Shown here: positions 1 through 42,801 of the stretch, in pieces
How positions within the stretch are numbered: the stretch's first letter is position 1
How the letters are laid out: each line of letters starts with the position of its first letter
Source of the DNA: Rhodospirillaceae bacterium
GTDB taxonomy: Bacteria; Pseudomonadota; Alphaproteobacteria; CACIAM-22H2
Reading direction: 5' to 3'
NCBI GenBank assembly: GCA_009694125.1
Contig: SHVT01000005.1
Location: forward strand, 1 to 42,801
Length of the DNA: 42,801 nucleotides
Notes under the pieces: generated by a model
Database searches by the model: none
Seen by the model: only the letters and a program-made list of their open reading frames with translations
What the model was told of the DNA's origin: nothing
Position numbers and translations under genes: made by a program

Positions 1-881
1 ATCAGGCGGCGGTCGAAATCGCCGATTTCCGCGGCCAAATCGGCGCGCACCGGCACCGCCATTTCCGCCGCCGCGCTGGGCGTCGGGGCGCGGCGGTCGG
101 AGGCAAAGTCGATCAGCGTCGAATCGGTTTCGTGACCCACCGCCGAAATCAGGGGGATGAGTGAGGCGGCGGCGGCGCGCACGACGATTTCTTCGTTGAA
201 GGCCATGAGGTCTTCGAGGCTGCCGCCGCCGCGCGCCACGATCAGCAGATCCGGTCGCGGCGGCGAACCGCCGACAACCAACCGGTTAAAACCGGCGATC
301 GCCGCCGCCACCTGTGCCGCCGCGCCTTCTCCCTGCACCGCCACCGGCCACAACAGAACCCGGCGCGGAAAGCGGTCGGCGAGGCGGTGCAAAATGTCGC
401 GAATCACCGCGCCCGAAGGTGAGGTGACGATGCCGATGATCTCGGGCAAATAAGGCAGCTTGCGTTTACGTTCGGCGGCGAACAGCCCCTCGGCGGCCAG
501 GCGTTGTTTGCGTTCTTCCAGGAGCCGCAGCAGCGCCCCCCTTCCCGCCAGTTCGACCGACTCGACCACCAACTGATATTTCGAGCGGCCGCCATAGGTG
601 GTGATGCGCCCGCTCGCCACCACTTCCATGCCGTCCTCGGGCAGAATCGATAGGCGTTGGACGGTGCCGCGCCAGCACACGGCGTCGATCACGGAATCTT
701 CGTCCTTCAGGGCAAAATAGACATGGCCCGATGTGTGGCGCTTCACGCCCGAGACTTCGCCGCGCACACGCACCCAGGCAAAAGCATCCTCAAGGGTGCG
801 CTTGAGCGCGGCCGACAACTCGCTCACCGAAAATTCGGGGAGATTGCGCGGAGCCTCGGCGGCGGGCAGGGTTGCGATCAT
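1..881 (-). CDS. xseA: Exodeoxyribonuclease VII large subunit (3' end cut by window edge)
   Basis: The reverse strand encodes the N-terminal ~293 residues of XseA. This is the catalytic subunit that, with XseB, degrades single-stranded DNA into oligonucleotides in the cytoplasm during recombination and repair. Translation from the ATG at 881 gives an OB-fold region near residues 12-110, with [17 protein letters not shown] at the start and [17 protein letters not shown] after it. It then runs into the catalytic domain with [12 protein letters not shown]-type and [11 protein letters not shown] motifs and the family hallmark [20 protein letters not shown] near residues 250-270. The reading frame is open to base 1, so the C-terminal coiled coil lies outside the window. 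It is divergent from purD. A TTGTGA/TATCAT pair sits just upstream at 894-921, which would leave a very short leader. The family assignment is secure; the start is the only in-frame ATG that fits. Confidence 0.95.
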
Positions 882-893
882 TGCCTTTGAAAT

Positions 894-921
894 ATGATAC
901 AAGACCCGCCGTCTCTCACAA
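894..921 (-). promoter_or_regulatory. Candidate sigma70-type promoter for xseA
   Basis: On the minus strand, TTGTGA (921-916) and TATCAT (899-894) are separated by 16 bases, upstream of the xseA ATG at 881. A plus-strand TATGAT (893-898) overlaps the same -10 and could serve purD, but no good -35 accompanies it. The leader to xseA would be only about 6 bases, which makes this a weak prediction. Confidence 0.3.
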
Positions 922-956
922 AGGCCGCACCCACCGTTTATGGCGTCGAAATCGGC

Positions 957-2237
957 ATGAAGATATTGGTCGTTGGATCGGGCGGGCGCGAACACGCGCT
1001 GTGTTGGGCCATCGCGGCGTCTCCCCTGTGTGACAAGCTTTATTGCGCGCCCGGCAATGCCGGCATCGCGGCGGAGACCGAATGTGTGCCGATCGCGGCC
1101 GGGGACATCGACGCCATCGTCGATTTCTGCCGCAAACAGGCCATTGAATTCGTGGTCGTCGGACCCGAGGCACCGCTGGTCGCGGGTCTCGTCGATCGGC
1201 TTGAAGGCGCGGGAATCATGGCCTTTGGCCCGACCCAAGCGGCGGCGGCCCTGGAAGGGTCGAAGGGGTTCATGAAGGATTTGTGTGCCAAACACAACAT
1301 CCCGACCGCGCGTTACCACCGCTTCCGCGACGCCGAAAAAGCCAAGGCCCATGTCCGCGTTCACGGCGCGCCGATTGTGGTCAAGGCCGACGGACTCGCC
1401 GCCGGCAAGGGCGTGACCGTGGCCCGCAGCGTCGCCGAGGCATGCGCCGCCATCGATTCGTGCCTGACCGAACGCCGCTTCGGCGCCGCCGGGGAGGAAG
1501 TCCTGCTGGAAGAGGTCCTAACCGGCGAGGAATGCAGCTTTCACTGCCTCGTCGATGGCGAATTCGCGTTGCCCCTGGCCACGGCCCAGGACCACAAGGC
1601 CGTGCTCGACGGGGAGCGCGGACCCAATACCGGCGGCATGGGCGCCTATTCGCCGGCCGGCATCATGACGCCCGAATTGGAAAGGCGGGTGATGGACGAA
1701 ATCATCAGCCCGACCGTGGCGGCGATGGCGCGGGACGGAATGCCCTTCCGCGGCGTGCTCTATGCCGGGCTGATGATCACCGACAGCGGCCCCAAGTTGC
1801 TTGAATACAACGTTCGCTTCGGCGACCCCGAATGCCAAGTCCTGCTGATGCGGCTGATGTCGGACCTGCTGCCGGCGTTGCTCGCGGCCCATGACGGTGT
1901 GCTCAAGACCTTCTATTTGCGCTGGTTTCCCGAAACCGCCTTATGTGTGGTCATGGCCGCCAAGGGTTACCCGGGCGAATCGGTCAAGGGCAGCGAAATC
2001 AAAGGGCTCGATCGCGCCGGCGCCGTCGATGGCGTCACCATCTTCCACGCCGGAACCAAGCGCGAGGGCGAAAAGCTACTGGCCGAAGGCGGGCGGGTGC
2101 TCGGCGTCACCGCCCTCGGCGACAATGTCGCCGAGGCCCAGGCGAGAGCCTATCGCGCCGTCGATCTCGTCGATTGGCCGCAAGGCTTTTGCCGCCGCGA
2201 CATCGGCTGGCGCGCCGTGGCCCGCGGCGGGGAATAA
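957..2237 (+). CDS. purD: Phosphoribosylamine--glycine ligase
   Basis: This 426-residue enzyme ligates glycine to 5-phosphoribosylamine with ATP (GARS), the second step of de novo purine synthesis in the cytosol. The N-terminus [18 protein letters not shown] is the PurD phosphate-binding signature. The ATP-grasp domain follows, with [13 protein letters not shown] near residue 145, [12 protein letters not shown] near residue 225 and [12 protein letters not shown] near residue 282. The length matches the family (about 425-430). The frame is open upstream to a possible start at 894, but that would add 21 residues before the conserved N-terminus, so the ATG at 957 is chosen. It is divergent from xseA, and its stop lies only six bases from the stop of convergent tadA. 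Confidence 0.97.
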
Positions 2238-2243
2238 CCGCCG

Positions 2244-2702
2244 CTATCGCCGCTCGCGGAAAAAGCCCCGCAACAACGCGCTGGAGCGTCCTTCATCGAT
2301 GCCGCCATACAGCTCCGGCCTGTGGTGGCAGGTACTTTGCGCGAAGATGCGGGGACCGTGTTCGACGCCGCCGCCCTTGGGGTCGGGGGCCCCGTAGTAG
2401 AGCCGCCGCAGCCGCGCGAAGCTGATCGCCTGCGCGCACATCGGGCAGGGCTCCAGCGTGACATAGAGATCGCAATCCACGAGCCACTTGGCGCCGGCTT
2501 TGGCCGCGGCCGCGCGGATGGCGAGAAGCTCGGCATGCGCCGTCGGGTCGCCTCCGGTCTCGACCAGATTATGCGCCGCCGCCAAAACCTCCCCGGTCGG
2601 ACCATGGACCAATACGGCGCCAACCGGCACTTCGCCCGCGGCGGCTCCCTTTTCCGCCTCGGCCAGGGCCAATTCCATGAAGGTGGGTCGCTGGGTATCC
2701 AT
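2244..2702 (-). CDS. tadA: tRNA-specific adenosine deaminase
   Basis: A 152-residue zinc deaminase that converts A34 to inosine at the wobble position of tRNA-Arg(ACG). The zinc-binding and proton-shuttle residues are visible as TAHAE (His56, Glu58) and EPCPMC (Cys86, Cys89). The N-terminal helix FMELALAEAEKGAAAGEVPV and the middle VTLEPCPMCAQAI are typical of TadA rather than free-cytidine deaminases. Length is normal for the family. It is convergent with purD and divergent from the C26 hydrolase gene, and stands near rluB-type and rsmD genes, another translation-linked neighbourhood. A nucleoside or guanine deaminase is the main alternative, but the motif spacing and length favour TadA. Confidence 0.93.
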   Translation of the reverse strand: MDTQRPTFMELALAEAEKGAAAGEVPVGAVLVHGPTGEVLAAAHNLVETGGDPTAHAELLAIRAAAAKAGAKWLVDCDLYVTLEPCPMCAQAISFARLRRLYYGAPDPKGGGVEHGPRIFAQSTCHHRPELYGGIDEGRSSALLRGFFRERR

Positions 2703-2803
2703 GACTTCGCCGGCACCCTATCCCAGCCTGGGTCTCCGTGCATCCTGGCGTCCATCGCGCGCCGCGGCTTGTGTTGGCGGTGCTTCGCGGTTAAGTCATC
2801 GCC

Positions 2804-3511
2804 ATGACCCGTCCCGTCATCGGCATTACCTTGGATTGGGAGCCCCCGGGCGGCTATTCAAAGCTGCCCTGGTACGCGCTCCGCGAAAATTACTGCGGGG
2901 CGGTGGCGCGCGCCGGCGGGCTGCCGTTGCTGCTGCCGCATGAACCCGGTCTGGCCGATGACTACCTCGACCGTATCGACGGTCTGCTCGTCACCGGCGG
3001 CGCCTTCGATGTCGATCCCAGCCTGTTCGGTGCGCAAACCCGCCATGCCAGCGTAACCACCAAGGATCGGCGCACCGCCTTCGAGCTTGCAATCCTGAAG
3101 GGCGCCATCATCCGCGACGTGCCGGTTTTCGGGATTTGCGGGGGTGAGCAGCTTCTCAACGTCGTGCTCGGCGGCACGCTGATCCAACACATCCCGGATG
3201 AAATCCCCGGGGCGCTCGCCCATGAACAGCCCAACCCGCGCACCGAGCCCGGCCATGTCGTGAAGGTGGTCGCCGGCACCCTGCTCCACCGCATCACCCA
3301 GACCGGCGAAATGGCGGTGAACAGCGCCCATCACCAGGCGGTCAAGGAAACCGGACCCGGTATCGTCGTCAACGCCCGCGCGCCCGATGGCGTGATCGAG
3401 GGCATCGAGGACCCCAGCCGCCGCTTTTGCCTGGGCGTCGAATGGCACCCGGAATACGCGATCGACCCCGGCGACGAACGCCTCTTCGCGGCCTTTGTCG
3501 CCGCGGCGTGA
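2804..3511 (+). CDS. Gamma-glutamyl-gamma-aminobutyrate hydrolase family protein (peptidase C26)
   Basis: A 235-residue class-I glutamine-amidotransferase-like hydrolase. The nucleophile elbow is GICGGEQ (Cys112), and the His-Glu pair is in GVEWHPEY (His215, Glu217), giving a complete Cys-His-Glu triad. PuuD-type members hydrolyse gamma-glutamyl-GABA in putrescine breakdown, and other members act on different gamma-glutamyl amides. No putrescine-pathway gene is nearby, so the substrate cannot be told from context. It starts with ATG at 2804, divergent from tadA, and is overlapped or closely followed by the pseudouridine synthase. Family is sure; substrate is not. Confidence 0.88.
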   Translation: MTRPVIGITLDWEPPGGYSKLPWYALRENYCGAVARAGGLPLLLPHEPGLADDYLDRIDGLLVTGGAFDVDPSLFGAQTRHASVTTKDRRTAFELAILKGAIIRDVPVFGICGGEQLLNVVLGGTLIQHIPDEIPGALAHEQPNPRTEPGHVVKVVAGTLLHRITQTGEMAVNSAHHQAVKETGPGIVVNARAPDGVIEGIEDPSRRFCLGVEWHPEYAIDPGDERLFAAFVAAA

Positions 3512-3515
3512 TGCC

Positions 3516-4319
3516 GTGAAGACGCGCCGCGGTCAGGTCGCCGCCAACCCTGCGGAATCGACACCCGAATCGGGTGAACGCATCGCCAAGGTCCTCGCCC
3601 GCGCCGGGCTGTGCTCGCGGCGCGAGGCCGAGAGATGGATCGCCGAAGGCCGCGTGGCGGTCGACGGCACCGTGCTCACCAGCCCGGCTTTTAACGTGAC
3701 TCCCGGCAACGCCGTCGACGTCGACGGCAAGCCCCTGCGGGCCGCGGAAAAGCCCCGTCTGTGGCGTTATCACAAACCCAGCGGTTTGATCGTGACGTCC
3801 CGGGACCCCGAAGGCCGGCCGACGATTTTTAGCAAACTGCCCGACACCATGCCGCGCGTGGTTTCGGTGGGCAGGCTCGATCTCGATTCCGAAGGGCTGC
3901 TTTTGCTGACCAATGACGGCGGCCTCGCTCGCCATCTGGAGCTGCCGGCCACGGGTTGGGTCCGCCGCTATCGTGTTCGTGTCTTCGGCACGCCCGATGC
4001 GGCGCGCCTGGCGGCGCTGGAAAAAGGCAGCAGCGCCGGCGGCATCGATTACGGCCCGATCACGGCGGAAATCGAACGCCAGAAGGGGCGCAACGCCTGG
4101 CTCAGTGTCTCGCTGCGCGAAGGCAAGAACCGGGAGATTCGTCGCGTCCTCGAACCGCTCGGCCTCACGGTCAACCGTCTGATCCGCGTTTCCTACGGTC
4201 CCTTCCAGCTCGGCAGCCTGGCGCGGGGCGAGGTCGAGGAAGTCACCGGCAAGGTGCTGCGGGAACAACTCGGCGCCGCGCTCAAGCGCGACAAGAGCCA
4301 TGCGGATCACCGGCGGTAG
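3516..4319 (+). CDS. RluB/RsuA-type rRNA pseudouridine synthase
   Basis: A pseudouridine synthase of the RsuA/RluB/E/F family that isomerises uridine in rRNA. An N-terminal S4 RNA-binding domain (ERIAKVLARAGLCSRREAER, then GRVAVDGTVL) precedes the catalytic core with GRLDLDSEGLLLLTND. The Asp of GRLD is the predicted catalytic residue. The later motif GKNREIRRVLEPLGLTVNRL is also family-typical. No ATG start exists. A GTG at 3516 (267 residues) is chosen because it follows the preceding stop by four bases, but a TTG at 3495 (274 residues) overlapping that gene is possible. It overlaps rsmD by 20 bases, so the two rRNA modifiers are probably co-translated. RluB versus another RsuA-family member cannot be settled by eye. 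Confidence 0.9.
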   Translation: MKTRRGQVAANPAESTPESGERIAKVLARAGLCSRREAERWIAEGRVAVDGTVLTSPAFNVTPGNAVDVDGKPLRAAEKPRLWRYHKPSGLIVTSRDPEGRPTIFSKLPDTMPRVVSVGRLDLDSEGLLLLTNDGGLARHLELPATGWVRRYRVRVFGTPDAARLAALEKGSSAGGIDYGPITAEIERQKGRNAWLSVSLREGKNREIRRVLEPLGLTVNRLIRVSYGPFQLGSLARGEVEEVTGKVLREQLGAALKRDKSHADHRR

Positions 4320-4860
4320 CCTGCGCGGCCGCCGGATTGAGGCGCCGCCGGGGCCGGCGATCCGCCCGACCTCCGACCGCGCCCGTCAGGCCTTGTTCAA
4401 TATCCTCGCCCATGCCCCTTTCGCCGCGGGCATGTTGCCGGGCACGCACATCGTCGATGTTTTCGCCGGCACCGGCGCGCTTGGCCTTGAGGCCCTGTCG
4501 CATGGCGCCGCGCACGCCACCTTTATCGACAGCGATCCGGGAGCCATCGCGTGCATCCGAGGAAACGCGGCGGGTTTGGGCGAATCGGCGCGTTGCGACA
4601 TCCGCCGCGGCGATGCGCTGAAGCCCGGCCGTGCCGCGGCCGCCTGCCGCCTCGCCTTCCTCGATCCGCCCTATGGCGAGGGGTTAGCGCCGCTGGCCCT
4701 GGCCGCCCTCGCCGAAGGTCTATGGCTCGAGCCGGGGGGTCTTTGCGCGGTTGAGCTTTCATCCGCCGAAAATCTCGCGCCGCCCGCGGGGTTCGTAATC
4801 GTCGACGAGCGCACCTATCGCCGCGCCCACCTTTTATTTCTTGGCTATCGACCTAAATAA
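4300..4860 (+). CDS. rsmD: 16S rRNA (guanine966-N2)-methyltransferase
   Basis: A 186-residue SAM-dependent methyltransferase that forms m2G966 in 16S rRNA. It begins MRITGGSLRGRRIEAPPG, the RsmD signature, followed by RPTSDRARQALFNIL. SAM-binding motif I is VDVFAGTGALGLEAL (residues 52-66), and the catalytic DPPY motif is at 122-125. Length fits the family. The start ATG lies inside the end of the pseudouridine synthase gene (20-base overlap), implying translational coupling. The region after its stop (4861-4932) carries only the ribosome-binding site of the next gene. Confidence 0.95.
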   Translation: MRITGGSLRGRRIEAPPGPAIRPTSDRARQALFNILAHAPFAAGMLPGTHIVDVFAGTGALGLEALSHGAAHATFIDSDPGAIACIRGNAAGLGESARCDIRRGDALKPGRAAAACRLAFLDPPYGEGLAPLALAALAEGLWLEPGGLCAVELSSAENLAPPAGFVIVDERTYRRAHLLFLGYRPK

Positions 4861-4932
4861 CCGATCTCGCGCCGTCGTGCCTTGGCGCCGCCTGCCAAAT
4901 TTGAAACTCCGCTTTCAGGGGAATTAACCATC

Positions 4933-6009
4933 ATGCTCTTTGAGCCTTTGTCCGCCCGTTCGCTTCACTTCAAGAACCGCATGGTCATGTCGCCGATGAC
5001 GCGCTGTCGCGCCGTCGATGCCAACACACCCAACGCCTTGATGGCGGAATATTACGGCCAGCGCGCATCGGCGGGTTTGATCGTCATCGAAGGCACTTCG
5101 CCCGCGCCCAACGGACTTGGCTATGCGTTCATTCCGGGGTTGTTCAACCAGGCTCAGGTTCAGGGCTGGAAGCAGATCACCGACACGGTCCACGCCAAGG
5201 GTGGAAAAATCTTCATTCAGCTGATGCATACCGGTCGCGTGACCCATGTCGCGAACCTGCCGGCGGGCGCCGAAGTCCTGGGGCCGAGTCCGCAAACCTG
5301 CCCCGGCCAAATGTATACGGCTTCCCAGGGGATGCAGCCGCACAGCCCGCCCCGGCCGATGACGCAAGCCGACATCGACCGCGCCGTCGGCGAATACGCG
5401 GAACCGGCGCGGTTGGCGATCGCCGCGGGGTTCGACGGTGTGGAACTCCACGCCGCCAATGGCTATTTGATCGAACAATTCCTCAACGCCAACGTGAACC
5501 GGCGCACCGACGGTTATGGCGGCGACATCGCCGGCCGCAACCGATTTGCCCTGGAAGTGGCTCGTGCTGTCGCCGCCGCCATTGGCGCCGAACGTTTGGG
5601 CATCAGGCTCTCACCCCATGGCACCTTCAACGATACGGGCGCCTATCCGGACGTGGACGCCCAATATCTCGCGCTGTTGACGGAACTCTCGAAGCTCGGC
5701 CTGCTCTACGTCCATCTTCTGGACCATTCGGCGACGGGCGCGCCGCCGGTGCCGGCCGCCCTCAAGGCCCAGTTACGTAGCGCGTTCAAGGGCCTGTTTA
5801 TCCTGGCCGGCGGCTTCGACAAAACGAGCGCGGAGGCGGCACTTGCCGAAAAGCGAGCCGACATGATCGCGTTCGCCCGCGCCTTCCTCACCAATCCCGA
5901 TTTGGTCGAACGTTTTCGCAAGAACGCCGCGCTCAACGCCCCCGACATGGCGACGTTCTACGTGCCCGGCTCGAAGGGCTACACCGACTACCCGACGCTT
6001 TCCGGTTAA
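4933..6009 (+). CDS. Old Yellow Enzyme family alkene reductase (NemA-like)
   Basis: A 358-residue FMN-dependent ene-reductase that reduces activated C=C bonds, quinones or nitro-esters with NAD(P)H in the cytosol. The TIM-barrel landmarks are present: MSPMTRCRA (flavin-contact Thr23), the substrate-binding pair His173/Asn176 in ELHAANGYLIEQF, Tyr178, and NRRTDGYGG. In the segment FIQLMHTGRVTH, Met98 stands where NemA/PETN reductase have Trp (QLWHTGR), which would reshape the substrate pocket. The ATG at 4933 has a good Shine-Dalgarno, AGGGGAA at 4917-4923; an upstream TTG at 4882 would add 17 unrelated residues. It follows rsmD by 72 bases and is convergent with mutL. Physiological substrate is unknown. 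Confidence 0.9.
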   Translation: MLFEPLSARSLHFKNRMVMSPMTRCRAVDANTPNALMAEYYGQRASAGLIVIEGTSPAPNGLGYAFIPGLFNQAQVQGWKQITDTVHAKGGKIFIQLMHTGRVTHVANLPAGAEVLGPSPQTCPGQMYTASQGMQPHSPPRPMTQADIDRAVGEYAEPARLAIAAGFDGVELHAANGYLIEQFLNANVNRRTDGYGGDIAGRNRFALEVARAVAAAIGAERLGIRLSPHGTFNDTGAYPDVDAQYLALLTELSKLGLLYVHLLDHSATGAPPVPAALKAQLRSAFKGLFILAGGFDKTSAEAALAEKRADMIAFARAFLTNPDLVERFRKNAALNAPDMATFYVPGSKGYTDYPTLSG

Positions 6010-6014
6010 GGGCC

Positions 6015-6035
6015 AATAGGCGGGAACGCCCTATT
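6015..6035. terminator. Candidate bidirectional terminator hairpin
   Basis: AATAGGCG, a GGAA loop, then CGCCCTATT form an 8-bp stem with one bulged C between the convergent OYE and mutL genes, overlapping the mutL stop codon. On the plus strand it is followed by a short T-containing run (TATTT). The lack of a long U-tract keeps confidence moderate. Confidence 0.4.
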
Positions 6036-7793
6036 TCCGCCCGAACAGCCTTTCGATGTCGGAGAGCTTGAGTTCGACATAGGTCGGGTGGCCATGGCCA
6101 CATTGGCCGGAATGGGGCGTCGCTTCCATTTCGCGCAGGAGCGCGTCCATTTCGGCCGGGCCGAGCCGGCGGCCGGCGCGCACGCTGCCATGGCAGGCAA
6201 GGGTGGCGCAGAGTTGATTGAGCCGGTCCTTGAGGGCAAGCGCCTCCCCGGTTTCGGCGAGTTCGTCGGCGAGGTCGCGCATCAGGCGCTGCACGTCGAT
6301 GTCGCCAAGCGGCGCCGGGGTCTCGCGCACAACCACGGCACCCGGCCCGAAAGCCTCGACGACCAGCCCCAGCCCGGCAAATTCAGCGGCGCTGGCGACG
6401 ATCCGGGCCGACGCCGCTTCACCCAGCTCCACCACCTCGGGCACCAATAAGGGCTGACGGCGAACGCCGCCGGCCTGCCCCGCCTTCAGCCGCTCGAACA
6501 CCAAGCGCTCATGCGCGGCGTGCTGATCGACAATGACGATCCCGTCGCCGGTCTGGGCGACGATATAGGTGTCGTGAAGCTGGGCCCGCGCCATCCCCAA
6601 GGGGAAACCCGCGTGAGAGGAACGCGATTCGGAGGGAGCCGCCGATCCCGTCGATTGTGAAACCCGATTCGGTTCATTTGCCGGAGCCTGATAGGCGAAG
6701 GCCGGGGTGGGGCGAAATCCAGGCGGCCGGTGGCGGCGCCATCGGCCGGGCGCAGGGCGGCGAGCGCGGCGATGCCGGGCGTGCTGGCGGCACGGTGACC
6801 GGCGGCGGCCAAGGCGTGCCGCAACGCGCCGATGATGAGCCCGCGCATCGATCCGGCATCGCGGAAGCGGACTTCGGCCTTGGCCGGGTGAACGTTGACA
6901 TCGACCTGGCCGGGCGGCAGGTCGATGAACAGCGCCGCCACCGGATGGCGATCCCTGGCCAGTAAATCCTGATAGGCCGCGCGCAGGGCGCCGCCGAGCA
7001 GTTTGTCGCGCACCGGGCGCCCGTTGACGAACAGATATTGGTGACGCCCGGTGGCCCGGTGAAATGTCGGCAATCCGGCATGGCCAGTGAGGCGGACGTC
7101 GTCGCGGACGGCGTCAAGCGGCAGGGCGTTGGCGATGAAATCGCGGCCGATGATGGCGACCAGGCGTTCCAGCCGCGCCGATTCGCCGCTTCCCGCCGCG
7201 GGCAGTTTGAGAACGGAGCGGCCATCGATGGTCAGCGAAAAGGCGACAGAAGGACAGGCCAGCGCCAGCCTTTCCACCGCATCGATCGCCGCCGCCGCCT
7301 CGGTGCGTTCGCTTTTCAGGAATTTCAGCCGGGCCGGCGTCGCGTAGAAAAGGTCGCGCACCTCCACCTTGGTGCCGGGCGGATGCGCCGCGGGGATCGG
7401 TTCCCCCAATTGTCCGCCTTCCACCGACAACGCCCAGGCGCTGTCGGTGCCCGCTTTCCGGCTGATGAGGGTAAGGCGCGCGACCGCGCCGATGGATGGC
7501 AAAGCCTCGCCTCGGAAACCCAAGGTCGCGATATGGAGCAAATCGTCGTCGGGCAGTTTCGATGTCGCGTGGCGCTCGACCGCGAGCACCAAATCCTCGC
7601 GGCTCATGCCGCTGCCATCATCGCCGACGGCGATCAGCGCGACGCCACCCTCGCGCAGCTCGATATCGACCCTGGTGGCGCCGGCGTCGATGGCGTTTTC
7701 AACGAGTTCCTTGACCGCGGCGGCCGGGCGCTCCACGACCTCGCCGGCGGCGATGCGATTGATCAGGGTTTCGGGCAGGCGGCGGATGGTCAT
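6031..7793 (-). pseudogene. mutL: DNA mismatch repair protein MutL, disrupted by an apparent one-base frameshift
   Basis: The two halves of MutL lie in different frames. From the ATG at 7793 the GHKL ATPase domain reads normally, with VENAIDAGA (31-39), DDGSGM (58-63) and GFRGEAL (92-98), through the transducer domain to about residue 362. That frame then loses homology. The C-terminal dimerisation/nuclease domain continues in another frame down to the stop at 6031, with [13 protein letters not shown] matching the DQHA(X)2E(X)4E endonuclease motif, then ACHGSVRAG and CGHGHP. The frames can be joined in the C-rich tract at 6699-6713, where one missing base would restore a protein of about 587 residues, with the join in the variable linker. 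Without correction the N-terminal frame runs to 6486 as a 435-residue product. The start is ATG 7793, not the TTG at 7796. It is downstream of pgi. The lesion may be a sequencing error or a real mutation. Confidence 0.88.
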
Positions 7794-7814
7794 CAATCCC
7801 CCCAGGCGGCCGGA

Positions 7815-9176
7815 TCACGGCCAGTCCGCGGAAAAACCCTCGGCGAGGAACCGGAGCGCGAGCGCCTTGCCTTCCTCCACCGCCGGCTGGCCAAAGGCCT
7901 CCACACCCCAAAGTCCCGCCAAAATCATCGTCTCCAACATGAAATGCATGAGCAAGCCGCCGAGCGCGGCTTCGTCCAGGCGCGGCAGATGGATGACGCG
8001 GACGGGCCGGCCGCGTTTGGCCAACGCCGCCACGGTCGCGCGTTGTTCGGCCTCGACCAGATCGCCGATGGAACGACCGGCGAGGGCGGCGAAGGCCGGC
8101 TCACCCTTCCGCCCCTCGGTGATGATCGGCCCCGTTCCGGCGGCGGCCACGGTGACCACGGTGAACAGTTTGTCGTTGGGGCCGTCGAGATAAAGCTGAA
8201 GCTGGCTGTGCTGGTCGAGCGGGCCCAACGCCGAGATCGGGGTAGAGCCTTGTCCCGATTTGCCCAGGCTCTCCGCCCAAAGTTGCCTAAACCACTGAGC
8301 AAAGGGCTCCAGGCGGTCGGCGTAAACCAAAAGAACGACTTGGCGCAGCCCTCGGTGGCTCAGAAACGCGGCGTTGAGGGCCGCGCCGATGGCGGGCGGC
8401 GCGCCCGGCCCCGCCAAGGTGCCATCGAGAACACGCGCGGCGCCCCGGCGCAGCGCGGCGACATCGATTCCAGCGATCATCGCCGGCAACACGCCCGTCG
8501 CCGACAAGGCGGAAAACCGGCCCCCGATCCCGGGATCGTGGTCGAGCACGGGAAACCCCAACGCGCCGCCGATGCGCCGCAGCGGATTGTCGCCGGGATC
8601 GGCGAGCCCGGCCACATGTGAACCAAGTCGGTCGCCGAGCGCGGCGCGCAGCCTGGGCAACGCCGCGCCGAGTTGCGCCACGGTTTCCGCGGTCGTTCCC
8701 GATTTGGAGATGACCAGGATGCCGGTTGCACGCAAATCCACGTTGGCAAGCCGGGCGGTAAAGCTGTCGGCGTCGAGATTGTCGAGGAACCAAAGCCGGG
8801 GATTCCTCGCCGGCGCCAGCGCCGTCAATGTGCGGCCGCCGAGGCTCGATCCCCCGGTGCCGAACACCAACACGTCGTTGAACCCGCGGAACCGGGCGGC
8901 CACGTCTGCGAGCGCGGGAAAATCGTCGCGGCGATCGATCGCCGCAAAGAGCGGAAGACTTTTCCGCTGCCGGCGCAGGGTCTCAAGAATGGGCGCGGTC
9001 TCGGCGAGCGCGGTGGAGAATTGGCGGTCGGACAATCCGGTGGCACCGATCGCCGCCGCCAGGCATCGCGCATGTGATTGGCGATAAGGCAGGTCCAGGC
9101 CCGTATCGGAGTGGGCGAGCGATCGGGGCCGCCCGGCGTTCACGGCATGTTTCATGCTGAAAACCTTACCAGACAT
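7815..9176 (-). CDS. pgi: Glucose-6-phosphate isomerase
   Basis: A 453-residue PGI that interconverts glucose-6-phosphate and fructose-6-phosphate in the cytosol. Sugar-phosphate-binding motifs are visible: VFGTGGSSLGGRTL, then VISKSGTTAETVAQ (phosphate loop), GIGGRFSALSATGVLP, the catalytic-Glu segment QLWAESLGKSGQG, and the PLDQHSQLQLYLDGP histidine segment. The C-terminal EEGKALA supplies the conserved lysine region. It is shorter than the ~550-residue enterobacterial enzyme but matches the compact bacterial form. ATG at 9176 is used; ATG at 9155 is an alternative. It sits 87 bases after the M16 pair and 21 bases before mutL, and probably shares their transcript. Confidence 0.95.
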   Translation of the reverse strand: MSGKVFSMKHAVNAGRPRSLAHSDTGLDLPYRQSHARCLAAAIGATGLSDRQFSTALAETAPILETLRRQRKSLPLFAAIDRRDDFPALADVAARFRGFNDVLVFGTGGSSLGGRTLTALAPARNPRLWFLDNLDADSFTARLANVDLRATGILVISKSGTTAETVAQLGAALPRLRAALGDRLGSHVAGLADPGDNPLRRIGGALGFPVLDHDPGIGGRFSALSATGVLPAMIAGIDVAALRRGAARVLDGTLAGPGAPPAIGAALNAAFLSHRGLRQVVLLVYADRLEPFAQWFRQLWAESLGKSGQGSTPISALGPLDQHSQLQLYLDGPNDKLFTVVTVAAAGTGPIITEGRKGEPAFAALAGRSIGDLVEAEQRATVAALAKRGRPVRVIHLPRLDEAALGGLLMHFMLETMILAGLWGVEAFGQPAVEEGKALALRFLAEGFSADWP

Positions 9177-9263
9177 GGCCGGGATCGTGCCAGTGCGCGC
9201 TCGCGCTGCAGCCGGCCGGGTACGTCGTCCGCGCGCCGGCGGCCGCCCGCCGCTGGTCTGGAA

Positions 9264-10631
9264 TCAGCCGCCGATTTCGGCCCCGGCGAGGCCTTCCGGC
9301 TTGCCCACGACAACAACGACCAGACGCGCCGGATCGAGCAAGCGACGGGCGACGCGCCTAACATCGTCCAAAGTGACTTGTTCGATGAACGTGTTGCGGC
9401 GGTCGATGTAATCCATCCCGAGATTCGCGCGTTGGATGCTGACCATCTGGCGGGCGATCGCCGTCGTGGAGGTGAACTGCAGCGCATAGGAGCCGGTCAG
9501 ATAGGTCTTGGCGTCGTTCAATTCTTCCTGGGTCGGACCTTCATCGCGCATCCGTCGCCACTGATCGCGCACCACATCGAGCGACTGGGCGACGCTGCGG
9601 TTTTCCGAGGCGGTGCCGCCAAGGATGAGCCCGGCACGTTCCATCGTACTGAGGTAGCTGTAGACGGAATAAGCGAGCCCGCGTTTCTCGCGGACCTCGT
9701 TGAGCAGCCAGGAATTGAAACCGCCGCCGCCGAGAATGTAGTTCATCACGAAGGCGGCGTAGAAATCGGGGTCGTTGCGTTTCAGCCCGTCCTGCCCGAA
9801 AACCACGGCGCTTTGCGTTACATCCTTGCGCACGACGATGGTCCGCCCGACCCCTTCGGCGCGGGCCTCGGGAACCGTGGCGGTCGGCGTGGCGGCGCGA
9901 GCCGGCAGTCCACCAAAGGCTTCGTCGAGCAGCAGCCCCAATTCCGCCGGCGTGATGTCGCCGACCGCCCCGATCGACAGCGTATCGCGCGACAGCCGCG
10001 TGGCCATGAACTCGCGGAAATCGGCGATCGACAGATCCTTCAGGCTTTTTTCGGTACCGCTTGTGGTGCGGCCATAGGGATGGGACGGAAAAGCGGCCTT
10101 CCACCAGGTCCGGCTCGCGATTGCGCCGGGCTGCTCTTCGTTGCGGGCCAGGGCGGCCAGGGCGCGCGAACGCATCCGTTCAACGACCTCTGGGTCGAAA
10201 CGCGGCTTGGTCAGCGCCAGGCGCATCAGCTCGACCGCTTCCTTGCGATGACGCGTCAGGGTCTTCAGGCTGCCGGAAAACGTGTCCATGTCGGCCGAGA
10301 AGTCCACCGAAGCGACGATGTCCTCCAGTTTTTCCTGATAGGCCTGATCGTCCAAATCCCCGGCGCCGTCGGTGAGCAGTCCGGCCACCCAACGCGCCAA
10401 CCCCTCCTTGCCCACCGGATCCAGCGCGGAGCCGCCGGTGAAGCTATAAGCCAGCGCCAGGACCGGAATCGAATGATCCTGGACCAGCCAGGCCGTGAGG
10501 CCGCCGGGGCTGGTGACCCGTTCGATGGTGACGGCGTCGGCGGGACGAACCAGCGCCATCCCCACCAGCGCGAGGAAAAACGCGCCAAAAACGCGCAGGG
10601 TGCGAACGGACAACATGGTTGAATTCCTCAC
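9264..10631 (-). CDS. M16 family metallopeptidase-like protein, catalytically inactive partner
   Basis: A 455-residue M16 (pitrilysin/PqqL-like) protein with an N-terminal signal peptide or anchor (LRVFGAFFLALVGMALVRPADA). It has the two-lobe M16 architecture: GGSALDPVGKEGLARWVAGLL at the position of the zinc site, YILGGGGFNSWLLNEVREKRG and LAYSVYSYLS in the second lobe. The zinc-binding HxxEH is replaced by RWVAG, so it cannot bind zinc as active members do. It retains the R/Y-type C-lobe motif that contacts substrate in the active heterodimer. It overlaps the stop of the upstream active M16 gene by four bases (10628-10631), so the two are probably made in equal amounts and pair as a periplasmic heterodimeric protease, as known for other alpha/beta M16 pairs. 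Confidence 0.9.
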   Translation of the reverse strand: MRNSTMLSVRTLRVFGAFFLALVGMALVRPADAVTIERVTSPGGLTAWLVQDHSIPVLALAYSFTGGSALDPVGKEGLARWVAGLLTDGAGDLDDQAYQEKLEDIVASVDFSADMDTFSGSLKTLTRHRKEAVELMRLALTKPRFDPEVVERMRSRALAALARNEEQPGAIASRTWWKAAFPSHPYGRTTSGTEKSLKDLSIADFREFMATRLSRDTLSIGAVGDITPAELGLLLDEAFGGLPARAATPTATVPEARAEGVGRTIVVRKDVTQSAVVFGQDGLKRNDPDFYAAFVMNYILGGGGFNSWLLNEVREKRGLAYSVYSYLSTMERAGLILGGTASENRSVAQSLDVVRDQWRRMRDEGPTQEELNDAKTYLTGSYALQFTSTTAIARQMVSIQRANLGMDYIDRRNTFIEQVTLDDVRRVARRLLDPARLVVVVVGKPEGLAGAEIGG

Positions 10632-11974
10632 GACGTCGCCTTGGGAAGAAGAAGCGCGGTGACATGGCCTTTTTGGCCGAGGACGGCGCGCAATCCGGCC
10701 AGAACCTGATCGCGCGTCACCGCGGCGATGCGTTCCGGCCAGGTTTCGATTTCGGCGACGCTGCGGCCGGTGGTCAGGCCGGAGCCGAAAACCCGCGCCC
10801 CGGCTTGCATCGAATCGAGCGCGTAGACGACGCCGGAAACCATGCGCGCCTTCGCCTCCTCGACTTCCTCGACCGTTGGCCCTTCGGTCAGAAACCCGGC
10901 GATGACCGCTTCCATCGCGGCCTCGACCTTGCTCAATTCGACCCCGCTGACCGGCGCGAAGAACAAACCAAAACTGCCATAGTCCAGATTGTCGGAGTCA
11001 TAGCGGGAGCCCGCCGACGTCGCGATCTTTTGCTTGACGACCAGTTCCTTGTGCAGCCGGCTCTTGACGCTGCCGCCCAGGATCTCGGCGGCCACTTCCA
11101 GCGGGTAGGCGTGTTCGGTCGCGCCGCTGACATAACTGGGCGCGAGGAAGAGCCGGCTCCAGGACGGTTCGCGGACGCCATCGGCGCGCAGTTCCACGCG
11201 GCGGGCCGCCGTGATCGGCGGTTCCTTGACCCGCACCCGTTCGGGCACCGGGCGCGCCGGGATCACGCCGTAATATTTCTCGGCGAGCGGCTTGAGTTTG
11301 GCCATCGTGACGTCGCCCGCGACGATCAAGACGGCGTTGTTGGGGGCGTAGTAGCGACGATACCAATCGACCGCGTCCTGACTGGTCAGCGCCTTGATTT
11401 CATGTTCGTAACCGATGATCGGCTTGCCATAGGGATGGTTGAGGTAAAGTGCGGCGTTGACTGCCTCGCGCAACTGGGCGCGCGGATTGGAATCGACGCT
11501 CGAGCGCCTTTCCTCCAGCACGACCAGGCGTTCGGGGATGAATTCCTTGTCGGTGAGGATGAGGTTGGTCATGCGGTCGGCTTCCAGACGCATCACGGTC
11601 TCGAGTCGATCGGACGCCACGTTTTGGAAATATCCGGTGTAGTCGTGGCTGGTGAAGGCATTGTCGCGTGCGCCGATGCGGCCGATGGCCTTGGAGAAAT
11701 CGGGTTCGGAAGGCGTGCCCTTGAACATCATGTGTTCGAGCAGATGGGCGATGCCGGTCTTGCCCCGCAGTTCGTCGGCGGAGCCGATCTTGTACCAGAC
11801 CATCTGGGTGACGACGGGGGCGCGATGGTTCGGAATAACCACGACCTGAAGACCGTTATCGAGGGTAAAGGTCTCGGCGTTGAACATGGCCGCCCGCGCC
11901 GGCGGCGTCGCCATCATGAACGTCGTGGCCAAAGCCGCGACCGCTGTCAGAACGCCGTGCCGAGTTACCTGCAT
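10628..11974 (-). CDS. M16 family zinc metallopeptidase, active subunit
   Basis: A 448-residue secreted M16 peptidase. A signal peptide (MQVTRHGVLTAVAALATTF, cleavage near PARA) sends it across the inner membrane. The zinc site is the inverted motif HLLEH (His77, Glu80, His81), with the third ligand Glu downstream in MRLEADRM. The second lobe has GGSVKSRLHKELVVKQ and a Ser-rich SYV segment. It is followed with a four-base overlap by the inactive homologue. The start is uncertain: ATG 11974 (preceded by GGCGGA) is used, ATG 11989 adds five residues, and the frame is open further up to 12088. The 155 bases between here and the lipoprotein stop show no gene. Substrate unknown; periplasmic peptides are the usual targets of this family. 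Confidence 0.92.
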   Translation of the reverse strand: MQVTRHGVLTAVAALATTFMMATPPARAAMFNAETFTLDNGLQVVVIPNHRAPVVTQMVWYKIGSADELRGKTGIAHLLEHMMFKGTPSEPDFSKAIGRIGARDNAFTSHDYTGYFQNVASDRLETVMRLEADRMTNLILTDKEFIPERLVVLEERRSSVDSNPRAQLREAVNAALYLNHPYGKPIIGYEHEIKALTSQDAVDWYRRYYAPNNAVLIVAGDVTMAKLKPLAEKYYGVIPARPVPERVRVKEPPITAARRVELRADGVREPSWSRLFLAPSYVSGATEHAYPLEVAAEILGGSVKSRLHKELVVKQKIATSAGSRYDSDNLDYGSFGLFFAPVSGVELSKVEAAMEAVIAGFLTEGPTVEEVEEAKARMVSGVVYALDSMQAGARVFGSGLTTGRSVAEIETWPERIAAVTRDQVLAGLRAVLGQKGHVTALLLPKATS

Positions 11975-12129
11975 GAGATATCCGCCCATCCTGTCGTCCG
12001 CCGTACCCATCGCGTAAGGGCGCCGATCGGCCGTAACCAAGCGGCGAACTGGCGATTCTCCGCCGGGCTGCGGCAACCCGCCAATCAATCCTACGTGTCC
12101 CGAGTCACGACACCGACGCCCGGGCGCGA

Positions 12130-12711
12130 CTAGAAAATGCCTTCAAAGGCCCCGCGCCGCTTGCGTTTAATGGTCGGCGTATCGCCGGCATTGGCCGGTC
12201 GGCCGAGCGCGGCGTTCTGCTGGATTCGCTGAGTTTCCTTGGCTGCATCAACCACATCGCCCTGATCTTCGGGCTTTCGCCAGAAGATGACGCGATCGAT
12301 GAACGTCTTGTCGTCGTCGGCCAGCTGCGTCGATTCGCGGTCGATCAGGTTGCGGATATTGGGATCGGCCGCGTTCGCCCCGGTCCGCGTCAGCAGCGCG
12401 CGTTCGCCTGGCGTGCTGCCGAGCGGCGCGGCCGCGGCGGATTCGCCCGGACCGAGCAGCGCCAGCCGGGCCTGGTTCGTGACCGACCCTTCCTGCGGCC
12501 GGGCCGCGCCCGGCTGCGGCGGGCGCAAGGCGTAATTGGGCGGCAGCGTGAGCGGGGCGCGCGCTACGACCTGGAATTCATCAGGTGGGTTCTTGGTAAG
12601 CCCGAGGGCTTGGCGGGTCTGGCCGCATCCGGCGAGAAGGCCAAGGACGGCCAGGGCGACGGCAAGCGTCGCGGGACCGCGCCAAGGAGGTTGTCGACGG
12701 CCTGGGATCAT
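12130..12711 (-). CDS. DUF3035 lipoprotein, BamF-type outer-membrane assembly subunit
   Basis: A 193-residue lipoprotein with a signal peptide and lipobox LLAGC (Cys29), which predicts lipidation and transfer to the outer membrane. The mature start TKNPPDEFQVVARAPLTLPP followed by NYALRPPQPG is the DUF3035 hallmark. In Caulobacter a protein of this family (BamF) is part of the beta-barrel assembly complex. The rest is low-complexity with a charged C-terminus (IKRKRRGAFEGIF). Its place directly downstream of lspA, the lipoprotein signal peptidase that would process it, and upstream of the M16 pair fits an envelope-biogenesis operon. The BamF role is inferred from the family. Confidence 0.85.
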   Translation of the reverse strand: MIPGRRQPPWRGPATLAVALAVLGLLAGCGQTRQALGLTKNPPDEFQVVARAPLTLPPNYALRPPQPGAARPQEGSVTNQARLALLGPGESAAAAPLGSTPGERALLTRTGANAADPNIRNLIDRESTQLADDDKTFIDRVIFWRKPEDQGDVVDAAKETQRIQQNAALGRPANAGDTPTIKRKRRGAFEGIF

Positions 12712-12717
12712 GTCCCC

Positions 12718-13242
12718 CTATTTAACCGAGCGCGCGGTCGGGAACAAGCCATCCAGAAGAAGAAGGACAACGCCGACCGTGATCGCCGCGTCGGCGAGGT
12801 TGAACGCCGGCCAGTGCCAATCGCCCCAATGGAGGTCGAGAAAGTCGAAAACCGCGCCGAAACGCAGCCGGTCGATGACATTGCCGAGGGCGCCGCCGAC
12901 GACCAGCCCAATCGCGCAGCCGGCCATCCGGGTCTCGATTCGCGCCAGCCACCACAGCAGACCGGCGACGATGGCAAGGGCGACGATGGCCAGTTCCACG
13001 CCCCCCATCGCCAAATCCGCGAACAACCCGAAGCTGATGCCGGTATTCCAGACCGGCACGAGACTGACGAAGGGCGCAAGCTCGACCACCCGCGACGGCG
13101 CGGTCAGATAATCGAGCAGCCAGGCCTTGCTCACCTGATCGAAACCGACGATCGTCACCGCCGCCTCCAGCCCCAAGGCACGCGCGGAACGGTTTACGGC
13201 CGCGGATGAAACGCCCGGAAGCTGGTCCGGCGTGCCGCTCAC
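12718..13242 (-). CDS. lspA: Lipoprotein signal peptidase (signal peptidase II)
   Basis: A 174-residue inner-membrane aspartyl protease that removes signal peptides from prolipoproteins after lipidation. Four hydrophobic segments are seen. The two catalytic aspartates are Asp124 ([16 protein letters not shown]) and Asp151 ([14 protein letters not shown]), and the N-terminal [11 protein letters not shown] is family-typical. A GTG at 13242 overlaps the ileS stop as GTGA, giving tight translational coupling, and the length then matches the family. Longer versions reaching 13347 would lie inside ileS and lack homology. It is followed six bases later by the DUF3035 lipoprotein gene. Confidence 0.93.
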
Positions 13243-16154
13243 CGAGCCGCCGCTTGCGGTGTCACCGCGTCGGCGCATCGGCCGCAAAGATCGGGATGGT
13301 CGGCCAGGCGCCCGACCTCGGGGAGCACTTTCCAGCAGCGCTCGCATTTTTGGCCTTGAGCCTTGGCGAAGATGACGGCGACGCCGGGTATGTCGGGCAG
13401 GACATAAACATCGCTGGGCACCGTCGCACCCTCCATCGGCCTGATCTCGATCCCGGAGGTGATCGCGACCTCCGCCGGATCGACGCCGGCCAGGGCCGCG
13501 CGGTAAGCGGCCTCGGCATAAACGATCGGCGCGGCTTCGAGGCCGGAGCCGATGACCTTGCCGGCGCGGGCGATTTCGAGGGCGCCGGTGACGACCCGGC
13601 GCAGGGCCCGGATGCGTGCCCAGGTCTCGGCCAAAGCCTCATTCCGCCAGCCCGGCGGCACGTCGGGGAAGCGGCGCAAGTGCACACTGTCCTCGGCGCC
13701 CGACCGCCCGCGGGCAAGCCATGCTTCCTCCGCCGTGAAACACAACACCGGCGCGAGCCAGGCGGTGAGATGATCGAAAAGGATGTCGAGCATGGTGCGG
13801 GCGGCGCGGCGGCGCGGCGAATCCGGCCGATCGCAATACAGCGCGTCCTTGCGCACATCGAAATAAAACGCCGACAGGTCCACCGCGCAAAAGGCGTGGA
13901 GCGCGGCGTAGAATTGGTGAAACTCGAAATCGGCGCAGGCGCGGCGAAGCTGGACGTCGAGTTCGACCAAGCGATGCAGCACCCAGCGTTCGAACTCGGG
14001 CATTTCGGCGGGGGCAACACGCTCCTCCGGCGTAAATCCGGCTACGCTGCCCAGGATGTAACGCAGCGTATTGCGCAACCGCCGATAGATTTCCGATTGG
14101 TGCTTCAGGATTTCGGGACCGATGCGCAAATCGTCGGAATAATCGGAAGCGACGACCCACAGGCGTAAGATGTCGGCGCCGTATTTGTCCACGACTTGCT
14201 GCGGGGCGACGACGTTGCCCAGCGATTTCGACATCTTCCGGCCTTGTTCGTCGAGCACGAAGCCGTGGGTGAGCACCGCGCGATAGGGCGCCCGTCCGCG
14301 CGTGCCGCAGGATTCGAGCAGCGAGGAATGGAACCAGCCGCGATGCTGGTCCGACCCTTCAAGATAGAGCGAGGCCGGCCAGGCGAGATCGGGCCGTTGT
14401 TCGAGAACGAAGGCATGGGTGCACCCGCTTTCGAACCAGACATCAACGATGTCGTCGACTTTCCGCCAGGACGCCGGATCGTGTTCGGGTCTCAGGAAAC
14501 GCGCTGCGGCGCCCTCGCGGTACCAAGAATCGGCGCCTTCGGCGGCGAAGGCCTCCGCGATGCGGGTGTTTACGCGCTCGTCCTTCAGGATTTCGGCGGT
14601 GCCGTCGGCGGCTTCGCGCACAAAAACCGGAATCGGCACACCCCAAGCGCGCTGGCGCGAAATCACCCAATCGGGGCGGTTTTCGATCATGCCATTGATC
14701 CGGTTCTTGCCGATCCCCGGGACCCAGCGCGTGTCCTCGATCGCAGCCAAGGCCCGTGCCCGCAGCGTGTCCCCTTTTTTCGCCACGTCGCGGTCGAGCG
14801 CGATGAACCATTGCGGCGTGTTGCGGAAGATCACCGGCTTCTTGGACCGCCAGGAATGCGGATATTGGTGGGTCAGCCGCGCGCGCGCGATGATCGCGTG
14901 GGTTTCCTTCAATGCCGCGATCACCGCTTCGTTGGCGTCGCCTTTGTCGCCTTTTTCGGTGATGACACGTTTGCCGGCAAATCCCGGCGCCTGGTCCGTA
15001 AAGAACCCGTCGGCATCCACGGTATACGGGATATGCGGATTGATGCCGCGGTCGGCCAGATTGCGGACATTGGCGGTCCATATTTCAAAATCGTCGCGTC
15101 CATGGCCGGGCGCGGTGTGCACGAAACCGCTGCCGGCGTCGGCACTGACATGGTCTCCGGCGAGCAGTGGCACGACGAAATCATAGTGCAAGAACCGGGC
15201 GTGCAATGGATGGCTGCATTCAAGCGCGGCGATCTGCGTCGCCGGAACCAAGCGCACGAGTTCGTAGGTCTCTACCTTGGCGGCCTTGAAGACCTCGGCC
15301 GCCAGCTTCGTGGCGATCAGATAGAAACCTCCCGCCGGCGCCCAATTGCCTTCCGGCGCGGCCACGGTTTTGTAGAGGCCATATTCGATCTTCGGCGAAT
15401 AGGAAATCGCCCGATTGCCGGGGATGGTCCAGGGCGTGGTCGTCCAGATCAACACCCGCGCGGCCAGAAGATCGGCCATGCCGCCGGCGCCGGCTTTTAT
15501 CGGGAAGGCGACCCACACCTGATCCGAGACATAGTCCTCGTATTCGACCTCTGCCTCGGCCAAGGCGGTTTTCTCGACGACCGACCACATGACCGGTTTG
15601 GACCCTCGATACAGCAGGCCGTTGGCCGCGAATTTCATCAATTCGCGGGCGATCACCGACTCGGACTTGTGCTCCATGGTCGCATAGGGGTGTTGCCAGT
15701 CGCCGATCACGCCCAAACGCTGGAACTCGCCGCTCTGCACCTTCATCCAATGGGCGGCGAAATCCCGGCACTCACGCCGGAAATCGATGATGTCGACCTT
15801 GTCTTTGTCCTTGCCCTTGGCCCGGTAATCCTCTTCCACCTTCCATTCGATGGGCAGGCCGTGGCAATCCCAGCCGGGGACATAGTTGGAGTCCTTGCCC
15901 AGCATCTGCTGGGTCCGGGAAACGACGTCCTTCAGAATCTTGTTGAGCGCGTGGCCGATATGGAGATTGCCATTGGCATAAGGCGGGCCATCGTGGAGGA
16001 CGAATTTCTCCAACCCGCGGGAGGCAGCCCGCGTGCGGCCGAACAGGTCCATGTCGCGCCAACGCGCCAGCAGCTCGGGCTCGCGTTTGGGCAATTCGGC
16101 CTTCATCGGAAAATCCGTGCGCGGCAGAAAGACCGTGGCCTTGTAATCGGTCAT
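13239..16154 (-). CDS. ileS: Isoleucyl-tRNA synthetase
   Basis: A 971-residue class-I synthetase that charges tRNA-Ile and edits mischarged valine. The HIGH motif is [10 protein letters not shown] (65-68), and KMSKS is at about 640 in [10 protein letters not shown]. The CP1 editing domain includes [13 protein letters not shown] and the [11 protein letters not shown] segment. The C-terminus carries a zinc finger, CERCW...LCGRC, as in bacterial type-1 IleRS. The ATG at 16154 has GGAG about ten bases upstream. Just before that, at 16170-16184, the leader holds a GC-rich hairpin. The stop overlaps the lspA start. The ribF-ileS-lspA order is a conserved proteobacterial block. Confidence 0.98.
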
Positions 16155-16374
16155 TGCAGTCTCCGTGGGCGCCTGCCGCAGGCGGCGCGCAAGAATGCAG
16201 CCACCGGGACAGCCGGGTGGGGCGGAGATGAGTTCCTAGGGATGGACACGACGCGCAAACTCCTCGGGCAAGAACCACGACAATACAGCAAACACCTCCC
16301 GGCCCCGGTTTAGGGCCGAGCCGGTAATTCGCCCGGTCGCCGCGCAAATGAGGAGTGCTACGGTCATCGCGGGA

Positions 16375-16409
16375 TAATAAAAATGGCGCCGGAGTCCGTC
16401 AATCGACTC
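16375..16409 (-). terminator. Candidate intrinsic terminator after ribF
   Basis: On the minus strand GAGTC-GATTGACG-GACTC begins at the ribF stop codon and is followed, after a GC-rich stretch of about eight bases, by TTTTTATTATCC. The short stem and its distance from the U-run make it a moderate candidate. It would separate ribF from ileS, which otherwise follows after a 253-base gap holding no gene. Confidence 0.4.
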
Positions 16410-17367
16410 AGGGTTTCACCCGCGCGGCAATCGGGACCGCCAAGCGGCGACGGGCGTCATCGGCATCGCGGGCGATCTGCGTCTTCAGCGCCTCCACCCC
16501 GTCGAATTTGCGCTCGGGTCGAAGGAAAGCCGACAGCGCCACGCAAACCCGCCTGCCGTAAAGGTCGCCGTTGAAGTCGAAGACGTGGGCCTCGAGAAGC
16601 TCCCGGTTTCCCCCGAAGGTCGGCCGATTGCCGAGATTGGCCACGCCCGCATACGCCTCGCCGCTCTCGCCGGCCACTCGTATGCGCGTGGCGTAGACGC
16701 CGAAGGCGGGGCGGAGGATATCGCCGAGCCAGAGATTGGCCGTGGGGAAACCAAGAAGGCGCCCGCGACGTTCACCGCGCAGCACCCGGCCTTCGATTTC
16801 CCATTCGCGCCCGAGCAAGAGGGCGGCGGCATCTGGCCGTCCCGAACGCAGCAGATCGCGGATGCGCGAGGACGACACCGAACCCTCGCCGCCCTCGTTC
16901 ACCGCATCCAGACAATCAACCTCGATGCCGGCGGGGACCGCCAGACCGCGAAGGGTTTCGACATTGCCGGCGCGCGCACGCCCGAAGGCGAAACTGCGGC
17001 CGACGACGACCTGGCGCGCGCCTAACGCGCCGGCGAGGACATCATCCACGAACGCGGCTGGGCTGGTTTGCGCCATCGCCCGGTCGAAGCGCGGCACGAA
17101 CAGGAAATCGACACCCAGACCGGCGAGCAGGCCGAATTTCTGGCGCAGTGTCGTCAGCCGGAACGGGGGTTGGCCGGGCGCGAAATAGGCACGGGGATGG
17201 GGCTCGAAACTGAGAACGGCCAGCGGAGCGGCACGCCGATCGGCCGCCGCCCGGGCGGCCCCGATCACGGCACGATGGCCACGATGAACGCCATCGAAAT
17301 TGCCGATGGCGACGACCGCGCCGCGCGCGGCGGCCGGCACGGTTCTAAAATCCCTGATTAGGCGCAT
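16408..17367 (-). CDS. ribF: Bifunctional riboflavin kinase / FAD synthetase
   Basis: A 319-residue enzyme that phosphorylates riboflavin to FMN and adenylates FMN to FAD. The N-terminal nucleotidyltransferase domain has the signature AIGNFDGVHRGH (20-31) and the VSSSRIRDLL segment near residue 165. The C-terminal kinase domain has GRLLGFPTANL, GVYA and the NLGNRPTFGG segments with the catalytic Glu in RELLEAHVFDF. Length matches the family. It lies 109 bases downstream of the MaoC gene and upstream of ileS, the usual proteobacterial neighbour. It supplies the flavin used by, among others, the OYE and FAD-oxidoreductase enzymes here. Confidence 0.96.
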   Translation of the reverse strand: MRLIRDFRTVPAAARGAVVAIGNFDGVHRGHRAVIGAARAAADRRAAPLAVLSFEPHPRAYFAPGQPPFRLTTLRQKFGLLAGLGVDFLFVPRFDRAMAQTSPAAFVDDVLAGALGARQVVVGRSFAFGRARAGNVETLRGLAVPAGIEVDCLDAVNEGGEGSVSSSRIRDLLRSGRPDAAALLLGREWEIEGRVLRGERRGRLLGFPTANLWLGDILRPAFGVYATRIRVAGESGEAYAGVANLGNRPTFGGNRELLEAHVFDFNGDLYGRRVCVALSAFLRPERKFDGVEALKTQIARDADDARRRLAVPIAARVKP

Positions 17368-17475
17368 AAGGGTTTGGCGAGGCTGAATCCGAAAAAGGGA
17401 GTGCGGCGGACCGGACCGAGACTACAGGGCCGGCGGATTCCGCGCGAGCGCACCCTGGCGGGGTTGGTGGGCGAT

Positions 17476-17976
17476 TTAGGCCGGGGCTGGCGCGGCGGCG
17501 GAATTCTTCGCGTTCTGGTCGCCGGCGGCCGGCGCTCGGGGAACCATGATGACGGCCTCGCCATCGATGACGACTTTGTCGCCGACGGAGCAAACGGTCG
17601 TCAGCACGACGCGGCGTTTCTCCGGGATGATCTCGGTGATGGTCGCCCGCGCCTGGACCGTGTCGCCGGACCGTACCGGCGCCTTGAACCGAAGATTCTG
17701 GCTCACATAGATGCAACCCGGACCGGGCAGCTTGGTTCCGATCACGGTCGATAGGAGGCTGGCGGTCAGCATCCCGTGGGCGATGCGCCCGCCGAAAATC
17801 GTCGCGGCCGCGAAATCCTGATTGAGGTGGACCGGGTTAACGTCTCCGGAGATGCCAGCGAATAACACGACATCGGCCTCGGTGATCGTCCGGGCGTAAA
17901 GCGCCGTCATGCCGACCGACAGCTCTTCCAGATAATAGCCGCGCAATTCGTCGAAGTTGCCCTGGGTCGTCGGCAT
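17476..17976 (-). CDS. MaoC-like (R)-specific enoyl-CoA hydratase / dehydratase
   Basis: A 166-residue single hot-dog-fold hydratase of the MaoC/PhaJ family. The catalytic pair is in FAGISGDVNPVHLN (Asp45, His50), followed by the hot-dog helix FAAATIFGGRIAHGMLTASL. PhaJ-type members hydrate trans-enoyl-CoA to (R)-3-hydroxyacyl-CoA, feeding polyhydroxyalkanoate synthesis or another acyl-CoA pathway. No PHA gene is near, so the pathway is open. ATG at 17976 gives MPTTQGNFDELRGYYLEEL, typical of the family. The frame is open to 18033, but that extension would run into the inverted repeat and has no homology features. The C-terminus is Ala/Pro-rich. It is divergent from the Crp/Fnr gene. Confidence 0.88.
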   Translation of the reverse strand: MPTTQGNFDELRGYYLEELSVGMTALYARTITEADVVLFAGISGDVNPVHLNQDFAAATIFGGRIAHGMLTASLLSTVIGTKLPGPGCIYVSQNLRFKAPVRSGDTVQARATITEIIPEKRRVVLTTVCSVGDKVVIDGEAVIMVPRAPAAGDQNAKNSAAAPAPA

Positions 17977-18019
17977 CGAGAAACGAACTCCCCACTCGGT
18001 TGGAGTCGCGCGCGATGCA

Positions 18020-18044
18020 GCGCCGCGCAACAATTGTGCGGCGC
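18020..18044. promoter_or_regulatory. Inverted repeat (candidate operator) between maoC-like and crp/fnr-like genes
   Basis: GCGCCGC and GCGGCGC are perfect 7-base arms around GCAACAATTGT. The inner GCCGCGCA-ACAAT-TGTGCGGC also pairs with one mismatch. It lies in the 152-base divergent intergenic region, with no T-run that would make it a terminator. It does not match the canonical CRP (TGTGA-N6-TCACA) or FNR (TTGAT-N4-ATCAA) half-sites. It may be an operator for the adjacent regulator or another factor; this is inference only. Confidence 0.4.
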
Positions 18045-18128
18045 AATATAGTCAGTCGGTCTCCGGCAGGGAAGCCCCTCGTTCTTCGTCGCCGAGCTTA
18101 TGCTACACTGCACGCGGGGGGTCGGGCG

Positions 18129-18827
18129 ATGGGGGCAATCGAAGAAAAGTCATTGGATGGCATTACTCTGCTTGCCGGCGTACCGGCCGCTACACGGCGG
18201 CAGATCGAACAGCGTTGCAAATGGCGGCGCTACACGCCCAACGAGCAGGTAATCGATCGGCACAGCGATTCCCGCGACGTGTTTCTCATTGCCCGCGGCC
18301 GGGTGAGGGTGGTGAATTACTCGATGTCCGGCCGCGAGGTTGCGTTCGACGATATCGATGCTGGCGGCTGTTTCGGGGAATTGGCCGCGATCGACGGCGA
18401 ACCGCGCTCCGCCAATGTGGTAGCCGTCACCGACAGCACGGTCGCGGCGTTGTCGCCCGAAACCTTCACCCAGATGCTGCTCGACCATCCCGAGATTGGC
18501 ATTCGCCTCATGCGCCGGTTGGCGCGGATGGTGCGCCAGTCCACGGTGCGGATCATGGATTTGAGCACACTGGGCGCCAACAACCGCATCCATGCCGAAA
18601 TTCTTCGCCTCGCCGCGCCAACCGAGAAAAGCGATCACAGCGCCAATATCAATCCCGTGCCGCTCCATGCCGATATCGCCAGCCGGGTGAGCACGACCCG
18701 CGAGACCGTCGCTCGGGTCCTCAACGATCTCGCCCGACAAGGGTTGTTGCAACGCGAAGGCGACGCGCTGGCGATTTGCGATCTCCGCCGCCTGCGCAAG
18801 ATGGTCGAAGAATTCCGCGGCGAATGA
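18129..18827 (+). CDS. Crp/Fnr family transcriptional regulator
   Basis: A 232-residue regulator. The N-terminal cyclic-nucleotide-binding beta-barrel (about 15-130) contains CFGELAAIDGEPRSANVVA. The Glu of GEL and the Arg-Ser-Ala of PRSA are the CRP phosphate-binding-cassette residues, so ligand binding similar to cAMP is plausible. A dimerisation helix precedes a winged HTH near 180-225 (HADIASRVSTTRETVARVLN). There is no FNR-type N-terminal cysteine cluster, so it is not an Fe-S oxygen sensor. The start ATG 18129 follows a G-rich stretch; the upstream open frame to 18000 lacks family features. TTCTTC-N16-TACACT upstream is a weak promoter candidate. Its stop overlaps the next gene as ATGA. 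Confidence 0.88.
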   Translation: MGAIEEKSLDGITLLAGVPAATRRQIEQRCKWRRYTPNEQVIDRHSDSRDVFLIARGRVRVVNYSMSGREVAFDDIDAGGCFGELAAIDGEPRSANVVAVTDSTVAALSPETFTQMLLDHPEIGIRLMRRLARMVRQSTVRIMDLSTLGANNRIHAEILRLAAPTEKSDHSANINPVPLHADIASRVSTTRETVARVLNDLARQGLLQREGDALAICDLRRLRKMVEEFRGE

Positions 18828-19897
18828 CGCGCGGCGGCCGCCATCGGCTTGTTGTCCTCGCCGGATTGTGGTGGGTGGCCGGCGCCGGGGCCATGGCGCA
18901 GACCGCGGTTACGCCACCCAGTTCACTACAAGAGGGAACACCCGCCGCCGCGGCCGAGCGCGAGGCCTTTCTCGACCTCGCCAGGACCGCCGAACTGGTG
19001 CTTGTCCTGGTGGAGGAGCTGCGGCGCAAGAACGCCGCGCTCACGACGCGCGTGGCCGAACTGACCGACCTCCTCGACATCGAACGTCAAACCACGACGG
19101 AAATGCGCCTGGCCCAGCAGCAACTCTCGGCGCTGCTCGGAGAAGCCGACAGAACCGGGAACGAGACTTCGCGGCGACTGGCATCAATGGAGGAGGAGGC
19201 AAGCCGCCTCGCGCGACGGGTCAAGGAGTTCGAGGATCGCGCGACCGCCGAGCGACGCATCGCCGCCGCGGCGCAAAGTCAGATCGAAATCCTCAACGGC
19301 CAGATCGGGGCATTACGCCGTCAAATCGCCGATATCGACGCGGCGTTGAAGCTTTCAAAATCCAAGGAGACCGAAAGCCAGGTCACGATCGCCGAACTCG
19401 GCCGCCGGCTGAACGCGGCGCTCGCTCAAAAGGTCGAGGAGCTGGCTCGTTACCGCTCGGAATTTTTCGGGCGCCTGCGCGAAAGCCTCGGAGACCGCCA
19501 GGACATGCGCGTGGTCGGCGATCGCTTCGTGTTTCAGTCGGAGGTGCTCTTCGCACCGGGGTCGGCGGAGCTGGGCGAATCGGCCCGACGCCAACTCGAT
19601 GCCCTGGCGCGGGCACTGTCCGACATCGCCGGCAAGATTCCGCGCGACCTCGATTGGATATTGCGTGTCGACGGCCACACCGACACGGTGCCCATTCGCA
19701 GCCGGGAATTTCCCTCGAACTGGGAGCTATCGACCGCGCGCGCGCTCGCGGTGACGAAATATCTGATCGGCCAGGGTGTGCCGCCGGTGCGCGTCGCCGC
19801 CGCCGGATTCGGCGAGTATCACCCGCTCGACCCTCGCGCCGATGAAATCGGCTTCCGCCGCAATCGCCGGATCGAATTCAAGCTGACCGAGAAATAG
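18824..19897 (+). CDS. OmpA-domain, coiled-coil envelope protein (peptidoglycan-binding)
   Basis: A 357-residue exported or membrane-anchored protein. A signal peptide or N-terminal anchor (HRLVVLAGLWWVAGAGAMAQ) is followed by a long alpha-helical coiled-coil segment (about residues 40-215) rich in E, R, L, A and Q. The C-terminal OmpA/MotB-type domain has LFAPGSAELGESARRQLDAL, then VDGHTDTVPI, NWELSTARALAVTKYLI and NRRIEFKL, the peptidoglycan-binding pattern. The layout resembles MotB-like cell-wall anchors, but no MotA/TolQ homologue is adjacent. Start ATG 18824 overlaps the Crp/Fnr stop (ATGA), so the pair is translationally coupled. Its end overlaps the convergent methyltransferase by 20 bases. 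Exact role unknown. Confidence 0.87.
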   Translation: MTRGGRHRLVVLAGLWWVAGAGAMAQTAVTPPSSLQEGTPAAAAEREAFLDLARTAELVLVLVEELRRKNAALTTRVAELTDLLDIERQTTTEMRLAQQQLSALLGEADRTGNETSRRLASMEEEASRLARRVKEFEDRATAERRIAAAAQSQIEILNGQIGALRRQIADIDAALKLSKSKETESQVTIAELGRRLNAALAQKVEELARYRSEFFGRLRESLGDRQDMRVVGDRFVFQSEVLFAPGSAELGESARRQLDALARALSDIAGKIPRDLDWILRVDGHTDTVPIRSREFPSNWELSTARALAVTKYLIGQGVPPVRVAAAGFGEYHPLDPRADEIGFRRNRRIEFKLTEK

Positions 19898-20543
19898 GCG
19901 GCGCGGCGGCCTTGACGGCGCGCAAGGTGATCGACATTTCGTAATCCGGATCGCGGTGTTCGAGTTCGACGCGCGATAATTCATGCACCGCCAATCCCTG
20001 GAGAAAGGCGACGGCCGCCAGCACGTTTCCCTTTGCCTCAACAACGACGTTGGCCTCCCCGAAGGGCTCGCCAAACAGCTTGCGCGCGGCGATCGAGGTC
20101 AGCCGCCAATGGTCGTACCAGCCTTCCTGCGCATCCTTGGCGATTTGGGAAATGCCCGGAAACGTCGCGAGCAGCACGCCGCCGGGCTTGAGGATGCGGT
20201 GCAGATTGCCGATGGCGCCCCTGAAGTCGTAGAGCAGCTGTAGGGTCTGGGTGAAAATGACGCAGTCGAACGCGTCCGCCGGCAATTTCCGCCCGGTTTG
20301 CAGATCGTCGACGATCGTGACTCCGGGCTTGCCCTCGCGCTGGAAAAGAACGTCGCTCCTTCCCACGCGCCGGCCGCCGAAGCGGCGCGTGTATTGATTG
20401 TCGCCCATTTCGAGCACCCGCCCCCGAATATCCGCCGCCCGGAGGGCCAGGAAGTTCTCGATGTAATAACGGTCGATCGGCGTTCCGCGATCGGCGCCGA
20501 ATTGCCGGCTGAAGGGCTGGAGGCGCCACAAATCCTGGGGCAT
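19878..20543 (-). CDS. Class I SAM-dependent methyltransferase, substrate unknown
   Basis: A 221-residue putative methyltransferase. The Rossmann-type core is recognisable: RVLEMGDNQYTRRFGG as a degenerate motif I, DAFDCVIFTQTLQLLYDF as the acidic loop with the catalytic-strand region, then LHRILKPGGVLLATFPGI as motif III. The substitution of the usual GxGxG by EMGDNQ suggests altered SAM contacts but does not rule out activity. Proteins of this type are often tied to glycan or cell-surface modification, but no glycosyltransferase is adjacent. Start ATG 20543 is chosen from the MPQDLWRLQPF segment; the open frame to 20810 has no homology signal. It ends within the convergent OmpA-domain gene (20-base overlap). 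Confidence 0.72.
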   Translation of the reverse strand: MPQDLWRLQPFSRQFGADRGTPIDRYYIENFLALRAADIRGRVLEMGDNQYTRRFGGRRVGRSDVLFQREGKPGVTIVDDLQTGRKLPADAFDCVIFTQTLQLLYDFRGAIGNLHRILKPGGVLLATFPGISQIAKDAQEGWYDHWRLTSIAARKLFGEPFGEANVVVEAKGNVLAAVAFLQGLAVHELSRVELEHRDPDYEMSITLRAVKAAAPPISRSA

Positions 20544-20644
20544 CGGGCGACGAAATCCTTGGCCAATCGATAGAATTGACGTTAGTCGGACGCGGCTTTG
20601 GTGACAATGCTTCAGTTTGGCCAAGAGCGACGCGAAAGTCGGCC

Positions 20645-21280
20645 CTACGGTCTCGACAGCCCGAAGCTCTCCATCGTCCCATCGACGAGGAATTGGACCG
20701 CGAGCGCCGCCAGCACGATGCCGAGCGTACGGCTGACCACATTCGTGCCGGTGACCCCGAGAAGGCTCACCATCCTCGACGCAAAGAGAAGCGCCACGAG
20801 GGTGAGACACAGCGCCACCATCAGCACCATGATGAACCCGGCCTGGCCGATTGGGTCGCCCCGCAATCGGCTCATGAGGAGAACGACGGAGGTCATCGCA
20901 CCGGGCCCCGCGATCAGCGGAATGGCCAGCGGAAAGACGGAAATGTCGGATTTGCTCTCGGCTTCCCGATCCTCCGCGGCGGTCATCGATCGCAATCCGG
21001 TCTGGCGCGCGAAGACCATGTCCGTGGCCAAGAGAAAAAGAAGAACGCCGCCGGCGATCTTGAACGCGGGCAGCGTGATTCCCAAAACACGCAGCAGAAA
21101 CTCGCCCAGAAAAGCGAAGACCAGCAGGACGATTCCGGCGATGAGGATGCCGCGCAGAGCCGTCCGGCGCCGCTCGGCATCGGGAAGACCGCGCGTGAGC
21201 CCGACGAAAATCGCCGAGATGCCCACTGGGTCGATGATGACGAGTAGGGCGATGAGGTTGTAGAAGACGGTGACCGCCAT
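20645..21280 (-). CDS. MarC family integral membrane protein
   Basis: A 211-residue polytopic membrane protein of the MarC/UPF0056 family. About six transmembrane segments are visible: FYNLIALLVIIDPVGISAIF, GILIAGIVLLVFAFLGEFLL, FKIAGGVLLFLLATDMVF, FPLAIPLIAGPGAMTSVVLL, FIMVLMVALCLTLVALLF and TLGIVLAALAVQFLVDGTM. The IDPVG and PLAIPLIAGPGA motifs are family-conserved. MarC was once linked to multiple antibiotic resistance but later work does not support this, so the function is unknown. Start ATG 21280 is used; the frame is open to 21328. It is divergent from, and its start overlaps, the RlmI-like gene. Confidence 0.87.
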   Translation of the reverse strand: MAVTVFYNLIALLVIIDPVGISAIFVGLTRGLPDAERRRTALRGILIAGIVLLVFAFLGEFLLRVLGITLPAFKIAGGVLLFLLATDMVFARQTGLRSMTAAEDREAESKSDISVFPLAIPLIAGPGAMTSVVLLMSRLRGDPIGQAGFIMVLMVALCLTLVALLFASRMVSLLGVTGTNVVSRTLGIVLAALAVQFLVDGTMESFGLSRP

Positions 21281-22553
21281 AGCCGATTCAGGCACGGCAA
21301 TCGAAAGCGAGTCAATCTTGTCCCTCACCGCCGCCGCATCGGAATTGGCGGCTTCGCCCGACGATCCGCGGGCCCGGCCGAAGCTGCGCTTGCTCCCCGG
21401 CCGGCATCGGCGCGCCGCCGCCGGCCATCCTTGGGTCTATTCCAACGAGATCGCGATGGATGCAGCCGCCAAGGCACTGGTACCCGGCACGATCGTGACC
21501 CTAGCCGCCGCCGAGGGCCCGTCCTTCGCGACCGCCGCTTTTAATCCACATCCGCTGATCAGCGCGCGGGTCCTGTCCTTCGATCCAGCCGAAACGATCG
21601 ACGCGGCGTTCCTCGCGCGGCGAATCGAGGCCGCGCTTGACCTGCGCGAACGATTCTATGGGTCTCCGTTTTACCGGCTGGTCCACAGCGAGGCCGATGG
21701 CTTGCCCGGGCTGATCGTCGATCGGTTCGGCGATCACCTCGTCATCCAGGTCAACAGCGCCGCCATGGAGATGCTCTGGCCGATTCTGTGGGAGGATTTG
21801 GAACGGCTCCTCAGACCGCGCGTGGCGATCCTGCGCAACGATTCGGCGGCGCGCGCCCAAGAAGGGCTGAAGGAGGAGACGCGTGTCATCAAAGGAGACG
21901 TCACCGGCCCGGTGGAAGTGCTGGAGAACGAAACGCGATTTCTCGCCGACCTCCTCACCGGGCAAAAGACGGGATGGTTCTTCGACCAACGGGAGAATCG
22001 GCGCGCCGTCGCCTCCTTGGCCCAGGGGCGCCGAGTCCTCGATCTTTACAGCTATGGCGGCGGCTTTGCCCTGGCGGCGGCGCGTGCCGGCGCTCGCGAC
22101 ATCGTCGCCGTCGATCGTTCGGCCCCGGCTTTGGCGCTGGCCGAAGCGGCCGCACGCCTCAATGGCGTGGCCGCGGCTTGCCGCTTTGTCCGCGCCGAGG
22201 TTTTCGCGGAAATGGCCCGGCTTGACGAAGCGGGCGAGCGATTCGATGTCGTCGTCGCCGATCCCCCGGCCTTCGTCAAATCGAAGAAGGACCTCGGCGC
22301 CGGCGTTAAGGGCTACCGCAAGATGACGCGCCTCGCCGCGAAGCTGGTGGCGCCGCGTGGCCTGTTATTTGTCGCCTCTTGTTCGCACAATGTCGAGTTG
22401 GCGATGTTCGCGGACCAAATTCGCCGAGGAATTTCCGACGCGGAACGACACGGTCGCATTCTGTCCACGACCGGGGCGGGGCCGGATCACCCGGTTCATC
22501 CCTTCCTGCCGGAATCCGCCTATCTGAAAGCGCAACTTCTTCAATTGGACTGA
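21270..22553 (+). CDS. RlmI-like rRNA large-subunit (cytosine-C5) methyltransferase
   Basis: A class I SAM methyltransferase of the RlmI/YccW type. The N-terminal PUA domain reads KLRLLPGRHRRAAAGHPWVY with SNEIAMDAAAK next. The central region has RFYGSPFYRLVHSEADGLPG and LIVDRFGDHLVIQ. The catalytic domain has TGWFFDQRENRR, VLDLYSYGGGFALAAARAGA (SAM motif I), VVADPPAFVKSKKDL (DPPAF motif) and FVASCSHNV with the catalytic Cys region. The start is uncertain: GTG at 21270 (427 residues) overlaps the divergent marC start by 11 bases, and TTG at 21318 would give 411 residues and leave an intergenic gap. E. coli RlmI makes m5C1962 in 23S rRNA; the exact site here is inferred. Confidence 0.88.
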   Translation: MTAIADSGTAIESESILSLTAAASELAASPDDPRARPKLRLLPGRHRRAAAGHPWVYSNEIAMDAAAKALVPGTIVTLAAAEGPSFATAAFNPHPLISARVLSFDPAETIDAAFLARRIEAALDLRERFYGSPFYRLVHSEADGLPGLIVDRFGDHLVIQVNSAAMEMLWPILWEDLERLLRPRVAILRNDSAARAQEGLKEETRVIKGDVTGPVEVLENETRFLADLLTGQKTGWFFDQRENRRAVASLAQGRRVLDLYSYGGGFALAAARAGARDIVAVDRSAPALALAEAAARLNGVAAACRFVRAEVFAEMARLDEAGERFDVVVADPPAFVKSKKDLGAGVKGYRKMTRLAAKLVAPRGLLFVASCSHNVELAMFADQIRRGISDAERHGRILSTTGAGPDHPVHPFLPESAYLKAQLLQLD

Positions 22554-22569
22554 ATCGGGCTATTGGCGA

Positions 22570-22613
22570 GCTGGACTTTCACCGCCCGATCCCGCCAGCA
22601 GAGTCCATCCAGC
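22570..22613. repeat. Weak inverted repeat between convergent genes
   Basis: GCTGGACT and AGTCCATCCAGC can pair with a two-base bulge around a 24-base loop, in the 62-base gap between the RlmI-like gene and the convergent 59-residue membrane peptide gene. There is no T-run. It may act as a weak bidirectional terminator or be chance. Confidence 0.25.
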
Positions 22614-22615
22614 GC

Positions 22616-22795
22616 CTAGTGTTTGCCGTCATAGGCGCTTTGGATCAGGGCAAACACGGTGCCGACACCAACGGCGAACACAACCAGACCGGCGCCATAT
22701 ATGAAATCATTGGTACCCTTCGCCGCCATGAACAACCCGGCCACGCTGAGAGCACCCCCATAAATTCCGGCCAACCACTTTCCGTATGGAAGCAT
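22616..22795 (-). CDS. Small two-helix membrane protein, function unknown
   Basis: A 59-residue protein (60 if the adjacent ATG at 22798 is used) with two likely membrane segments: WLAGIYGGALSVAGLFMAAKG and FIYGAGLVVFAVGVGTVFALI. A strong Shine-Dalgarno, GAAAGGGGG, sits just upstream. It lies 21-24 bases downstream of the sensor kinase on the same strand, so the two could be co-transcribed. Glycine and aromatic residues alternate within the helices (WLAGIYGG, FIYGAGLVVF), as in small membrane subunits or regulators. I do not recognise the family. A real gene is supported by the RBS, the start pair and the clean hydropathy, not by homology. Confidence 0.65.
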   Translation of the reverse strand: MLPYGKWLAGIYGGALSVAGLFMAAKGTNDFIYGAGLVVFAVGVGTVFALIQSAYDGKH

Positions 22796-22819
22796 CATCG
22801 TCCCCCTTTCAAATGCCGC

Positions 22820-24220
22820 CTATGCAGCCTCGTCCACGGGCAAGGCCAGATGAAACACAGTACCCGCCGACGAGGACTCCGCCAGTTCAATATCCCCACC
22901 GTGCGCCCGCATCAAGTCGCGCGCGATGGCAAGGCCGAGACCGGTGCCGCCCGGACGGGCCGACCCGGCGAAGGGCTGAAACAGCTTGTTGCGCGCTTTC
23001 GCCGGCACGCCCGGCCCGTCATCGCGCACTTCGACCACCAATCTTCCGGGAATCAGACGGGTTCGCACCTGGACGTTGTTCGCCCCCGCCTCGGCGGCGT
23101 TACGGCCGAGATTGACCAGAACGCGGAACAGCTGCTCGGCGTCGGCTTCGACTTCGACATCGCGATGGACGATGTTCTGCCATTGGGCGCGATTGGCGGT
23201 GAGCAACGCAACGACCTGACCGACATCGTCGATCAACGGCCGAAGAGTGAACCGGCGCATCTTGGGTTGGGGCGGCTGATCGCGCGCGAAATCCAGCGTC
23301 TGGCCGCACAGGGCGACGGCGCGATCGACGGCGCCGAGAAGGTTGGGGGCAAGCTTTTTGACATTGGGGTCGGTGCTGTCGGCGAGCCGGTCGGACAGCA
23401 ATCGGACGGTGGACAGGATGTTGCTGAGATCGTGGTTGATCTTGGTCACGGCCGAACCGAGCGCGGCGAGACGGGCCTGTTGGGCCAGTGCCAACCGCAA
23501 TGCCTCTTGCATGTTGGCAAGCTCGCGCTGCGCGACGCCGATCTCGTCGGTTCGGCGTCCTGGGCGAAGGACGCGGCGCGCATCCTCTGGAGCCTCGCGG
23601 AAGGCGGCGATGCTGTCGATCAGACGGCGCATCGGTCGAACCGTCAACCATTGCAGGCTGAGGAAAACCAGGGTGGCGGTGATCAGCGAAATGACGATCG
23701 ACAGGGCCAAGATACGCTCGGAATAGTCCAGCATCGCCACGCGCATCGGCTCTTCGTCGATGTGGGTCTCGACGACGACGCCGAAATCGAGCGTCGAGTC
23801 GCCCAAGACACGCAGCACTCGGTTCGAGCGTTGAAACAACGTCGCCATCGCGTCGGCGACCAGTTGCGTGGCCGTGGCTTGGCGCAGGTCCACGGTCAGA
23901 TCGGGCGCCGGCGGAGGTTCGGTGACAAGCATGACGCGCAGCCGGCCGGGCCGGTGCAGGATCACCGCATGGGTCTCGGCATGGCGCAAGAGCGCGATGT
24001 TCAACTCCTCGCCAACCATGAAATCCGGCGTCGCCTCCAGCGCCAGCGTCGCAAGCTGGGCCGCGGCGATCCGTTCGGCGAGATATGTCTTTCGGAAATT
24101 CGCGATCGACGGGACATAGATCAGCACCTCGCTGAGCATGACAAAGGCGACGGTCATGACCAGAAGGCGCGCCGACAGCCCAAAGACCACGGGCGGCAGT
24201 TTGCGGGTCGGTCCTAACAC
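22820..24220 (-). CDS. Orphan sensor histidine kinase (HAMP domain)
   Basis: A 466-residue membrane sensor kinase. TM1 is about residues 18-38 and TM2 about 169-189, enclosing a ~130-residue periplasmic sensor region. A HAMP linker (WLTVRPMRRLIDSIAAF) follows. The H-box is AVTKINHDLSNILSTVRLL with phospho-acceptor His263. The ATP-binding domain has NLGRNAAEAGA (N-box), VRDDGPGVP (G1) and GGTGLGLAIARDLM (G2). The KINHDLSNIL form of the H-box marks a kinase subgroup distinct from the common HELRTPL type. No response regulator is adjacent, so the output partner is unknown. A 59-residue membrane peptide follows on the same strand. Confidence 0.9.
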   Translation of the reverse strand: MLGPTRKLPPVVFGLSARLLVMTVAFVMLSEVLIYVPSIANFRKTYLAERIAAAQLATLALEATPDFMVGEELNIALLRHAETHAVILHRPGRLRVMLVTEPPPAPDLTVDLRQATATQLVADAMATLFQRSNRVLRVLGDSTLDFGVVVETHIDEEPMRVAMLDYSERILALSIVISLITATLVFLSLQWLTVRPMRRLIDSIAAFREAPEDARRVLRPGRRTDEIGVAQRELANMQEALRLALAQQARLAALGSAVTKINHDLSNILSTVRLLSDRLADSTDPNVKKLAPNLLGAVDRAVALCGQTLDFARDQPPQPKMRRFTLRPLIDDVGQVVALLTANRAQWQNIVHRDVEVEADAEQLFRVLVNLGRNAAEAGANNVQVRTRLIPGRLVVEVRDDGPGVPAKARNKLFQPFAGSARPGGTGLGLAIARDLMRAHGGDIELAESSSAGTVFHLALPVDEAA

Positions 24221-24287
24221 GGCATCACCATACCACGCCGATCAGGCGGCCGGGATCGCCTGGCCGCGAAAGGCAGGGGGATCGCGA

Positions 24288-25712
24288 TCATCCGAATCGA
24301 GCCAGAAAACGGACGAGCCGCCGGGTTCGCGGCCCGAAAAGGCTGGGCGCGAAAAAACTCCCCGCGGCGCGCTTGGAAACCTCCCCCAAGGTGGGATAGG
24401 GCACGATCATGCCTGCGACCGCGCCGATCGAGAGGCCCTTTGAAAGGGCCAATACCCAGAGGTTGATGAGTTCACCGGCTTCACGGCCGACGATGGCGGC
24501 GCCCAGGATGCGGCCGCGCGTCGTCGTCACGACCTTGATCATGCCCTCGATGTTGCGCTGGGTGCGGGCGCGGTCGTTTTCGGCGAACGACCAGCGCAGG
24601 ACACGAATGTTCCCGTGGGCCGCACGCGCCTCGTCCTCGGTTTGTCCGACCTGCGCCAGTTCCGGATCGGCATAGGTCACGCGCGGCACCGCGCGATCGT
24701 CGATCCGCGCCGGCAGGCGGAACAGGATGTTGCGCAGCACGATGCCGGCGTGATAGCCGGCGACATGGGTGAATTGGAAGGATCCCGCGACGTCGCCGAT
24801 GGCATAGATGCGGCGATTGGTGGTTCGCAGCCGGCAGTCGACGGTGACGCCGGTCGCGGTATGGGCCACGCCCGCTTCAACCAAACCCAGGCCCGAAATA
24901 TTTGGGCGGCGGCCCACGGCCACCAGAAGGTGGGAGCCGGCAAGCTCATCGGCGACACCCGTCGCGCTCGCCAACCTCAGCCTAACCCCATCGGCGCTGG
25001 GATCGACCCGAACCACGCGCACGCTCTCGCGGATCTCGACCCCTTCGGCGCGCAGCGACCGCCGCACGAATTCGACCAGCTCGGGATCGTCTTTGCCCAG
25101 GATGGACGCCATCTCGACAATGGTGACGCGGGCGCCAAGCCGGCGGTGGGCCTGAGCCAGTTCGATGCCGATGGGACCGCCGCCCAGGACAAGCAAATGC
25201 GGCGGCCGCGTCTTCAAATCAAAGATCGATTCATTGGTGAGGTAGGACACATCCTCAAGACCGGGAATCGGCGGAATGAAGGGCGACGATCCGGTGGCGA
25301 TGACAAATCGCCGGGCCCGGACGATGTCGTTGCCGGCGATCAGTTCCCGCGGGTTCGCAAAACACGCCGTGGCGGCGATGACCCTGACGCCGAGGCCTTC
25401 AAAGCGCTCGGGCGAATCATGGGGCGCGATATCCGCGATGACCCCGTGAACAAAATCGTGGACGCGGCCGAAATCGATCTTCGGCTCGCCGGCATCAACG
25501 CCGAAAAGCGGCGCCCCGCGCACCGCGGCGGCCGCGGCCGCCGCCGCGAGCAGCGATTTTGAGGGCACGCAGCCGGTATTCAGGCAATCGCCGCCCATTC
25601 GGCCACGCTCGATGAGGGCGACCGACGCACCCATTTGAGCGGCGCCGGCGGCCACGGACAGGCCCCCCGACCCACCGCCGATGACACCGATGTCGACCTC
25701 GATGACCGCCAT
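24288..25712 (-). CDS. FAD-dependent pyridine nucleotide-disulfide oxidoreductase (not DLD or MerA)
   Basis: A 474-residue class-I flavoprotein disulfide reductase. The FAD Rossmann fold is GVIGGGSGGLSVAAGAA, and the redox-active disulfide is GGDCLNTGCVPSK (Cys43, Cys48). The NAD(P)-binding fold is LVLGGGPIGIELAQA, and the second FAD motif is RIYAIGDVAG. At the dimer-interface active site the usual HPTLxE becomes YPTLGE: Tyr439 replaces the catalytic His of lipoamide dehydrogenase, while Glu444 is kept. The C-terminus (RRLVRFLARFG) lacks the Cys pair of mercuric reductase. It lies 11 bases downstream of a TVP38/TMEM64 gene. Fusions of these two domains are annotated in other bacteria, so they probably work together, but the substrate is unknown. 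Confidence 0.88.
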   Translation of the reverse strand: MAVIEVDIGVIGGGSGGLSVAAGAAQMGASVALIERGRMGGDCLNTGCVPSKSLLAAAAAAAAVRGAPLFGVDAGEPKIDFGRVHDFVHGVIADIAPHDSPERFEGLGVRVIAATACFANPRELIAGNDIVRARRFVIATGSSPFIPPIPGLEDVSYLTNESIFDLKTRPPHLLVLGGGPIGIELAQAHRRLGARVTIVEMASILGKDDPELVEFVRRSLRAEGVEIRESVRVVRVDPSADGVRLRLASATGVADELAGSHLLVAVGRRPNISGLGLVEAGVAHTATGVTVDCRLRTTNRRIYAIGDVAGSFQFTHVAGYHAGIVLRNILFRLPARIDDRAVPRVTYADPELAQVGQTEDEARAAHGNIRVLRWSFAENDRARTQRNIEGMIKVVTTTRGRILGAAIVGREAGELINLWVLALSKGLSIGAVAGMIVPYPTLGEVSKRAAGSFFAPSLFGPRTRRLVRFLARFG

Positions 25713-25723
25713 GGCGAGCCTGT

Positions 25724-26440
25724 TTAGCGGCCGGCGGTCAAATGCCGAAAGACGACCGGCGAGAGGGCCAGCGCTGCCAGGCCGATCAGCGGGAACAAAA
25801 TCTCGGCCCTGAAAATCGCATGAAGATCCGGCGTGGCGCCTTCGTCGAAGATCATGCCAAGACCGTTGCCGACGCCGGCATAGATAACGGCAGCGGGAAT
25901 GATGCCGATAACCGTCGCCAAGGCGTAGGTAGCGAGGCGTACGTTCAGGAAGGCCGCGGCAAGATTGACGAGCCAGAAAGGAAAAACCGGTATCAAACGC
26001 AGCACGAGGAGGTAGTTGAAGGCGTTTTTCTTGAAACCAGCTTCCACGCGCTTAAGCGTTGGACCGGCGCGGGCGCGTAAGGGTTCTCCCAGCGCAGTCC
26101 GCGCGGCCAGAAAAACCAGGGTCGCGCCCAGCGTCGCGCCGATAATGGCGAAAACGGCGCCCCAAAACGGGCCGAACAGGAACCCCGATGAAACCGTGAG
26201 CAGCGCGGCGCCCGGAATGGAAATTGCCGCCGCGAAAGCGTAAACGAGGGCGAAGGCCGCGCCGGCCCATAGACCGTCGGTTTCCACCCAGCCCCGCAGC
26301 ATCTCTCGATTGTCGCGCAGCGCCGAGAAGGTCAAATAACGATCGAGCCCAAACCACCAAAAGCCGATCAGACCAAGGATCAGCACGGCCAGCGGAACTA
26401 TACGCAGCAGTGTCTTCCGTCGCTTGATCGTTGGCTCCAC
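25724..26440 (-). CDS. TVP38/TMEM64 family (SNARE-associated, DedA-like) membrane protein
   Basis: A polytopic inner-membrane protein of about 238 residues. Hydrophobic segments include LLRIVPLAVLILGLIGFWWF, GLWAGAAFALVYAFAAAISI and a C-terminal pair. The core has the family motif GFLFGPFWGAVFAIIGATLG, with the re-entrant-helix/GxxxG pattern and RLIPVFPFWLVNLAAAF. DedA/TVP38 proteins are linked to lipid flipping and membrane homeostasis. The frame is open to 26578. GTG 26440 is chosen for its GGAG seven bases upstream and because the residues before it are low-complexity; ATG 26557 (277 residues) is the alternative. It is followed after 11 bases by the FAD oxidoreductase and is divergent from rpmH. 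Confidence 0.82.
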   Translation of the reverse strand: MEPTIKRRKTLLRIVPLAVLILGLIGFWWFGLDRYLTFSALRDNREMLRGWVETDGLWAGAAFALVYAFAAAISIPGAALLTVSSGFLFGPFWGAVFAIIGATLGATLVFLAARTALGEPLRARAGPTLKRVEAGFKKNAFNYLLVLRLIPVFPFWLVNLAAAFLNVRLATYALATVIGIIPAAVIYAGVGNGLGMIFDEGATPDLHAIFRAEILFPLIGLAALALSPVVFRHLTAGR

Positions 26441-26564
26441 ATCGTCACTCCGGCTCGGCAGCGCCAGGGGGCCACCGCGATGAGGCACCCTGTTTAGCAC
26501 AGAAGGCGCCCGCGCGAGGGGCACAGGACGCAGCCGGCGCCCGAGAATATCAATCATCCGCGCA

Positions 26565-26593
26565 TTGACTTCGCCCAACCGCGCCCGTATACA
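26565..26593 (+). promoter_or_regulatory. Sigma70-type promoter for the rpmH-rnpA-yidD-yidC operon
   Basis: TTGACT (26565-26570) and TATACA (26588-26593) are separated by exactly 17 bases and lie 54 bases upstream of rpmH. This is the best promoter match in the window and fits the expected strong expression of ribosomal protein L34. Confidence 0.75.
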
Positions 26594-26647
26594 CCGGCGT
26601 CTATTGGAATTACCGCCGGCCGGCCGGCAGGTTCACGGAGAGTCGTC

Positions 26648-26782
26648 GTGAAGCGGACGTATCAGCCCAGCAAGCTCATTCGCAAGCGTCGGCACGGTTT
26701 CCGGACACGCATGGAAACGGTCGGCGGGCGCCGCGTCATTTCCAGTCGCCGATCCAAGGGGCGTAAGCGTCTTTCTGCGTGA
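26648..26782 (+). CDS. rpmH: 50S ribosomal protein L34
   Basis: A 44-residue protein, translated by hand: it starts [18 protein letters not shown] and continues [13 protein letters not shown], ending GRKRLSA. This is the unmistakable L34 sequence, a basic peptide that binds 23S rRNA and is needed for late 50S assembly. The start codon is GTG at 26648, with GGAGA 7-11 bases upstream. The stop overlaps a possible GTG start of rnpA (GTGA at 26779-26782). The conserved order rpmH-rnpA-yidD-yidC marks the classic region near the bacterial origin, although no dnaA or oriC-like sequence is seen here. Confidence 0.97.
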
Positions 26783-26784
26783 CT

Positions 26785-27168
26785 ATGCGCGATGAAGTGG
26801 GCCGGCTTCGCCATCGGCCCGACTTCCTCCGCGTCGCCGGTACGCGCCAGAAAGCGGTCGCCCCCGGCTTGATCCTACAGGTCGGCAAGCGCGGCGACGT
26901 TGGGGACGCACAGCCGGCAATTCCGCGCGTGGGCTTCACGGTGACGCGCAAGGTCGGCTCCGCGGTGGTCCGCAATCGGGCAAGGCGGCGATTGAAAGCG
27001 GCGGCGGCGGCGATTTTCCCCGCCCATGCCCTGCCCGGCCTTGATTATGTGGTGATCGGAAGGGGTGCGACTTTGGGGCGGCCTTTTATTCTTCTGATCG
27101 AGGATTTGACGACGGCCATGCGGCGACTCAACGCTTATCGAAACCAATCCGAGAGTCCGACGGCATGA
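26785..27168 (+). CDS. rnpA: Ribonuclease P protein component
   Basis: The ~127-residue protein subunit of RNase P, which with the rnpB RNA removes tRNA 5' leaders. The start [17 protein letters not shown] and the RNR motif [21 protein letters not shown] are diagnostic. ATG 26785 is used; GTG 26779, overlapping the rpmH stop, would add two residues and may be the coupled start. Its own stop overlaps the yidD start (ATGA). No rnpB gene is seen in this window. Confidence 0.95.
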
Positions 27169-27455
27169 TTTCGGCCGCGCGCGCGATCGGGGGCCTGATC
27201 GAGGTCTATCGGTGGCTGGTGTCGTCGGTGATCAATGCGTTCATGCCCTTCACCGTTTCCGGGTGCCGCTATTGGCCAAGTTGTTCCCAATACGCGCAGG
27301 AAGCCGTGCTGCGCCACGGAGCCGTTGCGGGCGGTTGGCTCGCGCTTCGCCGAATCCTGCGTTGCCATCCTTGGGGCGGCCACGGCCATGATCCCGTTCC
27401 CGAAATGCCGGCGTCCGCGTCCGATTGTTGCGGCCTAAATCGGTCGAAACCCTGA
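27165..27455 (+). CDS. yidD: Membrane protein insertion efficiency factor YidD
   Basis: A 96-residue small protein that assists YidC-mediated insertion. The core [20 protein letters not shown], then [19 protein letters not shown] and DPVPE are the family signature, including the conserved cysteines. An N-terminal amphipathic stretch precedes the core ([20 protein letters not shown]). The start ATG overlaps the rnpA stop, and yidC follows after 39 bases, the usual order. Confidence 0.95.
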
Positions 27456-27494
27456 CGAATCGGCTTAACGGCCGGTTCCTATTGGCGTCACCCC

Positions 27495-29270
27495 ATGAAT
27501 GAACAACGCAACCTGATTTTGGCGATCGTCCTGTCGGTTGCCATCGTGCTCGTCTTTGAATTTCTCTATCAGAGGCCGATCCGCGAGCTGGATCGCCTGC
27601 GTGAACAACAGACGGCCGCGACCACCGCTCCGGCCGCCAAAGCCCCGGGTGCCGCTGCGGTCGGGTCGCCAACACCGGGACTGCCGGGATCACCCCCGGC
27701 CTCGCCGCAAAGCGCCGCCCCACGACCGGCGCCGGATATCGCGTCCGCGCCGCGCGTCAGGATCACCTCGTCGCGCCTGACCGGGTCACTATCGCTGCGC
27801 GGCGGTCGCATCGACGATCTGGCGATGGTGGATTATCGCGAGACACCCGACCCACGAAGCGCCCCGATCGTTCTGCTCTCACGGGCCGGCGCCGCGGGCG
27901 CCTATTACGCCGATTTCGGCTGGTCGGCGGTCGATGCGTCGGTACCGGTGCCCACGCCCGACACCTTGTGGCGGGCGGACCGCAACGACCTATCGCCGGA
28001 TTCGCCGGTCACGCTGACCTGGGACAATGGACAAGGGCAGCGTTTCACCCAGCGTTACGAACTCGACCGCAATTACATTTTCACGGTGACCCAGCGCGTG
28101 GAGAACACCGGCACGAACCCGGTGACTCTGCATCCATTTGGGCTGGTGGTACGAAGCGGCACACCGGTGACCTCGGGCTACTACATCCTGCATGAGGGAC
28201 CCGTCGGCGTCTTCAACGACGTGTTGAAGGAGGCCAGCTACGAGGACCTTCGCGCCAAACCGATTCTTGAACAGACGACCGGTGGCTGGATCGGCATCAC
28301 CGACAAATATTGGCTGGTTGCCCTCGCCCCGAATCAGAAAACCGAGACGCGCGCCCGGTTCAGCCACGGACTCAACGCCGGCATCGATCAATACCAGGTG
28401 GACGTGATCGATGCCACCGCGCGTACCGCCGCCCCGGGCGGCGCGATCGAGGCCTCCACTCGCCTCTTCGCCGGCGCCAAGGAGGTCAAACTCCTCGACG
28501 AATACACCGCATCGCTCAACATCGCCCGCCTCGATCTGGCTGTCGATTGGGGCTGGTTCCCCTTCCTGACCCGCCCGATCTTCTTCGTGCTCGAGGAATT
28601 CAAGGCTTGGATCGGGAATTTCGGCCTGGCGATCCTTCTGCTGACTCTGATCATCAAACTCGCCTTCTTCCCGCTCGCCAACAAATCCTACCGGGCGATG
28701 AGCAAGATGAAGACCATGCAGCCGGAGATGACAAAGCTGCGCGAGCGCTATGCCGACGACAAACAGCGCATGAACCAAGAATTGATGGCGCTCTACAAAC
28801 GGCAAGGGGCCAACCCGCTTGCCGGGTGCCTGCCCATCGTCATCCAAATTCCGGTGTTCTTCGCGCTCTACAAGGTCCTGTTCGTGACCATCGAGATGCG
28901 GCACGCTCCCTTCTACGGCTGGATCCACGACCTTTCGGCCGCCGATCCGACCTCGCTGTTCAATCTATTCGGCCTGATTCCGTGGACGCCACCAGATCTG
29001 CTGCACATCGGCGCTTGGCCGCTGATCATGGGCGTCACGATGTTCCTCCAGATGAAGCTGAACCCGCAGCCACCCGATCCGATCCAGGCCAAGGTGTTCA
29101 TGCTGATGCCGGTGATCTTCACGGTCATCTTGGCGCCTTTCCCGGCTGGGCTTGTGATCTATTGGGCGTGGAACAACGTGCTGTCGGTGCTCCAGCAATG
29201 GCTGATCATGCGGCAAACCGCGGCGGCTTCGACAACCGAGGCGCCGACAAATGCCCCACCCAAGAAGTGA
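27495..29270 (+). CDS. yidC: Membrane protein insertase YidC
   Basis: A 591-residue inner-membrane insertase that works alone or with Sec and SRP. TM1 is NLILAIVLSVAIVLVFEFLY. A Pro/Ala/Thr-rich linker leads into the large periplasmic P1 beta domain (about 75-340). The conserved C-terminal five-helix core follows: NFGLAILLLTLIIKLAFFPL, PLAGCLPIVIQIPVFFALYK, then the segments around HDLSAADPTSLFNLFGLIPW and LMPVIFTVILAPFPAGLVIY. The Arg in the hydrophilic groove is expected near LANKSYRAMSKMK. The stop overlaps the engB start as GTGA. The ffs RNA and the lspA pathway also lie in this window. Confidence 0.97.
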   Translation: MNEQRNLILAIVLSVAIVLVFEFLYQRPIRELDRLREQQTAATTAPAAKAPGAAAVGSPTPGLPGSPPASPQSAAPRPAPDIASAPRVRITSSRLTGSLSLRGGRIDDLAMVDYRETPDPRSAPIVLLSRAGAAGAYYADFGWSAVDASVPVPTPDTLWRADRNDLSPDSPVTLTWDNGQGQRFTQRYELDRNYIFTVTQRVENTGTNPVTLHPFGLVVRSGTPVTSGYYILHEGPVGVFNDVLKEASYEDLRAKPILEQTTGGWIGITDKYWLVALAPNQKTETRARFSHGLNAGIDQYQVDVIDATARTAAPGGAIEASTRLFAGAKEVKLLDEYTASLNIARLDLAVDWGWFPFLTRPIFFVLEEFKAWIGNFGLAILLLTLIIKLAFFPLANKSYRAMSKMKTMQPEMTKLRERYADDKQRMNQELMALYKRQGANPLAGCLPIVIQIPVFFALYKVLFVTIEMRHAPFYGWIHDLSAADPTSLFNLFGLIPWTPPDLLHIGAWPLIMGVTMFLQMKLNPQPPDPIQAKVFMLMPVIFTVILAPFPAGLVIYWAWNNVLSVLQQWLIMRQTAAASTTEAPTNAPPKK

Positions 29271-29944
29271 TCCAGTCCACACCGCCGGAGCCCTCGGACC
29301 AGGCGATCGATGAAGCGGCCATTGAGGCGGGTCGACGGCTGTTCGCGCGCGAATGCACGTTCATCGCCGGCGCCTCGCGTTTGGATTCCGTGCCGATAGG
29401 CGGCCTTCCCGAAATCGCCTTTGCCGGCCGCTCCAACGTTGGAAAATCGAGCCTTGTCAATGCCTTGACCGGACGCAAGACACTCGCCCGCGTGTCCCGG
29501 ACGCCGGGCCGCACACAACAAATCAATTTTTTCAGCCTCGATGACCGGCTGGGTCTCGTCGATCTACCCGGCTACGGTTTTGCCCAAGCCTCCAAACAAC
29601 GCGTCGCCGACTGGACGGCTCTGATTCGCCTCTACCTCAAGGGCCGTCCGAGCCTGCGCCGCGTGTGCCTGTTGATCGATGCCCGTCACGGGTTCAAGGA
29701 CATCGATCGCATGATCGCGACGGAATTGGACGCGGCCGCAGTTTCCTACCAACTTATCCTAACCAAGGCCGATCAGTTGGCCCCACGCGAACTTGCCGAT
29801 GCCATCGAGAGCCTGCGCGGCGAGATTTCCAGCCACCCGGCGGCCCATCCCGACATCCATGCGACGAGCGCCCAAGATGGGGGAGGCATTGCGGTCCTGC
29901 GTGGGGCTCTGGCCGCCCTGGCAGCGCCGGAGTCGATCCGCTAG
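29267..29944 (+). CDS. engB: Ribosome biogenesis GTP-binding protein YsxC/EngB
   Basis: A 225-residue TRAFAC GTPase (YihA/YsxC/EngB) that helps 50S assembly. The P-loop is [18 protein letters not shown], the G2/switch region is [15 protein letters not shown], the G3 motif is [10 protein letters not shown], and G4 is LTKADQL. Only a GTG start at 29267 gives a family-length protein; it overlaps the yidC stop as GTGA, indicating coupling. The order yidC-engB-argB is common in alphaproteobacteria. It precedes argB by 11 bases. Confidence 0.95.
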
Positions 29945-29955
29945 AGTGCGCCGCC

Positions 29956-30864
29956 ATGAGCAGGACGATCGATAAATCCCGCGAAGCATGGCTCGCCAAG
30001 GCCAAGACGCTGTCCGAGGCGTTGCCCTACCTTCGTCGCTATGCCGGCAAGACTTTCGTGGTCAAATATGGCGGTCACGCCATGGGTGACGACACCGTCA
30101 CGGAGACCTTCGCCCGCGACGTTGTCTTGCTGAAGCAGGTCGGCATCAATCCGATCGTCGTCCATGGCGGCGGGCCGCAGATCGGCCAGATGCTGGAGCG
30201 CCTGAAGATCAAGAGTTCGTTCATCGATGGGTTGCGCGTCACCGACCGCGACACCGTCGAGATCGTGGAAATGGTGCTGTCCGGATCGATCAACAAACAG
30301 ATCGTGGCCGCCATCAACGCTGCCGGCGGCCTCGCGGTCGGGTTATCCGGCAAGGACGGCAATCTGATCCAGGCACGGAAGCTGAAACGCACGCGCCGCG
30401 AGACCGATTCAAATATCGAGAAGATTCTCGATCTCGGTTTCGTCGGCGAGCCGCGTCGCGTCAATCCGAAGATACTCGCGACGTTCGCGGCGTCGGACAT
30501 CATCCCGGTGATCGCGCCCATCGGGGTCGGGTCGCAGGGCGAAACCTACAACATCAACGCCGATACCGTGGCCGGCGCCGTCGCCGGCGCGGTGAATGCC
30601 GCGCGTCTTGTCCTCCTGACCGATGTCGCGGGCGTTCTCGACAAATCCGGGCGGCTCATCTCGGAAATGACCATCGACGAAGCGCGCGGCCTCATCCGCG
30701 ACGGTACAATCCATGGCGGGATGATACCCAAGGTCGAAACCTGCATCTCCGCCGTCGAAGAAAGCGCCGAGGCCGCCGTCATCCTCGACGGGCGCGCGCC
30801 CCACGCGGTGCTCGTCGAAATATTCACCGAACGCGGCGCCGGGACGTTGATCAGCGCCAGGTGA
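29956..30864 (+). CDS. argB: Acetylglutamate kinase
   Basis: A 302-residue amino-acid kinase that phosphorylates N-acetylglutamate, the second step of arginine synthesis, and is usually feedback-inhibited by arginine. Motifs: [12 protein letters not shown] (nucleotide/Lys site), [13 protein letters not shown] (substrate glycine-rich loop), [36 protein letters not shown] and [10 protein letters not shown]. The N-terminal helix [20 protein letters not shown] is of the arginine-sensitive hexameric type. The true ATG at 29956 follows the engB stop by 11 bases; no other start gives the conserved N-terminus. Confidence 0.97.
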
Positions 30865-30898
30865 ACAATTGGTACGTGGCTTGCGGCGTCGGCTCGGG

Positions 30899-32667
30899 TC
30901 AAACGCCGAAGAACTCAAGTTGCCAGGTCATCTCCTCGTCGGTTAGCGGATAGGCCGCACCCGGCCTCGGCTGCGCGACGGCACGCGGGCTGATGCCGGC
31001 CAGCTTCATTTGCAGTTGAGTGGCCACGCGCATACTCAATCCGGCTCGCCAAGCCAGTGAGACCATAGCCTTGGCGCTACGCGAGGCGACGATTTGGGTC
31101 ACGACGGAGGGCGGCAGGTTGGCGCGCACGGCCAGCGCCGCGTTGACAAACACGCGGTCGCCGCGGCCGGCGACGCTAGGACCGCATCCTCCGTCAACTT
31201 GCCGGCGACCTGCAGGGCCCGCGCGCGTTCGAGCGGCGTTTCCTCGATCACATCGTCTTCGTCGTCGAACACCGTTTTTTTCGGCGTGCTGGCGACCCAA
31301 CCCGTGTCTTCGTCGTCGTCCCGCGGGCCGGGTGCCGCGCGCGAGCCGCTGGGCTGGGTCGCCGCCCAAGCCGGCTCGTCATCGTCGAGGGGAGTCACTT
31401 TCGGTTTGGTGGGCACTTGCGGCGCGGACGGGCGACTGGTCCCCGCTCCCGGCGCCTGGGAAACATCGCCGGGCTTGCGGCGAGAGGGCAATCCCGCCTC
31501 CGCGGAACCCGGCTCATCGGGCAGCGCCGGGTTACGCCGTCCATCGGGTGACAGGTGTTGAACTTGGTTGCTGCCGGCCGCCGCCCAATCGGGTTCACTC
31601 TTGTCCGCTCCCGTGTCCGGGCCGGCGGGCGAGGGGCTCTCGATCGCGTCCCACTCCTCTTCGCTCTTGGGGCCATTCGCCGGGGCCTTGTTTGTCGGCC
31701 GCGGCGCGTCGAGTTCGGGCGACTCCCGCCCGGGCCGGCGGGCGACTTCGGCGGACTCCGCCGTTGCCGCCGGGGCCGCGGATGTCTTTGCCCAACGCAG
31801 TTCGCCATCGGCGGCCAGTCGACGCCGCATTTCCGAGGCGATTTCGCTGACCGTCGTCGAATCGAGGTCGGGGTGTTTCTTCAAATGTTCGATCAGATTT
31901 TCGGCCACGAAACTGGCCAGCCGCTTTGCCGCGGCGGCGGGAAGTTGCGGACGATGAACAAGGGGTGCATGCCACGCCTCAACGGCGTTGGCCTTGTCGA
32001 TGATGAAGTCGAGTGTCTCTTCGCGAATTTGCGCGCTGGAATTGGCTAGCAGCACCGCGACCGCCGGCACATCCTCGGTCGCAACGATGGCGTCGGAAAC
32101 CTGTCCGCCCAGTCCCGCGCGCCGCGAGATCGCCCCAAGTGCGCCGCTGGAGGGGCTGGCGCCGATAATCTCAAGCAGGTCTTCATCGGTCAGGAGGGGC
32201 GAAAACTGCAAGACCGGCGCGGCGACTTCCAGGGCGGCGTCGCGGCTGAGATGTTTGATGACGCTGCGCGGCGCGTCGGCAACGTCCTTCAGTGTCTCCG
32301 ACAGTATTTGGCGCACACGAGTCACCTGATCGCGCGCCAAAGTCTCCAATACCTCGGTCACGCGCAGCTGAACCTGGCGGCGTTCGTCGGCGGACAAGTT
32401 CGGGGCCAGGCGTCCGACTTTGCGCACGAGGTTTGAGCGGACCTCTTCGCTTTCGTCGCGCGCGAGGATCAAATCGGCCTGAACCGGGGTCTGCGCGTTG
32501 AGCGCGATCTGGCGGCGCACTTCGGCCGATGCGTCCCCGGCCAGGTAATAGAGGATTTCGGGCCGCACATCCTCGCGGGCCGCGAGCTTCCGGCGCACTT
32601 CGGCGTCCGGGTGCCGCGCGAGCCGCTTGGCTTCATCGTATGAAGAAGACCGCGGAGGATTCGTCAT
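30899..32667 (-). pseudogene. DUF2336 (HEAT-like) protein, disrupted by an apparent one-base frameshift
   Basis: From ATG 32667 the protein shows DUF2336 HEAT-like repeats: LARHPDAEVRRKLAAREDVR, RPEILYYLAGDASAEVRRQI, QADLILARDESEEVRSNLVR and LARDQVTRVRQILSETLKDV, then LLTDEDLLEIIGA. A Pro/Ala-rich linker follows. At about residue 499 the frame reads VLASPAAATACLSTR and stops at 31099. The conserved C-terminal segment DRVFVNAALAVRANLPPSVV and ASRSAKAMVSLAWRAGLSMR continues in the neighbouring frame to the stop at 30899. The two join near 31157-31173, where one missing base restores a protein of about 589 residues. DUF2336 proteins are alphaproteobacterial and of unknown function. It is convergent with argB and divergent from dapD. 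Confidence 0.82.
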
Positions 32668-32820
32668 GCCGGACCGTTCCTGGGCTCGGCCGCCGGCGCC
32701 GGCGAAAGCGTGTGTGTTTCGGGTCGGGCGCGCCCCGGCGAAGAAACCGCCGCCTGTTTTTCCATGGCCGCCATGATCGCCGTCGTTCCCTTGGGCCGTC
32801 AAGCGTCGCCTGACCTACCG

Positions 32821-32849
32821 TTGACATGCCCGGTTCGCTGTCACATCTT
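32821..32849 (+). promoter_or_regulatory. Candidate sigma70-type promoter for dapD
   Basis: A consensus TTGACA (32821-32826) with a 17-base spacer and a CATCTT -10 (32844-32849), 39 bases upstream of the dapD ATG. It lies in the 220-base divergent gap to the DUF2336 gene, which contains no other feature I can support. Confidence 0.45.
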
Positions 32850-32887
32850 CGCAGCCTTCCCGCGCCAAGCCGCCCCAAGGACATGCC

Positions 32888-33745
32888 ATGAACGCCGTTC
32901 AGTTGCAGCAAACAATCGAATCCGCCTGGACATCGCGCGAATCGATTGGATCAACCACGCGCGGCGCGGTCCGCGACTCGGTGGAGGCGGTGCTGGACGG
33001 TCTTGATGCCGGGCGATTGCGCGTGGCCGAAAAAAGCGATGGCCAGTGGCAGGTTCATCAATGGCTGAAAAAAGCGGTGCTTCTGTCGTTCCGGCTTTCG
33101 GAATCGGTGCCCATGCCCGGCGGCGCCGTCGACCCGTCGCGCGGGCCGAGCGGTTGGTTCGACAAGGTTCCCCTGAAATTCGCCGGCTGGACCGAGGCGA
33201 GATTCCGCGAAGCCGGCTTTCGCGCCGTTCCCGGCTGCATCGTACGGCGTTCGGCCTATGTCGCGCCCGGCGTGGTCCTTTTGCCGTGTTTTCTCAACGT
33301 CGGCGCCTATGTCGACAGCGGCACGATGGTCGATACCTGGGCAACCATCGGTTCCTGCGCCCAGATCGGGAAGAATTGCCACATTTCCGGCGGCGCCGGC
33401 ATTGGCGGCGTGCTTGAACCGCTGCAAACGGGCCCGGTCATCATTGAAGACGAGTGTTTCATCGGCGCCCGGGCGGAAGTGGCCGAGGGCGTCGTCGTCG
33501 AAACCGGCAGCGTGCTGTCGATGGGCGTCTTCATCGGCACGTCCACCCGCATCGTCGATCGCGCCACCGGCCAGATCCATATGGGCCGTGTTCCCGCCTA
33601 TTCCGTCGTTGTGCCCGGAAACATGCCGGGTAAACCCCTGCCCGACGGCAGTCCGGGTCCTTCGACCTACTGCGCCGTGATCGTCAAACGTGTCGACGAA
33701 AGAACCCGCTCCAAAACCGCGATCAACGAGCTGCTGCGCGACTGA
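32888..33745 (+). CDS. dapD: 2,3,4,5-tetrahydropyridine-2,6-dicarboxylate N-succinyltransferase
   Basis: A 285-residue trimeric left-handed beta-helix acyltransferase that succinylates tetrahydrodipicolinate in lysine and meso-diaminopimelate synthesis. The hexapeptide-repeat region includes [39 protein letters not shown] and [20 protein letters not shown]. The C-terminal cap has [20 protein letters not shown]. Length fits. The ATG at 32888 is preceded by AAGGA. It is followed seven bases after its stop by dapE, the next enzyme of the succinylase branch but one. Confidence 0.97.
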
Positions 33746-33752
33746 GCAACCC

Positions 33753-34913
33753 GTGGCCGTGACCATCGACCCCGTCGAGCTCACTCAAGCGCTCATCCGC
33801 CGCCCTTCCGTCACACCGCGCGATGAAGGCGCGCTCGCCGTGCTCGAAGCGGCGCTGAAACCGCTGGGCTTCCGGTGCCATCGGTTGAAATTCTCGGCGC
33901 CGGGAACGCCGGACGTCGAGAATCTCTACGCCGAATTCGGCGGCTCCGGGCCGCGTTTTTGCTTCGCCGGCCATACCGATGTCGTTCCCGTCGGGGCCAC
34001 ATCGTCTTGGACGGTCGATCCCTTCGGCGCGGAGATCATCGACGGCCAAGTCTATGGCCGCGGCGCCGCCGACATGAAGGGGGCGATCGCCGCGTTCGTC
34101 GCCGCCGCGTCCCGCCGCATCGCGACGCGCAATGGCGGATCGTCGGGCACCATCGGTCTGCTGATCACCGGCGACGAGGAAGGCCCCGCCATCAACGGCA
34201 CGGCCAAGGTCCTGCATTGGCTGAAAGACAAGGGCGTCAAGCTGGATGCCTGCGTCGTCGGGGAACCGACCAATCCGAAAACATTGGGCGAGATGATCAA
34301 GATCGGTCGGCGCGGCAGCCTCACCGGGCAATTGGTCGTGCGCGGCATTCAGGGGCACACCGCCTACCCTCACCTCGCCGAAAATCCGGTGCACCGCATC
34401 GTGGCCATGCTGTCGGCGGTGGCGATGGCCGAGCTCGACCGCGGCACCGAACATTTCCAGCCATCGAATCTCCAGATCACGACGGTCGACGTCGCCAATC
34501 CCGCGACCAATGTGATTCCGAGCGCTGCCCGCGCCGCGTTCAACATCCGGTTCAACGATCGGCACACCGGCGCCAGCCTGGAAAAGTGGCTGCGGCGGAA
34601 TTTCGACCAAGCCGGCGCGCCCTACGAGCTGGAAATCCAGGTATCGGGTGAGGCGTTCCTGACCCCGCCGGGCCGATTGTTCGAGATCGTGGCCCGCGCG
34701 TCGAAACGAATCCTGGGCGTCAGTCCCGAGGCGAGCACCACCGGGGGCACATCCGATGCGCGCTTCATCAAGGATTACTGCCCGGTCGTTGAGTTCGGAT
34801 TGGTTGGGCAAACCATGCACAAGGCGGACGAACGTAGTGCTGTCGCCGACATACGGGCGCTGAGCGACGTCTATGCCGCGATCCTCGACGATTTCTTCGC
34901 CCAGCCATGGTGA
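33753..34913 (+). CDS. dapE: Succinyl-diaminopimelate desuccinylase
   Basis: A ~386-residue M20 zinc hydrolase that removes succinate from N-succinyl-LL-DAP. The di-zinc ligands are [11 protein letters not shown] (His74, Asp76), [10 protein letters not shown] (Asp107) and GDEEGPA (catalytic/ligand Glu142/Glu143). The late histidine is in [12 protein letters not shown]. The dimerisation domain contains [19 protein letters not shown]. No ATG fits the conserved start. GTG 33753 or GTG 33759 is used because they follow the dapD stop and precede the first conserved residues; an open frame to 33690 would lie inside dapD. It overlaps the next gene by seven bases. Confidence 0.95.
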
Positions 34914-35521
34914 CCATGCGCGAGGCGGCGCAGGGATTATATGGCGCCTATCGGCTGGCGCGGCTCGATGCCGCCGGAATGCAGGCGTTCGATGTCTCGA
35001 TCGAGGGTTATTGGCGGTCCTTTGGCGCCGCGCTGGTTGCCCTGCCCGGCTATCTGGTGGTCGTGGCGTTGCGCGCCAGTCAAGCGCCCGAGGACGAGGG
35101 CTGGCTACGCTTTGTCACCATCGAGGCGATCTCGTACGTCATCGCTTGGGTCGCCTACCCGCTTGCCGCGTTCTACCTGACGCGGCCTCTGGGTCGGGCG
35201 GACCGCTATGTGGCCTATATCGTCGCCTACAATTGGTCCAACGTTCTGCAGCTCGCGGTATACGTCGCCGTCGTCATCGTCGCGGCCTCGAATTTGGCCC
35301 CACTCGCCCTGGTCGGCGTTCTCCATCTGGCGACGGTGCTGACGGTGTTGGCCTATCAATGGTTCATCGCGCGAACGGCCCTGGCGATCACGCCGCTGGC
35401 CGCCGCGGGAATCGTCTTCCTTGATTTTGTCATCGGGTTCCTCGTCAACTCGGTCGGTTTGACCCTTCATCGGGTGGGAACAACCGTCCCGATCGAAACG
35501 GTCGTGGCGGCGATCGGCTAG
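34907..35521 (+). CDS. Uncharacterised polytopic membrane protein
   Basis: A 204-residue protein with about five hydrophobic segments: [80 protein letters not shown] and [20 protein letters not shown]. The polar N-terminus ([20 protein letters not shown]) is typical of a cytosolic tail. Its start overlaps the dapE stop, so it belongs to the dapDE unit by position. Its stop shares a CTAG with the convergent truA stop. I do not recognise the family. A role in cell-wall precursor or lipid handling would be only a guess from position. Confidence 0.75.
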
Positions 35522-36255
35522 TACCAAACCTCGGTCAGATAAAGACCTTCCGGCGGCGCGGTCGGACCTCCACGCGTGCGGTCGCGGTCGGCCAAGGCCG
35601 CGGCGACATCCTCGGAACTCCACTTCCTTTGGCCGACCAGGCCGAGCGTGCCCACGATGTTTCGGACTTGGTGGTGCAGGAAAGATCGCGCCCGCGCGCT
35701 TACCCGAATCTCGTCGCCCAATCGCTCCACGATCAACAGGTCCAGCGTCTTGACCGGCGATTTTGCCTGGCAGAGGCTGGCGCGAAACGTCGTGAAATCA
35801 TGGCGTCCGACCAGAACTTGGGCGGCCTCGTGCATGGCGCTCGCGTCCAACGGCTTGGCGACATGCCACACGCGGCCCCGATCCACGGCCGCGGGGGCGC
35901 GGCGGTTGAGAATTCGGTATAGATAGGCGCGCCCCTTCGCCGATATCCGAGCGTGAAAACGGTCTTCGGCCGCTTCCGCCGCGAGCACGGCGATCGGATG
36001 CGGCTTCAGATGAAAATTGATGGCATTGCGGATCGTGGCCGGCGGCCAGGTCTTGCCGAGATCGAAATGGGCGACCTGGCCCAACGCGTGCACGCCGGCA
36101 TCGGTGCGGCCCGCCCCATGGATCGTGACCGATTCGCCGCTGAATTTCGCGACGGCATCCTCCAGCGCCGCCTGGACCGACGGCCCGCTGTCCTGGCGCT
36201 GCCAGCCGACAAAACCGCCGCCGTGATATTCGAGAAGGAGCTTGTAGCGCGGCAA
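35518..36255 (-). CDS. truA: tRNA pseudouridine(38-40) synthase
   Basis: A ~245-residue enzyme that modifies U38-U40 in the anticodon arm. The N-terminus [20 protein letters not shown] and the catalytic [19 protein letters not shown] (with its Asp) are diagnostic. [17 protein letters not shown] is the conserved C-terminal helix. There is no ATG. TTG 36255 (residues beginning M-P-R-Y) is chosen because AGGGGA lies six bases upstream; TTG 36261 is the alternative. It follows fmt by 9-15 bases. The stop overlaps the convergent membrane protein gene within CTAG. Confidence 0.94.
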
Positions 36256-36270
36256 GACCAATCCCCTCGA

Positions 36271-37194
36271 TCAGGCCAGGATCGTGCCGATGGGGAGCCG
36301 ATTGCCGCGGAGAAAATCGGCGGCCGACATCGCCGTCTTCCCGGCGCGCTGAAGTCTTTCGATGCGGAGAGCCCCCGCACCGCATGCGATCCCCAGCCGA
36401 TCGTCAAGCGCGGTCCCGGGAGGTCCCTCCCCGACGGCCATGCTCGCGGCAAGGACCCGGATCCGTCCGCCGTTCAAATCGAACCAGACCCCCGGGGATG
36501 GATTAAGGGCGCGAACCTGACGTTCGATTTCAGCCGCGCTTCGCCGCCAATCGATACGACCTTCGTCCGGTCCGATCTTCGGCGCGTAGGTCACACCGGT
36601 GGTCGGCTGCGCCACCGGGCGCACCGTCCCCGCCGCCAGGCCGCGGAGAGCGGGCTGGACCAATCCGGCCCCCAGCGAGGCCAGTTCGTCGTGGAGGGCT
36701 GACGCGGTCGTCTTAGGCGTGATCGGAACCTTCGCCTGCAGCAGGATCGGTCCGGTGTCCAGACCGGCCTCCATCATCATGATGGTGACGCCGGTTTCGT
36801 CGTCGCCGGCCAAAATCGCGCGCTGAATTGGCGCCGCGCCACGCCATCGCGGCAACAAGGATGCGTGAACATTGATGCAGCCTAGGCGCGTAGCCGCCAA
36901 GATCGCCCGCGGCAGGATCAACCCGTAGGCGACGACGATGGCGGCATCGGCATTCAAGTCACGGAAGTCGGCTTGCGCGGCGGCGTCCTTCAGGCTTTCG
37001 GGGAAGCGAACGAGAAGCCCCCGATTTTCCGCGGCGGTCTGGGCAGGCGACGGTCTCGGGTGTTTGCCGCGGCCCGCCGGGCGCGGCGGCTGGGTGTAGA
37101 CCGCAACCACATCGTGGCCGGCTTCCAAAAGGGCATCGAGGCTGGGGCCCGAAAAATCCGGCGTGCCCATGAAGACGAGGCGCAGGCGTTCCAT
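36271..37194 (-). CDS. fmt: Methionyl-tRNA formyltransferase
   Basis: A 307-residue enzyme that formylates initiator Met-tRNA using 10-formyl-THF. The N-terminus [20 protein letters not shown], the catalytic segment [20 protein letters not shown] (Asn-His pair), and [19 protein letters not shown] (catalytic Asp) are seen. The C-terminal OB-like domain has [20 protein letters not shown]. Its start is four bases after the def stop, and it precedes truA. Formylation and deformylation genes are together, the classic def-fmt pair. Confidence 0.97.
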
Positions 37195-37198
37195 GGGC

Positions 37199-37723
37199 TC
37201 AGGCGCCGACGGTCGCCTGCGTCTTTCGAGCCTTCACCAGTTTGCGGAGGATAACGTCGCGCCGCAAATTCGACAGATGATCGACGAAAAGCACCCCGTC
37301 GAGATGATCCATTTCATGCTGAATGCCGGTCGACAACAGGCCCTTTGCGTGGATTTCGCGGATTTCGTTGTCATGGTCGATGAAGCGGATGCGCGCCTCG
37401 GCCGGCCTGGTCACATCGGCGTATTGGTTGGGCAGCGACAGGCAACCTTCCTTGCAGGCGATCGTCTCAGGACTCGCCCAGACGATTTCGGGATTCGCCA
37501 AGCGCATCGGCTGGCGATCTTCCCCCTCGTGTGCGGCGTCAACGACGATGACCCGCACATTCACGCCGATCTGCGGCGCGGCGAGCCCGATACCGGGTGC
37601 GAGATACATGGTTTCGAGCATGTCGTCCATCAAACGGCGGATCTGGGCATCGACGCGCTCAACCGGCCGGCATTTCACCTTAAGACGAGGGTCGGGCGCG
37701 ATGATGATAGGGAGAATGGCCAT
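37199..37723 (-). CDS. def: Peptide deformylase
   Basis: A 174-residue metalloprotease that removes the formyl group from nascent proteins. The three PDF motifs are [10 protein letters not shown] (44-53), EGCLSLP with metal ligand Cys94, and QHEMDH with His136, Glu137 and His140. ATG 37723 gives [17 protein letters not shown], the family N-terminus; an open upstream frame to 37906 has no homology. A TTGACC...TACCTA pair with a 17-base spacer (37800-37772, minus strand) is a weak promoter candidate. It is the first gene of def-fmt-truA. Confidence 0.97.
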
Positions 37724-37823
37724 GGCGAAACGAATCGATTCCGGATTCGACGTTGATGTGCGGTCGCTCAGTAGGTAGATCGCAGGGCGGCGCCGGTCAA
37801 GAAACCTCGCAATGGCGGGTTCG

Positions 37824-37852
37824 TTGCCCGGCTGAAAGTCCGCTGTTATGGT
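37824..37852 (+). promoter_or_regulatory. Candidate promoter for the PEP-mutase/ICL-family gene
   Basis: TTGCCC (37824-37829), 17-base spacer, TATGGT (37847-37852), then a ribosome-binding AAGGAG about 7-12 bases before the ATG at 37897. Confidence 0.45.
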
Positions 37853-37896
37853 CCGCCCCCGACTCACCGTCTCCAGCAACCTGAAGGAGTGGCGCG

Positions 37897-38757
37897 ATGT
37901 CCCCAACCCAGCGCCTTCGCCAATTGCTCGCCGAACCGGGCCTGCTCTTGATGCCGGCTTGTTATGACGCGATTTCCGCGCGGCTGGTCGAAAATGCCGG
38001 CTACAAGCTCTCGTTCATGAGCGGGTTTTCGGTGGCGGCGGCGCGGCTGGGCCTTCCCGATACCGGGTTGATCTCCTTCGCTGAAATGCTCGACCAGTTG
38101 CGGAACATCTGCAACGCCACCAGCCTCCCGATCGTCGCCGACGGCGACACTGGATACGGCAACGCGCTGAACGTACAGCGGACGGTCGCCGATTTCGCCC
38201 GCGCCGGGGCCGCCTGTGTCATGATCGAGGACCAGGTTTGGCCCAAGAAATGCGGCCATACTAAAGGCAAGCGGGTGGTGTCCCGCGCCGAGGCTCGGAT
38301 GAAAATACGGGCCGCCGTCGATGCGCGCACGCGCACCGAGGTTCTGATCATGGCGCGCACGGACGCGCGCGCCGTACTGGGCTATGAAGCCGCGCTGGAG
38401 CGCTGCCATGATTTTGTCGAGGAAGGCGCCGACATTGTTTTTCTAGAGGCGCCCGAAAGCGAGGACGAGATGCGGCGGTTCTGCCGCGAAATCAAGCGGC
38501 CCACCATGTGCAATCTGCTGCTCGGCGGAAAGACGCCGGTCTTGCCGCCGGTCAAGCTGGGGGAGATGGGTTACAAGATCGCCGTCTATCCGCTCGAGCT
38601 GCTTTCGGCGGCCATCGTCGCCATGCAGCGTTCGCTGGCCGAACTCGCCAATACCGGCGTCGTCGCCAAATCGGCGCTGTCCTTCGAGGAATTGAAGACG
38701 CTCGTCGGCTTTCCTCGCTATTACGAGGGCGAAGCGAAGTACCGCGCGGCCGAATAA
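37897..38757 (+). CDS. Isocitrate lyase/PEP mutase family protein
   Basis: A 286-residue TIM-barrel C-C lyase/decarboxylase. The metal-binding loop is ADGDTGYGNALNVQRTVADF, and the active-site segment IEDQVWPKKCGHTKGK carries the KKCGH signature of isocitrate lyase-type members. RTDARAVLGYEAALER and VFLEAPESEDEMRRF follow. Family members include oxaloacetate decarboxylases, methylisocitrate lyases, dimethylmalate lyases and PEP mutases. The length is too short for a full isocitrate lyase. No phosphonate or propionate genes are near, so the substrate is unassigned. Strong RBS (AAGGAG). It precedes rmuC by 21 bases. Confidence 0.87.
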   Translation: MSPTQRLRQLLAEPGLLLMPACYDAISARLVENAGYKLSFMSGFSVAAARLGLPDTGLISFAEMLDQLRNICNATSLPIVADGDTGYGNALNVQRTVADFARAGAACVMIEDQVWPKKCGHTKGKRVVSRAEARMKIRAAVDARTRTEVLIMARTDARAVLGYEAALERCHDFVEEGADIVFLEAPESEDEMRRFCREIKRPTMCNLLLGGKTPVLPPVKLGEMGYKIAVYPLELLSAAIVAMQRSLAELANTGVVAKSALSFEELKTLVGFPRYYEGEAKYRAAE

Positions 38758-38778
38758 GGAGCCGAATCGCGGCCCGCC

Positions 38779-39918
38779 ATGGACATTTTCCTGATCGTTC
38801 TGGCGATTTTCGCCACAGCTTTGGCCGCGGCGATCTTGGCTTGGGGTCGCGGGCGGGCAGCGGGCGGCGACGTAGCGGGACTCGCCCGCGCCGCGGAAAA
38901 GCTGGTTTCGATGCAAAGCGAACTTGCCGGCCGATTGAGCCAGATCGCTGAACAATCCACGACGGCCCAGGCCCAGCTTGGGGAAAGGTTGCAGGCCCAG
39001 GAAAGGGCGCTATCCAAGACGCTGGACGAACGCCTCGGCGAGGTGACCAAACGTGTCCATGAGGGCTTGGAGAAATCCGCCGCGCAGTCGGCGATAACGC
39101 TCGGCGATTTGCGCGAGCGCCTCGCCATCATTCACACGGCTCAGGAAACGATAACCAAGCTATCGACCCAAGTCGTGGGTTTGCAGGACATCCTCTCCAA
39201 CAAACAGGCTCGCGGCGCCTTCGGCGAAATCCAGCTCGAACGCATCGTCGCCGACCTGTTGCCGCGCGCGGAATACTCATTTCAGGCCACCATCGGCGGA
39301 CGTCATCGGGTCGATTGTTTATTGCATTTACCGCCACCTTACGGACCGCTCGCCATCGACGCGAAATTTCCGCTCGAGGGTTATCGCGCGCTTCGCGAGG
39401 CGACCGACGAGACGGCGCGCCTCCAGGCTCAACGCAGCTTCGCCGCGGCGGTCGTCACCCATATCCGGGACATCGCGGAGAAATACATCGTCCCCGGCAT
39501 GACCGCGGAAGGCGCGTTGATGTTCCTCCCCAGCGAAGCCGTCTATGCCGAGCTTCATGCCGGGTTCCCCGAGGTGGTCGAGCGCGCCCACCGCTTGCGC
39601 GTATTCATCGTGTCGCCGACGACCCTGTGGGCGACGCTCAACACCATGCGCGCGATCCTCAAGGATGTTCGCATGCAGGAGCAGGCGGGGCTGATCCAGA
39701 AAGAGGTCGGGGCGTTGCTCCGCGACGTCGTTCGCCTCGACGAACGCGTTGCCAAGTTGCAGACGCACTTCGAACACACGACCGAGGACATACGTGGCAT
39801 TCGGATTTCGGCGGAGAAAGTGACGAAACGCGCCGAACGCATTGGCGAGGTGAGGCTTGAGGAACCCGAGCTGCCACTACCCACCGTTGAGATCGCGGCT
39901 CCAAAGGCGTCGGACTAG
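38779..39918 (+). CDS. rmuC: DNA recombination protein RmuC
   Basis: A 379-residue RmuC homologue that limits inversions at short inverted repeats in E. coli. An N-terminal anchor (DIFLIVLAIFATALAAAILA) precedes a long coiled coil (about 30-125). The conserved nuclease-like core has KQARGAFGEIQLERIVADLL, DCLLHLPPPYGPLAIDAKFP and EGALMFLPSEAVYAELHA. Another conserved segment is RVFIVSPTTLWATLNTMRAI. It is convergent with recR; the two stops are separated by one base. Confidence 0.93.
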   Translation: MDIFLIVLAIFATALAAAILAWGRGRAAGGDVAGLARAAEKLVSMQSELAGRLSQIAEQSTTAQAQLGERLQAQERALSKTLDERLGEVTKRVHEGLEKSAAQSAITLGDLRERLAIIHTAQETITKLSTQVVGLQDILSNKQARGAFGEIQLERIVADLLPRAEYSFQATIGGRHRVDCLLHLPPPYGPLAIDAKFPLEGYRALREATDETARLQAQRSFAAAVVTHIRDIAEKYIVPGMTAEGALMFLPSEAVYAELHAGFPEVVERAHRLRVFIVSPTTLWATLNTMRAILKDVRMQEQAGLIQKEVGALLRDVVRLDERVAKLQTHFEHTTEDIRGIRISAEKVTKRAERIGEVRLEEPELPLPTVEIAAPKASD

Positions 39919-39919
39919 C

Positions 39920-40513
39920 CTAAACCGGCCGTCTGGCATTAAGCGCGGTCGATAAAGTGCCATCGTCGAGATAATCGAGTTCGCCCCCGATCGGCACGCC
40001 ATGGGCGAGACGGCTGACCGCCACCCCGGCGCCGGCCAGGCGATCGGTGACGTAATGAACGGTGGCCTGGCCTTCGACCGTGGCATTCATCGCCAGAATG
40101 ACTTCTTTCACGGCGGGATCGGCGGCCCGGCGCACCAAACCGGCGATCGCGAGTTCCTCAGGCCCAACGCCGTCGAGTGCCGAAAGCACCCCACCCAGCA
40201 CATGATAGCGGCCGCGGAAGGCGCCGGATCGTTCGATCGCCCACAGATCGGCGACGTCCTCGATCACGCACAGGGTCGCGGCGTCGCGTCTCGGATCGTT
40301 GCAGATCGCGCACGGGTCGCTGGTGTCGAGATTGCCGCAGGATGAACAGCTATGCAGCGCGTCGGCGACGGCGGTCAGCGCCTCGGCCAGGGCCATCATC
40401 AAACCGTCGCGGCGTTTGAGAAGATGGAGCGCCGCGCGCCGTGCCGAACGCGGCCCCAGACCGGGCAGTTTGGAGAGAAGTTGGATCAGCCGCTCGATTT
40501 CGGCGCCACCCAT
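39920..40513 (-). CDS. recR: Recombination protein RecR
   Basis: A 197-residue ring-forming protein that with RecO (and RecF) loads RecA at gaps. The N-terminal helix-hairpin-helix is [20 protein letters not shown]. The zinc finger is [16 protein letters not shown] (Cys56, 59, 68, 71). The Toprim domain starts [17 protein letters not shown], and [19 protein letters not shown] is at the end. ATG 40513 is 13 bases after the ybaB stop. The dnaX-ybaB-recR order is conserved across proteobacteria. Confidence 0.97.
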
Positions 40514-40526
40514 CGGGGAACGCCAC

Positions 40527-40850
40527 TCAGATCGGTAGCTTAAACCCCGCCGGCAGCGACAAGCCGCCGGTCATCTTCGACATCTCGTCGGCCACATGCG
40601 CCTCGGTCTTGATGCGCGCGTCATTACACGCGGCAATGATCAAATCTTCCAGCACTTCGACTTCCTTCGGGTCGAGGAGTCCCGCGTCGATCTTGATGCG
40701 CCGCATCTCGCCCTTGCCGGAAACGGTGACGGTGACCATGCCGGCGCCGGCCGCGCCGGTGATTTCGGCGGCACCCAGTTTTTCCTGAAGCTCGGCCATC
40801 TTGGATTGCATCTCTTGGGCCTGCTTCATCAATTGTCCGAGATTCTTCAT
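40527..40850 (-). CDS. YbaB/EbfC family nucleoid-associated protein
   Basis: A 107-residue dimeric DNA-binding protein. [20 protein letters not shown] opens the protein, followed by [19 protein letters not shown] and the [18 protein letters not shown] strand. The C-terminal helical segment is [20 protein letters not shown]. The start ATG overlaps the dnaX stop (ATGA), and recR follows, the conserved dnaX-ybaB-recR arrangement. It is proposed to act with the replication/recombination machinery, although its exact role is not settled. Confidence 0.95.
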
Positions 40851-42688
40851 AACAGTTCGTCTCCTTCGCCAAATTCCTGGGGCACATCGGTTTCGGCACC
40901 GACCGGCGGCGCCTCCTTGCGGCGAACCGCTTCGATCGTCGCGCCGGGAAAAACGTCGAGCACCGCCCGGACCAGCGGATGGCGAGCAATCTGCGCGCGC
41001 GCCGCGGCGTCCTGGATCCGCCCCTGTTCGGCCAATGTTAGCTCGCCCGGTTCATTGGCGAGACTGACGACCCAACGCCGGCCCGTCCAGGCACTCAACA
41101 GCGCCGCAACCTTGCTGGGAAGCGTCGCCGGCGCCTCGCTTGTCTGCCGGAATTCCAGGCGGCCGGGTTCAAACCGAACGAGATGGACATTGTTCATAAG
41201 GTGGCCGTGCACGATGCCTTCCCTGCGCATGGCAAAGAGGTCGGCCAGCTCGGCGAAGCTCGTGGGAATGGCTTGCGCGGCGGAGGTCGGCGCTACTTCC
41301 GGTTCGGCCTCCGGTTTTCGCGCCAGCGCCGCTTGGGATTGTCCCGGCGACGGTGTTGCGGCGGCACCCCGCCGTGCCCCGGTGGTGGCACCGTCGGGTA
41401 GACCCTGGGGCGGCGTCGAGTAGGGCTCTTTTTTCGGCGCGGCCCCGGCGAGCACGGGCGTCTCCTCGGAAGCCGGGGATTGCGCCGCCTGCCGGTAGGC
41501 CGCGACCAAATCCGCCGGCGACGGCAATTCCGCCGCATAAGCGAGGCGGATGACGACCATTTCGGCGGCGGCCCGCCCCAGCGGCGCCTCGCGGGCCTCT
41601 CCCAACCCCTTCAGCAACATTTGCCACGCGCGAGCGAGCGCCGGCAGGCCCAGGCGTTGGGCGAGATCGAGGCCACGTTTGGCTTCGACCTCCGATGTCG
41701 CGGGATCGCCGGCCGCGGCCGGCGTCAGTTTCACTCGTGTTACCCAATGGACGAGATCGAGCAAATCCTCGATCACGGCGATTGGGTCGGCGCCGTCGCG
41801 ATGGAGAGCGGAAAGTCCGGCGAGCGCGGCCGCGACATCGCCCCGCATGATCGCTTCGAGCAGATCGAAGCCGCGCGTGCGATCGACCAGACCAAGCAGC
41901 TCACGAATTTCACCGTCGCCAAGGGATGCATCGGCATGAGCCATGGCGCGGTCGAGTAATGACAGCCCGTCGCGCACGGAGCCATCGGCGGCGCGGGCGA
42001 GCAGCGACGCCGCCGTCGCCGACAGAATTGTCCCTTCCTTGGCGGCCACCGCGGCGAGGTGGGCGGCCAGGGTTTCCTGATCGAGGCGCCGGAGATCGAA
42101 ACGCTGACAGCGCGAGAGCACCGTCACCGGGACCTTGCGGATTTCCGTCGTGGCGAAAACGAATTTCACGTGCGCGGGCGGCTCCTCCAGAGTCTTGAGG
42201 AGGGCGTTGAAGGCCGCCTTCGACAGCATGTGGACTTCATCGATGATGTAGATCTTGAAACGGGCGGTCACCGGCCGGTAGCCGACCCCGTCGATGATTT
42301 CCCGGATATTGTCGACCCCGGTGCGGCTCGCGGCGTCCATCTCCAGGACGTCGATGTGCCGGTCTTCGGCAATCGCGACGCAGTGTTCGCAAACACCGCA
42401 GGGATCGACGGTGGCACCGCCCTTGCCATCGGCGCCGACGCAATTGAGCGCGCGCGCGATGATTCGGGCCGTGGTGGTCTTGCCCACGCCCCGCACCCCG
42501 GTCAGCATGAAGGCGTGCGCGAGCCGGCCCGTGGCAAAGGCGTTAGATAGTGTCCGTACCATCGCACCCTGCCCGATCAGTTCGGACAGCTTGGTTGGCC
42601 GGTATTTGCGGGCCAAAACGCGATAGTGCACGGCTGGTTCCTGGCTGGTCATCGGCGGCCGGCGGAGGCTCGGTTGATCCACGGGCAT
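40847..42688 (-). CDS. dnaX: DNA polymerase III subunits gamma and tau
   Basis: A 613-residue clamp-loader ATPase. Walker A is GVRGVGKTTTA (64-74), the zinc cluster uses Cys83, Cys97, Cys100 and Cys103 (CGVCEHC), Walker B is FKIYIIDEVHMLSK, and FATTEIRKVPVTVLSRCQRF contains the sensor/SRC arginine-finger motif. The collar and a Pro/Ala-rich linker lead to a C-terminal tau-like region, LSAWTGRRWVVSLANEPGEL. No AAAAAAG slippery site was seen, so a gamma form by the E. coli route is unlikely. ATG 42688 is used; ATG 42652 is an equally possible start (MTSQEPAVHYRVLARKYRP). It lies just after the ffs RNA on the same strand. Confidence 0.95.
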   Translation of the reverse strand: MPVDQPSLRRPPMTSQEPAVHYRVLARKYRPTKLSELIGQGAMVRTLSNAFATGRLAHAFMLTGVRGVGKTTTARIIARALNCVGADGKGGATVDPCGVCEHCVAIAEDRHIDVLEMDAASRTGVDNIREIIDGVGYRPVTARFKIYIIDEVHMLSKAAFNALLKTLEEPPAHVKFVFATTEIRKVPVTVLSRCQRFDLRRLDQETLAAHLAAVAAKEGTILSATAASLLARAADGSVRDGLSLLDRAMAHADASLGDGEIRELLGLVDRTRGFDLLEAIMRGDVAAALAGLSALHRDGADPIAVIEDLLDLVHWVTRVKLTPAAAGDPATSEVEAKRGLDLAQRLGLPALARAWQMLLKGLGEAREAPLGRAAAEMVVIRLAYAAELPSPADLVAAYRQAAQSPASEETPVLAGAAPKKEPYSTPPQGLPDGATTGARRGAAATPSPGQSQAALARKPEAEPEVAPTSAAQAIPTSFAELADLFAMRREGIVHGHLMNNVHLVRFEPGRLEFRQTSEAPATLPSKVAALLSAWTGRRWVVSLANEPGELTLAEQGRIQDAAARAQIARHPLVRAVLDVFPGATIEAVRRKEAPPVGAETDVPQEFGEGDELL

Positions 42689-42700
42689 AAGGCGCCGGGT

Positions 42701-42797
42701 GGGAGGCTGGACGAACGACCCGGACCTGAACTCGTTACGGCTGCTTCCTTCCGGACCTGGCCGGGTTGGCGAGGAGCCCGTCCGCCGCCAACCTCCC
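42701..42797 (-). ncRNA. ffs: Signal recognition particle 4.5S RNA
   Basis: On the minus strand the ~97-nt RNA starts GGGAGGTTGGCGG and ends CCAGCCTCCC, which pair to close the long hairpin. The conserved apical segment CAGGTCCGGAAGGAAGCAGC with GGAA tetraloop and GTAACGAG following is the universal Ffh-binding domain of bacterial SRP RNA. It pairs with Ffh to deliver ribosomes to FtsY and SecYEG/YidC. The gene lies 12 bases upstream of dnaX, a known alphaproteobacterial arrangement. The promoter lies beyond the window. Confidence 0.95.
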
Positions 42798-42801
42798 GAA
42801 G

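Follow-up and report, generated by a model that had tools for sequence, protein, structure and literature searches.

The window analysed here comprises 42,801 nucleotides of contig SHVT01000005.1 from a Rhodospirillaceae bacterium, whose draft genome assembly spans 1.67 Mb and is 75% complete. It contains a unit of three genes coding for a TVP38/TMEM64 membrane protein, a flavin disulfide reductase and a membrane histidine kinase, with rnpA as a landmark on the other strand (Table 1). The TVP38 gene lies upstream of the flavoprotein gene, separated from it by the 11 bases (25713-25723) that an earlier, sequence-only reading of this DNA had counted, and the kinase gene follows 67 bases downstream of the flavoprotein gene. 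With 87 bits against a gathering cut-off of 33.9, the TVP38 protein belongs to PF09335; it contains no cysteine and has six hydrophobic stretches. Its longest reading frame extends over 25724-26578. However, the GTG at 26440, which gives a protein of 238 aa, is the likely start, because the frames of both congeners (L005 and L006) begin at the equivalent position. The two domains of the flavoprotein score 187 bits (PF07992) and 89 bits (PF02852), and a congener carries a version that is 93% identical. A scan for promoters and terminators gave results at chance level.

Table 1. Genes and active-site features of the TVP38-flavoprotein locus, in window coordinates.
Feature	Position	Strand	Basis
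TVP38/TMEM64 (VTT domain, COG0398-like) inner-membrane protein, 238 aa	25724-26440	-	PF09335; GTG start
NAD(P)H flavin disulfide reductase with MerA-like active site, 474 aa	24288-25712	-	PF07992 + PF02852; ATG start
Redox pair Cys43-x4-Cys48 within GGDCLNTGC (codons: Cys43 25584-25586, Cys48 25569-25571)	25569-25586	-	read from sequence
YPTLGE with Tyr439 and Glu444 (codons: Tyr439 24396-24398, Glu444 24381-24383)	24381-24398	-	sequence; alignment to PDB chains
Membrane histidine kinase, last of the three genes in the conserved unit	22820-24220	-	HATPase_c over cut-off, HisKA weak
rnpA (RNase P protein), divergent upstream gene, a landmark outside the unit	26779-27168	+	PF00825, 66 bits

Cys43, Cys48, Tyr439 and Glu444 can be read directly from the sequence, as the earlier reading had stated, and they are nearly invariant in the family. 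Among 160 distinct family sequences (a set that omits the comparators L144, L145, L154 and L183 and in which a few places may have been fetched twice), Cys48 is always present, Cys43 is found in 158 (two have Arg), the Asp42 preceding it in 153, Tyr439 in 158 (Phe in the other two) and Glu444 in 157. Two relatives without Cys43, L179 and L180, nevertheless retain the VTT gene and the kinase gene. Where the nucleotide-binding strand ends, Glu200 occupies the NAD-type position in 135 of the 160 sequences and is absent from 25; E. coli RclA has Glu here as well, and both proteins of the same order that exceed the MerA cut-off have Phe-Arg. A Glu at this point is known to favor NADH and an Arg NADPH, as established by the engineering of glutathione reductase and lipoamide dehydrogenase. 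The window flavoprotein probably uses NADH in preference to NADPH.

Alignment places His at the position of Tyr439 in E. coli Lpd, Gor and RclA, Tyr in E. coli SthA, and the PYLT motif in the MerA chains 5x1y, 4k8d and 1zk7. The two over-cut-off MerAs from the window's order (L144 and L145) share this Tyr and end in SCCAA and SCCAG, respectively. Via the numbering of the Bacillus RC607 enzyme, we take Tyr605 of MerA to be the equivalent of Tyr439. A survey of MerA discarded sequences with neither Tyr605 nor Phe605, the available part of its text describing the residue as “required for activity” (PMC7031220). The idea that Tyr439 signals a new chemistry was rejected, since MerA has Tyr at this position and so does E. 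coli SthA, and the use of this residue as evidence against a mercuric reductase does not hold.

In profile searches, the window protein stays below the curated cut-offs for both MerA (TIGR02053, 368.5 versus 454.45) and dihydrolipoamide dehydrogenase (TIGR01350, 337.4 versus 408.8). Its best NCBIfam match is NF004991 (PRK06370.1-3, FAD-containing oxidoreductase) at 445.7 bits, below the cut-off of 620, as are two fused relatives (519 and 485). With dihydrolipoamide dehydrogenase it has in common the fold, the CxxxxC pair, the NAD-type Glu200 and Glu444, but Tyr439 replaces the His of the His-Glu dyad. With MerA it shares the fold, CxxxxC and the active-site Tyr and Glu; it differs in the C-terminal vicinal cysteine pair of MerA and in the residues at the nucleotide-binding strand, which are Phe-Arg in the two compared MerAs and mostly Glu in the flavoprotein family. 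The absence of the cysteine pair, pointed out before for the window protein, extends to the family, as none of 161 distinct full frames (made distinct separately from the 160 sequences above) shows CC beyond the Tyr motif. A maximum-likelihood tree of 96 rows, built by a quick method, has long branches on the E. coli comparators and uses the congener L024 in place of the window protein. In it, the flavoproteins of adjacent or fused genes form one clade of 88 rows (SH-aLRT 99); MerA and Lpd fall outside this clade, and a subclade of 18 rows within it, 15 of them fused, has an SH-aLRT of 100. By the tests run, the window flavoprotein is not a MerA, because its score is low, the C-terminal cysteine pair is absent, Glu200 is of the NAD type and its own clade lies outside MerA. 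The earlier verdict of neither lipoamide dehydrogenase nor mercuric reductase is supported by the two cut-offs, although Tyr439 does not speak against the latter enzyme.

A mercury function has to be considered all the same, as relatives in rhizobia carry the name of mercuric reductase. The merA1 locus of Sinorhizobium/Ensifer has the TVP38-flavoprotein-kinase order of the window and lies beside yidC/rpmH, and its product, like the window protein, lacks the C-terminal cysteine pair despite the name. In S. meliloti, an expression table places merA1 between SMc01718 (TVP38) and SMc01716 (PMC12445080). By its gene order, the S. meliloti locus compared here (CP090106) would be merA1 itself; its flavoprotein is 51% identical to that of a congener of the window and remains below the MerA cut-off (351 versus 454). 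According to the qPCR results in the available text on E. medicae, merA1 rises with Hg in a sensitive strain when free-living and in nodules of a tolerant strain (PMC7840509). The corresponding text of a later study gives no significant change of merA1 with Hg and credits high tolerance to an acquired Mer operon, while it continues to assume that merA1 provides a basic level of detoxification; TVP38 is not mentioned in the text of that study (PMC11227200). The merA1 data in the accessible parts of both studies are expression data and not assays of merA1 alone (PMC7840509, PMC11227200). A housekeeping mercuric reductase, in which Hg(II) would go directly to Cys43/Cys48 with Tyr439 acting as in MerA and with no C-terminal cysteine relay, giving a basic Hg(II) tolerance, is consistent with the MerA-like Tyr, with the qPCR rise and with the shared gene order in S. 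meliloti. Nonetheless, we regard it as improbable in view of the scores below the MerA cut-off in both organisms, the lack of CC in all 161 full frames, the unresponsive merA1 of the later study, and the coexistence of a true MerA with the flavoprotein family in two genomes (G014 and G022, both of the window's order).

The association of the flavoprotein gene with TVP38 is real, conserved and often takes the form of a fusion. In the window's order, an ortholog above 500 bits was found in 22 of 23 genomes, and a VTT gene adjoins the flavoprotein gene in all 20 loci examined. Among the named loci, which are the best-ranking 80 out of at least 588 candidates and consequently biased toward close relatives, VTT is adjacent or fused in 76 (64 upstream and 12 downstream) and the kinase gene follows on the same strand in 57; of the four loci without VTT, three begin less than 300 bases from the end of a contig, so that only Nisaea (L042) is a clear exception. 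Across an even phylum sample, the family (at least 400 bits, weaker matches being set aside as other reductases) occurs in 80 of 150 genomes, with VTT in 53 of the 68 places examined (35 adjacent, 18 fused) and no adjacent VTT in 15. These 68 consist of 65 places distinct by sequence, from which L183 (not a family member) and the second fetches L184, L194, L195 and L196 are left out, together with G079, G093 and G151, which were judged by coordinates. The other 12 of the 80 places lie outside the count, and seven of them contain open frames with lengths typical of fusions (716-735 aa). In the fused proteins, TVP38 forms the N-terminus. In contrast, no VTT gene was detected around 20 paralogue control loci of the same order, over a distance of about 3 kb or less where the contig ended sooner; all 20 carry the HPTL motif of the lipoamide dehydrogenase type. 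The co-occurrence and the existence of fused versions elsewhere, both raised by the sequence-only reading, were thereby borne out.

A strict dependence on TVP38 was considered and rejected on the basis of the 15 phylum relatives without an adjacent VTT. Ten of these genomes have a remote, lower-scoring VTT match and five none at E 1e-8, in a search that recovered all three positive controls (G000, G009 and G031). TVP38 is therefore not indispensable to the flavoprotein.

Fused forms are annotated by NCBI as “bifunctional TVP38/TMEM64 family protein/FAD-dependent oxidoreductase” and have the same two domains in the same order, including the GGDC...GC and YPT motifs (L109). They represent a sister clade that differs in being fused and in sharing 40-42% identity with the window protein, and in the records opened they sit in accessory clusters, unlike the window unit. 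According to the available text of a survey of DedA proteins, PF07992/PF02852 are the commonest fusions of the COG0398 group (PMC10127716). The pair is a known but uncharacterised association: the fusion has been published (mBio 2023), as has the rhizobial “merA1,” and searches of open-licence PMC papers brought up no biochemistry of it. Calling the system little-studied was right, although it had already been reported (PMC10127716, PMC7840509, PMC11227200, PMC12445080).

The conserved surroundings allow another view, in which the enzyme would be an ordinary soluble reductase of small disulfides or of the diaphorase type, whose place beside TVP38 and rnpA is an inherited gene order with no functional coupling. 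Consistent with this, the unit lies beside rnpA, which is divergent to it, in 51 of the named loci (again the best 80 of at least 588), and 15 of the 68 phylum relatives examined do without an adjacent VTT. However, the pair is also kept together in fusions, in inverted gene orders (the 12 downstream cases among the same 80 loci) and in plasmid-borne copies, that is, in unrelated surroundings, and we consider an uncoupled neighborhood unlikely. Since many bacteria keep the two genes side by side or join them into one, TVP38 and the flavoprotein very probably work as one unit.

How the two proteins might cooperate is constrained by the TVP38 sequence. No cysteine is conserved among 96 relatives: the only column with Cys has it in 16 of the 96, and it is absent from the window protein. 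A direct disulfide exchange between flavoprotein and TVP38 was rejected on this ground, and the suggestion of a thiol partner for TVP38 is accordingly unlikely in the sense of a direct role. Marks of the COG0398 subtype are a first re-entrant tip without an acidic residue and a second in which a basic residue is missing. Across 16 sequences, and with the positions of the re-entrant helices inferred, residues 66-96 contain no Asp or Glu, and residues 146-163 hold one invariant basic residue, Arg148. A fold model built from the 16 sequences has a mean pLDDT of 80; it gave no Foldseek match below E 0.001, and a search for sequence relatives of solved structure was negative up to E 1, which is not proof of a new fold; its best VIA-align match was to ECF S-components with a Z of 5.5 (rmsd 4.6-4.8 over 117-118 residues). 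As described in the accessible text on the DedA superfamily, COG0398 is the bacterial subfamily closest to the eukaryotic TMEM41B, TMEM64 and VMP1, its members have been suggested to act as phospholipid scramblases, and they are reported to be essential in two model Alphaproteobacteria, namely Caulobacter and Dinoroseobacter (PMC10127716).

Further partners emerged from the neighborhoods of relatives, where genes for DUF547 and ArsS occur beside the flavoprotein family far above expectation. Of the 14 DUF547 (PF04784) copies in the window's order, 11 are no more than about 3 kb away from the flavoprotein gene, according to a visual comparison of coordinates. Across the phylum sample, 11 of 39 DUF547 places (six of the 11 from one genus) and 8 of 70 ArsS (TIGR04167) places are less than 3.5 kb from it, versus 0.09 and 0.18 expected; the Poisson and Fisher values ignore relatedness, and the linked cases are not phylogenetically independent. 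The flavoprotein family is present in 30 of the 34 DUF547 genomes. An alignment of 22 DUF547 proteins shows an invariant Cys-x4-Cys together with His149, Glu135 and Arg140, and many but not all of 23 starts resemble signal peptides, as judged by eye from the chosen starts, so that the protein is apparently exported. Its fold model (mean pLDDT 90.8) yielded no Foldseek match below E 0.001 and only VIA-align matches of Z up to 3.7, and no protein of solved structure was related to it by sequence at E values up to 1, again not proof of a new fold. The linked ArsS genes are spread over eight genomes of seven families and lie 28 and 44 bases from the flavoprotein gene in two of them, and two of these neighbors, with scores of 390 and 414, exceed the cut-off of 300.

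The fused form is additionally found on plasmids, in varied combinations with a TIGR03169 oxidoreductase, a Ynj-type ABC transporter, a CDP-alcohol phosphatidyltransferase, glycosyltransferases named for arsenosugars, and DUF2282/DUF692/DUF2063/DoxX genes, a set we take to be of the “bufferin” type. A comparable gathering exists in the E. coli K-12 ydjXYZ-ynjABCDEF region, where two DedA/TVP38 genes accompany the Ynj ABC transporter, the AhpD-like YnjA and the CDP-alcohol phosphatidyltransferase YnjF; Ynj-type partners thus accompany TVP38 in both, but the E. coli region has no flavin disulfide reductase and instead YdjY, annotated as being of the 4Fe-4S type.

These neighbors raise the possibility of a role in the metabolism of arsenosugars or arsenosugar phospholipids, where the reductase would reduce an arsinoyl group in the pentavalent state and the resulting lipid would be moved by TVP38. 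Besides the ArsS linkage in eight genomes of seven families, the neighboring CDP-alcohol phosphatidyltransferase, nucleoside phosphorylase and TIGR04282/TIGR04283 genes would fit, as would the distribution over genomes, with ArsS in 50 of 80 genomes that have the flavoprotein family versus 19 of 70 without it, and TIGR04283 in 64 of 80 versus 23 of 70. On the other hand, none of the 69 ArsS genomes of the sample belongs to the window's class, such glycosyltransferases were found at none of the 64 named loci with upstream VTT (among the best 80 of at least 588), the TIGR04283 gene of the window genome is located on another contig, and four of the eight ArsS-linked genomes (G036, G091, G044 and G032) have no adjacent VTT; furthermore, the “arsenosugar” gene names are NCBI labels. 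We therefore hold this role to be quite unlikely. No soft-element gene was identified near the window's own unit, and DUF547 had no match in the three genomes available for its genus (the window's and two congeners). Since the genus is without DUF547 and the class without ArsS in the sample, both partners bear on the family and not directly on this locus.

Taken together, we propose, at about an even chance, a TVP38-docked and probably NADH-linked flavin disulfide reductase that acts on a small thiol-bound or soft-element substrate. TVP38, a VTT-family protein and probably a flippase for lipids or small molecules, would carry or dock the cytosolic flavoenzyme, homodimeric as its fold family suggests, at the cytoplasmic membrane; the docking is proposed because of the fusions and operons. 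Electrons would pass from a pyridine nucleotide, likely NADH before NADPH, via FAD to Cys43/Cys48, the fold and the redox pair being the reasons for the enzyme class. At the cytosolic face, a small disulfide, thiol-bound or soft-element (As, Se, Hg, Cu-thiolate) substrate would then be reduced in a pocket holding Tyr439 and Glu444 in place of the His-Glu base of lipoamide dehydrogenase, and TVP38 would either feed the enzyme with substrate from the membrane or carry its product away. The least certain step is the assignment of the substrate to the soft-element/thiol class, which is suggested by the neighbors of relatives and the MerA-like Tyr, and which we put forward tentatively, at somewhat below even.

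In favor of the proposed mechanism, we counted the near-invariant redox pair and Tyr/Glu, the VTT linkage and fusion versus none in the 20 controls, the separate clade, the NAD-type Glu200 in most of the family, and the soft-element neighbors and DUF547 in relatives. Against it, the soft-element links are seen in relatives and the window unit has none nearby, some relatives have no adjacent VTT (15 of 68) and others no Glu200 (25 of 160). A disulfide-reductase role also leaves unexplained why L179 and L180 keep VTT and the kinase without Cys43.

A more far-reaching version is a membrane redox-transport machine, which we rate as a long shot. Following NADH-driven reduction on the cytosolic face, TVP38 would flip the compound, in its reduced or lipid-linked state, to the other side of the membrane, where the exported DUF547 CxxxxC protein, if present, would receive it. 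The substrate could plausibly be an arsenosugar lipid in the ArsS/CDP-alcohol clusters and a small thiol, persulfide or selenol elsewhere. If true, DUF547 would gain a role and TVP38 would be a transporter coupled to a reductase.

For the family as a whole, the docked reductase proposed above is of interest because a conserved enzyme partner offers a direct biochemical handle on the bacterial COG0398 proteins. It also bears on annotation, as rhizobial “merA1” is called a mercuric reductase although it does not possess the C-terminal cysteines of a true MerA. Finally, the linkages to DUF547 and ArsS provide testable partners.

The flavoprotein gene also occurs apart from TVP38. In a group outside the Alphaproteobacteria (L190, L191, L192 and L194, from genomes G091, G032, G036 and G044), it lacks an adjoining TVP38 gene and lies 28 to 1358 bases from a gene for ArsS (TIGR04167). 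No match to ArsS was found in the draft genome of the window, which carries, far from the TVP38-flavoprotein pair, a TIGR04283 glycosyltransferase gene overlapping an apparent TIGR04282 gene, the latter recognized by eye.

Mobile copies of the fused TVP38-flavoprotein gene were identified on two enterobacterial plasmids (L104 and L108), where the neighboring genes encode, besides DUF2063 and DoxX proteins, an ABC transporter of the Ynj type and a factor of the sigma-70 family. The L108 cluster additionally contains a DUF692 gene, and the L104 region is interrupted by an IS150 element.

In the DUF547 (PF04784) proteins encoded near the pair, a CxxxxC motif (NCASxGCP-like) is invariant (L106, L156, L064 and 19 other loci), and many of them begin, as judged by eye, with a signal-peptide-like N-terminus. 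Comparison of a confident predicted DUF547 model with solved structures gave no clear match.

One genome harbors a second flavoprotein gene copy with an internal TAG stop, which looks decayed and is still flanked by TVP38 and kinase genes.

Coordinates of the individual loci
Locus	Feature	Genome	Contig	Position
L224	TIGR04283 glycosyltransferase gene and the apparent TIGR04282 gene that it overlaps	Window's genome	C59	4172-5553
L149	Second flavoprotein gene copy	G006	C322	15430-16842

TVP38 and kinase genes likewise still adjoin the flavoprotein genes of two relatives (L179 and L180; genomes G026 and G081) in which Cys43 of the redox pair is replaced by Arg (GGQR). Because of this replacement, ordinary disulfide exchange is predicted to be impossible for these two flavoproteins.
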